Position numbers and translations under genes: made by a program
Origin: Pseudarthrobacter sulfonivorans
Lineage (GTDB): Bacteria; Actinomycetota; Actinomycetes; Actinomycetales; Micrococcaceae
Assembly (NCBI RefSeq): GCF_014712225.1
Contig: NZ_JACXBW010000018.1
Location: forward strand, 1 to 64,000
DNA: 64,000 nt
Direction of reading: 5' to 3'
Part shown: positions 1-64,000 of the stretch, in pieces
How the letters are laid out: every line of letters begins with the position of its first letter
Position numbering within the stretch: the stretch's first letter is position 1
The notes under the pieces: generated by a model
What the model was told of the DNA's origin: nothing
What the model saw: the letters and a program-made list of their open reading frames with translations, nothing else
Database searches by the model: none

Positions 1-84
1 GCCACCGATAAATAATCCGGGCCCAGCTTCAGGAAAACCAAGAACCACGGACATGAACTGAAGCTGGAAACGAACATCCTCAAA

Positions 85-129
85 CGGGCGGTCCCCGGTG
101 CTGTAACAAAAAGCACCGGGGACCGCCTG
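85..129. terminator. Strong hairpin upstream of the DUF5134 gene
   Basis: A perfect 15-bp stem (88-102 with 112-126) encloses a 9-nt loop, and G87/C127 and C85/G129 extend it. No T-tract follows, so it is a terminator-like hairpin of uncertain direction. It probably ends a transcript entering from the left edge of the window. Confidence 0.5.
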
Positions 130-157
130 CACCTAACCCCGAACCTGTAGCGAGAGT

Positions 158-811
158 GTGATCCGCGTGTTCAATATCCCCGCAATTACCTGGACCCTCA
201 CAATAATCCTGCTGCTCAGTGGCAGCTACCACCTCCTGCAGGCCGCCAAACCACACCAGCTCACCGACCGGGTCAACAACACCCTCCACGCCCTCATGAA
301 CATCCTGATGGCCGCCATGCTCTGGAACTTCGCACCTTCCACCATGCTCGCCCAAATCGCCGTGCTCACGGGCGCAGCCCTCTGGTTCGTCATCCAGGCC
401 GTCGCCCGGCCCGAATTCAAAATCCTCTGTGCAGGCAGCCAAGGCCGCCTGAAATGCGTTTACCACAGCGTGAGCATGGGCGGCGCTGCAGTCATGATTG
501 CCATGATGGGTCAGGTCACTGGCGGCCACGCGCCGTCACCCGCGATGTCAATGCCGAACGCCCATCACTCCATGGCCGCGGCAACCCCAAGCACGGCCGC
601 GGCAACCTTTGACCACTCACCGGGCCTGGCAATCCTGCTGACAGCGATATTCGGCGCCGCAGCGGCGGTTTTCATTCTTCTGGTAGTCCTTACCGGCACG
701 AGGAAAACCACTCGCCACGACGCTTCGCGACGTTCCAACCGTGCAGGACATGGGCTGGAAGCTCTCGGGGCCGCCGCCATGGCCATGATGTTTGCCACGA
801 TGTCCTCATGA
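158..811 (+). CDS. DUF5134 family membrane protein
   Basis: A 217-residue integral membrane protein of unknown function. It reads as a DUF5134 protein: an N-terminal hydrophobic segment (residues 7-25), two further segments near 45-85, one near 107-122 and one near 152-180. A His/Met-rich stretch around residues 124-140 (HAPSPAMSMPNAHHSM) could bind metal, and DUF5134 genes often lie near copper-handling genes, but no copper gene is visible here. It starts with GTG; a short GAG-containing segment lies just upstream. Transcription probably ends at the hairpin at 863-898. The membrane call is secure and the metal link is speculative. Confidence 0.75.
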   Translation: MIRVFNIPAITWTLTIILLLSGSYHLLQAAKPHQLTDRVNNTLHALMNILMAAMLWNFAPSTMLAQIAVLTGAALWFVIQAVARPEFKILCAGSQGRLKCVYHSVSMGGAAVMIAMMGQVTGGHAPSPAMSMPNAHHSMAAATPSTAAATFDHSPGLAILLTAIFGAAAAVFILLVVLTGTRKTTRHDASRRSNRAGHGLEALGAAAMAMMFATMSS

Positions 812-862
812 CCCTGGCAATTGATCGTCCTCCAGTGACAGACCGACTGAGCGCAGCAGACT

Positions 863-898
863 CCGGGGCCTTCCGTTTCCCACCGCGGGAGGCCCCGG
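863..898 (+). terminator. Terminator-like hairpin after the DUF5134 gene
   Basis: CCGGGGCCT (863-871) pairs with AGGCCCCGG (890-898), and CCG/CGG extends the stem inward. It lies about 50 nt after the DUF5134 stop and before the oppositely oriented TetR gene. There is no strong T-tract. Confidence 0.5.
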
Positions 899-1080
899 CA
901 CCAACATATCGGGCGTTACACCACGCTGAGAAAGGCCATCACCAGGAACTCTTCAACCGTCCGCAGGGCCAAGGCCGCCGGATGGACTGGACGGGGAGCT
1001 GGCCTAGCCGCCGCTCCAAATGGCTTGGACTCGCCAGTCTCCTGGTGTGACAGGGCGCTGATGGCGCGGATAGTCCGCAC

Positions 1081-1668
1081 TCATACGCCGGCCTTTAGCA
1101 GAAGGGCGTCAATCATCATGAAAAACTGGGTGCGGTGGTCGATGGCCTTCGGGTCGGTCATGTACTGAATGGCCGCTCCGTCGTAAATCATCAGAAAGAT
1201 CCTCACCAATGCGCCGAATTCCAGACGGCACTGGTCACCGGTGCTTTGTGCAGCGGAAGAGAATAAATTTCCCAGCTCCACTTCATAAGCGGGATAGATT
1301 TTTGCGGCCAACGGACTTACGCCGGCATTGCGTGTCGCCCATAGAATGAGTTCGATCTCAGAAAGTATGCTTTCCGGCTCTTCCTCCAGTGCGCGCCAGT
1401 AGCCTTCAGCGACTTGCTCCACAGCCTTACGAAGTCCCAAATGGACCGGGACGCCGCTGGAGAAGCGACTCAAGTTCTTAAACCAAGCCTCAGCCGCCGC
1501 CTCCATCAGCTCTTCTTTATTGCTGAAACAATAATGAGCCGTCGCCAACGGGGCATTCGCTTCCTTGGCTATTGCCCGAATGGTCACGGACTGAACACCC
1601 TCACGACGCATCAGTTTCACTGTCGCTGAAATCAGCTGTTCTTTTCGATCTTCCGCGGATACTCTCAT
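1081..1668 (-). CDS. TetR/AcrR family transcriptional regulator
   Basis: A 195-residue regulator with an N-terminal TetR helix-turn-helix (residues about 8-55; the recognition region includes TIRAIAKEANAPLATAHYCF followed by NKEEL) and a helical ligand-binding C-terminal domain. It is divergent from two cupin genes across a 230-bp intergenic region, the usual arrangement for a TetR repressor controlling its neighbours and itself. A short inverted repeat ACAT-N6-ATGT overlaps a likely promoter spacer at 1776-1789 and could be its operator. The ligand is unknown. The start follows a GAGAGTGAG segment acting as ribosome binding site. Confidence 0.85.
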   Translation of the reverse strand: MRVSAEDRKEQLISATVKLMRREGVQSVTIRAIAKEANAPLATAHYCFSNKEELMEAAAEAWFKNLSRFSSGVPVHLGLRKAVEQVAEGYWRALEEEPESILSEIELILWATRNAGVSPLAAKIYPAYEVELGNLFSSAAQSTGDQCRLEFGALVRIFLMIYDGAAIQYMTDPKAIDHRTQFFMMIDALLLKAGV

Positions 1669-1767
1669 GGCTCACTCTCCTGTGTCCCGTTTCGGCCTGG
1701 TAGGGACACCTCCTTAACACTATGGCTTGAAGACAGAAAAAAGATTCAACGTCCCCTTCTGGAACGA

Positions 1768-1795
1768 TTGACTTGAACATCTGTCCATGTAAAAG
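1768..1795 (+). promoter_or_regulatory. Candidate promoter and operator for the cupin genes
   Basis: TTGACT (1768-1773) and TAAAAG (1790-1795) are spaced 16 bp, and an ACAT-CTGTCC-ATGT inverted repeat lies in the spacer. The fit is moderate; the regulator would be the divergent TetR protein. Confidence 0.35.
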
Positions 1796-1898
1796 TATTT
1801 ACACCACAGTGACCTGCATCACGATGATGCGTTGTCACTGGCTTCATCAGAGCATGTCGTAATGCAGACTTCCCCCGCAGAAGAAACGGTGAAAGACA

Positions 1899-2309
1899 AT
1901 GGTCACAACCAGCCCTCAGCCCCCGTCAATGACGACGACGGACGCGATAGATTTCTGGCCGGCGCAGTCCATGGCCCCCATGAAGGATCAGTGGCATGGC
2001 CTGCGTTGCAGGTTCATAAATGCTCATCCAGTAGGCCCTTGGGACGACTTCATACTCTCGGAGTGGGAGCTGGAGGCCTGCGCGTGGGAGGATTTCCACC
2101 CCCACAGCGAAACGAACTACGTGCTGGAAGGCGAGCTCCACATTGAGAGCGGAGGGGAGACCGTCATTCTCAAGCCGGGCGATTCAGCGCGCGTGAATCC
2201 CGGACAAATAGGGCGATACCGGGCTCCCGTCTATGCGCGCATGGTCACCGTATACGGACCCAATCCTCAAGGCGCGGAATCGCACTCCTTCCGCTACTAC
2301 GAAGTCTGA
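1899..2309 (+). CDS. Cupin domain protein
   Basis: A 136-residue single-domain cupin. Cupin motif 1 is recognisable (WEDFHPHSETNYVLEGELHI, two metal-type histidines and a glutamate), followed by the inter-motif KPGDSARVNPGQ. Such small cupins are usually metal-binding enzymes or sensors in carbohydrate or aromatic metabolism, but no substrate can be assigned. ATG 1899 is preferred because GAAAGAC lies just upstream; an internal ATG at 1929 lacks a ribosome binding site. The gene is divergent from the TetR regulator and 116 bp before a second cupin, so the two probably share regulation. Confidence 0.75.
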   Translation: MVTTSPQPPSMTTTDAIDFWPAQSMAPMKDQWHGLRCRFINAHPVGPWDDFILSEWELEACAWEDFHPHSETNYVLEGELHIESGGETVILKPGDSARVNPGQIGRYRAPVYARMVTVYGPNPQGAESHSFRYYEV

Positions 2310-2425
2310 GCGCCAACCAAACTCCAGCTCAGAGGAAATATTCACGCCTGCCGGTTGTCAATCAGCATTGAAACCAACGCCCCTATCGGCGTAACCGATC
2401 CATAGCCCTCTTGAAAGGCAGACCA

Positions 2426-2788
2426 ATGACACAAAAGACAGCCTCCATCTCAGCAACTCTTATTCGCGATGCGAAGAATGTAACGGAACTTGATGATTGG
2501 GGTCCGTGTCCCGAAGCAACCGGAAAGCAGATGAACACGCGCGGGCACTACTTGTGGAAGAACGAGGATGGCGCCGAATCCGGCATCTGGGAATGCACGG
2601 AAGGGCCCTCTCGCTGGGTCCTCGAAACTCATGAGTTCGTGCACGTCCTCACGGGCTCTATGACAATTACCCCCGACGACGGGGAATCCCGGTTCGTTGG
2701 TCCCGGCGACACCATCTTCATCCCCAGGGGCTGGAGTGGCAACTGAGAGCTTCACGAGACGTTGCGCAAGCTTTACGTGATCTTCTGA
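2426..2788 (+). pseudogene. DUF861-like cupin gene interrupted by an in-frame TGA
   Basis: A small cupin of the DUF861/EutQ-like type. Translation from ATG 2426 (GAAAGGCAG just upstream) runs through WECTEGPSRWVLETHEFVHVL and the PGDTIFIPRGWSGN segment, then stops at TGA 2744-2746. The same frame continues after that stop as ELHETLRKLYVIF to a second TGA at 2786-2788. This tail matches the expected family C-terminus, and the TGA occupies the position where a tryptophan (TGG) is expected. A single G-to-A change, or a sequencing error, therefore explains the break. If real, the protein lacks its last strand. It follows a second cupin in the same direction. Confidence 0.75.
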
Positions 2789-3069
2789 TAGCCGCAGGAT
2801 TCGCGCGGACCAAACGGGCAGCAGGCCTGCCAGGCACGAATCCTTCCGGCACAAGCTTTCCCCACACCTGTTGTAGCGCCGGAGTCGATGAGGACTTCGA
2901 TCCCGGCCCGCTGGCGTGACCGTCGCGGAGGCGGCTTTGCGGAATCGGGCCTGAGCCCGGGCCGCGCCTTCAGGGTTGACTGCGGGATGGACCCGGACGA
3001 TATGCTAAGCATACTGATGAATTGATTACGTCCTTCATCGGTTCCGGTTCTACTCTCGAAGGAGATGTG

Positions 3070-3996
3070 ATGAGCACGAAGGTGGAAAAGCGCATTCTGG
3101 TAAACGTGCCGGTGAGCACCGCTTACAACCAGTGGACGCAGTTTGAAGAATTCCCCCACTTCATGGGTGGGGTAAAAAGCGTGAAACAGACCAGCGATGA
3201 CCGGCTGGAATGGGTAGCGGAAATCGCCGGAGTCCGCAGGCAGTGGACCGCAAAGGTCCTGGAACAGATCCCCGACAGGAAGGTTGCCTGGGCCGCCACC
3301 GAAGGTGCCACCAACGCCGGTGCAGTGGAGTTCGAAGACGTGGGAGGCGGACAGACCTCGCTGCGGCTCACACTCGAATACGACCCTGAGGGCATCGTCG
3401 AAAAGATCGGCGACAAGCTGCACGTCGTTGACCGCCAGGCGGAAGCTGACCTGCAGCGCTTCAAGGAATTCATTGAGGATGCAGGCTACGCCAGCGGCGC
3501 CTGGCGTCAGTCAGTCAATGAGGGCGCTGCCGTAGGCACCCCCGGCGTCGAGGATGCCGGAGCCTCACGCGGAGACTCGGGCAAGGCCGGCATCTCCGGC
3601 AAGATGGCGGCAGGGTTGGGCGTCGCAGCTGTCGCCGGCGCCGCCGCGGCGATGAACGCGGGCAAGGACAAGGACACAGCCGAGACCCACGACGTCACGG
3701 TGATCCCTCCGGTTCAACCGGTTACGGTCGAGCCCACCCCGATACAGCATGTGCCGGCCGATTCAGTCGCCAGCACGACGGCGGCGGCCGGCGTCGAGAC
3801 AGGCACTGGAGTCATGTCGGGCTCCGCCGCCGTCGGCACAGATCGCTCGCCCGGGCAGCCGTTCGACCAGACCAACGGCCTGGTGGACCTCGAGGGTGAG
3901 TCCGACGAAACTGCTGAAGGTGAGCTCCGCAGCGCGGCCGAGCGGCGCGAGAAGCACGAGCCCCGAACGATTCCTCCGCTGGGCGGCAACGTTTAG
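3070..3996 (+). CDS. SRPBCC (polyketide cyclase/dehydrase-like) protein, long form
   Basis: A 308-residue protein. Residues 1-145 form an SRPBCC helix-grip domain of the cyclase/dehydrase type (STAYNQWTQFEEFPHFMGGV near the N-terminus, then EWVAEIAGVRRQW). Residues about 160-260 are Ala/Gly/Pro-rich low complexity with a hydrophobic stretch (AAGLGVAAVAGAAAAM). The C-terminus carries PFDQTNGLVDLEGESD and ends in PPLGG. A paralogue at 22306 shares both the domain and this C-terminal signature but lacks the long linker. Such proteins bind hydrophobic ligands; no ligand can be named. ATG 3070 is chosen because GAAGGAG lies 5 nt upstream; an in-frame TTG at 3022 has no such site. Confidence 0.85.
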   Translation: MSTKVEKRILVNVPVSTAYNQWTQFEEFPHFMGGVKSVKQTSDDRLEWVAEIAGVRRQWTAKVLEQIPDRKVAWAATEGATNAGAVEFEDVGGGQTSLRLTLEYDPEGIVEKIGDKLHVVDRQAEADLQRFKEFIEDAGYASGAWRQSVNEGAAVGTPGVEDAGASRGDSGKAGISGKMAAGLGVAAVAGAAAAMNAGKDKDTAETHDVTVIPPVQPVTVEPTPIQHVPADSVASTTAAAGVETGTGVMSGSAAVGTDRSPGQPFDQTNGLVDLEGESDETAEGELRSAAERREKHEPRTIPPLGGNV

Positions 3997-4030
3997 CGCT
4001 GACAATCCACGCGGCTCTGTCTGCGCGCAT

Positions 4031-4067
4031 GGCCCCGCTCCCGCACTGCCAGTGCGGGAACGGGGCC
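4031..4067. terminator. Terminator hairpin between convergent genes
   Basis: A 17-bp stem with one mismatch and a 3-nt loop (4031-4047 with 4051-4067), followed by CGCTCTGTT on the plus strand. It lies between the SRPBCC gene and the convergent small membrane protein gene and can serve both. Confidence 0.75.
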
Positions 4068-4073
4068 GCTCTG

Positions 4074-4442
4074 TTAAAGCCGTTGGCCGGCGTCGTAGGG
4101 GTTCAGCAGCTCGACAAGCATGGCGATCAGCGCCGCAGGAATAAGGAAATACCCGGTCAGAACACCCCAGCCGCCATCCTCGAACTGCAGGGCAAGCCCG
4201 CCAACCACCACCGCGGGCAGTCCCGTCAACACCGACACCCATCGCGGTCCCTGCCGCAGCCAGGACCACACAGCCGCACCGGCGAAGGCGAGGGACCCGA
4301 GCAGCACCAGCCGGTGCCCCACCGGATAGGTGGGGGGTTCGATGAGGAAAGAGAAGACGTCGGCCAGTCCGCATGCCATGAGCGCCGCCGCGACGAGCAC
4401 CAGCAGTGCCCACAGCCCCTCCCGCCACCGGATAAGGTTCAT
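4074..4442 (-). CDS. Small hypothetical membrane protein, four predicted helices
   Basis: A 122-residue protein with about four hydrophobic segments (residues 10-34, 43-62, 69-86 and 92-113), short loops and no catalytic motif. I do not recognise a family. On its coding strand GATAGT lies 8 nt before the ATG, so the mRNA may be nearly leaderless. A perfect 14-bp tandem duplication sits just upstream. It converges on the SRPBCC gene, from which a strong hairpin separates it. Confidence 0.7.
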   Translation of the reverse strand: MNLIRWREGLWALLVLVAAALMACGLADVFSFLIEPPTYPVGHRLVLLGSLAFAGAAVWSWLRQGPRWVSVLTGLPAVVVGGLALQFEDGGWGVLTGYFLIPAALIAMLVELLNPYDAGQRL

Positions 4443-4480
4443 GGACCGAAACTATCCCATGCCGCGGTTTCTCACGCCGC

Positions 4481-4508
4481 CGTATCCCCTGGGGCGTATC
4501 CCCTGGGG
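4481..4508. repeat. Perfect 14-bp tandem duplication
   Basis: CGTATCCCCTGGGG occurs twice without a gap (4481-4494 and 4495-4508). Each copy holds the palindrome CCCC-T-GGGG. It lies 40-66 bp upstream of the small membrane protein gene and could be a protein-binding site or replication slippage. Confidence 0.85.
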
Positions 4509-4528
4509 CCGTCGGACGCTCATTGACT

Positions 4529-4569
4529 GGAAGCCCCCACGCGAGATGAACTCGAGCGCGGGGGCTTCC
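4529..4569. terminator. Terminator-like hairpin downstream of the MHS transporter
   Basis: GGAAGCCCCC pairs with GGGGGCTTCC, with GC-rich inner pairing around an AGATGAACTCGA loop. It lies about 160 nt beyond the stop of the minus-strand transporter gene. Confidence 0.55.
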
Positions 4570-4728
4570 ACGGGCTTCGTTGGGGGGTATCGAAGCCGCA
4601 ACCAATCTACCGGCCGCGGGCCTGCACCAAGGCTGGCACAGGCCGGCCTGCCGGAATCTTGACTGAACCTTGAGCCGGCCAGCAGGGGTAGGTACCAAGT
4701 GGCGCCAAACCCTGCTGGCCGCAAGGAA

Positions 4729-6060
4729 TCAGTGGTGGCTCACGCCCAGCGGACGGCCTTTTGTCTCCTTGGCGAGCAGGACGCCAATGGACGAAATGAC
4801 ACAAAGGATCATGATGTAGATGCCAATGGATCCGGTCCATTTGGTGCTCTGCAGCAGGGACTCGGCAATGGTTGCCGCGAAGGCCCCGCCGAGGATGGCG
4901 CCGAACGCGTACCCGATGGAGATCCCGGAGTAGCGCACGTTGGCGGGGAACATTTCGGCGTACATGGCCGACATGGGGCCGTAGGAGAGGCCCAGCCCGA
5001 TGGTCAGGACAAACAGGGCCACGCCGTAGAGGGTGATGTTTTTGGTGTCGATCAGGGCGAACATCGGGATCATCCACACAAAGACGATTGCGTAGCCGAT
5101 CAGGAAGGTCTTGACCCTGCCGATCTTGTCAGAGAGCCAGCCGCCGACGAGGGTGAAGATCAGCCAGCCGAAGGAAGCGAGCGTGGTGGCGAGCAGGATT
5201 TCCGGGACCGCCATCTTCAGCGTCCTGGTGGCGTAGGAGATGAAGAAGGCAATCAGCAGGTACCCGGCAGCATTGTTGCCGATGAAGATCAGGGTGGAGT
5301 ACAGGACGGGCAGCTTGTGGTTCCGGATCAACTCACCGAGCGGCGCCTTGCTTTCTTCCTTGCGAGCGGCCATCTCCTTGAAGACCGGGCTCTCGGCGAC
5401 GGCCCGGCGGATCAGGTAGCCGACAACGATCAGCACGATGGACAGCAGGAACGGCACCCGCCAGCCCCAGGAGGCGAAGTCCTCCTTGGACATGTTCGAG
5501 TTGAGCACAAAGAGCAGGCCCGTGGCGAGGATCATGCCTACCGGCACGCCAATCTGCGGGTACGCACCGAAGATGCCGCGCTTGCTCCTGGGCGCGTGCT
5601 CCACGGCCATCAGGGCCGCGCCGCCCCATTCACCCCCGGCGGAGAAGCCTTGGATAATGCGCAGCAGGATCAGCAGGACCGGAGCCCAGAAACCGATCTG
5701 GGCGTAGGTGGGCAGCATGCCGATCAGTGCCGTGGCGGCACCCATCATGATGAGCGTGAACACCAGCATGGCCTTGCGGCCGAGGCGGTCACCCAAGTGG
5801 CCGGCGACGATGGCGCCGAGCGGCCGGAAGAGGAAGCTGATGCCAATCAATGCGAAGGACAGGATCTGCGCCAGTCCCGGGTTGGAGTCGTTCAGCGGGG
5901 CCAGGAACAGCGGGGACAGCAGCGTCCCTGTCAGCTGGGCAAAGATGAAGAAGTCGTACCACTCAATGGTGGTGCCCACGAGGGTTCCGGCGAGGACTTT
6001 TCGTTCCTCGTGCTTGCTGCTGGGACCCGACTCTGAATCGACGTGTGAAGTTGCTGTCAT
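4729..6060 (-). CDS. MFS permease of the metabolite:H+ symporter (MHS) family, probable phenylacetate uptake
   Basis: A 443-residue, 12-helix transporter of the MHS group (shikimate/ProP/alpha-ketoglutarate-like). Typical features are GTTIEWYDFFIF near residues 28-39, FRPLGAIVAGHLGDRLGRK near 78-96 and RIIQGFSAGGEWGGAAL near 135-151. A PaaR-type operator (6116-6133) lies 56 bp upstream, and the gene follows paaG on the same strand, so import of phenylacetate or a related aromatic acid is the best inference. Substrate cannot be read from sequence. GGAG lies 5 nt before the ATG. Confidence 0.85.
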   Translation of the reverse strand: MTATSHVDSESGPSSKHEERKVLAGTLVGTTIEWYDFFIFAQLTGTLLSPLFLAPLNDSNPGLAQILSFALIGISFLFRPLGAIVAGHLGDRLGRKAMLVFTLIMMGAATALIGMLPTYAQIGFWAPVLLILLRIIQGFSAGGEWGGAALMAVEHAPRSKRGIFGAYPQIGVPVGMILATGLLFVLNSNMSKEDFASWGWRVPFLLSIVLIVVGYLIRRAVAESPVFKEMAARKEESKAPLGELIRNHKLPVLYSTLIFIGNNAAGYLLIAFFISYATRTLKMAVPEILLATTLASFGWLIFTLVGGWLSDKIGRVKTFLIGYAIVFVWMIPMFALIDTKNITLYGVALFVLTIGLGLSYGPMSAMYAEMFPANVRYSGISIGYAFGAILGGAFAATIAESLLQSTKWTGSIGIYIMILCVISSIGVLLAKETKGRPLGVSHH

Positions 6061-6115
6061 TGGAACTCCATGGCTGGGGGCAGCGATGCTGCCACGTATA
6101 GGTGTCGCGAGATTT

Positions 6116-6133
6116 ACTGATCGAACGTTCAGT
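6116..6133 (-). promoter_or_regulatory. Predicted PaaR operator upstream of the MHS permease
   Basis: ACTGATCGAACGTTCAGT is an imperfect 18-bp palindrome (7 of 9 pairs) of the form shared by six sites in the paa locus. It lies 56 bp before the permease start. Confidence 0.7.
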
Positions 6134-6249
6134 TACCCTAGATAGTACATCGATGTGGCCTGGACCACAGCTAAATTTTTTAGCGGCGCGGTTCCCGAAC
6201 GAAGCGCCAGCGTAAAGCGCCCCCAGGCATGAAGCCGCGCCAGTGGCCG

Positions 6250-7041
6250 CTAGCGCGCGAGGGTTCCGTTGAACACCGGTGACCGTTTTTCCTGGAAGGC
6301 CCTGAAACCTTCGGCGTAGTCCTCGCTCTTGCACAGCCGCGCCTGCTCGGCGTTCTCTTCGGCCAGGGCGTCCCAGAGGCCCAGCCGCTGGTCGCGGATG
6401 TGCGCCACGAGCTCCTTGCTCGCGGTGAACGCACCCGTGGCACCGGCGGCGACTCGCGTGACAATTTCCCGCGTGCTCGGCAGTAGTTCATCAGCGGGCA
6501 TGGCGCGGCTGAACATCCCCTGCGCCACGGCCTCGGCACCGGACATCAGCTCGGCTGTGTAGATCAGGTCCAGCGTCCGGTGCATGCCCAGCCGCTCCGT
6601 GAAGTACCAGTGCCCGCCCGAATCCAGCGTGGCCCCGAGCTTTGCAAAGGGCGAGCCAAACTTCGCATTTTCCGCCACGTAGACCACGTCGGTGGCCAGC
6701 AGCAGGCCCAGCCCCACGCCGAGACAGGCGCCCTGAGCCGCGGCGAACGTCGGCGCCGGGAACGCACTCATCTTCTTCAGCAGTGGCTGCACCAGACCCG
6801 CCAGGTACGCCTCGGCGTCGTCGCTTTCCGGCGTCACGTTCTGGATGTCGCGGCCCGCGCAGAAGGCGCGGCCCTCTCCCCTGAGCAGCAGCGCCCGCAC
6901 CTTACCGCGTGCGGCGGCGGCAGCGGCGTCGTCGTACGCCCGGGACAACTCTGCGAGCGCCTGCTCGTCGAGCGAGTTCAGCTTGTGCGGCGCGTCCAGG
7001 ACCACTTCGGCGATGTTGTTGGCGATGGAAAGGGAGATCAT
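6250..7041 (-). CDS. paaG: PaaG-type 1,2-epoxyphenylacetyl-CoA isomerase (crotonase fold)
   Basis: A 263-residue crotonase-superfamily enzyme. In the pathway PaaG converts the ring epoxide of phenylacetyl-CoA to oxepin-CoA. The oxyanion-hole segments GRAFCAGRDI (57-66) and QGACLGVGLGL are present. Where hydratases carry their first catalytic Glu this protein has Leu, and it keeps an Asp at residue 140 in TLDSGGHW, the pattern of the PaaG/isomerase branch rather than PaaF. It is the last gene of the minus-strand paaABCDE-G operon, 23 bp after paaE, with TAGGAG 4 nt before the ATG. The assignment combines motif and context. Confidence 0.85.
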   Translation of the reverse strand: MISLSIANNIAEVVLDAPHKLNSLDEQALAELSRAYDDAAAAAARGKVRALLLRGEGRAFCAGRDIQNVTPESDDAEAYLAGLVQPLLKKMSAFPAPTFAAAQGACLGVGLGLLLATDVVYVAENAKFGSPFAKLGATLDSGGHWYFTERLGMHRTLDLIYTAELMSGAEAVAQGMFSRAMPADELLPSTREIVTRVAAGATGAFTASKELVAHIRDQRLGLWDALAEENAEQARLCKSEDYAEGFRAFQEKRSPVFNGTLAR

Positions 7042-7064
7042 GGGGCTCCTAAAATTGGTAATGC

Positions 7065-8306
7065 TTAGACGTCGAAGTCGACCATGACTTCCTTGCTGGT
7101 GGGGTGGCTCTGGCAGGTCAGGACGTAGCCTTTATCCAGTTCATCCTGCTCCAGGGCGTAGTTCTCGTCCATGGTCACGCTGCCGGTGACCACCTTGGCA
7201 CGGCAGGTGCCGCAGACTCCCCCGGCGCACGCGAACGGCACGTCGGGGCGGACCCGCAGTGCGGCGTTGAGGATGGATTCACGGGCGTGCGTGGGGCTGG
7301 CCACCTCGCCCTGCAGGCCGTCCAGCTTGAACGTGATCTTGTACGTTTCCTTGGACTCGTCCACCAGCACCGGCCGGCCTGCGTGGCCTTCCGGACGGTC
7401 CGGTTTGCCCGAGGAAAACAGCTCAAACCGGACGTTGTCCGGGCTGACACCCCGCTCGGCCAGGGTGTCCCGGCACAGCTGCACCAGTTCGAACGGCCCG
7501 CACAGGAACCACTCGTCCACATCGTCGGCGTGGATGGCGGTGCCCAGCAGCTGCCGGAGCTTTTCGGCGTCGATCCGGCCGCTGAGCAGCGGCGCGATCC
7601 GCTGTTCGCGGGACAGCACGTGGTGGATGGCGAGGCGCTGCGGGTATTTGTCCTTCAGGTCCGCGAGCTCTTCCAGGAACATCACGTCCATGGCGGCCTT
7701 GTTGGCGTAGATCAGGTCGAACCTGCTCGCCGGGTTGGCTGCCAACAGCGTGCGGGCGATGGCGATTACCGGCGTAATGCCGGAGCCCGCGGCGATGGCC
7801 ACGAAGCTGGCCTCGCCGGTCGAAGCGATTTCCCCGGCCAGTTCCTCCGGATGGTTCATGGAGTTCATCCGGTTCTGCTCCACAGCCTTGCCGTCCCGGC
7901 CGTGCTTGGACACAAACGCGCCCATGGGGCTCATGACGTCCAGGGTGTCCCCCGCCTTCAGCTCGGCGTTGGCCCAGGTGGAGAACAGCCCGCCAAGGTC
8001 CTTCTTCACGGCAACGCGGATCTCGCTGCTGCCGTCCGCGAAGCTGCGCGGCTCGGCGCAGATGGAGTAGCTGCGGCGCACTTCATGCAGCTCACCGGTC
8101 TCGTCCGGCAGCTTGGTGCGGAGGGCCACGTACTGGCCGGGCAGGTAGTCGAACTGGCCGGCGAGTTCGGCCGGAACATGGAAGGAGACTTCAATGGCGT
8201 CCTCGGTGAGCCGGCGCACCTCCTTGACGGCGAGCGTGTGGAAGGACGGACGACGGCGGCCGGTGGCCTGCGCCGATTCGGCGGCGGTCTGGCGGACAAC
8301 AGGCAT
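7065..8306 (-). CDS. paaE: Phenylacetyl-CoA 1,2-epoxidase reductase subunit PaaE
   Basis: A 413-residue iron-sulfur flavoprotein that passes electrons from NAD(P)H to the diiron oxygenase PaaA. The N-terminal half is a ferredoxin-NADP reductase module (RRSYSIC flavin motif; GSGITPVIAIARTLL nucleotide motif; FLCGPFELV). The C-terminal plant-type 2Fe-2S domain has ligands Cys360, Cys365, Cys368 and Cys398 (CAGGVCGTC ... LTC). It is somewhat longer than the classic PaaE of about 355 residues, owing to an insertion near MNSMNHPEELAGE and a longer N-terminus. AAGGAAA lies just before the ATG. Operon position after paaD supports the call. Confidence 0.95.
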   Translation of the reverse strand: MPVVRQTAAESAQATGRRRPSFHTLAVKEVRRLTEDAIEVSFHVPAELAGQFDYLPGQYVALRTKLPDETGELHEVRRSYSICAEPRSFADGSSEIRVAVKKDLGGLFSTWANAELKAGDTLDVMSPMGAFVSKHGRDGKAVEQNRMNSMNHPEELAGEIASTGEASFVAIAAGSGITPVIAIARTLLAANPASRFDLIYANKAAMDVMFLEELADLKDKYPQRLAIHHVLSREQRIAPLLSGRIDAEKLRQLLGTAIHADDVDEWFLCGPFELVQLCRDTLAERGVSPDNVRFELFSSGKPDRPEGHAGRPVLVDESKETYKITFKLDGLQGEVASPTHARESILNAALRVRPDVPFACAGGVCGTCRAKVVTGSVTMDENYALEQDELDKGYVLTCQSHPTSKEVMVDFDV

Positions 8307-8315
8307 GGGGTTTCC

Positions 8316-8837
8316 TTACAGGACTTTGAAGTAGTCGAACGGTTCCTTGCAGTCCTGGCAGACGTAGAGCGCCTTGCAGGAGGTGGAACCGAAGCGGGTC
8401 AGTTCCTTGGTGTTCAGGCTGGAGCACTGGGGGCATTTCACGGCCATGGTCAGGCGGATGGGGCCCGCGTGCCGGGCGGCATTCGACATGCCCGACGGCG
8501 GCGCGATGCCGTACTCCTGCAGCTTGGCCTTGCCGGCCTCGGTCATCCAGTCGGTGGTCCAGGCCGGGGCGAGCACCAGGTCCACGTGGACGCCGGCGTA
8601 GCCTTCCTTGGCGAACGCGGTTTTCAGGTCGTCGCGGATGGCGTCCATGGCCGGGCAGCCCGAGTACGTCGGGGTAATGGTGACGCGGACCTGCTGGTCA
8701 TCCTCCCCCACCTCGACGTCCCGGAGGATGCCCAGGTCCGCGATGGTGAGCACTGGAATTTCGGGATCGCACACCGTGGCGGCGATGTCCCAGGCCTTCT
8801 GCTGCGCGGTGACCTCTTCGGTGATCACGGCAGTCAC
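8316..8837 (-). CDS. paaD: Phenylacetyl-CoA epoxidase assembly protein PaaD
   Basis: A 173-residue protein of the MIP18/SufT-like family. PaaD is thought to act in metal-centre assembly of the epoxidase rather than in catalysis. The DUF59 core (DPEIPVLTIADLGILRDVEV, TPTYSGCPAM) is followed by a C-terminal zinc-ribbon-like part, CPQC-x19-C-x5-CQDC. It overlaps the end of paaC by ATGA (8834-8837), so the two are translationally coupled. Confidence 0.95.
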   Translation of the reverse strand: MTAVITEEVTAQQKAWDIAATVCDPEIPVLTIADLGILRDVEVGEDDQQVRVTITPTYSGCPAMDAIRDDLKTAFAKEGYAGVHVDLVLAPAWTTDWMTEAGKAKLQEYGIAPPSGMSNAARHAGPIRLTMAVKCPQCSSLNTKELTRFGSTSCKALYVCQDCKEPFDYFKVL

Positions 8838-9763
8838 CAGTTCGCTCCGGGATGCTCGCGGGCCAGCACCTGCATCTCCGCGAGGATGTAGCCCAGGTGC
8901 TCGGAATGCTTGCCCTGCCTGCCCCCGCCGGGGGCCGACGGAACGTCCGGCACCTCCAGCTCCGCTTCGGCAAAGACTTCACCGGTGAGCCGGTCAAAGT
9001 CCTCCCGGATGGAGGAAGGCACGACGGCGGCGCCTGCCTCTGCGAGGCGGGTCACCAGGGCGTCATCCTCGAAGAGTTCACCGACGTAGGGCCACATCAG
9101 CTTCAGGCCGTGGATCATCCTTTTCCGCGACTCGTCCGTGCCGCCCGCCAGGCGGAGGACCCACTGGGCGCTGTGATCCCGGTGGTAATCCACTTCCTTG
9201 ACGGCCTTGGCGGCGATGGCGGCCAGGGTGGCATCCGTGGACCCGGTGAGCCGGCGGTAAAGCTCGAACTGGTAGTAGCTCACCACGAACTGGCGCGCGA
9301 TGGTGGCCGCGAAGTCGCCGTTGGGCTGCTCAAAGAGGTGGGCGGAGCGGAACTCGTGCTCCCGGCGGAAGTAGGCGAGATCGTCCTCTGACTGGGGCGT
9401 GCCGTTTTCTCCCAGAGCACCGCCGGCGTAGGTCAGGAAGCTGCGGGCATGGCCCAGCTGGTCCAGGGCGATGTTGCCCAGGGCCACATCTTCCTCCAGC
9501 TCGGGGGCGCGGGAGATCCAGTGGCCCAGGCGCTGGGCCAGGATCAGGGCGTCGTCGCCGAGGCGAAGCGCGTACTCGGCCACGTCCCCGCTCGGCTTGG
9601 CCAGGCCGGTGCGGACTTCCAGGGCGATGTCCTCCGGGCGGAGGGCATTGCCGGGGGTGATCCGGGTGGCGCTGGCGTTGCTGTCGCCGCCGGCCACACC
9701 GGTGGAGATGTCACCGTGGCCGTGCGTCTCGCTTGCTTCGGTGTTCGTTGCGGGGGTGCTCAC
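8834..9763 (-). CDS. paaC: Phenylacetyl-CoA epoxidase structural subunit PaaC
   Basis: A 309-residue ferritin-like protein that pairs with the catalytic subunit PaaA but normally lacks a full diiron site. The helical core begins near residue 60 (DVAEYALRLGDDALILAQRLGHW) and includes LDQLGHARSFLTYAG and VDYHRDHSAQWVLRLAGGT. The first 50 or so residues are an unusual low-complexity extension; the ATG overlapping the paaB stop (ATGA, 9760-9763) is kept because the coupling is typical of this operon. Confidence 0.95.
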   Translation of the reverse strand: MSTPATNTEASETHGHGDISTGVAGGDSNASATRITPGNALRPEDIALEVRTGLAKPSGDVAEYALRLGDDALILAQRLGHWISRAPELEEDVALGNIALDQLGHARSFLTYAGGALGENGTPQSEDDLAYFRREHEFRSAHLFEQPNGDFAATIARQFVVSYYQFELYRRLTGSTDATLAAIAAKAVKEVDYHRDHSAQWVLRLAGGTDESRKRMIHGLKLMWPYVGELFEDDALVTRLAEAGAAVVPSSIREDFDRLTGEVFAEAELEVPDVPSAPGGGRQGKHSEHLGYILAEMQVLAREHPGANW

Positions 9764-10136
9764 AGGTGCTTCACCCCTTCACTCTTGGTGTAGTACGTGG
9801 CGTGCCGGTAGTCCTTGCCCTGCGGGGACTCGAAGAACGAGCCCTTGGAGTCCGGATCGCTGGCGGCAATCGCATCTGCGGGAACCACCCAGATGGACAC
9901 ACCCTCGTTGCGGCGGGTGTAGAGGTCGCGGGCGTTCCGCAGGGCCATGGCGGCGTCCGGCGCGTGCAGGGAGCCTGCGTGGACGTGGCTCAGGCCGCGG
10001 CTCGACCGGACGAAGACCTCCCATAGGCCCCAGGCGTTGCGGGTTTCGACCGGCTCGACGGCGGGGCTGACTTTTTCCGCGCTGCGGTTGATTTCGGTGG
10101 CCGAGGAGGCCGGGACTTCCGGGTTGCCGTGGGGGG

Positions 10137-10140
<4 letters not shown>
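9760..10140 (-). CDS. paaB: Phenylacetyl-CoA epoxidase subunit PaaB
   Basis: A 126-residue subunit that bridges the PaaAC heterodimers and is needed for a functional complex. The family core is [20 protein letters not shown] (near residues 38-57), then [12 protein letters not shown] and [10 protein letters not shown]. About 30 N-terminal residues are variable. Both ends overlap neighbours by 4 nt (paaA stop and paaC start), indicating one polycistronic message. Confidence 0.95.
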
Positions 10141-11162
<1,022 letters not shown>

Positions 11163-11207
11163 GGTTGCTCCTCTAGCAAAAGGCCTTTCAAAGGCGCTCA
11201 ATTATTT

Positions 11208-11225
11208 ACCGACCGTTCGTTCAGT
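11208..11225 (-). promoter_or_regulatory. Predicted PaaR operator upstream of paaA
   Basis: ACCGACCGTTCGTTCAGT (plus strand), flanked by T and A that also pair. It belongs to the six-member set in this locus and lies 46 bp before the paaA start. Confidence 0.75.
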
Positions 11226-11271
11226 ATATGGGCCGATCAGGGATGGAGGCAAGTGACGCGGGCTTTTTTGT

Positions 11272-13383
11272 TCAGCCCTTTTCCACGAGGGTGAGAACAT
11301 CGTAGGTGGCCACGATCTCGTCGTTCTGGTTGGTCAGCACCGCATCCCAGGCCACCTCGCCGTACTCGTCGGTTTCGCGCGGGGTGATCTTCTTGGCCGT
11401 CAGGGTCACCCGGATGGAATCGCCGGCGGCCACGGGCGTAATGAACCTGAGGTTCTCGAGCCCGTAGTTGGCCAGGACCGGTCCCGGCGCCGGCTCCACG
11501 AACAGCCCCGCGCCCCATGCCAGCAGCAGGTAGCCGTGGGCCACAATGCCCGGGAAGAACGGATTCGCTTCGGCCGCTTCCTGGTTGGTGTGGGCGTAGA
11601 AGGTATCGCCGGTGGAGTTGGCGAATTTGGTGATCTCCTCCAGGGAGACCTCGCGCAGGCCGGAGCGGATGGCATCGCCGATGTGCAGCGTGGCCAGCGG
11701 CTTCCGGAACGGGTGCTGGCCCTCGGTGTCGAGGGTGAAATTGCGGTCCGCGCCGGTGTGCCACACCCCGGTGACCGCGGTGAGCATGTTGGGTGAGCCC
11801 TGGATGGCTGTGCGCTGCATGTGGTGCATGACCGAGCGAATGCCACCCAGTTCCTCGCCGCCGCCGGCCCGGCCGGGGCCGCCGTGGACCAGGTGCGGGA
11901 CCGGGGAGCCGTGGCCGGTGGAGCTGCGGGCGTCCTCTCGGTTGAGCATCAGGACACGGCCGTGGTGGGCGGCGATGCCGGTGACGAGTTCCTGCGCCAC
12001 GGACGGATCGTTCGTGCAGACCGTGGCCACCAGGGAGCCGCCACCCCGGGCGGCGAGGCGGACGGCGTCGGGCAGGTCCTTGTACCCCACCACGGAGGCA
12101 ACCGGGCCGAAAGCCTCCAGCGAATGCAGCGCCTCGGCCTCGGCGTCGTCCCAGCCCAGCAGCACCGGTGACATAAACGCGCCGCCTTCCACCACGCCGG
12201 TGGTCCCGTCCGCGGAGGTGACCGACGGCGAATCAAGGGTTCCGTACGTAAGCTCACCGCCGGCGTCGAGCATGGACTGGACGGCGGCGCGGACGTCGGC
12301 GAGCTGCTCCAGGGACGCGAGGGCACCCATGGTGACGCCCTCGGCGCGCGGGTCACCGAGGACAACGCGCTCCTGGATGCGCTTTCCAACGGCGGCAGTC
12401 ACCGCAGAAACCAGCTCTTGCGGGACGATGGCGCGGCGGATGGACGTGCACTTCTGGCCCGCCTTGACGGTCATCTCGGTGACCACGGACTTAACGAAGG
12501 CGTCGAACTCCGGCGTGCCCTCCACCGCATCCGGTCCCAGGATGGCGGCGTTCAGGGAGTCCGTCTCCGAGGTGAACCGGACCCCGCCCTCCACCACGTT
12601 GGGGTGCGACTTCAAAGCTAGGGCGGTGGAGGCGGAACCGGTAAAGGCCACCAGGTCGCGGTAGTCCAGCACATCCAACAGGCCCCGGACCGAGCCGGAA
12701 ATGAGCTGCAGCGAGCCAGCGGGCAGGATGTTGGATTCGATGATCGCCTTCACCACGGCCGCGGCCACGTAGCCGGTGGGGGTGGCGGGCTTGACGATGG
12801 TGGGCACGCCGGCGATGAAGGCGGGGGCGAGCTTCTCCAGCATGCCCCAGACCGGGAAGTTGAACGCGTTGATCTGCACGGCCACGCCGGGAATGCGGGT
12901 GTAGATGTGCTCGCCCGCAAATGAGCCGTCCTTGGACAGCACCTCCATGGGCCCGTCCACCACCACCTGCGAGTTGGGCAGTTCGCGCCGGCCCTTGGAG
13001 CCGAACGTGAACAGCACGCCGATGCCGCCGTCGATGTCGATCATCGAATCGATCTTGGTGGCACCGGACTGCGCCGAGAACGTGTAGAAGTGCTCACGAC
13101 GGGCGTTCAGGTACTGGGCCAGTTCCTTGAGCTTGAGGGCACGCTGGTGGAAAGTCAGCTTGCCCAGTTCCGTTTGGCCGGTGGTGCGGCCGTAATCCAC
13201 GACGGCGGCCAGGTCCAGGCCGTCCGCGCTCACCCTGGCCAGCACTTCGCCGGTGCTGGCATCCCGCACGGGGACAGCGGAAGCGGCCGAATCGGCGTCG
13301 GGCGTCCACCATGAGTCCCGCACAAAACTGGGAACTGTCTCGACGGTATTCGCGGGGGCTTCAGCAGTTGCGGTGGTGGTCAT
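11272..13383 (-). CDS. paaZ: Bifunctional oxepin-CoA hydrolase / 3-oxo-5,6-dehydrosuberyl-CoA semialdehyde dehydrogenase PaaZ
   Basis: A 703-residue fusion that opens the oxepin ring and oxidises the resulting aldehyde. Residues about 20-540 are an aldehyde dehydrogenase (catalytic Cys312 in AGQKCTSIRRA; a conserved Glu at 273). The C-terminal MaoC-like hydratase domain carries the Asp593/His598 pair in DTFYAH followed by GIVAHGYLLLAWGAGLF. Both active sites look intact. ATG 13383 is chosen because GGAAGGA lies upstream; an in-frame extension of 35 codons would run into the promoter and operator. It is divergent from the thioesterase gene at 13523. Confidence 0.95.
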   Translation of the reverse strand: MTTTATAEAPANTVETVPSFVRDSWWTPDADSAASAVPVRDASTGEVLARVSADGLDLAAVVDYGRTTGQTELGKLTFHQRALKLKELAQYLNARREHFYTFSAQSGATKIDSMIDIDGGIGVLFTFGSKGRRELPNSQVVVDGPMEVLSKDGSFAGEHIYTRIPGVAVQINAFNFPVWGMLEKLAPAFIAGVPTIVKPATPTGYVAAAVVKAIIESNILPAGSLQLISGSVRGLLDVLDYRDLVAFTGSASTALALKSHPNVVEGGVRFTSETDSLNAAILGPDAVEGTPEFDAFVKSVVTEMTVKAGQKCTSIRRAIVPQELVSAVTAAVGKRIQERVVLGDPRAEGVTMGALASLEQLADVRAAVQSMLDAGGELTYGTLDSPSVTSADGTTGVVEGGAFMSPVLLGWDDAEAEALHSLEAFGPVASVVGYKDLPDAVRLAARGGGSLVATVCTNDPSVAQELVTGIAAHHGRVLMLNREDARSSTGHGSPVPHLVHGGPGRAGGGEELGGIRSVMHHMQRTAIQGSPNMLTAVTGVWHTGADRNFTLDTEGQHPFRKPLATLHIGDAIRSGLREVSLEEITKFANSTGDTFYAHTNQEAAEANPFFPGIVAHGYLLLAWGAGLFVEPAPGPVLANYGLENLRFITPVAAGDSIRVTLTAKKITPRETDEYGEVAWDAVLTNQNDEIVATYDVLTLVEKG

Positions 13384-13434
13384 CGTTGACGGGTCCTTCC
13401 AAAAGGGGGACAAACGGTAACCGGCCAGATCATT

Positions 13435-13452
13435 ACTGACCGTCCGTTCGGT
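13435..13452. promoter_or_regulatory. Predicted PaaR operator between paaZ and the divergent thioesterase gene
   Basis: ACTGACCGTCCGTTCGGT with TT/AA flanks that extend the symmetry to 13433-13454. It lies 52 bp before paaZ and 71 bp before the plus-strand gene, so it could control both. Confidence 0.75.
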
Positions 13453-13522
13453 AATATAACTACAGTACATGAATGATCTGTGCTGCACACTGAAAGATCA
13501 ATGCCCCAACCAAGGAGAGCCC

Positions 13523-13969
13523 ATGAACGCCCCAGCCCAGAACAGTCCCCACCTGGCCCCGGAGCTCGCGGAGCCTGAACTCTGGAAAATCACTTTGGGC
13601 GAGCTCGACGAGAAGATGGGCGTGAAGATCGTGGAGGAATCCGTGGAGCGGGTTGTGGCCACGATGCCCGTGGAGGGAAACCGGCAGTCGTTCGGGCTGC
13701 TCCACGGTGGCGCCTCCTTGGCCGTCGGTGAGGCCGTAGGCTCCTGGGCTGCCGTCATCCACGCCAGCACGCTGGGCAAGACCGCGGTGGGCGTGGACGT
13801 GTCCGCAACCCACCACCGCTCCGCCCGTGAAGGCCTGATCACCATCACGGCCACCCCCATCCACCTCGGCGGCACGCTGACCACCCACGAAGTGCTGATT
13901 ACCAACGAGGCAGGCCAGCGGCTCTGCACCCTCCGCATCACCAACCTGCTGATGAAGCGGAAACACTAG
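13523..13969 (+). CDS. Hotdog-fold acyl-CoA thioesterase, PaaI/YdiI-like
   Basis: A 148-residue hotdog thioesterase. The family signature is clear: RQSFGLLHGGASLAVGEAVGSW, then VGVDVSATHHRSAREG. The FGLLHGG motif is closer to the YdiI/EntH branch (DHNA-CoA or aryl-CoA hydrolases) than to classical PaaI, which is represented by the next gene. In this locus it probably removes CoA from dead-end phenylacetyl-CoA derivatives. ATG 13523 follows AAGGAG by 5 nt; an earlier in-frame ATG at 13469 lacks one. Confidence 0.85.
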   Translation: MNAPAQNSPHLAPELAEPELWKITLGELDEKMGVKIVEESVERVVATMPVEGNRQSFGLLHGGASLAVGEAVGSWAAVIHASTLGKTAVGVDVSATHHRSAREGLITITATPIHLGGTLTTHEVLITNEAGQRLCTLRITNLLMKRKH

Positions 13970-14011
13970 CGGGTCCGCCGCACCCTTGACACCGGCACCC
14001 CTTTTGGGATT

Positions 14012-14029
14012 ACCTAATGAACATTCGGT
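14012..14029 (+). promoter_or_regulatory. Predicted PaaR operator upstream of paaI-paaK
   Basis: ACCTAATGAACATTCGGT, flanked by T and A, is the least GC-rich member of the set. TTGACA at 13986-13991 could be the -35 element, which would place the operator over the start-site region. Confidence 0.65.
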
Positions 14030-14053
14030 AAATAAAGCTGGAGGCAATGACGC

Positions 14054-14536
14054 ATGACTGAAGCAGCTCTCTCCGGGGCAACCCACCCCATCCTGGAAAA
14101 TGACTACGCCTCCGAATGGATGGGCATCGAAGTCCTCGCCCTCACCGACGGCCACGCCACCATCCGCATGACCCTCCGGCAGGAAATGCTCAACGGCTTC
14201 GGCATGGCCCACGGCGGAATGATCTTCGCCTTCGCCGATACCGCTTTCGCCCTGGCCTGCAACCCGGTCAACCCGGGCCCCGGCGACGCGGACAGCATCA
14301 CCGTGGCCGCCGGCGTGGACATCAACTTCCTCAAGCCGGCCTACCGCGGCCAGGTGGTCACCGCCGTCGCGGACCGCCGCTCCAGTGCAGGCCGCAGCGG
14401 ACTGTATGACATCCAGATTTTCGCCGCCGACCCCGCGCAGCCTGACTCCCGGCCCGACTCCCCGCAGGGTCCCGGCCAGCCCGGCGAACTCATAGCCGAG
14501 TTCCGCGGCCGCAGCCGAACCATCCCCAAGAAGTAG
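14054..14536 (+). CDS. paaI: Phenylacetate-pathway thioesterase PaaI
   Basis: A 160-residue hotdog thioesterase of the true PaaI type, with NGFGMAHGGMIFAFADTAFALACN as active-site helix region and a DINFLKPAYRGQ segment. PaaI hydrolyses (hydroxy)phenylacetyl-CoA esters and rescues CoA when ring-cleavage intermediates back up. The tail from about residue 130 is Pro-rich and variable. It is followed after 6 bp by paaK, so the two form one operon. Confidence 0.93.
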   Translation: MTEAALSGATHPILENDYASEWMGIEVLALTDGHATIRMTLRQEMLNGFGMAHGGMIFAFADTAFALACNPVNPGPGDADSITVAAGVDINFLKPAYRGQVVTAVADRRSSAGRSGLYDIQIFAADPAQPDSRPDSPQGPGQPGELIAEFRGRSRTIPKK

Positions 14537-14542
14537 GAAACC

Positions 14543-15907
14543 ATGACCCTCCATGCCCCCGAATCCCCCACCCCCCAGGCAACCGCAGCGGGCAGCGACG
14601 CCGTCCTGGACTACGAAGAGACCATCTCCCGCGACGAGCTCGAAGCACTCCAGCTGAGCCGCCTGCAGCACACCGTTGCCTACGCCTACGACCGTGTCCC
14701 GCTGTACAAGCGCAAGTTCGACGACGCCGGCATCCACCCCAACGACCTGCGCGAACTCAGCGACCTGGGCAACTTCCCGTTCACCACCAAGGACGACCTG
14801 CGCGAGGAATACCCGTTCGGCATGTTCGCCGTGCCGCAGTCCGAAGTAGCCCGCGTGCACGCCAGCTCCGGCACGACGGGCCGGCCAACCGTCGTGGGAT
14901 ACACCAAACAGGACCTCGCCGACTGGGCCAAACTGGTGGCCCGCAGCTTCCGCGCGTCCGGCATCCGCCCCGGTATGAAGGTACACAACGCGTACGGTTA
15001 CGGCCTGTTCACCGGCGGCATGGGCGCGCACGCCGGCGCCGAGGCGCTGGGCTGCACGGTCATCCCCATCTCCGGCGGGCAGACCGAACGCCAGATCCAG
15101 CTCATCCAGGACTTTAAGCCGGACGCCATTCTGGCCACACCCACCTATCTCCTGACCATCGCCGACGCCATGGCGCACATGGGCATTGATCCCGCCTCCA
15201 CTTCCCTGAAGTTCGCCGTCCTGGGCGCCGAACCCTGGACCGAGGAGATGCGGCACGAACTCGAAGTCACCATGAACATCAAGGCCTGCGACATCTACGG
15301 CCTGTCCGAGGTGATGGGCCCGGGCGTCGCCGGCGAAGCGGTGGAGACGCAGGACGGCTGCCACATCTGGGAGGACCATTTCCGTCCGGAAATCATCGAT
15401 CCCTTCAAGCCCGAGGTGGGCAAGGAGAACGTCCTGCGCGACGGCGAACACGGCGAGCTCGTCTTCACCTCCCTTACCAAGGAAGCCCTGCCGGTCATCC
15501 GTTACCGCACCAAGGACCTCACGCGGCTGCTCCCCGGCACTGCCCGGCCCGCGCACCGCCGGATGGGACGCATCACCGGCCGCAGCGACGACATGATCAT
15601 CCTGCGCGGCGTGAACGTTTTCCCGTCCCAGATCGAGGAAATCGCGCTGCGGATCCCCGAACTGAGCCCCCACTTCCAGCTGGAACTCACCCGCCCCGAG
15701 GGCCAGCGGATGGACCGGCTGACGGTCCGGATTGAACGCCGCGAAACCGTCACTCCTGAGCAGAGCACGACGGCGGCCCGCACCCTGCAGGAGCAAATCA
15801 AGATCCACGTGGGTTCTTCGTGCACCGTGGACGTGGTAAACCCGGGCTCGCTGGAGCGGTCAAACGGCAAGCTGCGCCGCATCTACGACCTGCGTCCGAA
15901 GCAGTAG
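14543..15907 (+). CDS. paaK: Phenylacetate-CoA ligase PaaK
   Basis: A 454-residue adenylate-forming enzyme that activates phenylacetate to phenylacetyl-CoA, the first pathway step. The phosphate-binding loop SSGTTGRPTVVGYT lies at residues 108-121, the adenine-binding region at YGLSEVMGPGVAGE, and the C-terminal hinge and domain at GRSDDMIILRGVNVFPSQIEE. Length and motifs are those of the PaaK family. It is directly downstream of paaI and ends about 50 bp before the paaR operator. Confidence 0.97.
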   Translation: MTLHAPESPTPQATAAGSDAVLDYEETISRDELEALQLSRLQHTVAYAYDRVPLYKRKFDDAGIHPNDLRELSDLGNFPFTTKDDLREEYPFGMFAVPQSEVARVHASSGTTGRPTVVGYTKQDLADWAKLVARSFRASGIRPGMKVHNAYGYGLFTGGMGAHAGAEALGCTVIPISGGQTERQIQLIQDFKPDAILATPTYLLTIADAMAHMGIDPASTSLKFAVLGAEPWTEEMRHELEVTMNIKACDIYGLSEVMGPGVAGEAVETQDGCHIWEDHFRPEIIDPFKPEVGKENVLRDGEHGELVFTSLTKEALPVIRYRTKDLTRLLPGTARPAHRRMGRITGRSDDMIILRGVNVFPSQIEEIALRIPELSPHFQLELTRPEGQRMDRLTVRIERRETVTPEQSTTAARTLQEQIKIHVGSSCTVDVVNPGSLERSNGKLRRIYDLRPKQ

Positions 15908-15955
15908 GGACCCCGGGCGGCGCAGCCTACCGGCCGCGCCGCCTGACCCACGCCG

Positions 15956-15973
15956 CCTGACCGACCGGTCAGG
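15956..15973 (+). promoter_or_regulatory. Predicted PaaR autoregulatory operator
   Basis: CCTGACCGACCGGTCAGG is the most symmetric member of the set (8 of 9 pairs). It lies 31 bp before paaR, consistent with autoregulation. Confidence 0.7.
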
Positions 15974-16003
15974 AGAATCACCGTTCATGAGAAACTAGGC
16001 ACC

Positions 16004-16624
16004 ATGCCCAGCATCACTGATACCGCCAGCACGGCCGCCACGAAGCGCGGCCGTCCCGGTTATGACCAGCAGTCCGTGCTGCTCATCGCCGTCGACGTCT
16101 TCAACCGGCACGGCTACGACGCCACTTCCATGGGCATCCTGGCCGAGAACCTGGGCATCTCCAAGTCGGCCATTTATCATCATGTGCCGTCCAAGGGCGA
16201 CCTTCTCAAGCTGGCGCTGGACCATGCGCTCGGCGGTCTTGAGGCCATCCTGGAACAGCCGCAGGCCAAATCCGGCGCGGCTGACGCCCGGCTGGAATTT
16301 GTGCTGCGGCAGACCGTGGCCGTACTGGTGGAGCGGCTGCCGTTTGTCACGCTGCTGCTGCGCCTGCGCGGCAACACCGAAATTGAACGCAATGCGCTGG
16401 AACGCCGCCGCGCCTTTGACCACGAGGTGGCGGAGCTCATCTCCGCGGCCCGCGACGAAGGCTCGCTGCGGCAGGACATCGACCCGCGCACTGTGACGCG
16501 CCTGTTGTTCGGCACCATCAACTCGATCGTGGAATGGTACAAACCGGGTGGATCCCTATCCCCCGAAAGACTGGCGGACGATGTCATCACCATGGCGTTC
16601 GACGGCCTACACGCGGCCCGCTAA
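16004..16624 (+). CDS. paaR: TetR family regulator of the phenylacetate genes, PaaR
   Basis: A 206-residue TetR regulator. The DNA-binding domain covers residues about 20-68 (TSMGILAENLGISKSAIYHH). TetR-type PaaR proteins in other bacteria repress paa genes until phenylacetyl-CoA binds. Here the gene lies between paaK and paaJFH, and six related palindromes precede the transcription units. Which TetR protein binds them is inferred from position. There is no good ribosome binding site before ATG 16004; upstream in-frame extension is blocked. Confidence 0.9.
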   Translation: MPSITDTASTAATKRGRPGYDQQSVLLIAVDVFNRHGYDATSMGILAENLGISKSAIYHHVPSKGDLLKLALDHALGGLEAILEQPQAKSGAADARLEFVLRQTVAVLVERLPFVTLLLRLRGNTEIERNALERRRAFDHEVAELISAARDEGSLRQDIDPRTVTRLLFGTINSIVEWYKPGGSLSPERLADDVITMAFDGLHAAR

Positions 16625-16657
16625 ACAGCTGTCATCCCGGCAGGGCATACAATCTTT

Positions 16658-16675
16658 ATAGAACGAACGGTCGGT
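16658..16675 (+). promoter_or_regulatory. Predicted PaaR operator upstream of paaJ
   Basis: ATAGAACGAACGGTCGGT has one strong half-site (CGGTCGGT) and a degenerate left end. It lies 49 bp before paaJ, just after the likely -10 region CATACAAT. Confidence 0.6.
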
Positions 16676-16723
16676 CACTAAATCCAGCCCGGCCCATTTC
16701 ACTGGCGAAAAGGACTTGTTCTG

Positions 16724-17935
16724 ATGGTTGAGGCATTTCTTGTTGGTGGCGTCCGGACGCCTGTAGGCCGTTACGGCGGAGCACTCTCGGCGGTCCGTCC
16801 CGATGACCTGGCCGCGCTGGTGGTCCGCGAGGCAGTCTCCCGCGCCGGGCTCGATCCGGACAGCATTGAGGAAGTCATCCTCGGCAACGCCAACGGTGCC
16901 GGCGAGGAAAACCGCAACGTGGCCCGGATGGCCACCCTGTTGGCAGGACTTCCCCTGCATATCCCCGGCATCACCGTGAACCGGCTCTGCGCCTCCGGAC
17001 TCAGCGCCATCATCATGGCCAGCCACATGGTCAAGTCCGGCGCCGCTGACATTGTGATCGCCGGCGGCGTGGAATCCATGAGCCGCGCACCGTGGGTCCA
17101 GGAAAAGCCCGCCACGGCCTTCGCCAAGCCCGGCCAGATCTTCGATACCTCCATCGGCTGGCGGTTCGCCAACCCGAAGTTCCATAAGGGCGAGCTGTCC
17201 AGGGACGGCAAGATGACGTACTCCATGCCGGAGACGGCCGAGGAACTGGCCCGGGTGGACGGCATCTCCCGCGAGGACGCCGATGCCTTTGCAGTCCGGT
17301 CCCATGAACGTTCCCTCGCGGCCATCGCGGCCGGACGTTTCACTGACGAGATCGTCCCCGTGACTGTCAAAACCCGGAAGTCCGAAACCGTGGTGGACAC
17401 CGATGAGGGCCCCCGCGCCGGCACCACCCTGGACGTCCTCGCCGGCCTGCGCCCCGTTGTTTCGGGCGGTTCGGTGGTCACGGCCGGCAACTCCTCCACG
17501 CTGAACGACGGCGCCTCCGCCATCATCGTGGCGTCCGAGTCCGCCATCAAACGGCTGGGCCTGGCTCCCCGTGCCCGCATCGTTGACGGCGCCTCGGCCG
17601 GCTGCGAGCCGGAGATAATGGGCATCGGCCCCGTCCCCGCCACCCAGAAGGTGCTCAAGCGGAGCGGCCTCAGCGTCGGTGACCTCGGCGCCGTCGAACT
17701 GAATGAAGCCTTCGCCACGCAATCCCTGGCGTGCATGCGCAGGTTGGGCCTGGATCCGGAGATCGTGAATAACGACGGCGGCGCCATCAGCCTGGGGCAT
17801 CCGCTCGGTTCCAGCGGATCACGGATCGCCATCACCCTGCTGGGGCGGATGGAACGTGAGGACGCCAAAATCGGCCTCGCCACAATGTGCATCGGCGTGG
17901 GGCAGGGCACCGCGATGCTGCTGGAGCGCGTCTAG
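16724..17935 (+). CDS. paaJ: Thiolase PaaJ (3-oxoadipyl-CoA / 3-oxo-5,6-dehydrosuberyl-CoA thiolase)
   Basis: A 403-residue type II thiolase that performs the CoA-dependent cleavages of the lower phenylacetate pathway. The nucleophile is Cys89 (NRLCASGLSA), with the GHP histidine at 359 (ISLGHPLGSSG) and the second catalytic Cys389 (CIGVGQG). Context with paaF and paaH, and the operator upstream, supports the PaaJ role over a generic acetyl-CoA acetyltransferase. Its stop codon shares one base with the GTG start of paaF. Confidence 0.9.
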   Translation: MVEAFLVGGVRTPVGRYGGALSAVRPDDLAALVVREAVSRAGLDPDSIEEVILGNANGAGEENRNVARMATLLAGLPLHIPGITVNRLCASGLSAIIMASHMVKSGAADIVIAGGVESMSRAPWVQEKPATAFAKPGQIFDTSIGWRFANPKFHKGELSRDGKMTYSMPETAEELARVDGISREDADAFAVRSHERSLAAIAAGRFTDEIVPVTVKTRKSETVVDTDEGPRAGTTLDVLAGLRPVVSGGSVVTAGNSSTLNDGASAIIVASESAIKRLGLAPRARIVDGASAGCEPEIMGIGPVPATQKVLKRSGLSVGDLGAVELNEAFATQSLACMRRLGLDPEIVNNDGGAISLGHPLGSSGSRIAITLLGRMEREDAKIGLATMCIGVGQGTAMLLERV

Positions 17936-18732
17936 TGGCCGCCCCGGACCTCGCGAACGAACACTTCAGCACGCTCCTGGTGGAGGAGCGCGAAGATCGC
18001 GTGGTGGTCCTCCTTAACCGGCCGGAAGTCCGGAACGCCATCGACCAGCAAATGGTGGACGAGCTGCACGTGGTCTGCGCCGCGCTGGAGCAGAACCCCA
18101 AAGTCCTGATCATCGCCGGCGTGGACGGCGTCTTCGCCTCCGGGGCGGACATTGCCCAGCTCCGCGAGCGCCGCCGCGACGACGCGCTGCAGGGCATCAA
18201 CTCCACCATCTTCGTGCGGATCGCCAAGCTGCCGATGCCGGTCATTGCCGCACTCGACGGCTACTGCCTGGGCGGCGGCGCCGAGCTCGCCTACGCCGCG
18301 GACTTCCGGATCGGAACGCCCAGCGTGCGGATCGGCAACCCCGAGACCGGGCTGGGCATTCTTGCTGCCGCAGGTGCAAGCTGGCGGCTGAAGGAACTCG
18401 TGGGCGAACCGCTGGCCAAGCAGATCCTGCTGGCCGGCCTGATTCTCCGGGCGGAGGACGCCCTGGCGGCGAACCTCATCACGGAAATTCACGAGGCACC
18501 GGAACTGATGGACGCCGCACACAACCTCGCGGACAGGATCGGCCGCCAGGACCCGCTGGCCGTGCGCATTACGAAGTCCGTGTTCCATGCCCCCGCGGAG
18601 GCCCATCCGCTGATTGACCAGCTGGCGCAGGGAATCCTTTTCGAATCCCAGGCCAAGTTCGACCGCATGCAGGCGTTCCTGGACAAGAAAACAGCCAAAA
18701 AAGCCGACGACGAAAAGGCAAAGAAGCCATGA
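17935..18732 (+). CDS. paaF: Enoyl-CoA hydratase PaaF
   Basis: A 265-residue crotonase. It keeps both catalytic glutamates of hydratases, Glu117 (GGGAELAY) and Glu137 (GNPETGLG), which separates it from the PaaG-type protein at 6250. PaaF hydrates 2,3-dehydroadipyl-CoA. It starts at GTG 17935, overlapping the TAG of paaJ by one base, and ends with a Lys-rich tail. ATGA couples it to paaH. Confidence 0.88.
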   Translation: MAAPDLANEHFSTLLVEEREDRVVVLLNRPEVRNAIDQQMVDELHVVCAALEQNPKVLIIAGVDGVFASGADIAQLRERRRDDALQGINSTIFVRIAKLPMPVIAALDGYCLGGGAELAYAADFRIGTPSVRIGNPETGLGILAAAGASWRLKELVGEPLAKQILLAGLILRAEDALAANLITEIHEAPELMDAAHNLADRIGRQDPLAVRITKSVFHAPAEAHPLIDQLAQGILFESQAKFDRMQAFLDKKTAKKADDEKAKKP

Positions 18733-19586
18733 CCAACCCGAACCTCCCCTCCACCGTCGGCGTCCTCGGCGGGGGCCGCATGGGCGCGGGCATCGCCCAC
18801 GCCTTCCTGCTCAACGGAGCCAACGTCCTGGTGGTGGAGCGTGACGAAGAGTCCGCCGAAGCCGCCCGGGAACGCGTGGAATCCGCTGCCGCCAAAAGCA
18901 TCGAACGCGGAGCCACCGACGTGAACCTGGATGAGATGGTGTCCCGGCTCGCCGTCACGGTGGACTACGACGACTTCAAGGACCGCCAGCTGGTTGTCGA
19001 GGCCGTCCCCGAGGACTGGGACCTGAAAGTCACGGCGCTCCGGGGCATCGAAGCGCGACTGGCCGAGGACGCGTTCCTGGCGTCCAACACATCGTCCCTG
19101 TCCGTGAACGGTTTGGCCCGGGAGCTGAAGCGGCCGCAGAACTTCCTCGGCCTGCACTTCTTCAACCCGGTTCCCGCGTCCACGCTCATTGAAGTGGTGC
19201 TCGGCGAGCAAACCTCCCCGGCCGTGGCCGCGGCGGCAAAAGGCTGGGTCGAGGCACTCGGCAAGACCGCCGTCGTCGTGAACGACGCGCCTGGCTTTGC
19301 CTCCTCACGGCTTGGCGTGGCCATCGCGCTCGAGGCGATGCGCATGGTGGAGGAGGGTGTGGCGTCCGCGGAGGACATCGACGCCGCCATGGTCCTGGGC
19401 TACAAGCACCCCACCGGGCCGCTGAGGACCACGGACATCGTGGGCCTGGACGTGCGGCTGGGCATCGCCGAATACCTGCAGTCCACGCTCGGGGAGCGGT
19501 TCGCCCCGCCGCAGATCCTCAAGGACAAGGTGGCCCGCGGCGAGCTGGGCCGCAAGACCGGCAAGGGCTTCTTCGACTGGTCCTGA
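18729..19586 (+). CDS. paaH: 3-hydroxyacyl-CoA dehydrogenase PaaH
   Basis: A 285-residue NAD-dependent enzyme that oxidises 3-hydroxyadipyl-CoA to 3-oxoadipyl-CoA. The Rossmann motif GVLGGGRMGAGIA lies at residues 11-23, followed by SNTSSLSV and the catalytic-histidine segment LHFFNPVP. It is the single-domain form, shorter than the two-domain PaaH of E. coli. It overlaps paaF by 4 nt and is the last gene of paaJFH. Confidence 0.9.
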   Translation: MTNPNLPSTVGVLGGGRMGAGIAHAFLLNGANVLVVERDEESAEAARERVESAAAKSIERGATDVNLDEMVSRLAVTVDYDDFKDRQLVVEAVPEDWDLKVTALRGIEARLAEDAFLASNTSSLSVNGLARELKRPQNFLGLHFFNPVPASTLIEVVLGEQTSPAVAAAAKGWVEALGKTAVVVNDAPGFASSRLGVAIALEAMRMVEEGVASAEDIDAAMVLGYKHPTGPLRTTDIVGLDVRLGIAEYLQSTLGERFAPPQILKDKVARGELGRKTGKGFFDWS

Positions 19587-19610
19587 GCCGCCTGCCTTAG
19601 CCCGCCGGCC

Positions 19611-20363
19611 CTACCCGGCCGGCCGCAGTGACGTGATCATCCGCTTGATGTCCCGGTACTCGTCCGTCTGGGCGTACTTCTTCGCCTGTTCCAGGTAAGG
19701 CAAGGACTCGGCGCCCGGCGTCACGTTGTTCTCCGGGCTGTAGAACGCCCCGAACATCGCAGCGGTGGGTGGCCAGGTGAAGAAGTGGAAGATGGCGCAG
19801 GCCGAGTCACCGGTGGGCAGCGGACTGGTCTGGATGCCGTAGGCCGCCGCCGGGGTGTCCGCCGGGCCGGGCGTCGCGTTGTTCCCGCGGGTCTCGAAGA
19901 TGTACCGGGGCGCTGTGCCGTTTTGCGTGAGTGCCGGCAGGTCCTGTGACTCCAGCACCTGATACGGGAAGCGCTCCATGCACGTGGAGCCGGTGGCCAT
20001 GTTGGTCCGCAGGGTGGCCAGCGGCTTGCCGGCCTGGTTGGTTACCTCCGCGAAGGCGCCGCCGCCTTCCGGCAGTTCCCCGGCAGGGTCCCTGACGCTC
20101 CACGCCGCGGGCAGGTCGAAGATCAGCTGGCCGTCCGCCGTGGTAAAGCTCGTCCAGGCGGCCGACGCCGGTGCGCTGGCTGTGGCACTCGGGGAGCCGG
20201 ACGCCGTCTCAGCCATTGTTGGGGCCGCCGTCGCGGATGTGGCCGTGGAGCCGGGGCTGCCGGACGTCGCCGGCGGCCCCGCCTGCGGGCCGCAGCCCGC
20301 CAACAGCAGAGCCATCAGAACGACTGTTGGAATTGCAGCGCCTCTCGCGGACGGACCGCCCAT
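19611..20363 (-). CDS. Secreted lipoprotein of unknown function
   Basis: A 250-residue predicted lipoprotein: signal peptide with lipobox LLLAGC at about residue 24, then an Ala/Ser/Thr/Pro linker to about residue 67 and a globular C-terminal part (TADGQLIFDLPAAWSV ...). No enzyme motif is visible. ATG 20363 is preferred over the preceding GTG because GAGGAGG lies a few nt upstream. It converges on paaH with a 24-bp gap. Confidence 0.75.
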   Translation of the reverse strand: MGGPSARGAAIPTVVLMALLLAGCGPQAGPPATSGSPGSTATSATAAPTMAETASGSPSATASAPASAAWTSFTTADGQLIFDLPAAWSVRDPAGELPEGGGAFAEVTNQAGKPLATLRTNMATGSTCMERFPYQVLESQDLPALTQNGTAPRYIFETRGNNATPGPADTPAAAYGIQTSPLPTGDSACAIFHFFTWPPTAAMFGAFYSPENNVTPGAESLPYLEQAKKYAQTDEYRDIKRMITSLRPAG

Positions 20364-20486
20364 CACACCCTCCTCGGCCGAATTTGGTCCTTAAATTGTC
20401 CGGGCGCAGGGCGCGAAAAGACCGCCCGTCCGTTGCTTTGGCGCTGAAACGTTGCGAGGGTAACGAAAAGAGGCAGTGAGCCGCCG

Positions 20487-20663
20487 CTACTCGGCCTCAG
20501 TGTCCTCCTCGGGTTCGAAGGTGTTGGCCTCGTGCGTGAATCCCAGGCCGACACCGTCCGCCCCTGTCGGGACCCCGCCGTCGTCCTTCTTGTTGACGGC
20601 TCCAGCCGCGGCGTCCTCCTGCGGCTCATCGTCGGGCAGGGATTCGGGTGAGTTGATGCTCAT
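20487..20663 (-). CDS. Small acidic protein (58 aa), unknown function
   Basis: A 58-residue, strongly acidic, probably disordered protein beginning MSINSPESLPDDEPQEDAAA and ending EPEEDTEAE. Support for translation is a near-ideal AGGAGGAGCT just before the ATG. It resembles in composition the 49-residue acidic ORF at 22152 but I see no clear homology. It is divergent from the stand-alone HATPase gene across about 190 bp. Confidence 0.6.
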   Translation of the reverse strand: MSINSPESLPDDEPQEDAAAGAVNKKDDGGVPTGADGVGLGFTHEANTFEPEEDTEAE

Positions 20664-20854
20664 AGCTCCTCCTGGATGTGGGGAAATTACGGTATCAAGC
20701 AGACGCGTCAGACAGAACCCCCGCCGCAAAAAGCCGCGCCACAATGGATTTCGAAAAATTTGATCAGATCTTGAGCCAACCCTTCGCAACCCATGCAGTT
20801 GGCGGTTCACTCTGGACTTATCAACACAAAAATGCGGGGAAGCAGGAGAGTTCA

Positions 20855-21328
20855 ATGGCGAACGAATTAGCTCTTGACGAGGTAGTCGCGGTCGAAGGAG
20901 TGATCACCGATCACCACCCGATCGATTTCTACAGCTTGGGGCTGGCCGGTTGCATTGACCGGCTCACCGGCCCTCTCCGCCAGCAGGGGACAGCAGTCCG
21001 CTGGGATACTCCGCACTGGGGGATTGAGATCCCGGCGGACTGCGCGTCCCTCCTGTACCAGTCAGCCCGCGAAGCGCTGAGCAACGCGCTCAAGTACTCA
21101 GAGGCCTCCGAACTCACTGTCCAACTCGCCGCCGTGGGTCACGGCGTGCGCCTGGTCGTGTCCGACGACGGCGCGGGCTTTGACAGCCAGCTGGCCCTCA
21201 GCGGGCGACACCACGGGTACGGGCTGCGGCTGATGTCCGTGGCAGTTCACGAGGCCGGCGGCACCGTTCAGGTCGCTTCGACACCGGGGCAGGGCACCAC
21301 TGTCACGGTAACCCTGCCCCTGGACTGA
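20855..21328 (+). CDS. Stand-alone HATPase_c (sensor-kinase-type ATPase) protein
   Basis: A 157-residue protein consisting almost only of a GHKL ATPase domain: N-box REALSNALKY (72-81), G1 DDGAGFD (104-110), G2 GYGLRLM (121-127) and a final GQGTTVTVTLP strand. It looks like the catalytic end of a NarL/DesK-class kinase, but no phosphoacceptor His helix, sensor domain or membrane segment is present and no response regulator lies nearby. It may be an anti-sigma-like or orphan ATPase, or a kinase remnant. ATG 20855 has GGAGAG 4 nt upstream; an earlier in-frame ATG at 20744 has none. Confidence 0.75.
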   Translation: MANELALDEVVAVEGVITDHHPIDFYSLGLAGCIDRLTGPLRQQGTAVRWDTPHWGIEIPADCASLLYQSAREALSNALKYSEASELTVQLAAVGHGVRLVVSDDGAGFDSQLALSGRHHGYGLRLMSVAVHEAGGTVQVASTPGQGTTVTVTLPLD

Positions 21329-21350
21329 ACTGCGGAATGGGACGGGTGAC

Positions 21351-21962
21351 TTACCGTGAAAGCTTGTCCGGGTCCGGTTCCTGATCGCCGATGTGGCCCG
21401 GCGCATTGGCGGCCAGCACGCGCTGGACGAACGCGCTGTATTCCTCCATGTAGTGCCGCAGGAACTTGGCCGTTGATTCATCCCGGATCCCGCCGTCTTC
21501 CCCGAAGACCTCGGGCTTGAACTGGATGTAGACCTCAGGGGCGTTGAGTTGGGGCGCATCCAGGAAGCTCAGCACGCTGCGCATGGAGGACTGCATCACG
21601 GCCGTGCCGATGCTGCCCGGCGAGGCGCCGATGATGCCGGTGGGCTTGCGTGCAAAAGAGTTGGTGCCCCAGGGCCGCGATGCCCAGTCGATGGCATTCT
21701 TGAGGGCCCCGGGGATGGAACGGTTGTATTCGGGGGACACAAAGAGGATGCCGTCGGAGGCCTCAATGGCTTCCTTGAGGGCACGTCCTTCCGGCGGGAA
21801 ATCGGCGTCGTAATCGTAGCTGTAGAGCGGCAGGTCCTTGATGGGGATCTCGGTGAATTCCAGCTCTTCCGGCGCCAGTTTGACGAGCGCCCGGGCAAGC
21901 GTGCGGTTGATGGACCCTGTTGCCAGGCTCCCCACAAAGTATCCGATCCTAAACGATGCCAT
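21351..21962 (-). CDS. NADPH-dependent FMN reductase family protein
   Basis: A 203-residue flavodoxin-fold reductase (chromate/quinone reductase type). Typical elements are GSLATGSINRTLARAL near residues 11-26, the loop FVSPEYNRSIPGALKNAIDW, and GASPGSIG. Such enzymes reduce FMN, quinones, azo dyes or chromate with NAD(P)H. GGAAGGAA lies 7 nt before ATG 21962, which fixes the start well inside a longer reading frame. The C-terminal 30 residues are an acidic extension. Confidence 0.88.
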   Translation of the reverse strand: MASFRIGYFVGSLATGSINRTLARALVKLAPEELEFTEIPIKDLPLYSYDYDADFPPEGRALKEAIEASDGILFVSPEYNRSIPGALKNAIDWASRPWGTNSFARKPTGIIGASPGSIGTAVMQSSMRSVLSFLDAPQLNAPEVYIQFKPEVFGEDGGIRDESTAKFLRHYMEEYSAFVQRVLAANAPGHIGDQEPDPDKLSR

Positions 21963-22151
21963 GCGATTGTTCCTTCCCAACAGCCGGCGGGCCGGCTGGC
22001 CAAAGAGTTTGGATGGGGCACGTGCCCCACCAGTCCAGCACAAAACCCCGGCCACAGCCATAGCCCGTTCCGGGGTTATTGACACCCCGCAGCCGGAGGC
22101 GCTGAATGATGAGGACGGCGCCATCCACCATGCACTCAGGGAGCATCTGCC

Positions 22152-22301
22152 ATGAAGGACAAACCAGCAGCAGCGCAGCGGATCCACAGCGAGGCCCCGG
22201 CCGAAGGCGACGAAGCCGCGGGCGCCGAGGCAGCCGATTCAGCTGACATCCGGGTGCACTCGCAGGAACCAGCGGAAGGCCTCGACCCCGACGAGGAGTA
22301 A
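22152..22301 (+). CDS. Tiny acidic protein (49 aa) coupled to an SRPBCC gene
   Basis: A 49-residue ORF, MKDKPAAAQRIHSEAPAEGD at its start and ending LDPDEE. GGGAG lies 8 nt before the ATG. Its last codons (GACGAGGAGTAA) supply the GAGGAG ribosome binding site for the SRPBCC gene that starts 4 nt after its stop, so the two are probably translationally coupled. No known domain. Confidence 0.5.
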   Translation: MKDKPAAAQRIHSEAPAEGDEAAGAEAADSADIRVHSQEPAEGLDPDEE

Positions 22302-22305
22302 CACC

Positions 22306-22974
22306 ATGAGCAACAAAGTGGAGAAACGGATTGTGGTGGACGTGCCCGTAAGCACGGCCTACAACCAGTGGACGCAGTTCGAGGACTTCCCGCACTTCAT
22401 GGACGGTGTGGAGAGCGTGACCCAGCTCAGCGATAACCGGCTGAAATGGGTGGCACGCATCGCCGGCGTCCGCCGCGAGTGGGAGGCAACCATCCTTGAG
22501 CGGGTGCCGGACCGCAGGTTGGCGTGGGCTTCCACCGGAGGTGCCACGAACGCCGGCGCCGTTGAATTCTCCGACGCCGGCGGGAACAGGACCGAGGTTG
22601 CCCTCACCCTCGAATACCTGCCCGAGGGAATGCTGGAAAGGGTTGGCGAACTGCTCCACGTGGTGGGCCGCCAGGCGGACCACGACCTCAAGAAATTCAA
22701 GAAGTTTATTGAACACGAGGGCCACGCCACCGGCGAGTGGCGGAAGGCGGTCCCCGGAGCAACGCAGGGCACCGCTGAAAGCCGGACGGGCAACCTGCCC
22801 CAGGAGTACAACCGGTTCGCACACCCGTTCGACCAGACCGGCGGCCTGGTGGATCTCATGGGCGAGTCCGACGGATCGGCAGAGGGCGAGGCCCACAGCC
22901 GGGCCGACCGAAGGGGCGTCAGGCGTGCCGACGGCACCCTGCCACCCCTCGGTGGCAGCCTGGGCGACCGCTAG
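22306..22974 (+). CDS. SRPBCC (cyclase/dehydrase-like) protein, short paralogue
   Basis: A 222-residue protein with an SRPBCC domain (residues about 1-145; STAYNQWTQFEDFPHFMDGV near the start), clearly paralogous to the protein at 3070. After a short linker it has PFDQTGGLVDLMGESD and a PPLGG ending, the same C-terminal signature. The long Ala-rich linker of the other copy is missing. The shared tail outside the ligand-binding fold suggests a conserved interaction or targeting role. GAGGAG from the upstream small ORF is its ribosome binding site. Confidence 0.85.
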   Translation: MSNKVEKRIVVDVPVSTAYNQWTQFEDFPHFMDGVESVTQLSDNRLKWVARIAGVRREWEATILERVPDRRLAWASTGGATNAGAVEFSDAGGNRTEVALTLEYLPEGMLERVGELLHVVGRQADHDLKKFKKFIEHEGHATGEWRKAVPGATQGTAESRTGNLPQEYNRFAHPFDQTGGLVDLMGESDGSAEGEAHSRADRRGVRRADGTLPPLGGSLGDR

Positions 22975-23021
22975 CCCCAGGCCGGTACCAAGCCGCGGCC
23001 GCTAGTCCCAGGCCGGTACCA
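22968..23021. repeat. 23-bp tandem duplication spanning two convergent stop codons
   Basis: A 23-bp unit starting CCGCTAG occurs at 22968-22990 and 22999-23021 with one mismatch (offset 31 bp). Copy 1 includes the TAG of the SRPBCC gene, and copy 2 includes the TAG of the minus-strand beta-propeller gene. Each contains the palindrome CCGGTACC-type core. Confidence 0.85.
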
Positions 23022-23964
23022 GCACCACCTCGTACTGCGTGGCCATGGTGTCGTTGAACTTGGCGTTTACAGCGGCCAGCGTGCTCCCGAACCGGGTGTT
23101 GCCGAAGAAGGCCACGGTGGTGGGGACTTTGAAGTCGAGGCTGGTGATGACCTTCCTGATTTCACCGGAGGCCAGATCGTCGGCGAGCCTGAAGCGGCTG
23201 ATCTGGTTCGAGAAGTTCTGCACTGCCCAGAGCTGGTGGCCCCGGACCAGGATGCCGTCAACGTTGGGCACGTCCACGCCGGCAATGACAGCGGTTTCCC
23301 CGGACTCCGGGTCAACGGTGTAAAGCTTTCCGAAGCCGGAGTGACCAACGATCAGCACCCGGCCGTCATCCGCGGCAGCGATGCCGTTGAGGTTGAAGGA
23401 GCCGGCCAGTTCGGCGGCCGGACCCGTCAGCTTCAGCGTCCGGACCTTGCCCAGTTTGCCGTGCGAGCCTACGGGAACGAAGTAGAGCTCGGCGGCTGCC
23501 GAGTTGGTGAACCAGGCACCCTCGCCGGTGAGCGTGACATCGTTGATGAAGCCGGGGGCCAGGGTGTAGTCCTTGACGGGTTCGCCGGACGCAGTGTCAT
23601 ATACGTAGGCCTTGCCGGTGGTGCCGCCTGCCACAAACAGCAGGTCATTGCGGACGTCGGCTTTCATGCCGACGGCTGCCCGTTGGGTCATATCAAATTG
23701 GGAGACATCAATGAACAGTTCCGCCTTGCCGCTGCGGATGTCACCGCGGTAGATGTCGCCGAGCTGCAGGTCGCCTGCGTAGAAAGTGGTGCCCTCGCCG
23801 GCCGCGATCCCTTCGGCCGACGTGGCGCCGTCGAGCACAATGACTGAGTCTTCCGGAGGGGTAGCTGTCGCAGGGCCGACAGGGGCCAGCAACCCCATCA
23901 CCGCGAAGAACACCATGGCGGTACGGCGCTGTACTTTTCCTGAATTCCGGGTTGTGCGGGCCAT
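23002..23964 (-). CDS. Secreted beta-propeller protein (SMP-30/NHL-like)
   Basis: A 320-residue exported protein: signal peptide about 1-36 (RRTAMVFFAVMGLLAPVGPATA), then repeats of the six-bladed propeller type (EGIAAGEGTTFYAGDLQLGDIYRGDI, FNLNGIAAADDGRVLIVGHSGFGKLYTVD, NVDGILVRGHQLWAVQNFSNQISRF). Family members are lactonase-like or binding proteins; no catalytic assignment is possible. AAGGAAAAC lies 4 nt before ATG 23964. Confidence 0.75.
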   Translation of the reverse strand: MARTTRNSGKVQRRTAMVFFAVMGLLAPVGPATATPPEDSVIVLDGATSAEGIAAGEGTTFYAGDLQLGDIYRGDIRSGKAELFIDVSQFDMTQRAAVGMKADVRNDLLFVAGGTTGKAYVYDTASGEPVKDYTLAPGFINDVTLTGEGAWFTNSAAAELYFVPVGSHGKLGKVRTLKLTGPAAELAGSFNLNGIAAADDGRVLIVGHSGFGKLYTVDPESGETAVIAGVDVPNVDGILVRGHQLWAVQNFSNQISRFRLADDLASGEIRKVITSLDFKVPTTVAFFGNTRFGSTLAAVNAKFNDTMATQYEVVLVPAWD

Positions 23965-24175
23965 TTTGTTTTCCTTGATTCGGCTGATCCGCACAGGCCA
24001 ACATGCGGCAGGCCCGCACGGTTGTCCTGCCAGTTTAAGCAACCTGCGGTGGGTCCCGCCAGAGCCCGAAGCCCCCTCCCTGCCCGGTCACACTCCGCCC
24101 TCCGGAGCACCCCGAAGGGCACCGGAGCGTGCACTCTGCTTACAATCGAAACCTCAACCGCCTACTGAGGGACCC

Positions 24176-24520
24176 ATGAAGAAACTCGCCACCGCCCTGA
24201 TCGCCGCCGGCCTCGTGCTTTCCGCCTCCGCGTGCACTGCGCCCACCAAACTCTCCACCACCCAAACCTGCGAGCGCGTCCAGGTTGTCCTGTCCAACCC
24301 GTCGAACGGCGGCGGCCAGACCAAGACCGGCCTTGTGCGCCTCGCCAACCAGATCCGGCCCATTGAGGCTGTCGCGTCCGACGACCTCAAGCCTGCGCTT
24401 GGGTCCCTGATCGAGTATGCCGATGAGGCTTCCAAGGAGAACCCGGACACGGCAAAGATCGCGGAGATGCAGGCTAACAACCAGGCAGCCAACACGGCGC
24501 TGTCCAACTTCTGCCGCTAG
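24176..24520 (+). CDS. Small lipoprotein, unknown function
   Basis: A 114-residue predicted lipoprotein: MKKLATALIAAGLVLSASAC signal with the lipidated Cys at residue 20, then a helical domain (ANQIRPIEAVASDDLKPALG, KIAEMQANNQAANTAL) and a final Cys that could pair with Cys34. GAGGGA precedes the ATG. A perfect hairpin 19 nt after the stop ends the transcript. Likely an envelope-associated helical protein; no family recognised. Confidence 0.75.
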   Translation: MKKLATALIAAGLVLSASACTAPTKLSTTQTCERVQVVLSNPSNGGGQTKTGLVRLANQIRPIEAVASDDLKPALGSLIEYADEASKENPDTAKIAEMQANNQAANTALSNFCR

Positions 24521-24538
24521 GCTCCCATCTGAACGCCC

Positions 24539-24562
24539 GACGGCGGCCGCCCGGCCGCCGTC
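24539..24562 (+). terminator. Terminator hairpin after the small lipoprotein gene
   Basis: GACGGCGGCC pairs perfectly with GGCCGCCGTC around a GCCC tetraloop. There is no T-tract. It abuts the truncated start of the LysE pseudogene. Confidence 0.7.
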
Positions 24563-25180
24563 GTCCGCCGGCCTGCTGACGCTGGTCCCGGGTGTCGATA
24601 CCGCCCTGGTGCTCCGGTCCGCCATTGCCCGGTCCGGCCCGTTCGCCTTCGCCACCGCCCTGGGGATCACCACAGGACTGATGGCATGGGGAATCGCCGC
24701 GGCAGTAGGCGTATCCGCGCTCCTGGCCGCCTCGGAACTCGCCTACCGGATCCTGACGATGGCCGGGGCAGCCTACATGGTCTGGCTGGGCGCCTCCCTG
24801 CTCTGGAAGAGCCGCAGCAGAGGACCGGGCTCGGCGGAGGGTCCGGCCGCCGTCGGGCTCCCCCCGCCCTCCGGCCACCAGTTCCTCCGGGGCTGGCTCA
24901 CCGGCACCGGCACCAACCTCCTCAACCCAAGGTGGGCGTTTTCTACATCGCCACCATCCCCCAGTTCAGCCCGCCCGGGACGTCCCCGCTGCTGATGGGC
25001 GTCCTGCTCGCCGGGGTGCATTGCGTCCTGGGCCTGGTGTGGCTGTCCGCCCTGATCGCCGGCACCGGCTTCGCCTCAAGATGGCTGAAGGACCGGCGCA
25101 GCGTCGGGATCATTGACCGGATCACGGGCACTGTCCTGGTCGGTTTCGGACTGAAGCTGGCCCTCGAACCGCGCCCTTGA
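24561..25180 (+). pseudogene. Broken LysE/RhtB-family amino-acid exporter
   Basis: Remnant of a LysE-type exporter. One frame gives GLLTLVPGVDTALVLRSAIA through GTGTNLLNP. The expected continuation KVGVFYIATIPQF to LALEPRP is in another frame from 24929. Loss of one C in CAACCCAAGG (24926-24928; the family has N-P-K there) accounts for the shift. The 5' end is also missing: the first transmembrane residues are absent, no start codon or ribosome binding site is present, and a hairpin sits where they should be. The 5' truncation argues for true decay rather than only a sequencing error. Confidence 0.8.
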
Positions 25181-25254
25181 CGATGTGAGGTGCGCCTCGC
25201 TACGGCACGATCCAGGCCCCCCTGCCGTTTAAACCGGTGGCGGAAGGAGGCCAC

Positions 25255-25836
25255 TTGCTTATTGTCCTGACTGGGATTGACGGTTCGGGGAAGTCCACGG
25301 CCGCCCGCGCCCTGGTGTCCAAGACCCGCGCCGACGGCAAGAAAGCCCTGCTGCTCAACAACCACGCCGGCAGGCGCAGCATGTCCGTGCTGGGCGAACG
25401 GCTGGGCCTGCGGTGGCCGCTCCGCCTTGCGGACGCCGTCGAGACAACAATCCGCGTCGCCAACGTGCTCGTGTCCCACGTACGGGCCAGCCGCTTCGAC
25501 GGGCTGGTGGTGATGGACCGCCACCTGTACTGCCAGCTCGCGCTGCGCACCGCGAAGGGTCTGCCGCGAGGCCGGGTGCTGCCCTGGCTGCTGTCCCGGC
25601 TGCCGGCACCGGACGCCGTGGTGCACCTGGACATCGAGCCGGCGTCGGCCCGCCACCGCATCACGGCGCGCGGCACTGATACCGAGACCCTCGCTGACCT
25701 GGCCGCCCTCCGCGACGCGTACCGCGCCCTGCCTGAGTACCAGTACTTCCGCCGCGTCGACGCCAGCCAACCGCCGGCGGACGTGGTGGACTCGCTGGAG
25801 CACGTCGTGGGTGCGGAAGCCGCCGCGGCCGTCTGA
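25255..25836 (+). CDS. Thymidylate-kinase-like P-loop protein
   Basis: A 193-residue P-loop kinase. The Walker A loop GIDGSGKST lies at residues 7-15, followed by a DRHLYCQLALRTAKG segment equivalent to the DR(Y/F) motif of dTMP kinases, and VVHLDIEPASARHRI. Overall it resembles thymidylate kinase but lacks confidently readable substrate residues, and the housekeeping tmk is probably elsewhere. TTG 25255 is preferred because AAGGAGG lies 4-5 nt before it; an in-frame GTG at 25237 has no site. Confidence 0.75.
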   Translation: MLIVLTGIDGSGKSTAARALVSKTRADGKKALLLNNHAGRRSMSVLGERLGLRWPLRLADAVETTIRVANVLVSHVRASRFDGLVVMDRHLYCQLALRTAKGLPRGRVLPWLLSRLPAPDAVVHLDIEPASARHRITARGTDTETLADLAALRDAYRALPEYQYFRRVDASQPPADVVDSLEHVVGAEAAAAV

Positions 25837-25865
25837 GGCCGGAGCCCGTTTCAACCCGCGCAGGC

Positions 25866-26264
25866 TCAAATCAGCGCGTGCATGCCCCGGCTGCGCGGCC
25901 GGCCGAAGGACGCCGCCCCCAGGAACTCGATGGCGACGAACGGCTCGGAGCCGATGACCCATTCGTCGTGCCCGGGAGGCAGCGCGTACGTGTCATGGGC
26001 CCTGATAGTGGACCTCACGCCGTCGGACGTTTGAATCTCCAGCGAACCGGAGACGCAGTAGCCCAGATGGTTGTGTTCACAGAAGTCCGTCAGCTCTGTG
26101 GGCTTGGCGAACTCGGACCAACGCCAGCCGGGCGCAAGGATCAGCCGGGCCACCGAGTAATCGTCCACGGTGACAAGATCGAACTCGGCCTTGTCCGGGC
26201 AGCGCTTCTTGTCCGGGATGTCCAGGGACTTAACAGCCAGGGCTCTGATGAAATTTGCGGTCAT
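25866..26264 (-). CDS. Cupin domain protein
   Basis: A 132-residue single cupin: LAPGWRWSEFAKP leads into the metal-type motif FCEHNHLGYCVSGSLEI, then IRAHDTYALPPGHDEWVIGSEPFVAIEF. Metal ligands of motif 1 (His, His) are present. The substrate is unknown. The start at 26264 gives a typical N-terminus; its ribosome binding site is weak. It stands alone between a kinase-like gene and bcp. Confidence 0.7.
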   Translation of the reverse strand: MTANFIRALAVKSLDIPDKKRCPDKAEFDLVTVDDYSVARLILAPGWRWSEFAKPTELTDFCEHNHLGYCVSGSLEIQTSDGVRSTIRAHDTYALPPGHDEWVIGSEPFVAIEFLGAASFGRPRSRGMHALI

Positions 26265-26518
26265 TAGGACACAGCCTAGGAATGGTTCGCGGGCGAATTG
26301 GGGCAGGAACCACACCGTCAAGGGTGGCTAAGTGCGGGCGGCGACGTACTGCAGAGACCATTTCTGAGTATCTTTAACCGTATCCTTGCCGCCGCCGAAG
26401 TCAATGGAAAATGCATGACCTGCGGAATACTCCACATGACGCCCGAGTTGTCTGTAGAGCGGAAAGCCCGCTTCACTGGTTTTGCCTTTTAGCCGCCAGA
26501 GTCTCCCGAAGGAACGCC

Positions 26519-26998
26519 ATGAGCAACCAACTGACCATCAAGCTTCAGCCAGGTACGCAGGCCCCGGAATTCACCCTCCAGGACGCCGCCGGCAAGGCAA
26601 TCTCACTGTCCGACTACCGCGGCAAGAACGTCGTTGTGTACTTCTACCCGGCCGCGGCAACACCGGGCTGCACCACCGAGGCCTGCGATTTCCGCGATAG
26701 CCTCGCCTCCCTTCAGGGTTCCGGCTACGAAGTGCTGGGCATCTCCCCGGATGCCCCCGGGAAGCTGGCCGCCTTCACCGGCGACTTCAGCCTGACCTTC
26801 CCGCTCCTGTCCGACGAGGACCACGCCGTGGCCCTCGCCTATGGCGCCTGGGGTGAAAAGCTGGTGAACGGCGAGATCGTCGAAGGCCTCGTCCGGTCCA
26901 CCGTAGTGGTGGACCCCCAAGGCAACGTTGCGCTGGCCCAGTACCAGGTCAAGGCACAGGGGCACGTCGCGGCCCTTCGGGAGACGCTCGGGGTCTAG
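26519..26998 (+). CDS. bcp: Thioredoxin-dependent thiol peroxidase (Bcp/PrxQ)
   Basis: A 159-residue atypical 2-Cys peroxiredoxin that reduces hydrogen peroxide and organic hydroperoxides using thioredoxin. The active site YPAAATPGCTTEACDFRD gives the peroxidatic Cys51 and resolving Cys56, the spacing of PrxQ enzymes. Length is normal for the family. GAAGGAA lies 5 nt before ATG 26519; a longer upstream frame has no ribosome binding site. Confidence 0.93.
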   Translation: MSNQLTIKLQPGTQAPEFTLQDAAGKAISLSDYRGKNVVVYFYPAAATPGCTTEACDFRDSLASLQGSGYEVLGISPDAPGKLAAFTGDFSLTFPLLSDEDHAVALAYGAWGEKLVNGEIVEGLVRSTVVVDPQGNVALAQYQVKAQGHVAALRETLGV

Positions 26999-27036
26999 CC
27001 CGGCCGGTTACAGGCAGCCGCGGATCGGAGGCAACC

Positions 27037-27609
27037 ATGGCGATCGAGGTTCGCCCCGCCACGCTTTTTGACGATGTGCGGACAGTGGTGGGGCCCAAGC
27101 GGCCGGATGCCACCGTGTGCTGGTGCCTCAGCTACCGGATCCCGTCCAAGCAAAATTTGGAACTGCGCGGAACGGCCCGCGGGGACTTGATGCGGGAACT
27201 GGTGCGGCAGGATCCGCCGCCAGGGGTGCTTGCGTACGACGGCGACGACGTCGTGGGGTGGGCAGCCGTCCACCCGCGCGCCGATACCAGCTTTGCCCGC
27301 AACCGCAGGATTCCGCATGTGGACGACCTGGCTGTGTGGTCAATCTGGTGCATCAGGGTCCGGCCCGGTTTTCGGGGCAACGGCATCTCGCACCATCTGC
27401 TGGGGGGTGCCGTTGACCTGGCCCGCAGCTACGGCGCCCCTGCCGTCGAGGGCTACCCGGTGGACAACCAGGGCAGGAAAGTGGACCTCACCATGGCCTA
27501 CGTGGGCACGCGCAGCCTCTTCGAGCGGGCAGGCTTTGTCAAGGCGGCCGACACCGATTCGGTGCTCAACGGATTCCCGCGGGTGCTGATGCGGCTGGAC
27601 CTGCGCTGA
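27037..27609 (+). CDS. GNAT family N-acetyltransferase
   Basis: A 190-residue acetyltransferase-fold protein. The acetyl-CoA loop is RVRPGFRGNGISHHLL (near residue 107), followed by YVGTRSLFERAGFVKA, the usual final motif of GNAT enzymes. N-terminal residues include CWCLSYRIPSKQN, seen in a subset of actinobacterial GNATs. The substrate is unknown. It starts 39 bp after bcp in the same direction and may share its transcript; GGAGGCAACC precedes the ATG. Confidence 0.85.
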   Translation: MAIEVRPATLFDDVRTVVGPKRPDATVCWCLSYRIPSKQNLELRGTARGDLMRELVRQDPPPGVLAYDGDDVVGWAAVHPRADTSFARNRRIPHVDDLAVWSIWCIRVRPGFRGNGISHHLLGGAVDLARSYGAPAVEGYPVDNQGRKVDLTMAYVGTRSLFERAGFVKAADTDSVLNGFPRVLMRLDLR

Positions 27610-27628
27610 GCGAGGTCAGGCGCTGAAG

Positions 27629-27748
27629 TCAGGGCTTCTTGCGCCAGTTATTGGGCCAGTCAGAGTCGATCGCCCATAAGGCCAGCAGGAGCGCGTCTAT
27701 TGTCATTAGCCCAGCTAAGAGGTAAGCCCAACCTGTATACCAATGCAC
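27629..27748 (-). CDS. Predicted small membrane protein (39 aa)
   Basis: A short ORF starting at GTG with AGGAG 5 nt upstream (minus strand). The product has one hydrophobic helix (WAYLLAGLMTIDALLLALWA) and a Trp-rich basic end, SDWPNNWRKKP. It lies in the same frame as, and 75 nt after, the 97-codon ORF at 27824, so it could alternatively be the tail of a gene cut by a TAG. Composition and ribosome binding site make translation plausible; there is no homology evidence. Confidence 0.45.
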   Translation of the reverse strand: MHWYTGWAYLLAGLMTIDALLLALWAIDSDWPNNWRKKP

Positions 27749-27823
27749 GGCATCTCCTGACTCGGTAACCCCCAGCCACTCGATGGTGGTAAGTCTGGCA
27801 TGGATCAGGTCAGGAGGGAACGG

Positions 27824-28117
27824 CTACTTCAGGAGTGCCGTCAGGCGGCCGTGGATTTCGGTTTCCCGGTTAAGGAGCAGGGTGAGTTTTTCCACTTTTT
27901 CAGAAAGTTCAGCGCCCACCGCCAGCCGGTCCCCCGGCCAGCTCGATGCCTCCCACGACTCACCCAGTGCGTTGGCCAAGGACCGGGAAAGGGACCGAAG
28001 CTGCCAGGCATGGCTCAGGTAATGAACAGTGCTCCGGGGGCGGTGGCCCTGCTTCAGAAGCCGCCACGAGCCCGTCAGCCTGCCCCGCAGCCCGCTATCG
28101 GGTTCAGCTTTTTCCAT
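27824..28117 (-). CDS. Hypothetical protein (97 aa)
   Basis: A 97-codon ORF with plausible protein-like composition and a helical C-terminus (SEKVEKLTLLLNRETEIHGR). GC at third positions is lower than in neighbouring genes and there is only a weak GCAGGG upstream, so it may be a recently acquired or decaying gene. The frame ends at TAG and stays open again through the 39-residue ORF at 27629. No family recognised. Confidence 0.4.
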   Translation of the reverse strand: MEKAEPDSGLRGRLTGSWRLLKQGHRPRSTVHYLSHAWQLRSLSRSLANALGESWEASSWPGDRLAVGAELSEKVEKLTLLLNRETEIHGRLTALLK

Positions 28118-28347
28118 AACCCTGCACCGTCCTCAGGCAAGCCGCGCGTTCCTCGAAGCTCTCCGTTGAAGCTCCTGCTTCGAGTGTGGCCAGTGACGCT
28201 CAAGGCCCCATCAAGGCGGGGCAAGTATTCCCACAAGACAAAGTCCTCCCGGTTGCCCTATCACTCCTGGTCCCCATCCGGCCGCGCTTTTTTAGCAACC
28301 AGACGTGATGGAGCATCGGGGGGAACTGGGGCATTCGGGGGAATGAG

Positions 28348-28353
28348 TAGGCT
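28348..28353 (+). promoter_or_regulatory. -10 hexamer of a near-leaderless gene
   Basis: TAGGCT ends 7 nt before the ATG at 28361. Confidence 0.5.
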
Positions 28354-28360
28354 AGAAGGC

Positions 28361-28675
28361 ATGTCTTCCGAAGAAACACCTGCCGAGCGCCGCGAGGTCA
28401 CCGTCCGCCGGGCACCCAAATATGTGCCGTTCCTCATCCTCGGCGCACTCGTGGGCGTCGCCGTCGCCGCCGTCGTGGCGTACGCCCTCCCCGGTGACGA
28501 AAGCTTCGACCGCGGGGCGGTGTTCGGTTTTTTCCTGGTCATGTTCGGCGCCGGCGGCGCCATCCTGGGCGCGGTGGCTGCCCTCGTCCTGGACCGGCGG
28601 AGCGTCAAGCGCCAGGAACGCGCCGTCGTTGAGGCCGTCCCCGATTCCGAGCCCGACGACGGTACCGGCCAGTAG
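28361..28675 (+). CDS. Hypothetical membrane protein upstream of purF
   Basis: A 104-residue protein with a charged N-terminus (SSEETPAERREVTVRRAPKY), two hydrophobic helices (residues about 23-43 and 54-82) and an acidic cytosolic tail. The probable -10 TAGGCT lies 7 nt upstream of the ATG, so translation may begin at or near the 5' end of the mRNA. Small two-helix proteins of this kind often precede purF in Micrococcaceae (recollection, not checked). The role is unknown. Confidence 0.7.
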   Translation: MSSEETPAERREVTVRRAPKYVPFLILGALVGVAVAAVVAYALPGDESFDRGAVFGFFLVMFGAGGAILGAVAALVLDRRSVKRQERAVVEAVPDSEPDDGTGQ

Positions 28676-28731
28676 GTTCGGGGCAGGGAGTCACAAAAGC
28701 TGGCGCGGCCAAGTCTTACCCCATCTCGTGA

Positions 28732-28737
28732 GATAAT
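28732..28737 (+). promoter_or_regulatory. -10 hexamer of purF, leaderless arrangement
   Basis: GATAAT ends 6 nt before the GTG start of purF and there is no Shine-Dalgarno sequence, so the transcript should begin at or next to the start codon. Confidence 0.6.
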
Positions 28738-28743
28738 CGACCA

Positions 28744-30432
28744 GTGGCACGCGGCGATGGAAAACTTTCTCATGATCTTCTCCCTGGCGAAAAAGGCCCT
28801 CAGGACGCTTGTGGCGTTTTCGGGGTCTGGGCACCAGGTGAAGAAGTAGCAAAACTAACCTATTACGGGCTGTATGCATTGCAGCACCGCGGTCAGGAGT
28901 CGGCTGGCATAGCCACCAGTGACGGTAAGCGGATCAACGTCTACAAGGACATGGGCCTCGTTTCCCAGGTGTTCGATGAGACCACGCTGAACACCCTGAC
29001 CGGGCACCTGGCGGTGGGACACTGCCGCTACTCCACCACCGGAGCCAGCCACTGGGCCAACGCCCAGCCCACCCTTGGCGCCACCAGCACCGGCACCGTG
29101 GCCCTCGCGCACAACGGCAACCTGACCAACACGGCCGAGCTCAATGCCATGATCCAGGAACGCAACGGCGGCCAGCTCAGCGGCGAAATGAAGCAAGGCA
29201 ACACCTCGGACACCGCCCTGGTGACCGCGCTTCTGGAAGGCGAAGAGGGCAAGACCCTCGAACAGACTGCCACCGAGCTCCTGCCCAAGATCAAGGGCGG
29301 CTTCTGCTTCGTCTTTATGGACGAAGGCACCCTCTACGCAGCACGAGACACCTACGGCATCCGCCCGCTGGTCCTCGGCCGGCTGGAGCGCGGCTGGGTT
29401 GTCGCCTCCGAACAGTCCGCCCTGGCCACCGTGGGCGCCAGCTTCATTCGTGAAATCGAACCCGGCGAATTCATCGCCATCGACGAGGACGGCGTGCGTT
29501 CCAAGCGTTTCGCGGAGCCGACGCCGGCGGGTTGCGTTTTCGAATACGTCTACCTTGCGCGCCCGGACGCCTCGATCTCCGGCCGCTCCGTGTACGAGTC
29601 CCGCGTGGAAATGGGCCGCCAGCTGGCCCGCGAAAATACCCAGGAAGCGGACATCGTCATCCCCGTGCCGGAGTCCGGCACCCCTGCCGCCGTGGGCTAT
29701 GCCGAGGAATCGGGCATTCCGTTCGCGCACGGCTTCGTCAAGAACTCCTACGTGGGCCGGACGTTCATCCAGCCCTCACAGACGCTCCGCCAGCTGGGTA
29801 TCCGGCTTAAGCTGAACGCCCTTGAATCCGTGATCCGCGGCAAGCGCGTTGTGGTGGTGGACGATTCGATCGTCCGCGGAAACACCCAGCGCGCCATCGT
29901 CCGTATGCTCCGGGAAGCCGGCGCCGCGTCCGTCCACATCAAAATTTCCTCGCCGCCGGTCAAGTGGCCGTGCTTCTACGGCATCGACTTCGCCTCCCGG
30001 GCGGAACTGATCGCCAACGGCGCCACCATCGAGGAAATCTCCCAGGCCATCGGCGCCGATTCGCTCGCCTACATTTCCGAAGACGGCATGATCGACGCCA
30101 CCCGGCAGCCCCGCGAACGCCTCTGCACCGCCTGCTTCACCGGCAAGTACCCCATCGAGCTCCCCAGCTCGGACAAACTGGGCAAGAACCTGCTGGAGCG
30201 GACCGACCTCGGCGGCCTCACGCCGTCGGCCTCTGCCCTGCCCGGCGCCACGGCCGCCCTGTCCACGCCCGCCGTCGACGACCGCGAGGATCCGGCGGAG
30301 AAGGCCGGAGCCACGGGCTGCGACCCGGGACCGGACGCGGAGTTCGAGAATCTGCTCACCGAAGCTGACCTTGTGCCTGAGATCCACCACGAAGCCATCA
30401 CCCCCGGCGCCGACAAGAAAGAGTCCGTATGA
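28744..30432 (+). CDS. purF: Amidophosphoribosyltransferase PurF
   Basis: A 562-residue enzyme for the first step of de novo purine synthesis (PRPP + glutamine to phosphoribosylamine). The N-terminal nucleophile is Cys23 in QDACGVFGVW, preceded by a propeptide as in the Fe-S-type enzymes. The PRPP loop VVVVDDSIVRGNTQR and the cluster cysteines in WPCFYGIDF and RLCTACF are present. About 60 C-terminal residues are a variable acidic extension. It starts with GTG and appears leaderless. Overlap with purM (ATGA) indicates co-transcription. Confidence 0.97.
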   Translation: MARGDGKLSHDLLPGEKGPQDACGVFGVWAPGEEVAKLTYYGLYALQHRGQESAGIATSDGKRINVYKDMGLVSQVFDETTLNTLTGHLAVGHCRYSTTGASHWANAQPTLGATSTGTVALAHNGNLTNTAELNAMIQERNGGQLSGEMKQGNTSDTALVTALLEGEEGKTLEQTATELLPKIKGGFCFVFMDEGTLYAARDTYGIRPLVLGRLERGWVVASEQSALATVGASFIREIEPGEFIAIDEDGVRSKRFAEPTPAGCVFEYVYLARPDASISGRSVYESRVEMGRQLARENTQEADIVIPVPESGTPAAVGYAEESGIPFAHGFVKNSYVGRTFIQPSQTLRQLGIRLKLNALESVIRGKRVVVVDDSIVRGNTQRAIVRMLREAGAASVHIKISSPPVKWPCFYGIDFASRAELIANGATIEEISQAIGADSLAYISEDGMIDATRQPRERLCTACFTGKYPIELPSSDKLGKNLLERTDLGGLTPSASALPGATAALSTPAVDDREDPAEKAGATGCDPGPDAEFENLLTEADLVPEIHHEAITPGADKKESV

Positions 30433-31589
30433 CTTCCGCATCCCCCGCCGCCGGCAGCACCTCCGGGAACGCCGCAGGCATCACGTACGCCGCTGCCGGT
30501 GTTGACGTTGAGGCCGGCGACCGCGCCGTTGAGCTGATGAAGGGTGCCGTGAAGGCCACCCACAATTCCTCCGTCCTTGGCGGTGTGGGCGGCTTCGCCG
30601 GACTATACGACGTCTCGAAGCTGCTGACCTACAAGCGCCCGCTGCTGGCCACGTCCACCGACGGTGTGGGCACCAAGGTTGCCATCGCCCAGGCCATGGA
30701 CATCCACGACACCATCGGCTTTGACCTGGTGGGCATGGTGGTGGACGACATCGTGGTGGTGGGTGCCGAGCCGCTCTTCATGACCGACTACATTGCCTGC
30801 GGCAAGGTTGTCCCGGAGCGCATCGCGGACATCGTCCGCGGCATCGCGGCCGCCTGTTCCGTGGCCGGCACTGCCCTGGTGGGCGGCGAAACCGCCGAGC
30901 ACCCCGGCCTGCTGGGTGAGCAGGAATACGACGTCGCAGGTGCCGCCACCGGCGTTGTCGAAGCCTCCGAACTCCTCGGCCCGGAACGTGTCCGCGCCGG
31001 CGACGTCGTGATCGGCATGGCTTCCTCGGGCCTGCACTCCAACGGCTACTCCCTGGTCCGCCGCGTCATCAACCACGCCGGCTGGGCCCTGGACCGACAG
31101 GTCTCCGAACTCGGCCGCACGCTGGGCGAGGAACTGCTGGAACCCACCCGCGTCTATGCCGCCGACTGCCTGGACCTGGCCCGCGCCTTCCCGGTCAACT
31201 CGGCCAACGCTGTACACGGCTTCAGCCACGTCACCGGCGGCGGCCTGGCCGCCAACCTGGCCCGGGTCCTGCCGCAGGGCCTCGTGGCCACCGTTGACCG
31301 CGCCACCTGGGAACTGCCGGCCATCTTCAAGCTGGTCTCCGAGCTCGGCAACGTCCCGCTGGCCGACCTGGAGCGCACCCTGAACCTCGGTGTGGGCATG
31401 GTGGCCATCGTGTCCGCCGAAGCTGCCGATGCCGCGGTGGCGCGCCTCAACGACCGCGGCCTGCCGTCCTGGGTCATGGGCACCGTCACCGAGGATTCAG
31501 ATTCGATCCTCAAGTCCGGCCCGGACTACGTCCAGGGCGCCAAGGGAGTGGACGGCGGCGCCGTCCGTTTGGTCAACGGCTACGCCTAG
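30429..31589 (+). CDS. purM: Phosphoribosylformylglycinamidine cyclo-ligase PurM (AIR synthetase)
   Basis: A 386-residue ATP-dependent enzyme forming aminoimidazole ribonucleotide in purine synthesis. Family motifs include LATSTDGVGTKVAIAQ, GFDLVGMVVDDIVVVGAEPLF, GGETAEHPGLL and FSHVTGGGLAANLARVLP. The first 20 residues are a Ser/Ala-rich extension before the conserved ITYAAAGVDVEAGDRAVELM. It overlaps purF by 4 nt and ends before a large palindromic repeat that probably terminates transcription. Confidence 0.97.
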   Translation: MTSASPAAGSTSGNAAGITYAAAGVDVEAGDRAVELMKGAVKATHNSSVLGGVGGFAGLYDVSKLLTYKRPLLATSTDGVGTKVAIAQAMDIHDTIGFDLVGMVVDDIVVVGAEPLFMTDYIACGKVVPERIADIVRGIAAACSVAGTALVGGETAEHPGLLGEQEYDVAGAATGVVEASELLGPERVRAGDVVIGMASSGLHSNGYSLVRRVINHAGWALDRQVSELGRTLGEELLEPTRVYAADCLDLARAFPVNSANAVHGFSHVTGGGLAANLARVLPQGLVATVDRATWELPAIFKLVSELGNVPLADLERTLNLGVGMVAIVSAEAADAAVARLNDRGLPSWVMGTVTEDSDSILKSGPDYVQGAKGVDGGAVRLVNGYA

Positions 31590-31604
31590 ACCCCATCGCG
31601 TCTC

Positions 31605-31664
31605 ATCGATTGCTCCGTAACGGCCGTTTTGAGTCATCAAAACGGCGTTTACGGAGCAGTCGAT
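31605..31664. repeat. Dispersed intergenic palindrome, copy 1
   Basis: Two 28-nt arms (31605-31632 and 31637-31664) match at 25 of 28 positions around a 4-nt loop. It sits between convergent purM and the VOC gene. A related palindrome lies at 58702-58761, also between convergent genes; the arms share TGCTCC-TAAC-GCCGTT. Likely a bidirectional terminator and member of a genomic repeat family. Confidence 0.85.
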
Positions 31665-31683
31665 TGCTTTTGAAGGCTTGGTC

Positions 31684-32463
31684 TTAAACCTCCAGCAGGC
31701 TGAACTCGCCGCCTTGCGGATCCTTGAGGGTTGCCGTGGCGCCGGGTGTCTCGTCGTCGTCAGCCTCGGGTGCGACCAGCACCTCGGCACCGGCTGCCAC
31801 AGCCTTCCGGACAGCGTCCGCCACGTCAGCGACCCCGAAGTAGATCTGCCACCGCGCAGGCGCCTCGGCCGCGACAATCCCGGCCACCTCTGCTCCGTTC
31901 ACCATCAGCGTTGTGTAGGTCCCGCCGTCGTCCTGCGGGTACTCGGTCACCTCGTGGCCGAACAGCTGCTGGAAAAATCCGACGGCGGCCTGCGGCTCGG
32001 GCGTCAGCAGTTCCGTCCAGGAGAGGGCGCCCGGTTCGTTGTACCGGCCGGTGCCGGTGTGCGTTCCGGGCTGCCACACGCCGGTGGTCCCGCCGCCGGG
32101 CGGATCCACAAACACCATGACCCCGGTGTCCCCGATCTCCTCGGGGCCGAACTGCACGGCACCGCCGGCATGCGGAACTTCCTCGGCCAGCGCGCCGGCG
32201 TCCTCGGCCGCGAAGTAGATGTTCCACTGGGCGGCCGTACCCAGTGATTCCTGGTGCGGATTCTGCGGCGCAACGGTTGCCACCAGGTCCTCCCCCACGA
32301 AGGCCTGGGCGTAGCTGCGGCCGTCGGGCGTGGGCAGGTCCGTGAACGTCCAGCCGAACACCGCGGCATAGAACGCCTTGGCCGCTTCGACGTCCCGGGT
32401 CTGGACGTCAGCCCAGCACGGTTCGCCGTGACGGTAGCGCGGTGAGGGAGCATTCTCTGGCAT
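31684..32463 (-). CDS. VOC (glyoxalase/bleomycin-resistance-like) protein, two domains
   Basis: A 259-residue protein made of two vicinal-oxygen-chelate domains. Domain 1 starts PCWADVQTRDVEAAKAFYAAVFGW and domain 2 starts ALSWTELLTPEPQAAVGFFQQL; each ends with a beta-strand such as MVFVDPPGGG or LKDPQGGEFSLLEV. Family members bind a metal and small ligands (dioxygenases, lyases, resistance proteins); no substrate is evident. AAAGGAC lies 5 nt before ATG 32463. Confidence 0.85.
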   Translation of the reverse strand: MPENAPSPRYRHGEPCWADVQTRDVEAAKAFYAAVFGWTFTDLPTPDGRSYAQAFVGEDLVATVAPQNPHQESLGTAAQWNIYFAAEDAGALAEEVPHAGGAVQFGPEEIGDTGVMVFVDPPGGGTTGVWQPGTHTGTGRYNEPGALSWTELLTPEPQAAVGFFQQLFGHEVTEYPQDDGGTYTTLMVNGAEVAGIVAAEAPARWQIYFGVADVADAVRKAVAAGAEVLVAPEADDDETPGATATLKDPQGGEFSLLEV

Positions 32464-32699
32464 TGGGGGTCCTTTCGCGGGCGGCACATCGCATCCAGAC
32501 ACCAGTCAACACCAAAAAGCCCGCCACCTGCACCGGATTCCGGTACAGGCAACGGGCCTGATAACTGAGGCCAACACCCGAGGGGTCCGAGTGGAACCAA
32601 GGTGCTGAAAAAGAAGCGCTGTACTAGCGAACAGATGGGTCGTCCGGTTGTACTGCGGCGTCACGGGGCAGGCCGCCTGCGGCAAACCTGCTGCGACAG

Positions 32700-32933
32700 C
32701 TAGCCGATCCGACGGGTGTGCACCTCGTCGTCGTCTTCTTCCAAATCTTCCGCGTACTTATCCACGTAAGCCGAATAGTCCGGTTCAACCGGGTCATTCG
32801 CGAAATGGCTCGTGGCAAGACCTTCACGACCCTTGAGCTCACGCTGAAGGGCCGAATAATCAGTGTTCGGGGAGTAGTACTTAATGTCCCGAGCCTGCTT
32901 GGTAGCTTTTGCCTTTTGACGGCCGCGCCCCAT
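32700..32933 (-). CDS. DUF3073 family protein
   Basis: A 77-residue actinobacterial protein. It begins with the invariant basic MGRGRQKAKATKQARDIKYY and ends acidic (DLEEDDDEVHTRRIG), the hallmark of DUF3073, whose function is unknown. The basic N-terminus suggests nucleic-acid or ribosome binding. It is often found close to purM in actinobacteria, as here. AAGGGGG precedes ATG 32933; a longer in-frame start upstream has no support. Confidence 0.9.
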   Translation of the reverse strand: MGRGRQKAKATKQARDIKYYSPNTDYSALQRELKGREGLATSHFANDPVEPDYSAYVDKYAEDLEEDDDEVHTRRIG

Positions 32934-33205
32934 GGCGTGACCCCCTTTTGTACTCGGACCGGAGGTGGTCACCTTGGCTATCGGTGAGGCCCCGGAATGT
33001 TTGGTCAATTTGTCGTACACCTAGATTACATGCTTTCGGCGGCAGGTGCTTGCCAGCCTGTGCGTCGGAGCGCCCTATCCGGTACCCTTTCCGCGACGAA
33101 CCGCGGGTTCCCGGCATTTTTGTTGGATAGAGTCTCTTCAAGAGCTGCCGGTCCGGGGTGCACGGAACGGCACCCCGACGAGGTGAAATCCAGGAGGGTA
33201 TCCGG

Positions 33206-33847
33206 ATGGACAACCAGGAACAACGTCCCATCCCACCCAAACCTGCTGCCCCGCCCGCAGCCGGTTTGGCGCAGGTGGCGGCCCAGCCGGCTCCGGCAGA
33301 ACCTTCCCCGCAGAAGCACCGTCGGGCCGCGTCCATCCTGCTGAAGGCTGTGTTCGCATTGGTTCTGATTGGAGTTGTGGTGGCCCTGGTGTGGCTCGCC
33401 GACCGGCTGGGTTCCGAACCAGCCGCCCCGCCCGGCGACCCCGGTTCCGTTGTCGTGGAGATCTCCCCCACACCCCTGCCGACCCCGCTCGCGTTGCCGC
33501 GGGAGGGTGTGACGCCGCCCGACTACCGCTTGGGGGACTGCTATAAGGATTTTGACCCCGCGGCCCTCCGGTCAACGGTGGTGGCCTGCGATACCGGCCA
33601 CTCCGCCCAGTTGGTGGCCGTGTTCCGCTACCCGGCCAAAGATTCCTACCCGGGCCGGGAAGCCCTCGCCGCCAAGGCCTTGGAAGCCTGCCGGGCGGTC
33701 AAGCTGGCGCCGGCAGCCGACGCCTACACGCTGAACTTCCAGCGCGCTTATCCCAGCGGCACCAGCTGGGATTCCGGTGACCGCAGGGTGGACTGCTACG
33801 TGACGGCCGACGGCGGGAACGTCATCAACGCCAGCGTGCTCCCCTGA
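33206..33847 (+). CDS. Membrane-anchored septum-formation-domain protein
   Basis: A 213-residue protein: a Pro/Ala-rich cytosolic N-terminus, one transmembrane helix (about residues 43-66, ILLKAVFALVLIGVVVALVW), a Pro-rich linker and an extracytoplasmic domain starting DYRLGDCYKDFDP with paired cysteines (DCYKDF ... VVACDTGHSAQLVAVF ... RRVDCYV). This matches the actinobacterial septum-formation domain, linked to the cell envelope; a direct division role is not shown. AGGAGGG precedes ATG 33206. Confidence 0.8.
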   Translation: MDNQEQRPIPPKPAAPPAAGLAQVAAQPAPAEPSPQKHRRAASILLKAVFALVLIGVVVALVWLADRLGSEPAAPPGDPGSVVVEISPTPLPTPLALPREGVTPPDYRLGDCYKDFDPAALRSTVVACDTGHSAQLVAVFRYPAKDSYPGREALAAKALEACRAVKLAPAADAYTLNFQRAYPSGTSWDSGDRRVDCYVTADGGNVINASVLP

Positions 33848-33945
33848 GCCTCCAAGGGAGCACCACGGAGGGGTGCCGGCACTAGCGCGTACGCGGGCAG
33901 GGGGCGGACAATTGGAGCACTCTGCAGTGTCCGTTCGGAGCCGTC

Positions 33946-34764
33946 ATGCGCAGTTCATCAGGCTGGCTAAAAAAACACAGGCTTCCGGCCTTCTTTGTCC
34001 TGACCTACGCAATTTCCTGGGCATCGTGGCCCGCATACGCGTCAGGGCTGATTCCCCGCATGGAATTTTTGCCCGTCGGCCCGCTTGCTGCGGCCATTAT
34101 CGTCATCGCTCTCGCCGAAGGCCGCGCCGGTTTCCGCACCTGGGGACGGCGGCTCCTCCGCTGGCGCGTCGGGTGGGTCTGGTACGCCGTTGCACTGCTG
34201 TTCCCGGCCGCCTTTGTCCTGATCACGGGGCTCATCACGATGGCGCTCGGGGCCTCTGCCCCGGGCCTCGGGCAGCTGACATGGAGCGGGCTGCTGACCG
34301 TCTTCGCCGTCCGGCTGGTCAACCCGCTGGACGGGCCGTTGGGCGAGGAGCCCGGTTTCCGCGGCTACGCGCTCCCGCTGCTGCAGGCTGCCCGTCCTCC
34401 GCTGCTGTCCGCAGCCATCCTCGGCGTCCTGGTTGCCCTCTGGCACGTGCCGCTGGTCCTCTTTGGCGGGCTGAGCCTGATCGGCTTGCCGACGACGTTC
34501 GCCATCACGTTCCTCTACGTGTGGCTCTTCAACCGCACAGGCGGCAGCGTCCTGTTGACGTACCTGTTCCACAACAGCCAAGGCACTTTCACGGTGGGTT
34601 CCGTCGGCTTTGCCGCCGCCGACGCCGGACGCGCGGAGCTGATCTACTTCGCGGTGGTCGTTCTCGCGGTTCTGGCCACCATGACGCTGGACCGCAGGGC
34701 CTGGCGCAAGGCACCCCGCCCTGCCACCGCCGTCGGGCGCTTCTCCCTGAGGAGGGAGCAATGA
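33946..34764 (+). CDS. CPBP family intramembrane metalloprotease (CAAX protease-like)
   Basis: A 272-residue, roughly 8-helix membrane protein. The three protease motifs are intact: Glu134/Glu135 and Arg139 in GEEPGFRGYALPLL, His167 in LWHVPL and His209/Asn210 in TYLFHNSQG. CPBP proteins cleave membrane peptides; in bacteria some act in bacteriocin maturation or immunity, but no such genes are adjacent. GGAG precedes the ATG. It overlaps the next membrane-protein gene by 4 nt, so the two are co-translated. Confidence 0.88.
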   Translation: MRSSSGWLKKHRLPAFFVLTYAISWASWPAYASGLIPRMEFLPVGPLAAAIIVIALAEGRAGFRTWGRRLLRWRVGWVWYAVALLFPAAFVLITGLITMALGASAPGLGQLTWSGLLTVFAVRLVNPLDGPLGEEPGFRGYALPLLQAARPPLLSAAILGVLVALWHVPLVLFGGLSLIGLPTTFAITFLYVWLFNRTGGSVLLTYLFHNSQGTFTVGSVGFAAADAGRAELIYFAVVVLAVLATMTLDRRAWRKAPRPATAVGRFSLRREQ

Positions 34765-35372
34765 CATCACCACTCGCTAAAGCTGCCGGACCTATCGCAG
34801 TGGTGTCCGGCGTCGTTTTCGCCGCTGTTGACGTGGCCCGCCTGCTCGCCGCCGACCGGAGCCGCGAACGGATCGACATGATGCGGCAGACGCCTTTCAT
34901 AGCAGCCAACGCCCTGTACTGGGTGGTGTTCATCGGGCTTGTCCTGGCCCTGGTGGCCGTCTACTTCAGGCTCGGCGGCCGGGCGGGGGGACTGGGGGCA
35001 GTTGCATTCTGTTTCGCACTGGTGGGCACCCTGGACATGGCGGGCAACATGTGGTTTGACGGCTTTGCCGGCCCCTGGATCGCCGACGTCGCGCCCGGTG
35101 CCATCCTGGCCGGCGGCTCGGGAATGCTGGCGGTGGGCGGGCTGTCCAGCTACGTGCTTTTCGCCGCGGGCTGGATCGTCTTTGGCATCGCCGGCTGGCG
35201 TTCACACATGTTCCCGGCGTGGATCGGCCTGCTGTTCGTTGTCGCAGGCCTCCTAGGCTACAACGCCGGGCTGCCGCCCTACGGGATCCCCATCGGCTTG
35301 GCCATGGCCGTCCTGGGGTGGTGGATCATCCGCACTGGAGCGCCTGCGGCGCACAACCGACCGGCGTCGTAA
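34761..35372 (+). CDS. Hypothetical integral membrane protein coupled to the CPBP protease
   Basis: A 203-residue protein with about six hydrophobic segments (residues 8-30, 46-66, 77-97, 107-135 in two parts, 148-164 and 170-187). It starts at ATG 34761, overlapping the CPBP stop (ATGA) with GAGGGAG just upstream, and has no catalytic motif. The overlap suggests it is a partner or substrate of the protease. No family recognised; DUF4386-like proteins look similar. Confidence 0.7.
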   Translation: MTSPLAKAAGPIAVVSGVVFAAVDVARLLAADRSRERIDMMRQTPFIAANALYWVVFIGLVLALVAVYFRLGGRAGGLGAVAFCFALVGTLDMAGNMWFDGFAGPWIADVAPGAILAGGSGMLAVGGLSSYVLFAAGWIVFGIAGWRSHMFPAWIGLLFVVAGLLGYNAGLPPYGIPIGLAMAVLGWWIIRTGAPAAHNRPAS

Positions 35373-35406
35373 CGCCCGGGATGGCACTTGGCAGCAGAAT
35401 GGGATC

Positions 35407-36471
35407 ATGGAATTCAACCGGCTGCTGCAGATCCGGCGCATCTACGCACAGCCAGCCGCTCTAGAGCTTCCCAGGGGCAAGGAGATCATCGAGCGCTGGC
35501 CGGATGCCGACGTCGTGCTTGTCGATAATCACTGGAACATCCCGGAGGTGCACGGTGATGAGACGAACGTGCCCCGCTGGTCCCGGATCAAGACCGAGGC
35601 GCTGGTGCTTGGCGTCAAGAAGGCGCTGACCATCCAGCCGAACGGCCGGTCCGCGGACTTCATTGCGCCCTCCACCGCGAACGGCTGCGCCATGGCCTGC
35701 GCCTACTGCTACGTGCCCCGGCACAAGGGGTACAGCAACCCGGTTACGGTGTTCGCGAACATCGACCAGATTGCCGCGGCCCTCGAGCGGCATGCCACGC
35801 GCCAGGGCATAAAGCTCGAGCCCAACCAGTGCGATCCTGCACTGTGGATCTACGACATCGGCGAAAACAGCGACTGCTCCGTCGACGCGCTGATCAGTGA
35901 CAACGTGGAGGATCTCGTCACGCTCTTCCGGGACCTGCCAACCGCCAAACTGTCCTTTGCCACCAAGTACGTGAACCAGGCCATGCTCGGCTGGGACCAC
36001 GGCGGTCACACCAGGATCCGCTTTTCGCTGATGCCCGCGGACCTGGCGAAATCGATTGACGTCCGGACCTCGCCGGTGGCTGGACGCATGGCGGCGATCA
36101 ACGACTTCGTCGATGCCGGGTACGAGGTACACGTGAACTTCTCCCCTGTCATCATCACGGGCACCTGGCTCAAGGATTGGGAGGAGCTGCTGCGCCAACT
36201 CGATGCCACCCTGACCGCCGCCGCAAAGGCCCAACTCGCGGCAGAAGTCATCTTCCTGACCCACAACGAGCGGCTCCACGAGGTCAACCTGGGGTGGCAT
36301 CCGCAGGCCGAAAATGTACTGTGGCGTCCGGACCTCCAGGAATCGAAGGTCTCCTCCAACGGCTTCACCAACGTCCGTTACCGCTCGGGAACCAAGGCCC
36401 GTTATGTGCGGCAGCTGACCGCGCTTATTGCGGAGATCGCGCCCTACTGCCGCATCCGCTACGCCTTCTGA
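35407..36471 (+). CDS. Spore-photoproduct-lyase-family radical SAM protein
   Basis: A 354-residue radical SAM protein with the cluster motif CAMACAYC (Cys94, Cys98, Cys101), followed by YVPRHKGYSNPVTVFANID and a (beta/alpha) barrel core. It matches the spore photoproduct lyase family, in which the true enzyme repairs thymine dimers of spore DNA. The organism type inferred here does not sporulate, so either it repairs a related lesion or it has another radical SAM role. It ends 28 bp before the next gene. Confidence 0.85.
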   Translation: MEFNRLLQIRRIYAQPAALELPRGKEIIERWPDADVVLVDNHWNIPEVHGDETNVPRWSRIKTEALVLGVKKALTIQPNGRSADFIAPSTANGCAMACAYCYVPRHKGYSNPVTVFANIDQIAAALERHATRQGIKLEPNQCDPALWIYDIGENSDCSVDALISDNVEDLVTLFRDLPTAKLSFATKYVNQAMLGWDHGGHTRIRFSLMPADLAKSIDVRTSPVAGRMAAINDFVDAGYEVHVNFSPVIITGTWLKDWEELLRQLDATLTAAAKAQLAAEVIFLTHNERLHEVNLGWHPQAENVLWRPDLQESKVSSNGFTNVRYRSGTKARYVRQLTALIAEIAPYCRIRYAF

Positions 36472-36488
36472 GGTATTTGGCGCCGCGC

Positions 36489-36494
36489 TAGACT
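36489..36494 (+). promoter_or_regulatory. -10 hexamer, leaderless arrangement
   Basis: TAGACT ends 5 nt before ATG 36500; no ribosome binding site is present. Confidence 0.55.
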
Positions 36495-36499
36495 GGATC

Positions 36500-37330
36500 A
36501 TGATCGGTGCCCGCGCCCGTTTTCCGGCCTGGCTCGTTGCCCTGGCGATTCTCCTCGGTGCCTGCGCGCCCGCGATCCGTCTCGACGCCGTCGCGACCGG
36601 TCAGCCTACCTCCGCCATCTCCTCGGTGCCGTCAGCCGCGGATGGGACCGCCGCGGCCCCGCAGCAGACCACGCTCCCCGCACCAGCCCCCGGCCCCGCG
36701 TCGGTTCCCACGCCAGCGCCGGCGCCTCAGGCGTTCGCCCTCAACCTCTACCAGGAGGGGGACTTCGTGCCGCAGTACACCTTCGACTGGTGTGTTGCGG
36801 CGAGCATCCAGATGGCGCACAACCTCATCGATGACACCGGCGGCGGCACGTGGACCGCTAGCGCTCACCAGGGCGAGCTGTGGGAGATGGCCCGGGCACG
36901 GTCGTCCAACTCGTTCAATGGTGCCAACCCGTTCGGCTGGGCGCAGGTGCTGACCGAGGTCGGGATGGGCCCATACAAGGTGGTCAGCATCGCCGACTAT
37001 GGGGACGCGCTGCGGACCGCGGCGCGCGCCATCGCGGACACGGACCGGCCGGTTGGGCTGGTCATGTGGAGCGGCCGCCACGCGTGGGTGATGAGCGGGT
37101 TTGAGTCGCTCGGCGATCCCGCCCAATTCCCCGAGTTCACGGTCACCGGCATCCGCGTCCAGGATCCGCTCTACCCTTACGGCAGCGGGCAGTGGGGACC
37201 GTCACCCGCGCCGAACAGCCTGCTTACCCCCGAGCAGTTGGCAACGCAGTTCGTGGCCCGCGAGCCGCGACGCTGGAGCAGCGATCTGCCAACCGGCTAC
37301 CTGCTGGTACTGCCGACCGCCCCGGCCTGA
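36500..37330 (+). CDS. Lipoprotein with a papain-like (C39-type) peptidase domain
   Basis: A 276-residue predicted lipoprotein (lipobox LLGAC, Cys22), then a Pro/Ala-rich linker to about residue 80 and a cysteine-peptidase-like domain. The candidate nucleophile is in TFDWCVAASIQMAHNLID and the candidate His in GRHAWVMSGFESLGD, the order and spacing of C39/papain-like folds. Substrate is unknown; surface location is inferred from the lipobox. The -10 TAGACT lies 5 nt upstream. Confidence 0.75.
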   Translation: MIGARARFPAWLVALAILLGACAPAIRLDAVATGQPTSAISSVPSAADGTAAAPQQTTLPAPAPGPASVPTPAPAPQAFALNLYQEGDFVPQYTFDWCVAASIQMAHNLIDDTGGGTWTASAHQGELWEMARARSSNSFNGANPFGWAQVLTEVGMGPYKVVSIADYGDALRTAARAIADTDRPVGLVMWSGRHAWVMSGFESLGDPAQFPEFTVTGIRVQDPLYPYGSGQWGPSPAPNSLLTPEQLATQFVAREPRRWSSDLPTGYLLVLPTAPA

Positions 37331-37358
37331 TCAGGCCGGGGCGTGTGCCGGCTCCCGG

Positions 37359-38606
37359 TCACCGCAGGGGGTCGAAGGCGCGGATCTCGTCCGGAATGTG
37401 CCCGGTGGCGATCTGCTCGGCCAGCAGTTTGCCGGTGGCCGGTCCAAGCACAACACCCCACATGCCGTGCCCGCCGGCGACGTAGACCCCGGGGGAACGG
37501 GTCGCGCCGACCACCGGCAGCCCGTCAGGCGTCACCGGACGGGCCCCCACCCAAATGTCCTCGAGGTTCTCCAGATCCATGTTGGTGAACAGCGGCCGCA
37601 CCGAGGCGAGGATGGCGTCAATGCGTCCCGTCTGCAATGGCTCGTCCGGACCGCGGAACTCCATGGTGCCGGCAATCCGAAGCCGGCCCTGGTATGGCGT
37701 GCACGCCACCCGGCGGGCCGGGAAGTAGATGGGGAACTCGGCGGGATCGTCCGTGGCGACACTGAAGGAATAGCCGCGGCCGGCCTGGATCCGGCTCTTC
37801 ACGCCGAGCGGCTTGGCCAGCGCCGGCAGCCAGGCTCCGGTGGCCAGCACCACGACGTCGGCGTCAACGGGCTCCTGCCCATAGCTCTCCACGGAGATCC
37901 CCTGCGGGCCGTGACGCAATGAGCGCACTTCCATGCCGGTCAGGATTTTTCCGCCGCGGGCCTGCACCGCATCGGCCAGGGCCTGAACAAACGGCCCGGG
38001 TTCGATGAAGCGCTGCTCCTCCATTTCGTAGACCGTTGAAACGCCGGCGGAGAGCTGCGGCACCTTGAGCTGCGGATTGTCCAGGCGCGTGAGCGGCACC
38101 TTCTGCCCGGCCTTCTCCACCTGCCGGATCTCGTGGATGAACGGCCGGCTTTCCTTTTCCCGCTCGAATCCGATGACAAAGGGTCCCTTCCGCGTCCACG
38201 CGTCCACGCCGCCGGAAGTCAGCTCATCGAAGGCGTCCAGGGCCATCCGGTCGATCGGCGTCAGCGCAGCCATGGCCTTGCCCCAGGCCCTGGCAGTGGC
38301 GTGCAGGCCGAAGCGTGCCAGGAACGCCCACAGCTTCGGATCCAGCCGCGCCGGGATATGCAGCGGCGCAGTAGCATCAAGCAGTGCCTTCGGGGCGTAG
38401 GACCACAGGGTCGGATCAGCCAGCGGCATGGCCATGCCTGGCGTGAGCCAGCCGGCGTTGCCCCACGAGGCGCCGGCGGCAACGGCGGAGCGCTCGAGGA
38501 CTGTCACCTCGATGCCGCGTTCCTGCAGATGCCAGGCCGTAGCCAGGCCAACCATTCCAGCACCGACAACGACGGCGGTGCGCGGCGACTGTGCGCGTGA
38601 ATACAT
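37359..38606 (-). CDS. dadA: D-amino-acid dehydrogenase (DadA-like FAD oxidoreductase)
   Basis: A 415-residue FAD protein of the DAO family. The N-terminal dinucleotide fold AVVVGAGMVGLATAWHLQERG, GNAGWLTPGMAMPLADP and the C-terminal VYVAGGHGMWGVVLGPATGKLLAE match DadA enzymes, which oxidise D-amino acids to keto acids and feed electrons to the respiratory chain. The divergent Lrp/AsnC gene fits dad-type regulation by amino acids. ATG 38606 follows GGGAGAG; a longer upstream frame overlaps the promoter. Confidence 0.85.
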   Translation of the reverse strand: MYSRAQSPRTAVVVGAGMVGLATAWHLQERGIEVTVLERSAVAAGASWGNAGWLTPGMAMPLADPTLWSYAPKALLDATAPLHIPARLDPKLWAFLARFGLHATARAWGKAMAALTPIDRMALDAFDELTSGGVDAWTRKGPFVIGFEREKESRPFIHEIRQVEKAGQKVPLTRLDNPQLKVPQLSAGVSTVYEMEEQRFIEPGPFVQALADAVQARGGKILTGMEVRSLRHGPQGISVESYGQEPVDADVVVLATGAWLPALAKPLGVKSRIQAGRGYSFSVATDDPAEFPIYFPARRVACTPYQGRLRIAGTMEFRGPDEPLQTGRIDAILASVRPLFTNMDLENLEDIWVGARPVTPDGLPVVGATRSPGVYVAGGHGMWGVVLGPATGKLLAEQIATGHIPDEIRAFDPLR

Positions 38607-38715
38607 TCCACTCTCCCTCAACCATGACGCATGCCACATGGCATTGGCTTCAGTCTGAAGAATGTAAAAACGAACCTCAATTGATTCGGCAATCATTCTG
38701 GGCAAAGCTGTGATT

Positions 38716-39237
38716 ATGCCAATTCATTCAGAAAAGATCGGACGTTTGTCGCCGGAACCGAAGAACGGTCGGCACCCGGTTCTGGACGAAACGGACCACC
38801 TCATCATCCAGATGCTGCAGGCCGACGCGCGGATGCCGAACAATGCCATCGCCGCTGCTGCGGGCATCGCCCCCTCCACCTGCCACGGCCGGATCCGCTC
38901 CCTTCAGGAGCGGGGCATCATCCGCGGCTTCCACGCGGATGTGGATCCGGCGGCAGTAGGGCGGGGACTGCAGGCCCTGATCGCCATCCGGCTGCATGCC
39001 CATGCGCGGTCCAACCTCACGGAGTTCGAAAAATATCTGGCCGGGCTGCCCGCCGTCGAGAGCATCTTCTTCGTCACGGGAGACCGGGATTTTCTCATTC
39101 ACGTCGCTGTGACTGATTCGGCCGCGCTCCGTGACCTGGTGGCAGCCAACCTCAGCCTCAGGCCGGAAGTGGCGGGGACGAATACCACCGTGATTTTTGA
39201 ATACTTGCGACCGACCGACAGATCGCCCGCTGCCTGA
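38716..39237 (+). CDS. Lrp/AsnC family transcriptional regulator
   Basis: A 173-residue regulator. An N-terminal winged helix-turn-helix (LDETDHLIIQMLQADARMPNNAI, then AGIAPSTCHGRIRSLQERGII) is followed by the RAM ligand-binding domain (LQALIAIRLHAHARSNLTEF ... FFVTGDRDFLIHVAV). It probably senses an amino acid and controls the divergent dadA across a relatively AT-rich 109-bp region. The start may be ATG 38716 or the in-frame GTG two codons earlier. Confidence 0.9.
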   Translation: MPIHSEKIGRLSPEPKNGRHPVLDETDHLIIQMLQADARMPNNAIAAAAGIAPSTCHGRIRSLQERGIIRGFHADVDPAAVGRGLQALIAIRLHAHARSNLTEFEKYLAGLPAVESIFFVTGDRDFLIHVAVTDSAALRDLVAANLSLRPEVAGTNTTVIFEYLRPTDRSPAA

Positions 39238-39274
39238 TCGCGTCTCCGGCGTTGCTTCAAGGCAGGCGACGCCG

Positions 39275-40348
39275 TTACCAGCCTCCGCGCGTGGGAGTGT
39301 GTCCCTTTCGGGCATCGTCGGGCATTGCCATTTCCGCCCGCAGCCCCAGGAGCCGGATAGGGCGGTCCGGTTCGATTGCGGTTGCGAGGTCCAGGGCCCG
39401 CGCGAGGATTTCGTTCCGGTCGAAGGTCTCTGGGATCTTCCTGGCGTGGGTTGTCGTGGAGAATGGCGCGTACCGGATCTTGAGAGTCAGCCCGACCACG
39501 GGCCGGCCTTCGGCCACAACATCCTCCAGGACACGCGCTGTCAGGTCCCTGACGGCGTCGTCCACCTGGGCGGGCTCGGTCAGGTCCTGCTGAAAGGTGG
39601 TTTCCCGGCTATGCCCGCGGGCCACCCACGGGGTGTCGTCGACGACGCTGGCGCCATCCCCGCGTCCCAATTCCGCGTACCAGGGACCCATCCTGGGCCC
39701 AAATTCCGGGACCAGGTCCTGGGGGTCTGCCGCAGCGAGCTGGGCGACGGTGCTGATGCCGAGTTTGGCCAGCCGGCCCGACACTTTGGTTCCGACGCCC
39801 CACAGGTCCTTGGTGGGGCGGTGGCCCATGACCTCCAGCCAGTTCCCGGCAGTGAGCCGGAAGACGCCGGCCGGCTTGCCGAAGCCGGTGGCGACCTTGG
39901 CCCGGACCAGGGTGTCGCCGATGCCCACGCTGCAGTGCAGCCGTGTTTGCTCCAGGACAGCGGCCTGCACCTGCCGTGCATAGGCTTCCGGATTTTCTGT
40001 CTCGGTGCCGATAAAGGCTTCGTCCCAGCCGAGCACCTGCACGGTGGCGCCCGGCTGCGCGCGCAGGGTAGCCATCACCGTTTCAGAGGCCGCGAGATAA
40101 GCCTCGTGATCAACGGGCAGGACCACGGCGTCAGGCACTTTCCGGACCGCAATGCGCAAGGGCATTCCGGAACCCACGCCGAACGCCCTGGCTTCATAGG
40201 AGGCGGTCGACACCACAGCCCGTTCCGTCGGGTCGCCCCGGCCGCCGACAATGACCGGTTTGCCCGCAAGCTCCGGCCGCCGGAGCACTTCGACCGCGGC
40301 GATGAATTGGTCGAGATCGACATGCAGCACCCACGGGATTCCGCTCAC
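39275..40348 (-). CDS. dinB: Y-family DNA polymerase IV, DinB2-like
   Basis: A 357-residue translesion polymerase. Catalytic carboxylates are visible: Asp11 in HVDLDQF and Asp109/Glu110 in LGWDEAF. The helix-hairpin-helix region (KDLWGVGTKVSGRLAKLGI) and little-finger domain are complete. Residue 16, where most DinB proteins have the aromatic steric gate that excludes ribonucleotides (DxDxFF/FY), is isoleucine. Mycobacterial DinB2 has Leu there and incorporates ribonucleotides, so a similar property is predicted. No LexA box was identified. Confidence 0.88.
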   Translation of the reverse strand: MSGIPWVLHVDLDQFIAAVEVLRRPELAGKPVIVGGRGDPTERAVVSTASYEARAFGVGSGMPLRIAVRKVPDAVVLPVDHEAYLAASETVMATLRAQPGATVQVLGWDEAFIGTETENPEAYARQVQAAVLEQTRLHCSVGIGDTLVRAKVATGFGKPAGVFRLTAGNWLEVMGHRPTKDLWGVGTKVSGRLAKLGISTVAQLAAADPQDLVPEFGPRMGPWYAELGRGDGASVVDDTPWVARGHSRETTFQQDLTEPAQVDDAVRDLTARVLEDVVAEGRPVVGLTLKIRYAPFSTTTHARKIPETFDRNEILARALDLATAIEPDRPIRLLGLRAEMAMPDDARKGHTPTRGGW

Positions 40349-40414
40349 GCCACCAGTCTGCCCTAAACATCCCTGGCAAGCATCGTGCCCTGCTGCGCCA
40401 CCAGGGCGGCGAAA

Positions 40415-40444
40415 GTTGACTTTTCAACCATTAGTGGCAGAATA
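40415..40444 (+). promoter_or_regulatory. Candidate promoter with inverted repeat upstream of the SDR gene
   Basis: TTGACT (40416-40421) and AGAATA (40439-40444) are spaced 17 bp. The -35 is inside the inverted repeat GTTGA-CTTT-TCAAC (40415-40428), a possible operator. Confidence 0.35.
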
Positions 40445-40524
40445 GATGCATACGCATATAGATGCGCACCGCGGAACATCGACACAACCGTGCCCGCGAA
40501 ATCGCTTAGAGATTGGACTGACTC

Positions 40525-41244
40525 ATGCAACTCGAGAACAAGGTCGCATTCATCACCGGCGGCGGATCGGGGCTCGGCCTCGCGACCGCAAAGACCTTCC
40601 TTGCCGAAGGCGCGAAGGTCATGATCTTCGACTACAACCCCAAGTCGCAGGAAGTGGCCGACGAGATCGGCGCGAAGTTCGTCCAGGGCGATGTCTCGAA
40701 GGCCGAAAGCGTTGAGGCCGCCGTCGCCAAGACGGTCGAGGAATTCGGCAGCCTCGACATTGCCGTCGCCTCGGCGGGTGTCGGCGGCGAGGGCGACGTT
40801 GTCACCTCGACCGTGGAAAACTGGGAGCGCACCAACGGCATCGACTACTCAGGCGTGTTCTACACCAACAAGTACGCCATCGAGCAGCTCCTCAAACAGG
40901 GCAACGGCGGCGTGGTGGTTAACCTCGCGTCGATGTTCGGCCTCGTGGCCGTCTCGAACAACATCGCTTACTCGGCTTCGAAGGGCGGCGTTGTGAACAT
41001 GACCCGCGCCGCCGGGACGATGTACGCGAAGGAGGGCATCCGTGTGAACGCGGTGGCCCCGGGCGTCATCCGTACCCCGCTCATCGACGAACAGACCCTC
41101 GAGCAGTATGCAAACCTGCACCCGGCCGGACGCGTCGGTGAGGCGCAGGAAGTTGCCGACCTCATCACCTTCCTGGCGAGCGACAAGGCGAAGTTCATCA
41201 CGGGCGCCACCATTCCGATCGACGGCGGCTACACGGCCGTCTAG
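40525..41244 (+). CDS. Short-chain dehydrogenase/reductase (SDR) family protein
   Basis: A 239-residue classical SDR. The cofactor loop FITGGGSGLGLATAKTF, an acidic residue after strand 2 (IFDYN, favouring NAD), the catalytic YSASKGG with upstream Ser in NLASMF, and the final TGATIPIDGGYTAV are all present. The substrate is unknown. Serine is encoded mainly by TCG, unlike flanking genes that use TCC/AGC, which hints at acquisition by transfer. A promoter-like element lies 80-110 bp upstream, and a strong hairpin follows the stop. Confidence 0.88.
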   Translation: MQLENKVAFITGGGSGLGLATAKTFLAEGAKVMIFDYNPKSQEVADEIGAKFVQGDVSKAESVEAAVAKTVEEFGSLDIAVASAGVGGEGDVVTSTVENWERTNGIDYSGVFYTNKYAIEQLLKQGNGGVVVNLASMFGLVAVSNNIAYSASKGGVVNMTRAAGTMYAKEGIRVNAVAPGVIRTPLIDEQTLEQYANLHPAGRVGEAQEVADLITFLASDKAKFITGATIPIDGGYTAV

Positions 41245-41262
41245 CCGAAGCCCGCACCTCAC

Positions 41263-41295
41263 GAAAGCGCCCCCTCCACCGGAGGGGGCGCTTTC
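41263..41295. terminator. Bidirectional terminator between the SDR gene and clpB
   Basis: GAAAGCGCCCCCTCC pairs perfectly with GGAGGGGGCGCTTTC around a 3-nt loop. It is placed between two convergent genes. Confidence 0.85.
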
Positions 41296-41310
41296 CGTCA
41301 ACGGTCCGCT

Positions 41311-43968
41311 TTATTCCTTCCGCCGCACCACCAGGCCGGTACCGGCGGGAGCGCCGCCGTCGGGCCCTGCCACTGCCTCAAGTCCCTCGATGGTGAGTTC
41401 ATCGAGGTCGGCCGCCGTGTCCACCAGCACGGTGTCGCCGTCGGCGATGACGCCGGCGAGGATGGCCTTCGCCAGACGGTCGCCGATCTCGCGCTGTACG
41501 AGCCGGCGGAGCGGCCGGGCGCCGTATGCCGGATCAAAACCGGACATGGCCAGCCAGGCGCGGGCGCCGTCGGACACTTCCAGCGTGAGCCGGCGGTCGT
41601 GCAGCCGCTTTCCGAGCTCAGCCACCTGCAGTTCCACGATGTGGGACAGCTCGTCCACGGTCAGGGCATCAAACAGCACCACCTCATCCAGCCGGTTCAG
41701 GAACTCCGGCTTGAAGGAGGCATTGACGGTGGTCATCACGGCATTCCGCTTGGCCTGGGCGTCCAGCGACTGGTCCACCAGGAACTGGCTGCCGAGGTTG
41801 GACGTCAGCACCAGGATGGCGTTGCGGAAGTCCACGGTGCGGCCCTGGCCATCGGTGAGACGGCCGTCGTCGAGTACCTGCAGGAGGATGTCGAAGACCT
41901 CCGGGTGGGCCTTCTCCACTTCGTCCAGCAGGATCACTGAATACGGCCGACGGCGGACGGCCTCAGTCAGCTGGCCGCCCTCCTCGTAGCCGACATAGCC
42001 CGGAGGGGCACCAACAAGCCGGGCCACCGAATGCTTCTCGCCGTACTCGGACATGTCGATCCGCACCATGGCGCGTTCGTCGTCGAACAGGAAGTCCGCG
42101 AGCGCCTTGGCGAGTTCCGTTTTGCCCACGCCGGTGGGTCCGAGGAAAAGGAACGAACCCGTGGGCCGGTTGGGGTCACTGATGCCGGCCCGGGCACGCC
42201 GCACGGCATCGGACACCGCGGTCACGGCCTTGGACTGGCCGATCAGGCGCTTGCCGAGCTCTTCCTCCATGTGCAGGAGCTTCTGGCTTTCGCCCTGCAG
42301 CATGCGGCCGGCGGGAATGCCTGTCCAAGCGGAAATGACCTCGGCAATGTCGTCCGCGGTAACCTGCTCAGGCACCATCTGGCCGGACTTGTCCGTCACA
42401 GCCTCTTCAGCTGCGGCGGCCGCGTTCAGCTCGCGTTCCAGCGCCGGGATCTCCCCGTAAAGGATCCGCGACGCCGTCTCCAGGTCACCTTCACGCGCTG
42501 CCTTGTCGTAGGTGGAGCGGAGTTCGTCCAGCTTCGCCTTCAGGTCGCCTACGCGGTTCAGCCCCGCCTTCTCGGCCTCCCAGCGCGCGTTCAGCGCATC
42601 CAGCTCCTCGGTTTTGTCCGCCTTGTCCGAGCGTAGGGCGGCGAGGCGCTCCACGGAGGCGGCGTCCTTCTCGTTCGCGAGGGCCAACTCCTCCATGGTC
42701 AATCGGTCCACGGCGCGGCGCAGCTGGTCAATTTCCTCCGGGGCGGAGTCGATCTCCATCCGCAGCCGGGACGCGGCCTCATCCACCAGGTCGATGGCCT
42801 TATCCGGAAGCTGCCGGCCCGAGATGTAGCGGTTGGACAAGGTGGCGGCGGCTACCAGGGCGGCGTCAGCAATGGTCACCTTGTGGTGCGCCTCGTAACG
42901 TTCCTTCAGTCCGCGAAGGATGCCGATGGTGTCCTCCACGCTCGGCTCGCCGACGTAAACCTGCTGGAACCGGCGCTCCAGGGCAGGGTCCTTTTCGATG
43001 TTCTCGCGGTACTCGTCCAGCGTGGTGGCACCGATCAGGCGCAGCTCGCCGCGGGCCAGCATGGGCTTGAGCATGTTGCCGGCATCCATGGACGACTCTC
43101 CTGTTGCCCCGGCACCCACCACCGTATGGATCTCGTCAATGAAGGTGACGATCTGGCCCTCGGAGTTTTTGATTTCCTCCAGAACGGCCTTGAGCCTTTC
43201 CTCGAATTCGCCGCGGTATTTGGCGCCCGCCACCATGGAGGCGAGGTCCAAAGCGATCAGCGTCTTCCCGCGCAGGCTTTCGGGGACGTCGCCTGCCACG
43301 ATGCGCTGGGCGAGGCCTTCGACGACGGCCGTCTTGCCCACGCCGGGCTCGCCGATGATGACGGGGTTGTTTTTGGTGCGGCGGCTCAGCACCTGGATGA
43401 TGCGGCGGATCTCGATGTCGCGGCCGATCACCGGGTCCAGCTTGCCCGAGCGCGCCATCGCGGTGAGGTCGGTGCCGAACTTCTCCAGGGACTGGAAAGT
43501 GTTCTCGGGGTCCGGGCTGGTGACTTTGCGGTCACCGCGGACACCCGGCAGGGCGGCGAGGAGCGCTTCATGGGAGGCGCCGGCGTCGCGCATTAACCGC
43601 CCGACGGCGTCACTTCCGGCAGAGAGCCCCAGCAGCAGCACTTCGGTGGACACAAAGGTGTCACCGAGGCGGTCGGCCTCGTTTTTGGCGTTTTGGATGG
43701 CCTGCAGCGCGGGCCGGGACAGCTGGGCCTGTTGCGTGGAGCCGCCCGAGGTTGCCGGCAGTGCCTTGATGGCACTGCTCGCCTGGACGCTGACGGTGTC
43801 CGGATCAGCGCCGGTGGCGCGGAGGAGCGCGACCGCGACACCCTCCCGCTGATCCATGAGCGCCTTGAGCAGGTGGGCCGGCTCGACCTGCGGGTTGCCC
43901 GCAGTGGAGGCGTTCATGGCTGCTGCCGAAAGAGCCTCCTGGCTCTTGGTGGTGAATTTGACGTCCAA
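41311..43968 (-). CDS. clpB: Disaggregase chaperone ClpB
   Basis: An 885-residue Hsp100 chaperone that, with DnaK, resolubilises aggregated proteins. Order: Clp N-terminal domain (1-145), NBD1 (Walker A GEPGVGKT at 206-213), the middle coiled coil with [14 protein letters not shown], and NBD2 (Walker A GPTGVGKT near residue 610; [16 protein letters not shown]). The start is TTG 43968, giving the family N-terminus (M)[12 protein letters not shown], with AAGGAG upstream; longer frames run into the promoter. A HAIR-type operator lies 32 bp upstream, so HspR control is expected. Confidence 0.96.
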
Positions 43969-43999
43969 AGAGAGCTCCTTCCGAATGAGCATTTTCGCT

Positions 44000-44024
44000 A
44001 AGTTGAGTCTACTACGCTCAACTT
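44000..44024 (-). promoter_or_regulatory. HAIR element (HspR operator) of clpB
   Basis: AAGTTGAG and CTCAACTT form a perfect 8-bp inverted repeat around 9 bp. Read as TTGAGT-N7-GCTCAA it closely matches the known HspR-associated inverted repeat CTTGAGT-N7-ACTCAAG of actinobacterial dnaK and clpB promoters. Confidence 0.85.
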
Positions 44025-44196
44025 TGATGCGTGCAAGACAGGGAGCATTTTTGCCCACAGCGAACCGGGTTTTCGGCAGCATCATCCGGACCCGAAGTAG
44101 TGCCCTTGCACTGTATCGCCGCCGGCCGGATCAACCTAGGATCGATGTGTGACCGGGGACCACTGTTCCGCCGGCGCACTCCAGCGGAGGTTCACC

Positions 44197-44538
44197 ATGA
44201 AGAAGTTTGCTGTTCTTTACGTCGCACCGCAGTCAGCCCAGGCCCAGATGGCGGAGAGCTCGCCGGAGGCCGCGCAGGAAGGCATGAAGGCCTGGATGTC
44301 GTGGGCGGACCGCGCGGGCAGCGGGATTGTGGACATGGGAAGCCCGCTGGGTGAAGGCCGCGAAATCACGGCCACGGGCACCGCGGAGATCAGCAGCGCC
44401 AGCCATGTTGGCGGGTACGGCATCCTGCAGGCCGAGGACCTCGCCGGCGCCCAGGCACTCCTCGACGGGCACCCGCACCTCATGATGCCCGGCGCCAGCA
44501 TCCAGGTCTACGAATTCCTGGACCTGCCGGGGATGTAG
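44197..44538 (+). CDS. YCII-related domain protein
   Basis: A 113-residue single-domain protein. KKFAVLYVAPQSA at the start, and GYGILQAEDLAGAQALLDGH followed by PHLMMPGASIQVYEFLDL at the end, match the YCII/DGPF-like ferredoxin fold. The family is small and mostly uncharacterised. CGGAGG lies before ATG 44197, which fixes the start. TAGGAT at 44137-44142 may be the -10 element. It converges on the following lipoprotein gene with a 3-bp gap. Confidence 0.8.
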   Translation: MKKFAVLYVAPQSAQAQMAESSPEAAQEGMKAWMSWADRAGSGIVDMGSPLGEGREITATGTAEISSASHVGGYGILQAEDLAGAQALLDGHPHLMMPGASIQVYEFLDLPGM

Positions 44539-44541
44539 GAA

Positions 44542-45201
44542 TTAGCCTGCCGCGGGTTTCGTCTCGATGTAGTTGATCACCAGGAACTCCCCCGCGGGGA
44601 CCAGCTCCACATACCAGCGGGTGGGCTTGTCCAGGTCCTCCCAGCTGCCCCGGCCGGCGACGACAGGCCGGTAGACGGCGTCGAACTTCAGGAACGTCCC
44701 GCTGTCCGTGGCGCTCGAATCGATCTCCTGCAGCAGTTCAAACTTCCCGCGTCCGCTGCTCTCCGGCACCGCAGCGCGGACGGCTGCCAGGTTCTGCTGG
44801 TTCATCGTCTTTACGGAGCCAAAGTATTCCTGCCAGGCCACGTCGCTGTGCGAGGTGAACAGGGTGCTCGAGTAGGCCTCCGCGTTCCGGGCTGCCAGCC
44901 GCTCAACGCAGTTTTCGGGGACCGCCTTGCCGGGGCTCCACCCGGCGACCAGCTCGGAACCGGCATTGAACCAGCCGCTGTAGGCGTTCAGGACGCTGCC
45001 GATCGTCTCCCGCGGAGTGCCGATCGGGATCCGGACCGGCGTCAGGTCATTCTGGCCCACAAAGGGGCACTCCGGCGGCAGTGCCGACACAGGAGTGGCT
45101 GGTGCGATGTCCGGCAGCGGCGTTGGTGACGGGAACAGGCTGCAGCCGGTCAGGCCGGCCAGCAGCGCCAGTGCGGCAGCCGCCGTCGTAATTTTCTTCA
45201 T
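44542..45201 (-). CDS. Predicted lipoprotein, unknown function
   Basis: A 219-residue predicted lipoprotein: MKKITTAAAALALLAGLTGC signal with lipidated Cys20, a short Pro-rich linker and an extracytoplasmic domain (YSGWFNAGSELVAGWSPG ... KFDAVYRPVVAGRGSWEDL). No known motif. GGGGGAGAAC before the second in-frame ATG selects 45201. It is followed on the upstream side by a repeat-bearing intergenic stretch. Confidence 0.72.
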   Translation of the reverse strand: MKKITTAAAALALLAGLTGCSLFPSPTPLPDIAPATPVSALPPECPFVGQNDLTPVRIPIGTPRETIGSVLNAYSGWFNAGSELVAGWSPGKAVPENCVERLAARNAEAYSSTLFTSHSDVAWQEYFGSVKTMNQQNLAAVRAAVPESSGRGKFELLQEIDSSATDSGTFLKFDAVYRPVVAGRGSWEDLDKPTRWYVELVPAGEFLVINYIETKPAAG

Positions 45202-45268
45202 GTTCTCCCCCAATAGCGCCGCCGCGTCCGGACGACGCTGACCAGCCTACCCGCGCCGGGGGCGCAGG

Positions 45269-45314
45269 AAGTGAGAGAGCGTCGGCCCAAAACCCGCGTT
45301 AAGTGAGAGAGCGT
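45269..45314. repeat. Direct repeat of AAGTGAGAGAGCGT between genes
   Basis: AAGTGAGAGAGCGT occurs at 45269-45282 and 45301-45314, each followed by (C/T)GG, with GCCCAAAACCCGCGTT between. It lies just downstream of modC. It looks like a dispersed intergenic element of this genome; only this pair is visible in the window. Confidence 0.75.
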
Positions 45315-45321
45315 TGGTGGG

Positions 45322-46386
45322 TTAGCTGGGGTAGATGGCCACGGCGCCGGCCTTGATCACGAAGTACACCCGCGTGCCCGTCACGAGCCCCAGATCGGCG
45401 GCGGCGGCCGGGGTGATGTCGGCGCTCAGCCGCCCGCTTTCGCCCGCACGGACGCGGATTTGGTCGCCGTGCGGCTCCAGGTCCGTGATGGTGACAGGGA
45501 AAGCATTGCGCGGGCTGCCGTGCGCCTCGGACAGGAACACGGAAACGGCCGACGGCGGGAAGACAGCCACGCCGGGCTGTCCGGCGGCCAGCGGGCCGGG
45601 GAGGTCGTGGTGCTGTCCGTAGAGGTTCAGCCCGCCGGACCGAAGACCATGTTCAGTGATGTCGCCGGCCAGGAAGTTGAGCCCGGCGAGCCCGGCGGCG
45701 AAGCGGCTGCGCGGCCGCTGCAGGACCTCGCGGGCGGGGCCGTCCTCGCTGATCCGGCCGTTTTCCAGGATCACCACGCGGTCCGCGAGCATCAGGGCAT
45801 CGAGGACGTCGTGCGTGATGATGATGGCGCGGCGGCCGGCCAGCACGCGTTTGAGCAGGCGGCGGAGCAGCGGCGCGGCATGGATGTCCAGGGCTGCCAT
45901 CGGCTCGTCGAGGAGGAGCAGTCCGGGGTCAGCCGCGAGCGCCCGGGCCACCGCCACCCGCTGGGCCTGGCCGCCGGACAGCTCCGCGGGACGCCTGGCC
46001 CGCAGTTCCGTCGCCTCGACCTCCGCCAGCCAATGCTCTGCGGACTTCCTTGCTGCTGCGTTCGAGGCGCCGGCGCTCCGGGGCCCGAACGCGACGTTGT
46101 CCAGCACACTCAGGTGCGGGAAAAGCAGCGGTTCCTGCGCCAGGAGGGCGGTGCCGCGATGATGCGGTGCGGTCCATGAGCCACGCCCGGCAGTGAGATC
46201 AAAGAGCGTCCTGCCGTCCAGTTCGGCCGTGCCCGAGTCCGGGTGCAGGAGGCCCGCGATGACGTTGAGCAGCGTGGATTTACCCGCACCGTTGGGGCCC
46301 ATCACGGCCACGGTTTCGGCCGGTCCGACGCTGAGGGACAAGTCGAAACCCCGCTGATCCACGGCGGCCCGGACCACAAACGTCAC
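45322..46386 (-). CDS. modC: Molybdate ABC transporter ATP-binding protein ModC
   Basis: A 354-residue ABC ATPase. Walker [13 protein letters not shown], signature [15 protein letters not shown] and Walker [13 protein letters not shown] are intact. The C-terminal part (residues about 235-354) is a TOBE/Mop domain that binds molybdate and can inhibit transport. It energises uptake of molybdate (or tungstate) through ModB. It overlaps modB by ATGA (46383-46386). Confidence 0.93.
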
Positions 46387-47237
46387 CGGACTGCACCGCT
46401 CGCGGCGGGCGCCGTCGTCGTCCTCTCCACGGTGGCCGGCCTGCCCGCGCGGGGACTCCGGTAGGCGAGCGCCACCACGGCGACGGCAACGGCCACCAGG
46501 ACCAGGGAAAGTGCGACGGCGGCGTCCGCATCCGTTTCGCGCTGCAGGTAGATTTCCAGCGGCAACGTCCGGGTCACGCCCTGCAGGCTGCCCGCAAACG
46601 TGAGGGTGGCGCCGAATTCGCCGAGGCTGCGCGCGAAGGAGAGGACGGCGCCCGACGCGAGGCCCGGCAGCACCAGCGGGAGCGTCACCCGGCGCAGCAC
46701 GGTGCTGGGGCTGGCGCCGAGGGTGGCCGCCACTGCTTCGTATCTGGGCCCGGCGATGCGCAGGGCGCCCTCAAGGCTGACCACCAGGAACGGCAGGGCA
46801 ACAAAGGTCTGGGCCAGTACCACGGCGGTGGTGGAGAACGCGATCTGCAGGCCTGCCACCTCCAGCGTCCTGCCCAGCAGGCCCTGCCGGCCGAATGTGT
46901 ACAGCAGCGCAATGCCGCCCACCACCGGCGGCAGCACCAGCGGCAGGAGGACCAGCGAGCGAAGGACACGCTGGCCGGGGAAACTGCCGCGGGCGAGGAC
47001 CAGGGCGAGCGGCACCCCCAGGATGATGCAGAGGACAGTGCTCGCCGCCGAGGTGCGCAGGCTCAGTCCCAGGGCTGTCAGCGAGGATTCGGACGTGACC
47101 AGCGGGATGAAGTTGGCCCAGTTGACCTTGGCCACCATGGCTGCCAGTGGGAGCACCACGAGCAGCGCCCCGGCGGCGGCCACGGCGTAGACCCAGGCAG
47201 GAATGCCGGTGTAGGTGGCGGCTTTGCGGGCGGTCAC
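46383..47237 (-). CDS. modB: Molybdate ABC transporter permease ModB
   Basis: A 284-residue membrane permease with about six helices and the coupling motif [27 protein letters not shown] (EAA loop). [15 protein letters not shown] near the C-terminal third is characteristic of ModB/WtpB permeases. It sits 8 bp after modA and overlaps modC, so all three form one operon. The C-terminal tail after the last helix is Thr/Ala-rich and variable. Confidence 0.93.
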
Positions 47238-47245
47238 GGGTCCAG

Positions 47246-48049
47246 CTACGGTTTGCCGAAGCCGGCGGCGGCCAGCGCAGCCTGGCCTTCAGGGCCCCGG
47301 ACGAAGTCCACAAACGCGACCGCCGTAGCTTTGTTCCGGGCACCCTTCACGGCGGCGATGGGATAGGTGTTGATGGCCGTGGCTGCCTCGGGGAACGTGA
47401 CCTCTTCCACCTTGGTGCCCGCGTTCCTGGCGTCAGTGACATAGACCAGCCCCGCGTCGGCCTCCCCCGAGATGACCTTGCCCAGGACGTCGGTGACCGA
47501 GGACTCTTCGCTGACGGGACTGAGCCTGGTGCCGGTTTCCTGCTCGATGGCTTGGGCGGCAGCACCGCAGGGCACCTGGCTGGCGCAGGCCACCACCTTG
47601 ATGTCGGACCGGGCGAGGTCGCTGAAGCCGGTGATGCGGGCCGGGTTCCCGGGCGGGACCACGATGGTCAGCGTATTCGTGGCGAAGTTGCCGGGTTCGC
47701 CGGCCACCAGGTTTTCGCCCTCGAGCTTGTCCATGTTCCGGGTGTCCGCGGAGGCGAAGACGTCGGCCGGCGCGCCCTGGGTGATTTGCGTGACCAGGTC
47801 CGCCGAGCCGGCGAAGCTGAGGGTGACGTCTGTGCCCGGGTTGGCCGCCTCGAACTTTCCTGCGATGTCCGTGAAGGCCGTCTTGAGCGAGGCTGCGGCG
47901 AAAACGGTGACGCTGCCCGCCGCGCCGGACGCGCCGCCGTCGACCGCGGTTCCCTGCTTCGCCGCCCCACCGTCAGCCGCCGGCGAACAGCCGGCGAGCG
48001 CCAACGCCAGCGCCAGGACCACGAGAACCCCGGCGAATGCGCGCCTCAT
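47246..48049 (-). CDS. modA: Molybdate-binding lipoprotein ModA
   Basis: A 267-residue substrate-binding lipoprotein: signal peptide with lipobox LALAGC, then the ModA fold ([51 protein letters not shown]). The Ser residues that coordinate the oxyanion lie in AAASL and FAGSAD. ATG 48049 gives a canonical signal peptide and overlaps the regulator gene by 4 nt; a longer frame upstream lies inside that gene. Confidence 0.94.
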
Positions 48050-48456
48050 GCGGAACCCTTGCCGTGCGGCGTTTCGATGATGACGGTGGTGGCCTTGACC
48101 ACGGCGGTGGCCACGGAGCCGAGTTCCAGGCCTAGATCGCGGACGGCTTCGCTGCTCATCAGCGAGACCACCCGGAACGGGCCGCACTGAAGCTCCACCT
48201 GCGCCATCACCTTGTCCGCGGTGACGCCCGTGACCAGGCCGACGAACCGGTTGCGCGCAGAGCTGCCGCTCCGGTGCGGATCATCCGGAAGCTGGGCGAG
48301 TTTCTGCGCGTGCCGGGCCAGTTCCAGCCCGTCCACTGCCAGCCTGCCGGCGTCGTCCTTTAGGGCGGTGAGGGTGCCGTTGTCCGTCCAGCGCCTGATG
48401 GTGTCATCACTGACGCCGAGGAACCGGGCTGCTTCGGAGACGCGAATAGTGGGCAT
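48046..48456 (-). CDS. HTH-Mop molybdate-responsive regulator
   Basis: A 136-residue protein with an excisionase/MerR-like HTH (residues 3-53; RVSEAARFLGVSDDTIRRW) joined to a Mop/TOBE molybdate-binding domain (residues about 68-132; SARNRFVGLVTGVTADKVMAQVEL). It plays the role of ModE in actinobacteria, sensing molybdate and controlling the transporter. As first gene of the operon it is coupled to modA by ATGA. Two perfect palindromes flank its -10 element and start codon, suggesting autoregulation; TATTAT 6 nt upstream of the ATG implies a leaderless mRNA. Confidence 0.9.
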   Translation of the reverse strand: MPTIRVSEAARFLGVSDDTIRRWTDNGTLTALKDDAGRLAVDGLELARHAQKLAQLPDDPHRSGSSARNRFVGLVTGVTADKVMAQVELQCGPFRVVSLMSSEAVRDLGLELGSVATAVVKATTVIIETPHGKGSA

Positions 48457-48482
48457 TTGCCCATAATAGTCCGCATTTGCGG
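48450..48482 (-). promoter_or_regulatory. Paired palindromic operators and leaderless promoter of the mod operon
   Basis: TGGGCATTTGCCCA (48450-48463) and CCGCATTTGCGG (48471-48482) are perfect palindromes sharing the core GCATTTGC, with centres exactly 20 bp apart. The -10 TATTAT (minus strand, 48463-48468) lies between them, 6 nt from the ATG, which itself lies in the first palindrome. Probably binding sites of the HTH-Mop regulator. Confidence 0.7.
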
Positions 48483-48491
48483 TTCCGGAGC

Positions 48492-50027
48492 CTATTTAAG
48501 GCTTTCCGGCAGGTGTTCCGGTCCGGGCGGGAGGTTGGCGGTGGCGGGTCCGTGGATGACGGTGCCGTCGGCGGCGAACCGGGAACCGTGGCAGGGGCAG
48601 TCCCACGTGGTTTCTGCGGCGTTGAACTCGACGGTGCAGCCCAAATGCGTGCAGATGGCAGAGAGGGAGTGGACGCGCCCGTCGGCGTCCTTGAACACGG
48701 CAGTGCTCTCGCCGGCGACGTCGATGACGGTTCCTTCGCCGGGGGTCAGCGTGACGTGGCCTGGCTGCGGGCTGGTCTTGCCGGGCAGGCCCGGGGCCCG
48801 GCTCTCCTCTGCCAACCCGCCGGCATTGGCTGCCGGGGTGGTTCGGTTGCTGTTGAACACCGCGGCCCAGGGGTTCTCCCGGCCGCTGATGATGTCTGTG
48901 AGGATGAGGGCGGCAGCTGTTCCATTGGTCAGGCCCCACTTGCGCAGCCCGGTGATGACGTACAGGTGCCTGGCGTCCGCGGACATGAGTCCAACGTAGG
49001 GCAGCCCGTCCGCCGGCAAATTGTCCTGGGTTGACCAGCGGTGGGTGACCTCACGGACACCGAGCCTGTCACGGGCGAAGGCGGCCAGCCTGCGGTACCG
49101 CCCGGCGCTATCACCGGCCTCGGACGCGGGATGGCCTTCCCCACCGGTCAGCACATAAGTCTGGCCCTCGATGCTGACCGTCAGGATGGAACGCATCGGT
49201 TCGTCGACGCTGATGAACGTGGCACCAAGCGGCGGAGTGTCCACGCGTCCGGCCACGATGTACGAACGATGCGCCTGGCACCGGGCGTCGAAACTGCCCT
49301 CGTCGGCGAACGGCACGTTCGTGGCGACGATGATGTCACGGGCCCGGACCGTGCCGCCCTCGGCGTCCACTTCGCCTGGGGTGCCGTCGTGGACCCGCAG
49401 CGCCCGGGTCTGTTCGAAGACGCAGCTGCCATCCCCGTGGACCGCACGCGCCAGGCCCTGAAGGTACTTCACCGCATGGAACTGAGCCTGCCCGTCGAAC
49501 CGGACCGCGCCCTTGACCGGGAACGGCAGCGGCACCTCCGCGGTGAAAGTCGCGGGCAGGCCGAGGCTCGCGGCGAGGTCCGCTTCGGCGCGGACTTGTT
49601 CGAGGGTTTCGTCGGATTCGGCATAGGTGTGGTTGGCGACGAGGCGGAAGTCGCAATCGACGCTCTCCGCAGCCACCACACGCTGTATGTGTTCGATCGC
49701 GCCCTGGTTGGCCTGGCCGTAGATGCGCGCGGTGTCCGTGCCGTGGTTGCGGGCGAGTTCGGTGTAGGCAAGCCGGTGGAGCGAGGTGACCTTGCCGGTG
49801 GTGTGGCCCGTGACGCCGGTTCCAACCCGTGCCGCCTCGATGACCGCGACAGTGTGCCCGGCTCGTTTGAGGGCCAACGCGGCTGTCAGTCCGGCGACGC
49901 CAGCTCCGATGACGGCCACGTCCGCCTCGATATCCCGGTCCAGCGCCGGATAGCCGGTCTCCCCGGCGGAGGCGAGCCAGAGGGACTCGGGTTCACCTTG
50001 TAGCGGGCCACCGCCTGATATCTCCAT
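48492..50027 (-). CDS. FAD-dependent oxidoreductase with C-terminal Rieske 2Fe-2S domain
   Basis: A 511-residue fusion. The N-terminal 400 or so residues are a DAO-type FAD domain (VAVIGAGVAGLTAALALKRA near residue 36; GTGVTGHTTGKVTSLHRLAY). The C-terminal Rieske domain has ligands Cys459/His461 (CTHLGC) and Cys477/His480 (CPCH), with Cys464 and Cys479 placed to form the usual disulfide. Such fusions are common in actinobacteria and Bacillus, but their substrates are mostly unknown. GGGAGG fixes ATG 50027. It is divergent from the BBE-type flavoprotein gene. Confidence 0.9.
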   Translation of the reverse strand: MEISGGGPLQGEPESLWLASAGETGYPALDRDIEADVAVIGAGVAGLTAALALKRAGHTVAVIEAARVGTGVTGHTTGKVTSLHRLAYTELARNHGTDTARIYGQANQGAIEHIQRVVAAESVDCDFRLVANHTYAESDETLEQVRAEADLAASLGLPATFTAEVPLPFPVKGAVRFDGQAQFHAVKYLQGLARAVHGDGSCVFEQTRALRVHDGTPGEVDAEGGTVRARDIIVATNVPFADEGSFDARCQAHRSYIVAGRVDTPPLGATFISVDEPMRSILTVSIEGQTYVLTGGEGHPASEAGDSAGRYRRLAAFARDRLGVREVTHRWSTQDNLPADGLPYVGLMSADARHLYVITGLRKWGLTNGTAAALILTDIISGRENPWAAVFNSNRTTPAANAGGLAEESRAPGLPGKTSPQPGHVTLTPGEGTVIDVAGESTAVFKDADGRVHSLSAICTHLGCTVEFNAAETTWDCPCHGSRFAADGTVIHGPATANLPPGPEHLPESLK

Positions 50028-50171
50028 CGAAACCTCCCATGACCCGGACGGATGGCAGTTCCTGCTGATCATCCGCCTTCCTCGGTGGAATATCAACGGT
50101 CCCCGGCGCCCTCCCCGCCGACAGTATTCGCAGGTCAGCGGCCGACTGTGGAACATCCCGCCCCAGCGTCC

Positions 50172-50177
50172 TACGCT
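50172..50177 (+). promoter_or_regulatory. -10 hexamer upstream of the BBE-type flavoprotein gene
   Basis: TACGCT with TGGAAC 17 bp upstream (50149-50154) is a plausible promoter for the gene starting at 50218. Confidence 0.4.
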
Positions 50178-50217
50178 ATGGGGAGGGGAGAGGCCGCGGT
50201 CACTGAGGAGCGCGGTG

Positions 50218-51552
50218 ATGAAGTGGATCAAGCCTGACAGCCCCGATTTTGACCAGGCCCGCAAGGTCTTCAATGCCATGATTGACAGGCGCCCGGCCGT
50301 CATTGCCCAGTGTTCAAATGATGCCGAGGTTGCCGAGGCCCTCCGCTACGGACGCGAGAATTCCCTGGCCATTGCCGTCCGGGCCGGCGGCCACTCAGTG
50401 GCCGGCATGTCCACGAACGACGGCGGCCTGGTGGTCGATGTCCGGCCCATGAAGACGATCGACGTGGATCCGGAATCCGGCATTGTCACGGTCGGCGCAG
50501 GCGTGACCTGGGGCGAGTTCGACCACGCCGCCCAGGAGCACGCACTGGCCGTGACCGGCGGACGCGCCTCCACCACCGGCGTCGCGGGCTTCACCCTCGG
50601 CGGCGGATCCGGGTGGCTGGAGCGCTCGTTCGGGTTCGCCTGCGACAGCCTCGTTTCGGTGAACCTGGTAACAGCCGACGGCGATCGGGTCACCGCGAGT
50701 GCCACGGAAAACCCCGAGCTCTTCTGGGCCTTGCACGGCGGCGGCGGGAACTTCGGCGTGGCCACGTCCTTTACGTTCCAGGCACACCGGCTCGGGCCCG
50801 TGGTGCAGGCCGGGATCTGGCTGTGGCCCGGCGAGGAGGCCACAGCTGTCACGCGGGCCTTCCGGGACCTGGCCCTCGCGGCCCCCGACGGCGCCGGCCT
50901 GGCACTGCTCTACCTGACCGCGCCGCCGGAGCCGTTTGTGCCCGAGCACCTCGTGGGGAAGATGGTCGTGGCCATCGGCTATGTTTACGCCGGCGACACC
51001 GAGGAGGGCTCCGAGCACGCCCGGCCCTTCCGCGAACTCGGGCCCGCCGTAGACCTGGTGGGCGACACTCCGTACGCCGAGTTCAACGGCTCCCTGGACG
51101 ATCCGCCTGACCACTACAACTACTGGAGCGCGGACCATCATGACGAACTGCCTGACGACGCCCTGGACCTGTTTGTGGACTCGGCCCGGAACCTCCCCGA
51201 TGCCACATCCCAGCTGCTGGTCGCCCGCTGGGGCGGCGCCGTCGGCGGTAATGCGGGCGCGGCCACACCGCTGGTCAACCGCAACGCTGCCTGGGTGAGC
51301 CACCCGTACGGGATTTCCCCCACGCCCGAGGAGGGCCAGCGGGCCAAGACCTGGGTGAAGGACTTCCGCGGGAGGATCGCGCCGTACGCCACCGGCGGGG
51401 TGTGGCTGAACTTCATCGGCAACGAGGGGCAGGACCGCATCCGTGCCGCGTTCGGCGACGCGAACTATGCGCGGCTGGCCAGGGTCAAAGGGGACTTCGA
51501 TCCGCAGAACGTGTTCCGGGGCAACCAGAACATCCTGCCGGCGGATTCCTGA
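50218..51552 (+). CDS. FAD-linked oxidase, berberine-bridge-enzyme type
   Basis: A 444-residue PCMH-family flavoprotein. RAGGHSVAGMSTNDGGLVVD carries the histidine that normally holds FAD covalently, GGGSGWLERSFGFACDSLV is the second FAD segment, and the C-terminal BBE motif is GDANYARLARVKGDFDPQNVFRGNQNI. Enzymes of this type oxidise sugars, alkaloids or tetrapyrrole-like compounds; the substrate is unknown. The second covalent Cys of bicovalent members appears absent. GAGGAG lies 7 nt before ATG 50218. Confidence 0.88.
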   Translation: MKWIKPDSPDFDQARKVFNAMIDRRPAVIAQCSNDAEVAEALRYGRENSLAIAVRAGGHSVAGMSTNDGGLVVDVRPMKTIDVDPESGIVTVGAGVTWGEFDHAAQEHALAVTGGRASTTGVAGFTLGGGSGWLERSFGFACDSLVSVNLVTADGDRVTASATENPELFWALHGGGGNFGVATSFTFQAHRLGPVVQAGIWLWPGEEATAVTRAFRDLALAAPDGAGLALLYLTAPPEPFVPEHLVGKMVVAIGYVYAGDTEEGSEHARPFRELGPAVDLVGDTPYAEFNGSLDDPPDHYNYWSADHHDELPDDALDLFVDSARNLPDATSQLLVARWGGAVGGNAGAATPLVNRNAAWVSHPYGISPTPEEGQRAKTWVKDFRGRIAPYATGGVWLNFIGNEGQDRIRAAFGDANYARLARVKGDFDPQNVFRGNQNILPADS

Positions 51553-51585
51553 GTTCAGGCTCCGGGCGGCCTGTGCGTTCCGGAA

Positions 51586-51591
51586 TAGACT
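51586..51591 (+). promoter_or_regulatory. -10 hexamer, leaderless arrangement
   Basis: TAGACT ends 6 nt before ATG 51598. Confidence 0.55.
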
Positions 51592-51597
51592 CTTCCC

Positions 51598-52467
51598 ATG
51601 GCGATTTACCTGGATCCGCCCCTGTGGCCTGCCCACGACACGCACTTTTCACACCTGGTCTCCGACACGTCGCTGGCGGAACTCCACGCCTTTGCGGCCG
51701 CGGCCGGCATCCCGGACCGGGCGTTCGACGGCGACCACTACGACGTCCCGGAGCGCCGGTTTGATGACCTCGTGGCCGCCGGCGCCATCCCGGTGGAAGC
51801 CCGGATATTGGTCCGTAAGCTCATCGCCAGCGGGCTGCGCATCCCTGCCCGGCAGCGCAGCAAATCCCTGAAAGTGCCGCTCCTGAACCGCTGGGAAAGC
51901 ATCATGCCCGGCCACGACGCCCTCTTCCTGGACCTCCTGGACCGGTGGGGCGAGGAGCACCGGAAGTACCACGGCCGCACCCACCTCTTGGCCGTGCTCG
52001 AGGCCTTGGACATGCTCACTGATCCCGCCGAGCCGCCGCGGACCGTGCTGCTGGCGGCCTGGTTCCACGACGCCGTGTACCGCGGGGTCGCAGGCCAGGA
52101 TGAGGAGCAGTCCGCCCAGCTCGCAGAGGACCGGCTGGCTGAGGCGGGGCTTCCGCCTGCCGAGGTCGAGGAGGTGGCGCGGCTGGTCATGCTGACGTCG
52201 GACCACCGCCCGGAACCAGGGGACGACGACGGCGCCCTCCTCTGCGACGCGGACCTCTCGGTCCTCGGCGGCGAACCTGGGCCCTACGCCAGGTACGTGG
52301 CTGCCGTCCGCGAAGACTACGCGCACATCGGGGACGCCGATTTCGCAGCCGGACGCGCCGCCGTCGTACGCCAATTACTGGAACTGGACCCGCTCTTCCA
52401 CAGCGCGCGGGCCCGGGAGCTGTGGCTCGACGCTGCCCGCCGGAACCTGCAGGGCGAGCTCGCCTGA
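51598..52467 (+). CDS. DUF4031 domain fused to an HD phosphohydrolase-like domain
   Basis: A 289-residue two-domain protein. Residues 1-85 match DUF4031 (AIYLDPPLWPAHDTHFSHLVSD ... FDGDHYDVPERRFDDLV). Residues about 95-280 look like a predicted metal-dependent HD-type hydrolase: His129 (HGRTHL), His157-Asp158 (WFHDAVY) and Asp217/219 (CDADLSVLGG). The two domains are usually separate proteins. HD enzymes hydrolyse nucleotides or phosphate esters; no substrate can be given. The -10 TAGACT lies 6 nt upstream, so translation is probably leaderless. Confidence 0.82.
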   Translation: MAIYLDPPLWPAHDTHFSHLVSDTSLAELHAFAAAAGIPDRAFDGDHYDVPERRFDDLVAAGAIPVEARILVRKLIASGLRIPARQRSKSLKVPLLNRWESIMPGHDALFLDLLDRWGEEHRKYHGRTHLLAVLEALDMLTDPAEPPRTVLLAAWFHDAVYRGVAGQDEEQSAQLAEDRLAEAGLPPAEVEEVARLVMLTSDHRPEPGDDDGALLCDADLSVLGGEPGPYARYVAAVREDYAHIGDADFAAGRAAVVRQLLELDPLFHSARARELWLDAARRNLQGELA

Positions 52468-52505
52468 CCCTTTACGGCCGCATCGGCCGATGCAAGACTG
52501 CACGG

Positions 52506-52928
52506 ATGAACCTGCGCATCCAAGCTGTCAGCATCGATTCGACCGACCCCAAGGTGCCCGCCGATTTCTGGGAGAAAGCCTTGGGGTGGCGGCGGACGTA
52601 CGAGGCGGCGGACGAGATTGTGCTGGAGCCGCCCGCTGGCAGCCCGGCCGACGGTGTCAGCCCGGACCTGCTGTTCCTGAAGGTTCCCGAGCGGAAAGAG
52701 CTCAAGAACAGGCTGCACCTGGATCTGCGGCCAGGCGATCAGGCCGCTGAAGTCCAGCGGCTGGAGGCCTTGGGTGCCACCCGGGCAGACGTTGGCCAGA
52801 GGCCCGAGGTGACCTGGGTGGTCATGGCTGATCCTGACGGCAACGAGTTCTGTGTGTTGCGTGCGCTGAAGTCCGAGGAGCTGGAAGCGCAGGGGCTGGT
52901 GCCCGGAGTGGAGGGGCCCGGCGCCTGA
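52506..52928 (+). CDS. VOC/glyoxalase-like domain protein
   Basis: A 140-residue single VOC domain: QAVSIDSTDPKVPADFWEKALGW at the start, RLHLDLRPGD in the middle and VMADPDGNEFCVLRA at the end. This matches the glyoxalase-like group found in many actinobacteria, function unknown. AAGACT ends 6 nt before ATG 52506 and could be its -10, which would again give a leaderless mRNA. It is separated from the convergent yccF-like gene by 18 bp with a hairpin. Confidence 0.8.
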   Translation: MNLRIQAVSIDSTDPKVPADFWEKALGWRRTYEAADEIVLEPPAGSPADGVSPDLLFLKVPERKELKNRLHLDLRPGDQAAEVQRLEALGATRADVGQRPEVTWVVMADPDGNEFCVLRALKSEELEAQGLVPGVEGPGA

Positions 52929-52931
52929 CCG

Positions 52932-52956
52932 CCGCCGGCTGAATGGCTACCGGCGG
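52932..52956. terminator. Hairpin between convergent genes
   Basis: CCGCCGG (52932-52938) pairs with CCGGCGG (52950-52956). It overlaps the last codons of the minus-strand YccF gene. The stem is short, with no T-tract. Confidence 0.4.
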
Positions 52957-53351
52957 TAGGCGGTGATGAACGGCGTGCTGGTGGGAACAATCTGCTTGCC
53001 CAGCGGCATCAGGCTCACCGGGATGAGCTTCAGGTTGGCGATGGCCAGCGGGATGCCGATGATGGTGACCGCCATGGCGAAGGCCGTGACCACGTGCCCG
53101 ATCGCGATCCAGATGCCCGCCACCACCAGCCAGATCACGTTCCCCAGGAGCGAGAACACGCCGGTTCCGCCCGGCTTGTCCACCACCATCCGCCCGAAGG
53201 GCCACAACGTGTACGCCGCGATCCGGAACGAGGCGATGCCCCAGGGGATGGTCACGATCAGCAGGCAGCAGATGATGCCCGCAGCGAAGTAGCCCAGGGC
53301 AAGCCAGAATCCGCCGAAAACGAGCCAGATGATGTTGAGCAGTGTCTTCAT
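52947..53351 (-). CDS. YccF domain membrane protein
   Basis: A 134-residue membrane protein made of two YccF repeats: KTLLNIIWLVFGGFWLALGY followed by VTIPWGIASFRIAAYTLWPFGR, then GNVIWLVVAGIWIAIGH followed by VTIIGIPLAIANLKL. About four helices. Function is unknown; homologues are conserved in many bacteria. ATG 53351 gives the family N-terminus, while the frame upstream is unsupported. It ends in a hairpin shared with the convergent VOC gene. Confidence 0.88.
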   Translation of the reverse strand: MKTLLNIIWLVFGGFWLALGYFAAGIICCLLIVTIPWGIASFRIAAYTLWPFGRMVVDKPGGTGVFSLLGNVIWLVVAGIWIAIGHVVTAFAMAVTIIGIPLAIANLKLIPVSLMPLGKQIVPTSTPFITAYRR

Positions 53352-53446
53352 CTGTCCATTGTGCCTTGCCGGGTCTGACAAAAACCTAGGGGTCTGCCCT
53401 GATTGGTCCCTGAAATACTGGCCGGGATCGCGTGGGAACCCTTGGA

Positions 53447-54046
53447 TCAGCCCTTGGCGGCCTTGACGAACGCGCGGATCCTGTCCAGGTCCTTCACCCC
53501 GCGTGAGGCCTCGACGCCGGAGGAGACGTCCACGCCCCACGCGCCGGAGGCTGCGGCGGCGTCCGCCACTGTTTCCGGAGTCAGTCCACCGGCCAGCAGC
53601 CAGCTGCGGCCCTCAAGCGCTGCCACATCCAGCATGGAGGCGTAGTCCCAGGTTTCTCCGGATCCTGGCACTGCGGCATCAATCAACAGGAGCTCCTCGC
53701 CCCAGTCTTCGAACGCGTCCGCCGTGGCTGCCATGGTGACTGCCCTGACCAGCTTCATGCCGGCGTCGTGCACCGTGGCGACGTCTTCCGGGGTGAGGTC
53801 CCCGTGGAGCTGGATCCACTCGAGTCCGGCGGCGCGGGCGATGGCAAGGGCATCGGACACAGGTTCATGCCGGAATACCCCGATGGCGGCCACCCCGGCA
53901 GGCACGCCGGTAAGGAGCCCGGAAACCTGGGAGGGTGAGACCGCCCGCGGGCTGGCCGTCAGCACGAACCCGACGGCGTCCGCCCCGGCCTCGACGGCAA
54001 CGCGGACCGATTCCGATGTACTCAGACCACATATTTTGACGAACAT
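53447..54046 (-). CDS. trpF: Phosphoribosylanthranilate isomerase TrpF
   Basis: A 199-residue (beta/alpha)8 enzyme of tryptophan synthesis. The catalytic base Cys6 is in KICGL and the catalytic acid Asp123 in LLIDAAVPG; the phosphate loop is LLAGGLTPETV. No other trp gene lies in the window, so this is an isolated trpF. Some actinobacteria use bifunctional PriA instead of TrpF; presence here means a dedicated enzyme exists unless PriA is also retained. The ATG has AGGAGCC upstream. Confidence 0.93.
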   Translation of the reverse strand: MFVKICGLSTSESVRVAVEAGADAVGFVLTASPRAVSPSQVSGLLTGVPAGVAAIGVFRHEPVSDALAIARAAGLEWIQLHGDLTPEDVATVHDAGMKLVRAVTMAATADAFEDWGEELLLIDAAVPGSGETWDYASMLDVAALEGRSWLLAGGLTPETVADAAAASGAWGVDVSSGVEASRGVKDLDRIRAFVKAAKG

Positions 54047-54175
54047 TCCCGGCTCCTTCAGGCTCTCTTCGCGATGTCCCCCGGGAGGAGACTAGCAGGG
54101 ATCGGGGTCTGAGCGGACGGTGCCGTCATAACGGGCTGCCGCCGGCGGCCTGCCGAACGAACCGGCCCGACAAAC

Positions 54176-54181
54176 TAGGCT
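54176..54181 (+). promoter_or_regulatory. -10 hexamer, leaderless arrangement
   Basis: TAGGCT ends 6 nt before ATG 54188. Confidence 0.55.
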
Positions 54182-54187
54182 GGACGA

Positions 54188-54835
54188 ATGGAGATCATCC
54201 GCTTCGCAGAACTCAGGTCCGAACCGTGGCGCAACGGCGGCGGGGTGACCCGTGAACTGGCCAGCCATCCCAAGGCGGCCTCGGCGCAGGACGGCGCCTG
54301 GGACTGGCGGGTCAGCATCGCCGACGTCACCAAGGCCGGGCATTTCTCGGCGTTTCCGGGCATGGAGCGTGTGCTGACCGTGGTGGAGGGTGAACTGCTC
54401 CTGCTCACCGTGGACGGCGCCGAGCATCCGCTGGAAAAGTACCGTCCTTTCAGGTTCTCCGGTGACGCTGCAGCGCACGGCGCCCTGCCCACCGGCGACA
54501 TCCGGGACCTCAACGTCATCACCCGGGCCGGCTCGTTCAAGGGCTTCACGTCCATCATTGAGCTGTCCAAGAAACGCGCGCACCCGGTTTTTGGGGGTCA
54601 GCTCGCGGTGCTTTTGCAGGGCCAGGCCACGGTCAGCCCCGGCGCTGCAAACGCTGCCGGGTCCGGCGCGGCTGCGAGCGCCGAGGACGGTGCCGAGGGC
54701 GAAGCTGCCGCGGCCCCCGCGGAACCCGAGGCACTCAACCGCTACGACGCCGTCGTCGGATCCGATACCCGCTCCCCAGAGGTCCTGGGCCGCGGCTTCC
54801 TGGCCGTGGTTTCGATCGACCGCGTGGAGGGCTGA
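54188..54835 (+). CDS. HutD/Ves family protein
   Basis: A 215-residue bicupin-like protein. EIIRFAELRSEPWRNGGGVTRELA, WRVSIADVTKAGHFSAFPGMER and LNVITRAGSFKG are HutD/Ves signatures. HutD is linked to histidine utilisation in some bacteria and Ves to cold shock; no hut gene is nearby. An Ala/Glu-rich insertion (residues about 155-180) interrupts the C-terminal half. It is probably leaderless, as TAGGCT lies 6 nt before the ATG. Confidence 0.85.
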   Translation: MEIIRFAELRSEPWRNGGGVTRELASHPKAASAQDGAWDWRVSIADVTKAGHFSAFPGMERVLTVVEGELLLLTVDGAEHPLEKYRPFRFSGDAAAHGALPTGDIRDLNVITRAGSFKGFTSIIELSKKRAHPVFGGQLAVLLQGQATVSPGAANAAGSGAAASAEDGAEGEAAAAPAEPEALNRYDAVVGSDTRSPEVLGRGFLAVVSIDRVEG

Positions 54836-54905
54836 CGGGGCTGCAGGCTAGCCTCGCCTTCGTTACCTGAGCCTTTCCACACTGGTGCGTCTCTGGCCGC
54901 GCTCC

Positions 54906-54911
54906 TAGACT
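54906..54911 (+). promoter_or_regulatory. -10 hexamer of the ferritin gene, leaderless arrangement
   Basis: TAGACT ends 6 nt before ATG 54918. No IdeR/DtxR-like operator was recognised nearby. Confidence 0.55.
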
Positions 54912-54917
54912 CGGGCT

Positions 54918-55448
54918 ATGACTTCCACGCCCTTCAATGCGCTCCTGTCCACCCAGATCGGTAACGAGTTCGCGGCCTCGCAGCAGTACATCGCGGTGGC
55001 CACGTGGTTCGCCAACCAGGACCTTCCGCAACTGGCCCGCTACTTCTACCGGCAGTCGGTGGAGGAACGGAACCACGCCATGATGATGGTCCAGTACATG
55101 CTGGACCGAGACATCGTCTTCTCCATCCCGGGCGTCCCCGCCGTGCGGAACGACTTCGCCAACGTGACCGAGCCGCTGGCCCTGGCCCTGCAGCAGGAGA
55201 AGGAAGTGACCGCCAACATCGAGGCCCTCTTCCGCGCCGCCCGCGCCGAGGACGACGCCCTGGGTGAGCAGTTCATGCTCTGGTTCCTCAAGGAGCAGGT
55301 GGAGGAAGTCGCCTCCATGACCACCCTCCTGAACATCGCCGAACGCGCGGACAACCTCTTCGACATCGAGAACTTCATCGCCCGTGAAACCATCGGCGAC
55401 GGCGGCCGCGACTCCTCCGCCCCCGAAGCTGCCGGCGGCGCGCTCTAG
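54918..55448 (+). CDS. Ferritin (iron storage, non-haem)
   Basis: A 176-residue four-helix ferritin, most like bacterial FtnA/BfrB. The ferroxidase ligands lie in QIGNEFAASQQYIAVATWF, QSVEERNHAMMMVQYM and LKEQVEEVASM; there is no haem-binding Met pattern that would mark bacterioferritin. It stores iron as a 24-mer nanocage. The C-terminus after residue 155 is a short Gly/Ser/Ala tail. Confidence 0.92.
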   Translation: MTSTPFNALLSTQIGNEFAASQQYIAVATWFANQDLPQLARYFYRQSVEERNHAMMMVQYMLDRDIVFSIPGVPAVRNDFANVTEPLALALQQEKEVTANIEALFRAARAEDDALGEQFMLWFLKEQVEEVASMTTLLNIAERADNLFDIENFIARETIGDGGRDSSAPEAAGGAL

Positions 55449-55531
55449 TCCCACCGGTGAGGCTGGCCACCAACCCGGCCACCCGCCGTCGGGGTTTGCT
55501 ACGCTGGAAATAAGGCTCCGCAATCGGGCCT

Positions 55532-55572
55532 CCGGACGACGGTTCAGTACCCGGCACGCGACAAGACTGGCC
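55532..55572 (+). promoter_or_regulatory. Guanidine-III (ykkC-III) riboswitch aptamer
   Basis: A 41-nt element whose conserved blocks CCGGACGA (55532-55539), GTACCCGG (55547-55554) and GACAAGAC (55560-55567) have the order and spacing I recall for the guanidine-III aptamer of Thermobifida. CCGG/CCGG pairing and CAGT/ACTG pairing can form its pseudoknotted fold. It ends 1 nt before AAGGA, the ribosome binding site of the SMR gene, so guanidine would control translation initiation. TACGCT (55500-55505) is a plausible -10. Confidence 0.85.
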
Positions 55573-55584
55573 AAAGGATCTGTC

Positions 55585-55908
55585 ATGTCGTGGTTAGTCC
55601 TCATTCTTTCCGGGTCGTTGGAGGCCGTCTGGGCAGCCGCCCTGCACCGAACCTTCGAGTCATCAGGCCGCCGCCGCGTCGCACCCGCACTCCTTTTCCT
55701 GGTCTCCGTCCTTGCCAGCATGGCCGGCCTCGCCATCGCCATGCAGTCCATTCCCACCGGAACCGCCTACGCCGTCTGGGTGGGCGTGGGCGTGGTGCTG
55801 ACCTCCGCGTACGCGATTCTCACCAAGGCTGAACGTCCGACGACGGCGCGCCTCCTGCTGCTCACGGGCATCGCTGCGTGCGTGGTTGGCCTGAAGGTGG
55901 TGGCGTGA
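55585..55908 (+). CDS. SMR-family guanidinium exporter, subunit 1 (Gdx-like)
   Basis: A 107-residue, four-helix small multidrug resistance protein. The membrane-embedded Glu13 (SGSLEAVWAAALHR) and GTAYAVWVGVGVVLTS are present. It is followed, with a one-base TGATG overlap, by a second SMR gene, the pattern of heterodimeric YkkCD-type pairs. The guanidine-III riboswitch 12 nt upstream makes guanidinium export, rather than drug efflux, the likely role. Confidence 0.9.
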   Translation: MSWLVLILSGSLEAVWAAALHRTFESSGRRRVAPALLFLVSVLASMAGLAIAMQSIPTGTAYAVWVGVGVVLTSAYAILTKAERPTTARLLLLTGIAACVVGLKVVA

Positions 55909-56270
55909 TGAACCCGCGTTCCGTTGCATGGCTGCTGCTCCTGGCCTCCGCCGTCCTCGAGGCGGTCTGGGCCACTGCTTTGGGCCTGTCCGACGGTTTC
56001 ACCCGCCCGCTGCCCACCGCTGTCTTCGCCGTGACGTCCACGCTGAGCATGATCGGTCTGGGGCTCGCCATCCGAAGCATCCCGCTTGGCACCGCTTACG
56101 CCGTCTGGGTGGGGATCGGGGCTGCGTTGACGGTGGGCTGGGCAATGGCCACCGGCGTCGAACCCTTCAGCGTGCTGAAAGTCCTGTTCATCGCCGGGAT
56201 TGTGGGCTGCGCGGCGGGCTTGAAGTCCCTGCCCGCTGAGGCCAGGGTCCGCGAGGACCAGCCGGTTTAG
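55908..56270 (+). CDS. SMR-family guanidinium exporter, subunit 2 (Gdx/SugE-like)
   Basis: A 120-residue, four-helix SMR protein. Glu18 lies in SAVLEAVWATALGLSDGFTR, close to the Gdx/SugE signature (E-x2-WA-x2-L-x-S-x-GFT). IRSIPLGTAYAVWVGIGAALTV follows, then a short hydrophilic tail. It shares its ATG with the TGA of subunit 1 (TGATG), so expression is coupled and both depend on the riboswitch. Together they probably form an antiparallel heterodimer. Confidence 0.9.
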   Translation: MNPRSVAWLLLLASAVLEAVWATALGLSDGFTRPLPTAVFAVTSTLSMIGLGLAIRSIPLGTAYAVWVGIGAALTVGWAMATGVEPFSVLKVLFIAGIVGCAAGLKSLPAEARVREDQPV

Positions 56271-56273
56271 GCT
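56268..56273 (+). promoter_or_regulatory. -10 hexamer, leaderless arrangement
   Basis: TAGGCT ends 6 nt before ATG 56280 and overlaps the stop codon of the preceding SMR gene. Confidence 0.5.
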
Positions 56274-56279
56274 TTTGCC

Positions 56280-56921
56280 ATGGACTCCCCCGAAATCGCC
56301 GCGGCGATCGACGCGCTGAGGCACAGGCTCCACGACGGTGGGTTCGGCGGCGGCCGCCGGACCCTGCTGGGCATCACCGGGGCTCCCGGCTCCGGCAAAT
56401 CCACGTTCGCCGCCCGGCTGCAGCTGGAATTCGGCCCTGGGGTTGCCGTCGTGGTGCCGATGGACGGCTTCCACCTCGGCAACGCCATCATCGACGGCAC
56501 ACCCCTGCGGCAACGCAAAGGGGCCATGGACACGTTCGACGTCGGCGGCTACCTGGCGCTGCTGCAACGGCTGGCGCGGCGTGATGAAGCCGTGGTCTAC
56601 GCGCCGGAGTTCCGGCGCACCTTGGACGAACCGGTGGCCGCGTCCATCGCGATCCCAGCGTCCGTGCCGCTGGTCATCACCGAGGGGAACTACCTGCTGG
56701 CCGAGACGCTGGAGTGGAAGGACGTGCGGGCGCAGCTGGACGAGGTCTGGTTCATGGACACGCCTTCTGCCGTCCGGCTGGCCAGGCTGGTGGACCGGCA
56801 CGTGGAGTTCGGCATGGAGCGGCCCGCCGCGGAAGCCTGGGCCTCGGGTCCGGATGAGAGGAACGCCCGGCTCATCGATGCCACGCGCCGGGCCGCGGAC
56901 CGGATCATCCCCTGGGGCTAG
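56280..56921 (+). CDS. Nucleoside/nucleotide kinase family protein (PanK/uridine-kinase-like)
   Basis: A 213-residue P-loop kinase. Walker A GAPGSGKST is at residues 34-42, the PMDGFHL motif follows strand 2, then RKGAMDTFD and VITEGNYLL, as in the group containing fructose and phosphoribulokinase-like YggC/FrcK proteins. A small metabolite is phosphorylated, but the substrate is not assignable. It begins 9 bp after the SMR pair but seems to have its own promoter, with the -10 TAGGCT 6 nt upstream of the ATG. Confidence 0.83.
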   Translation: MDSPEIAAAIDALRHRLHDGGFGGGRRTLLGITGAPGSGKSTFAARLQLEFGPGVAVVVPMDGFHLGNAIIDGTPLRQRKGAMDTFDVGGYLALLQRLARRDEAVVYAPEFRRTLDEPVAASIAIPASVPLVITEGNYLLAETLEWKDVRAQLDEVWFMDTPSAVRLARLVDRHVEFGMERPAAEAWASGPDERNARLIDATRRAADRIIPWG

Positions 56922-57012
56922 GAATTCCGGAATACTGCAGCCGGCGGCGGGGTTCTTGGCTGTAAAACGCACCAGCATAACTCAAGAGTCCACAATGGAA
57001 TGGAGAGCGTTC

Positions 57013-58008
57013 ATGACTGCAACATCGGTTCACCTCGGCGACGGGCTCAACGTCAGCCCTCTCGGCTTCGGCGGAATGGCCCTCACCCCCGTCTACGGCG
57101 GAATTGACCAGGACGAGGCACTCAAAACCCTGCACCATGCCGTGGACGCCGGCGTCAGCTTCATTGACACCGCGGACATCTATGGCGGGGGCAGCAACGA
57201 GGAACTCATCGCGCAGTTATTCAGGGACCGCCGGAACGAAGTCCAGCTCGCCACCAAGTTCTCCCTGGTGGGCACGCCCACGGACGGCTACACGGACATC
57301 CGGGGCGACGCCGCCTACGTCCGGCAGGCCGTCGACGCCAGCCTGAAGCGGCTCGGCACGGACGTGATCGACCTCTACTACATGCACCGCCGTGACCTCC
57401 GCGTTCCGATAGTGGAAACCGTGGAGGCCATGGCGGGGCTGGTGCAGCAGGGCAAGGTCAAACACCTTGGCCTGTCTGAGGTGACCGCGCAGGAGCTGGC
57501 TGAAGCCCACTCGGTACATCCGATCGCCGCGGTCCAGAGCGAATGGTCCATCTGGAGCCGCGACGTGGAACGCAACGTTGTTCCGGCTGCCGCCGGCCTG
57601 GGCGTCGGCTTTGTGCCGTACTCGCCACTGGGCCGGGGATTCCTCACCGGCACCGTGGACGCATCGAGCCTGGGAGCCAGCGACTTCCGACGCCGGATCC
57701 CCCGTTTCGCCGAGGACGCCGCCGACGCCAACCAGGCGGTAGTGGCGGCCGTCCAGGCCGTGGCCACGGAACTGTCCGCAACCCCGGCCCAGGTGGCACT
57801 GGCCTGGCTGCTGGCGCAGGGAAAGCGGCTGGGCCTGCCCGTGGTCCCCATCCCCGGCACGCGCAAAACGCACCGGATCGACGAGAACCTGGGCGCCCTG
57901 TCCCTGGTCCTTAGCCCGGCACAACTGAACGCGCTGGACGAGGCTGCGGACGCCGTCGTCGGCTCCCGCTCTGCGGACCCCACCTGGGTGTCCCAGGGCC
58001 GCGAATAA
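57013..58008 (+). CDS. Aldo/keto reductase
   Basis: A 331-residue (beta/alpha)8 NADPH-dependent oxidoreductase. The catalytic tetrad can be traced: Asp in FIDTADIYGGGSNEEL with the Tyr, Lys in LATKFSLVG and His in YYMHRRD. GFVPYSPLGRGFLTG and VPIPGTRKTHRIDENLGAL complete the cofactor site, matching the AKR13/YajO-like group. Substrate is unknown. GGAGAG 5 nt upstream selects ATG 57013 over an in-frame ATG six codons earlier. Confidence 0.9.
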   Translation: MTATSVHLGDGLNVSPLGFGGMALTPVYGGIDQDEALKTLHHAVDAGVSFIDTADIYGGGSNEELIAQLFRDRRNEVQLATKFSLVGTPTDGYTDIRGDAAYVRQAVDASLKRLGTDVIDLYYMHRRDLRVPIVETVEAMAGLVQQGKVKHLGLSEVTAQELAEAHSVHPIAAVQSEWSIWSRDVERNVVPAAAGLGVGFVPYSPLGRGFLTGTVDASSLGASDFRRRIPRFAEDAADANQAVVAAVQAVATELSATPAQVALAWLLAQGKRLGLPVVPIPGTRKTHRIDENLGALSLVLSPAQLNALDEAADAVVGSRSADPTWVSQGRE

Positions 58009-58034
58009 CCGGCGCCGTGAATAAACTGAGGCCC

Positions 58035-58685
58035 ATGGACACGCTTATTCACGACCTACAGGACATCACCATCCGCCGGATTTCGGTCAGCGAGATGGAC
58101 AACAACGTGTATCTGCTCACGGCTAAGGAGTCGGGCGCGCAACTGCTGATCGACGCCGCCGATGATCTCCCCGCCATCCAGGGGCTGCTGCAGGACGCGG
58201 CCGCGGATACCGCGGCAACGCCACAGCTTGCGCTGATCGCCACCACGCACCAGCACTGGGACCACGTCCGGGCACTGAAGGAACTGGTGGCAGCAACCGG
58301 CGCCCCGACCACTGCCGGAAAGGACGACGCCGGGGCGCTGCCTGTCTCCGTGGACCGGACCCTGGATCATGGGGATACCTGCGCCGTGGACGGCTTTGAG
58401 CTCACCGCAGTGCACCTGCGCGGACACACCCCGGGATCCATCGCGTTTGTCTATCGGGACCCCGCCGGGCCCACCCACATCTTCTCCGGGGACTCACTGT
58501 TCCCCGGCGGTGTGGGCAACACCCAGAAGGATCCTGGGCGGTTCAACCAGCTGCTCGACGACGTCAGCGAGCGGCTGTTCGATGCCTACCCGGATGACAC
58601 CGTGGTCCACCCCGGCCACGGGAAGCCCACCACCCTCGGCGCTGAACGCCCGCACGTTGAAGAGTGGCGCGCCCGCGGCTGGTAG
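58035..58685 (+). CDS. MBL-fold metallo-hydrolase (glyoxalase II-like)
   Basis: A 216-residue metallo-beta-lactamase-fold hydrolase. The zinc motif TTHQHWDH (HxHxDH), then RGHTPGS, FSGDSLF and HPGHGKPT supply the ligands for two metals, as in glyoxalase II and related thioesterases. Its substrate may be a thioester or lactone. ATG 58035 is taken, with GAGG just upstream; GTG 58017 is an alternative six codons earlier. It lies 26 bp after the aldo/keto reductase and may be co-transcribed. Confidence 0.88.
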   Translation: MDTLIHDLQDITIRRISVSEMDNNVYLLTAKESGAQLLIDAADDLPAIQGLLQDAAADTAATPQLALIATTHQHWDHVRALKELVAATGAPTTAGKDDAGALPVSVDRTLDHGDTCAVDGFELTAVHLRGHTPGSIAFVYRDPAGPTHIFSGDSLFPGGVGNTQKDPGRFNQLLDDVSERLFDAYPDDTVVHPGHGKPTTLGAERPHVEEWRARGW

Positions 58686-58701
58686 GACGGGTCAACAACC
58701 A

Positions 58702-58761
58702 ATCGAGTGCTCCATAACTGCCGTTATGAACCTTCTAAACGGCGGTTACGGAGCACTCGAT
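58702..58761. repeat. Dispersed intergenic palindrome, copy 2
   Basis: Two 24-nt arms (58702-58725 and 58738-58761) match at 22 of 24 positions around a 12-nt loop. It is related in sequence to the palindrome at 31605-31664 and also separates convergent genes (MBL hydrolase and DEAD-box helicase). Confidence 0.85.
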
Positions 58762-58776
58762 GGTGTTTAGGTGGGC

Positions 58777-60726
58777 CTAGCGGCTGCGGCGTTCGTTCGA
58801 AGCCGGAGCCGACGCGCGGCGGGGGCCGCTGCGTGCCGGACGGCCTTCACCGGAACGGCCGCCGCCGCCGTTGCCTGCGTACGAGCCACCGGAAGTACCA
58901 CCGGTGTTGGAGGACCAAACAGCCTTGTTGCCGCCGCCGGCCGCGCCGGCACCTGCAGAGCGCTGGACGCCGCCGGTCCGGGCACCTGCAGCGGCGCCTG
59001 CACCGGCAGTGCGTGCGCCCGCTGCGCGCTGGCCGGTTGCCGGACGGCCGTTACGCTGTCCGCCGGACGACGCCGGGCGGCCGGAGGAAGCCGGACGTCC
59101 GGTTCCGCCGCGGGGAGCATCGCTGCGGGTGATTCGGGAATCCGTGCGGCCGTCAGAGCTGCGTCCGTCCGAACCGCGGCCGGCCGCGGCACGGCCACCT
59201 GCTGCGGGGACGTCGTTGCGGTGCGTTGAACCAGTGGTGCCGCGGGCGTTGCGGCGTGCAGCTGCTGCCGCGATGGCGCGGTCCTCGTTCTGCTCAGCTA
59301 CGCGATCGAATGCTGCCCGTGCCTCGGTGCGGCCTTCGTAAGCCACGGCGCGGCGCTCTGCCCGGGGCAGGTCGGTGCGGGGAGCCTCAGCCGAGACACG
59401 TCCGCGGCCGCCACGTCCACCACGGCCACCGGCGGTGGGGCCGTCCTGGCTGCGGCGGGCGCGCTTGCGCTCGGCATTGGCACCCGTGGAGGTGCCGCCA
59501 CCGGACTGCTTGGCCTTGGTGGCCAGCAGTGCCGCACGGGTGCGGGGATCAATCTTGTCGGCCATTTCGCCCACGAGTTCAGCAACCAGCGGCGAGTTGG
59601 CGGTGACGCGCTCGAAGTTGACCTCGACGCCGGCAGCCTTCATCAGCTTCTTGACGTCGGACTGCTGCTCCGGGAGGGTCAGCGTCACAACAGTGCCGTC
59701 CGAACCTGCCCGGGCGGTGCGGCCTGAGCGGTGCAGGTATGCCTTGTGCTCTGTGGGCGGATCAACGTGGATGACCAGTTCGACGTCGTCCACATGGACG
59801 CCGCGGGCGGCGACGTCGGTGGCCACCAGGACGCGCACGTCACCGGAGGAGAACTCGGCGAGGTTCCGGTCACGGGCGTTCTGCGAGAGGTTGCCGTGCA
59901 GGTCGACGGCGGGGATCCCGGCGTCGGTCAGGGTCTTGGCGAGCTTGCGGGCGTGGTGCTTGGTCCGCATGAAAAGTACGCGGCGGCCGGCACCCGAGGC
60001 GAGCTCGACGATCAGCTGCTTCTTGACGGTCTGGTCGTTGACCACCAGCACGTGGTGTTCCATGGTGGTCACCGCGGCCTGCGGGTCATCCACGGAGTGG
60101 GTCAGCGGGTTGGACAGGTAGCGCTGGACGATCTTGTCCACGCCGTTGTCCAGGGTGGCGGAGAAGAGCATGCGCTGGCCCTGGCTGGGGGTCATGTCCA
60201 TCAGCTTCTTGACCACGGGCAGGAAGCCGAGGTCGGCCATGTGGTCGGCCTCGTCCAGGACGGTGACCTCAACGGCTTCGAGGGTCAGGATGCGCTGGCG
60301 GATCAGGTCCTCCAGGCGGCCCGGGCAGGCGATGACGATGTCGACGCCGGCGCGCAGGGCCTTTTCCTGGCGGGCCTGGGAGATGCCGCCGTAGACCACG
60401 GTGGTGTTCAGGCCCATGGCCTTGGCCATCGGCTCGATGGTGGCGTTGAGCTGGGTGGCCAGCTCGCGGGTCGGTGCGAGGACCAGGCCCATGGGGCGGC
60501 CGGGCTTGCGGAAGTGCTTGGCTTCCCGCTCAGCGAGTCGTGCTACAAGCGGGATGGCGAAAGCGATGGTCTTGCCGGAGCCGGTGCGGCCGCGGCCCAG
60601 GACGTCGCGTCCGGCCAGGGTGTCCGGGAGTGTCTTCACCTGGATGGGGAACGGCTCAAGAATTCCTTGTGCGGTGAGGGTCTCGGCAAGTTCTTTGGGC
60701 GTGCCGAGGGCAGCAAAAGTAGTCAT
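58777..60726 (-). CDS. DEAD-box RNA helicase, RhlE/DeaD-like, with long basic RGG-type tail
   Basis: A 649-residue ATP-dependent RNA helicase. Motifs in order: Q-motif region EPFPIQVKTLP, Walker A GRGRTGSGKT, PTRELA, VLDEADHMADLGF, SAT, and C-terminal VATDVAARGVHVDDVELVIH and HRSGRTARAG. The last 240 residues are a disordered, Arg/Gly/Ala/Ser-rich basic tail (for example GGRGGRGGRGR), as in cold-induced helicases of actinobacteria, probably for RNA binding or condensate formation. The 5' leader (60727-60957) is long and contains a translated ORF with an intrinsic terminator inside it. Confidence 0.94.
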   Translation of the reverse strand: MTTFAALGTPKELAETLTAQGILEPFPIQVKTLPDTLAGRDVLGRGRTGSGKTIAFAIPLVARLAEREAKHFRKPGRPMGLVLAPTRELATQLNATIEPMAKAMGLNTTVVYGGISQARQEKALRAGVDIVIACPGRLEDLIRQRILTLEAVEVTVLDEADHMADLGFLPVVKKLMDMTPSQGQRMLFSATLDNGVDKIVQRYLSNPLTHSVDDPQAAVTTMEHHVLVVNDQTVKKQLIVELASGAGRRVLFMRTKHHARKLAKTLTDAGIPAVDLHGNLSQNARDRNLAEFSSGDVRVLVATDVAARGVHVDDVELVIHVDPPTEHKAYLHRSGRTARAGSDGTVVTLTLPEQQSDVKKLMKAAGVEVNFERVTANSPLVAELVGEMADKIDPRTRAALLATKAKQSGGGTSTGANAERKRARRSQDGPTAGGRGGRGGRGRVSAEAPRTDLPRAERRAVAYEGRTEARAAFDRVAEQNEDRAIAAAAARRNARGTTGSTHRNDVPAAGGRAAAGRGSDGRSSDGRTDSRITRSDAPRGGTGRPASSGRPASSGGQRNGRPATGQRAAGARTAGAGAAAGARTGGVQRSAGAGAAGGGNKAVWSSNTGGTSGGSYAGNGGGGRSGEGRPARSGPRRASAPASNERRSR

Positions 60727-60784
60727 AGATTCAAGGTCTTTCAGGCGGTATCCGTGCGGATATCGGCCCCCGATGCCGGTTGGC

Positions 60785-60946
60785 TCAAGGGTTTCGCCGA
60801 AGAAAATTCAGGTGATCAACCGGGCTGCTGCCCAATTCAGGGCGGCGGCCGGGACCAAATGGAACGCGTTCATCGACGCAGGATGTGCCTCTCACATGAA
60901 AAAACCCGCTTCCCAAAAATAGGGACCGGCGGGCATCACTGCACAT
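60785..60946 (-). CDS. Leader peptide ORF of the DEAD-box helicase gene (53 aa)
   Basis: A 53-codon ORF starting at ATG 60946, with AGGGGA 4 nt upstream, and ending 58 nt before the helicase start. Its N-terminus is MCSDARRSLFLGSGFFHV. Codons 5-16 span an intrinsic terminator hairpin and its six-U tract (coding Phe-Phe), so ribosome movement through the ORF would disrupt the terminator. This is the logic of translational attenuation. Whether the peptide itself matters is unknown. I know of no described family. Confidence 0.55.
   Translation of the reverse strand: MCSDARRSLFLGSGFFHVRGTSCVDERVPFGPGRRPELGSSPVDHLNFLRRNP
60899..60933 (-). terminator. Intrinsic terminator (attenuator) in the helicase leader
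   Basis: On the minus strand CCCGC-CGG-TCCC, loop TATTTTT, GGGA-A-GCGGG, then TTTTTT: an outer 5-bp and an inner 4-bp stem followed by a U6 tract. There is no upstream gene on this strand to terminate; the next one lies beyond 61784. It therefore acts on the helicase transcript. Confidence 0.75.
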
Positions 60947-60957
60947 CAAGTCCCCTA

Positions 60958-60963
60958 AGCATA
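60958..60963 (-). promoter_or_regulatory. Candidate -10 of the helicase transcript
   Basis: TATGCT on the minus strand predicts a start site near 60951, just before the leader ORF. No clear -35 hexamer is visible. Confidence 0.4.
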
Positions 60964-61060
60964 CCATCCCGCTGCCCCCAGCCCTGATTCGACCCCGCGG
61001 ACAGGCAAGCGTGCGGACGGGACCGTTGCCTTCCAAGCCGGGCCGGGGCAGGCTTGAGGC

Positions 61061-61783
61061 ATGACGCGACAGGGCGAGGGCCACCACCACGGAACGGACG
61101 ACGGCGGCACGCGCCAGGAGGGTCGGCGGCAGCAAAGTGCGGCTGAAGCCTGGGACGAGAAATACGGCAGCAAGCCGCAGATCTGGAGCGGCAAACCGAA
61201 CCCGCAGCTGGTCCGCGAGGGTGCCGGCCTGCGTCCGGGGAAAGCACTGGACCTGGGTTGCGGCGAAGGTGCGGACGCCATCTGGCTCGCGCAGCAGGGC
61301 TGGACCGTCACGGCCGTCGATATTTCCGCCGTCGCGCTGGAACGCGCCGCCAGGCACGAAAAAGATGCCTTGGACCGCGAAAGCGTGCACGCGGGACCTG
61401 ACGCCATCGCCAGCCGCATCCACTGGGAACAGTGCGACCTGGACGAGTGGCAGCCCGCGGAGACCTACGATCTGGTGTCGTCCCAGTTCCTGCACGGACC
61501 CCAGCTGGTTTGGCAGGCTCCGCTGCGGACGGCGGCCGCCGCGGTCAAGCCGGGTGGAACACTGCTGATCGTGGGCCACCACCCGCACCGCCTGCCGCCG
61601 TGGGGAAACCACACCGCCCCGGAAATGTTCTATACCCCTGCCCAGCTCGTCCAGGAACTGGGCATCGAGTCCCCAGGCTGGCAGGTGGAGGTCAACACCA
61701 CGCGGGATCGGGTCGCCAACGGGCCGGACGGGCAGGAAGCCGTCATCGCCGATACCGTGCTCCGGGCCACCCGGCTGGCCTGA
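61061..61783 (+). CDS. Class I SAM-dependent methyltransferase
   Basis: A 240-residue methyltransferase. After a hydrophilic, His-rich N-terminus (about 25 residues) come WDEKYGSKPQIWSGKPN, the SAM motif I ALDLGCGEGADAIWLAQQGW, motif II VTAVDISAVALERA and DLVSSQFLHGP. The family resembles the tellurite/thiopurine-type methyltransferases acting on small molecules. It abuts the convergent MFS gene with no intergenic base, so the two messages may overlap. Confidence 0.88.
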   Translation: MTRQGEGHHHGTDDGGTRQEGRRQQSAAEAWDEKYGSKPQIWSGKPNPQLVREGAGLRPGKALDLGCGEGADAIWLAQQGWTVTAVDISAVALERAARHEKDALDRESVHAGPDAIASRIHWEQCDLDEWQPAETYDLVSSQFLHGPQLVWQAPLRTAAAAVKPGGTLLIVGHHPHRLPPWGNHTAPEMFYTPAQLVQELGIESPGWQVEVNTTRDRVANGPDGQEAVIADTVLRATRLA

Positions 61784-63184
61784 TTACTGAAGGGCCCGCG
61801 CCTTCCCGGCTCCCGCAACCCGCGGCGCCACGGCAACCGAGGCAACGGCCACCACCGCTGCCAGGGCGAAGACCCCCGCAAACGATTCCGCCGTCGTCGT
61901 AAACGCCGCAAAAACGATGCCCGTGGTGGCGAGGGCGAGCGCGCCGCCCAGCGAATCCGCGATGGACATCGCCGAACTGTTGAAGCCCTCGTTCTCCTTC
62001 GTGGACAGGGCCAGTGTCATCACACTCAGCCGGGGATAGAGCAGCCCCATCCCGCCGCCGGCGAAGGTCCAGCCGGCGATCGCGACGGCGGCAGGCCAGT
62101 GGAGAGCCGCGGTCGCCAGCGTGAGCACGATGGCCGCCAGCACCAGCGCGGAGCCGATGCGGACAGCAGCGCGGTGCTGCAGCCGTATGCCGAGCCGGCC
62201 CTGGATCGCGGCGGCACCGGCCCACGCCACGGCACCTGCGGTGAGGGCCAGCCCGGCGAACGTCGGCGCAAACGCGTACTGGTCGATCAGCAGGTAGGGC
62301 AGGTACACCTCCGCCCCGAAAAACGCCGCGGCGGCCAGGCCACGCGTGAGGATTACGCTCGGCAGGCCGCGTCGCGCGAGCAGTGTCCCGCGAGGCACGA
62401 GCGGGCGCACGGCAACGAGGGCTATGACGACGGCGGCCGCAGCCAGGAGTGCCGGCGCTGCAGGGAAGCCCGCAATGGTGACTTCCGCGGAAAGGTTGAG
62501 GCCCAGGACGGCGAGCGCGGCGAGCGCAGCCCAGGCGATCCGGCCCACCGCCCAGGGCGGCAGCGTTGCCTGCTCCGGCTGACGGTCCATGCCGCGGAGC
62601 ACCGGAACAATCATCACCAGCGCGGGAACCACCAGTCCCACCACGCCGAGGAACACCCAGTGCCAGCTCAGGACCTCCGCCACGAGGCCTGCCGCGAAAG
62701 GCCCCACCAGTGAGGGAATGACCCACGCGGCGGAGAAGGCGGCGAAGATCCCCGGATGCAGGGCGGCAGGATAGACACGGGCCACCACGACGTAGAGGGC
62801 CACTGTCAGTGCCCCGCCGCCAAGCCCCTGCACCAGGCGGCCGGCGACCAGCACGGGCATGGACACGGCCGTGCCCGCGATGATCAGGCCGAGCACAAAC
62901 AGTGCCACGGAGGCGTGGAGGGGCATGGTTGGGCCGCGGCGGTCCGACCAGTTGCCGGCCGCCACCATCCCGATCACTCCCGTAGCCATGGGCCCGGCGA
63001 AAGCCAGCGCATACAGGCTGGCCCCGTTCAGCTCGCGGCTGACCACGGGCATGATGGTGGTCACCGCCAGCGATTCGAACGCCGCCAGGAACACCAGGGA
63101 ACACGCGCCGATGGTCACCCACAGGTACGGCGGCTGCAGGATCCCGGCGGTGGTCCCCGTTGAGGGGAGGGTGGATTCTCGCAC
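61784..63184 (-). CDS. MFS transporter, DHA2/EmrB-like drug exporter
   Basis: A 466-residue major facilitator protein with about 14 hydrophobic segments. Motif A-like GNWSDRRGPTMPL (near residue 76) and motif C-like GPFAAGLVAEVLSWHWVFLGVV are typical of multidrug and antibiotic exporters. FNSSAMSIADSLGGALALATTGIVF in the C-terminal part fits DHA2 members. Substrate is unknown. It ends directly against the methyltransferase gene. Confidence 0.87.
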   Translation of the reverse strand: MRESTLPSTGTTAGILQPPYLWVTIGACSLVFLAAFESLAVTTIMPVVSRELNGASLYALAFAGPMATGVIGMVAAGNWSDRRGPTMPLHASVALFVLGLIIAGTAVSMPVLVAGRLVQGLGGGALTVALYVVVARVYPAALHPGIFAAFSAAWVIPSLVGPFAAGLVAEVLSWHWVFLGVVGLVVPALVMIVPVLRGMDRQPEQATLPPWAVGRIAWAALAALAVLGLNLSAEVTIAGFPAAPALLAAAAVVIALVAVRPLVPRGTLLARRGLPSVILTRGLAAAAFFGAEVYLPYLLIDQYAFAPTFAGLALTAGAVAWAGAAAIQGRLGIRLQHRAAVRIGSALVLAAIVLTLATAALHWPAAVAIAGWTFAGGGMGLLYPRLSVMTLALSTKENEGFNSSAMSIADSLGGALALATTGIVFAAFTTTAESFAGVFALAAVVAVASVAVAPRVAGAGKARALQ

Positions 63185-63265
63185 GGCACCAGCCTGATCA
63201 GTAGTTGGACGCCACGGTATCAGGCAGGTGCAGGATCAGGCAGCGGCAGGGTCAGGCTGCGGCCA

Positions 63266-64000
63266 CTACCGGACGGCCAGCGCCTCCTGCACGCTCTCCG
63301 CCACCGCCCTGGCGCCGGCCTGGCCCATGACGATCGTGTAATGGTTGACGTCGGGCACCTCCCGGACGCGGAGGGACGGCAGTTTCTCCGCCCACTCCTC
63401 AAGATAGCCGGGCGAGTACAGCGCGGACGGTTCGTTGAGCAGGCCGCGCGGCGCCCGAAGCACCTGGGTATCAACGGCCAGTTCATCCAGCGCCTTGAGC
63501 AGCGAGGCGCCCCGGTGCAGCTCGGCGGTGTCCTCGGCCATGGCCTGGTAGCGGGTGGCCGGCTTCAGTTCCGGCTCTTCCCCCGTCAGGTCGTAGTCCA
63601 CATATTCCTCCACAAGCGGGCTCCAGTCCGCGCTGAACGCCGGGTGCTGCCGCCAGAAGGACCGGTAGACCTCGCGGCTGGGGAAAGTAGAGTTCAGGCG
63701 TTCCGCGGCCGGGCCCAGCACGGCGGCCACCACCTCCTCGTCCGAGAACCCGGCCGGAACCTGCAGCGGCAGCCCGCCGTCCACCAGCACCAGTGAACGC
63801 ACCCGCTCGGGGAACAGGTTCGCCAGGACCAGTGCGGCAAAGGCACCCATGGAATGCCCGACGACGGTCACCGGTCCCGTGGTGAGGGCAGCCAGCACCG
63901 CGGCAAGATCGTTGGCGTGCGTGGGCATCCCGTAGGGCCCGGGCAGCGTGTTGCTGCGGCCGCGTCCGCGCAGGTCTGGCGCGATGATCCGGACGCCTGG
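63266..64000 (-). CDS. Alpha/beta hydrolase, 5' end outside the window
   Basis: A partial hydrolase whose frame stays open to the window edge (VRIIAPDLRGRGRSNTLPG precedes the visible core). The nucleophile elbow VGHSMGAFAALVLANLFPERV (Gly-His-Ser-Met-Gly) and a C-terminal DVNHYTIVMGQAGA supplying the catalytic His are present; the acid is probably near LRAPRGLLNEPS. It is an esterase, lactonase or dehalogenase-like enzyme, substrate unknown. At least 245 residues are encoded in the window. Confidence 0.87.
   Translation of the reverse strand, partial: PGVRIIAPDLRGRGRSNTLPGPYGMPTHANDLAAVLAALTTGPVTVVGHSMGAFAALVLANLFPERVRSLVLVDGGLPLQVPAGFSDEEVVAAVLGPAAERLNSTFPSREVYRSFWRQHPAFSADWSPLVEEYVDYDLTGEEPELKPATRYQAMAEDTAELHRGASLLKALDELAVDTQVLRAPRGLLNEPSALYSPGYLEEWAEKLPSLRVREVPDVNHYTIVMGQAGARAVAESVQEALAVR

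Follow-up and report, generated by a model that had tools for sequence, protein, structure and literature searches.

A conserved leader RNA before a DEAD-box helicase gene of Arthrobacter, probably elaborated into an early-terminating attenuator

The leader of a DEAD-box RNA helicase gene in Pseudarthrobacter sulfonivorans is probably a gene-specific structured RNA that has been elaborated within its genus into an early-terminating attenuator, with autoregulation as its probable role. The older part of the leader would run from a hairpin (P1) at the 5' terminus through the core GCGUCGAUGAACGC and a further hairpin (P3) to a 3' domain ending at the ribosome binding site; a terminator hairpin set into the P1 loop appears to be the younger part. 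The window, the whole stretch of DNA that was analyzed, comprises 64,000 nucleotides of contig NZ_JACXBW010000018.1.

The helicase gene occupies positions 58777-60726 of the minus strand, with its start at 60726, and encodes a protein of 649 aa with a Gly/Arg-rich tail and with the DEAD and Helicase_C domains (Pfam PF00270 and PF00271). None of the best 25 NCBIfam families reached its equivalog cut-off. The next gene upstream of the leader is a divergent methyltransferase (61061-61783, plus strand), and the preliminary description was right that the minus strand has no gene upstream for which this terminator would be required. All leader features likewise lie on the minus strand. An extended -10 promoter element, TGGTATGCT (TGnTAnnnT, 60958-60966), is followed by the 5' strand of P1, GATGTGC (60941-60947), near the predicted RNA 5' end, then by the terminator hairpin (60904-60934) with its U tract (T6, 60899-60904), and by CATGTGAGAGGCACATC (60882-60898), which includes the 3' strand of P1 (60882-60888). 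The core GCGTCGATGAACGC (60866-60879), near-invariant in the family, contains hairpin P2 (GCGU/ACGC). Folds and a swap test outline hairpin P3 (60813-60857), written GGUC-CCGG ... CCGG-UU-GAUC(A) with a two-nucleotide bulge. The 3' domain UUUUCUUCGGCG ... CGCCUGAAAG (60738-60806), with an inner CCC/GGGG hairpin, comes from a consensus fold, and GAAAGACC (60735-60742) is by its sequence the putative helicase ribosome binding site, at the position of which relatives carry GAAAG or a variant.

The terminator hairpin within the genus

We compared 61 same-genus leaders: that of the window and 60 upstream regions spread over the helicase ranking, with the genus taken as Arthrobacter in the GTDB sense, Pseudarthrobacter included. 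A helicase match is present in 150 of 150 genus genomes, with E-values of at most 2.5e-116 except in two (G029 and G131, about 1e-73). The same-genus leaders share one layout: the -10 box, CTTGATGTGC, the hairpin, CATGTGAGAGGCAC(A/G)TCCTGCGTCGATGAACG, and a conserved stretch up to the helicase start codon, which is ATG in 55 leaders and TTG in six. The TGnTAnnnT box occurs in 61/61 leaders and ends exactly 11 nt 5' of a leader ATG in every one of them, and the 5' strand of P1 is identical throughout. Because the box ends at this distance, transcription would ordinarily start about 5 nt before the ATG, at approximately 60951.

A hairpin occupies the terminator site in all 61 leaders, and the last 7 nt before the conserved block contain at least five T in 60 of them (the T tract is interrupted in five of the 61). 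The last hairpin pair lies within 7 nt of the conserved block. With flanks, the hairpin measures 29-111 nt and takes 56 distinct forms, hypervariable in both sequence and length. These forms nonetheless fold stably, with a mean of -27.7 kcal/mol and a mean z of -3.1 (z below -2 in 51/56); the hairpin of the window reaches -17.0 kcal/mol (z -2.7). The terminator hairpin is therefore beyond chance as a genus-wide feature. Such a strong hairpin with a U tract close to the predicted start is the arrangement of an early leader terminator of the GraL type. Within the window, at least five T follow a stable fold at 10 places, two of which are the leader hairpin; a simple terminator scan of the window missed this hairpin, probably owing to the interruption in the stem. 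The fold of the whole window leader by itself gives z -1.33, with 19 of 200 shuffles equally good, and the case for a structured leader rests on comparison, not on this fold.

The T-tract terminator in the P1 loop is seen in GTDB Arthrobacter only. Among 53 family leaders outside the genus, five T in 7 nt (no more than 65 nt from the core) occur in nine and six T in none, and by eye the nine T-rich runs are promoter, P1-strand or loop letters. The non-genus relative closest by score (L064, g29; 443-499, minus strand) keeps GATGTGC, CATGTG and GCACATC with a hairpin between them, and has AATTTC in place of the T tract; it possibly represents an intermediate or a lost terminator.

Distribution and helices of the leader RNA

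The 34-nt block TTCATGTGAGAGGCACRTCCTGCGTCGATGAACG, of which the CATGTGAGAGGCACATC stretch is a part, is found with at most two mismatches in 206/206 genus genomes, with one match per genome row, and a reversed-pattern control in the same genomes gave 0 matches. A search with the covariance model (CM) R1 recovers the element in 69 of the 197 genomes of the family, representing 11 of 32 genera including this one, and does not detect it in the other 128. We fetched 55 of the 59 loci matched outside the genus: 53 lie directly before the same helicase gene, and the remaining two (L109 and L114) are second, weaker matches in genomes that have a first one. A scan with a core + TCCCG pattern over a collection of 84,980 species agrees with this placement. 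A helicase motif follows the core at a distance of 240-305 nt in 26 of the 80 matches listed, and the match precedes the helicase in 26 of 27 Arthrobacter, Pseudarthrobacter or Micrococcaceae records vs 0 of 53 others. The sole Micrococcaceae record among the matches listed that does not precede the helicase, from Arthrobacter sp. HMWF013 (L144), is by eye a chance match in an unrelated coding region. A consistent place before one gene, on the same strand, is what a structured cis-regulatory leader RNA would display.

Beyond the family the signal is diverged. The helicase has a match in 118/119 order genomes, and a family-only build, CM R2, finds the element in place (E at most 0.018) in 6 of the first 20 order helicase upstream regions and in 6 of 20 further, later ones: a diverged element in 12/40 order upstream regions from other genera, undetected in the other 28 (L252, among the first 20, belongs to the same family as the window). 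These E-values are rough, since one of the second 20 (L289) gave an off-place match at E 0.0015. CM R2 has a poor automatic structure of 11 pairs and was used as a profile of the sequence; the weak matches that it gave in whole genomes outside the family (E 5e-6 to 1e-3) were left uncounted. A motif pattern matches 9/20 of the first order loci (shuffle mean 0.5) and 8/20 of the second (shuffle mean 0.8, maximum 4; reverse strand 0), one of the latter (L292) far from the expected place; only the second 20 count as a test, because the pattern was written after viewing the first. In 19 class loci CM R2 detects nothing (best E 0.11), and the motif pattern matches one, which is the chance level. 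The order (20 + 20) and class (20) loci were taken non-randomly from the top of the protein match lists, and one class locus cut at a contig end (L266) was dropped.

Several upstream regions carry other conserved runs. Three from order family f8 (L287, L288 and L296) have in common a compact run resembling a leader, GCGCCCC(G/A)CGTCGTGGAGATCCCC; it also occurs in L240 and L244 and may be a shortened version of the RNA described here. In class family f22, two upstream regions (L256 and L258) contain CACGTCGTGAAACGC or CACGTCGTGGAACACC together with GGCGATCG..GGCAATCTCGCC, which by eye resemble the core and the 3' domain; the pattern catching them was written post hoc and is uncounted. Helicase homologues from other orders of the class (L268, L269 and L270) are preceded by a conserved run of their own, CAGCTCGTCGA followed by CTGCCGCGAGTTGTCCGC, which may belong to another leader or to one that has diverged very far.

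The pairing of P1 was examined by a swap test across genera, in which own strands gave -12.2 and swapped strands -7.7 kcal/mol. None of 10000 permutations was as low, the permutations being not fully corrected for relatedness; when each distinct 3' strand is represented by a single row (n=32), the values are -12.6 and -7.5 kcal/mol. Dropped from this test were 22 of 126 leaders lacking TGnTAnnnT, including 10 of the 12 order loci entered. Outside the genus P1 is a hairpin at the predicted 5' end, with letters that vary while pairing is kept. The P3 test used 44 leaders hand-picked over 11 genera (L106 was dropped, and L073 is anchored wrongly) and gave -12.7 for own strands vs -11.1 kcal/mol, with 0/10000 permutations as low and 13/10000 at the genus level. 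By these tests P1 covaries strongly and P3 moderately, as conserved structure in a cis-regulatory leader RNA would. The 3' domain as modelled could cover the helicase ribosome binding site. The swap test gives it no support, and a helix of the consensus fold that would hide this site fails the test (own -9.7, permuted -10.1 at the genus level).

Within the genus, the P1 3' strand GCACATC has two partners: GATGTGC, forming a duplex of -11.4 kcal/mol, or CATGTG, forming a possible local hairpin P1' (ATGTG/CACAT) of -3.2 kcal/mol.

Searches of Rfam release 15, which includes Actino-pnp, returned no match for the window leader at E up to 10 or for 12 relatives at E up to 1, and we found no description of the leader in the literature searched, the coverage of which is incomplete. 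The sole Rfam match in the window is a Guanidine-III (ykkC-III) riboswitch at 55510-55575 on the plus strand (52.9 bits), unrelated to the leader. Two small ORFs after it (inside 55384-55908, and 55878-56270) resemble by eye a paired SMR-type transporter, an ordinary and known association.

Alternative explanations of the leader

The preliminary description saw an attenuator-like leader in which ribosomes translating a 53-codon ORF would unfold the terminator, so that translation speed or cold stress would govern how much helicase is expressed. The ORF exists as described (60785-60946, with its ATG at 60946 and its stop ending at 60785), and so do the hairpin and T6 inside its codons. The terminator is also kept across the genus sample, whereas the proposed control by translation of the ORF did not survive the comparison. 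The leader ATG is present in 61/61 leaders, and each ORF, of at least 7 codons, extends to the 5' arm of the hairpin; uORF attenuation is moreover known in actinobacteria, for instance in ilvB-II of Corynebacterium (PMC10272879). Aligning the upstream regions of relatives, as the preliminary description had suggested, yields a hairpin in every same-genus leader and no conserved ORF. ORF length ranges over 7-58 codons, and the stop precedes the end of the U tract in 27/61 leaders. Among the 56 distinct hairpins, the ORF frame has the fewest stop-free forms (29, where the other frames have 42 and 38), and hairpin lengths modulo 3 are even (19, 16 and 21), revealing no triplet rule. The terminator thus overlaps the ORF, as in a leader-peptide attenuator, without a conserved in-frame stretch from start to stop. 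The supposedly good ribosome binding site fares no better: with a start near 60951, AGGGGA (60951-60956) falls in the spacer between the -10 box and the start, outside the predicted transcript, and an SD-like match of 4 or more letters precedes the leader ATG in 13/61 leaders and is absent in 48. The first ORF codons are constant because the RNA is constant there. A second ORF, from the core ATG, was rejected likewise: it spans 11 to 58 codons in the 61 leaders without a common stop, and its ATG is missing in 4/53 family leaders. Variable length and an unfavoured frame rule out the leader peptide as a conserved feature, and control of the terminator by translation is very unlikely; a weaker version, translation of just the first 7 or more codons, is strictly speaking still conceivable.

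The variability of the hairpin is compatible with selection for termination alone, since strength and T tract are kept while the sequence is not, and no antiterminator partner is visible. These features would suit a constitutive leaky terminator that does no more than lower helicase transcription, while the conserved leader has an effect of its own on mRNA stability or translation. We consider this unlikely: the fixed place of the terminator in the P1 loop and the strictness of the flanking block (206/206) suggest coupling to the remaining leader. A large, near-invariant, multi-helix leader without an Rfam match could also be a small-molecule riboswitch of a new class controlling the helicase. 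Metabolite riboswitches usually precede several metabolic or transport genes, however, whereas this leader gives one match per genus genome and stands before the same RNA-helicase gene wherever checked, which makes a riboswitch quite improbable. The least probable reading, to which we give hardly any credence, is that the leader imitates 16S or 23S rRNA and is bound by the helicase or a ribosomal protein. It draws on short look-alikes of the 16S 5' end (ATCCTG..GATGAACGC) and 3' end (GATCACCT), but GATCACCT is not retained in other genera, and local alignment to the rRNAs of the organism itself is at the chance level for both 16S (21.0; shuffles 20.9) and 23S (20.0; shuffles 21.7), so mimicry by sequence was rejected.

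Proposed mechanism and comparable systems

A gene-specific structured leader with an embedded early terminator remains the reading that we favour. RNA polymerase would reach the stop signal in the P1 loop approximately 20 nt after the start; transcripts would then either end at the hairpin, where termination is predicted from the sequence, or read through, fold the remaining leader and express the helicase. Since the 5' arm of the hairpin is hypervariable, no fixed antiterminator lies upstream of the hairpin, and control, if it exists, has to be exerted by proteins, by the condition of RNA polymerase or at a stage after read-through. The signal may be the level or activity of the helicase itself, giving negative autoregulation, and cold-shock-type RNA chaperones would perhaps ease read-through in the cold. 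With two partners for its 3' strand, P1 may act as a strand-exchange switch. P1 is frozen in the genus and free in other genera, presumably because in the genus three strands must match one another.

A more specific proposal, which we advance tentatively and rate as possible rather than probable, is that of a helicase-sensing RNA across the order Actinomycetales, with the leader fold as a substrate of the helicase that it controls. In Arthrobacter, the helicase or cold RNA chaperones would shift the P1 3' strand between its two partners around the embedded terminator, and so decide between a short RNA and the full-length mRNA.

What suggests autoregulation, by analogy, is solely the gene specificity of the leader. 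Autoregulation is the mode of action of the Actino-pnp RNA. Ribosomal-protein leader RNAs are the familiar case in which the gene for an RNA-binding protein is preceded by a single RNA structure specific to that gene. The helicase leader would resemble the latter in its gene-specific structure and, if the analogy extends so far, in autoregulation, and differs in that its product is a DEAD-box helicase. Actino-pnp (RF01688), rated certain both as an RNA and as a cis-regulator in the survey sections that treat it (PMC2864571), is likewise a structured leader-type RNA of Actinomycetales; it belongs to another gene, pnp by its name, and the helicase leader has no Rfam match.

The closest working analogue is GraL of Escherichia coli, a terminator that is set 19 nt from the start of the greA leader and needed in cis for GreA autoregulation, according to the passages on GraL in its description (PMC6829880). 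Both are intrinsic terminators near the start (19 nt for GraL, approximately 20 nt for the helicase), and in both cases the leader is that of a gene encoding an RNA-synthesis protein. GraL yields a short RNA and controls greA in cis; autoregulation was tested for greA and would be an extrapolation for the helicase, and we claim no homology. In the same passages no large conserved RNA domain is described 3' of the GraL terminator; the helicase terminator, in contrast, sits inside P1 of a multi-helix RNA. A possible read-through mechanism is offered by terminators under the control of Csp proteins: in E. coli, CspD lowers intrinsic termination, as reported in the part of the study concerned with it (PMC9765468), and a chaperone could by analogy do so in the helicase leader. 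With ilvB-II of Corynebacterium (PMC10272879), an example of a leader-peptide attenuator, the helicase leader shares its actinobacterial setting, its standing as a candidate attenuator and an ATG close to the 5' end. It differs in lacking a conserved in-frame ORF and, in most leaders, a ribosome binding site.

The conserved leader constitutes an RNA family without a match in Rfam release 15 and offers, in soil bacteria that are harmless, a compact system in which to study how the amount of an RNA helicase is set. Its terminator is hypervariable while the surrounding RNA is frozen, a natural experiment that can show which features such a terminator requires. Should the helicase indeed remodel its own leader, one of its natural RNA substrates would thereby be available.
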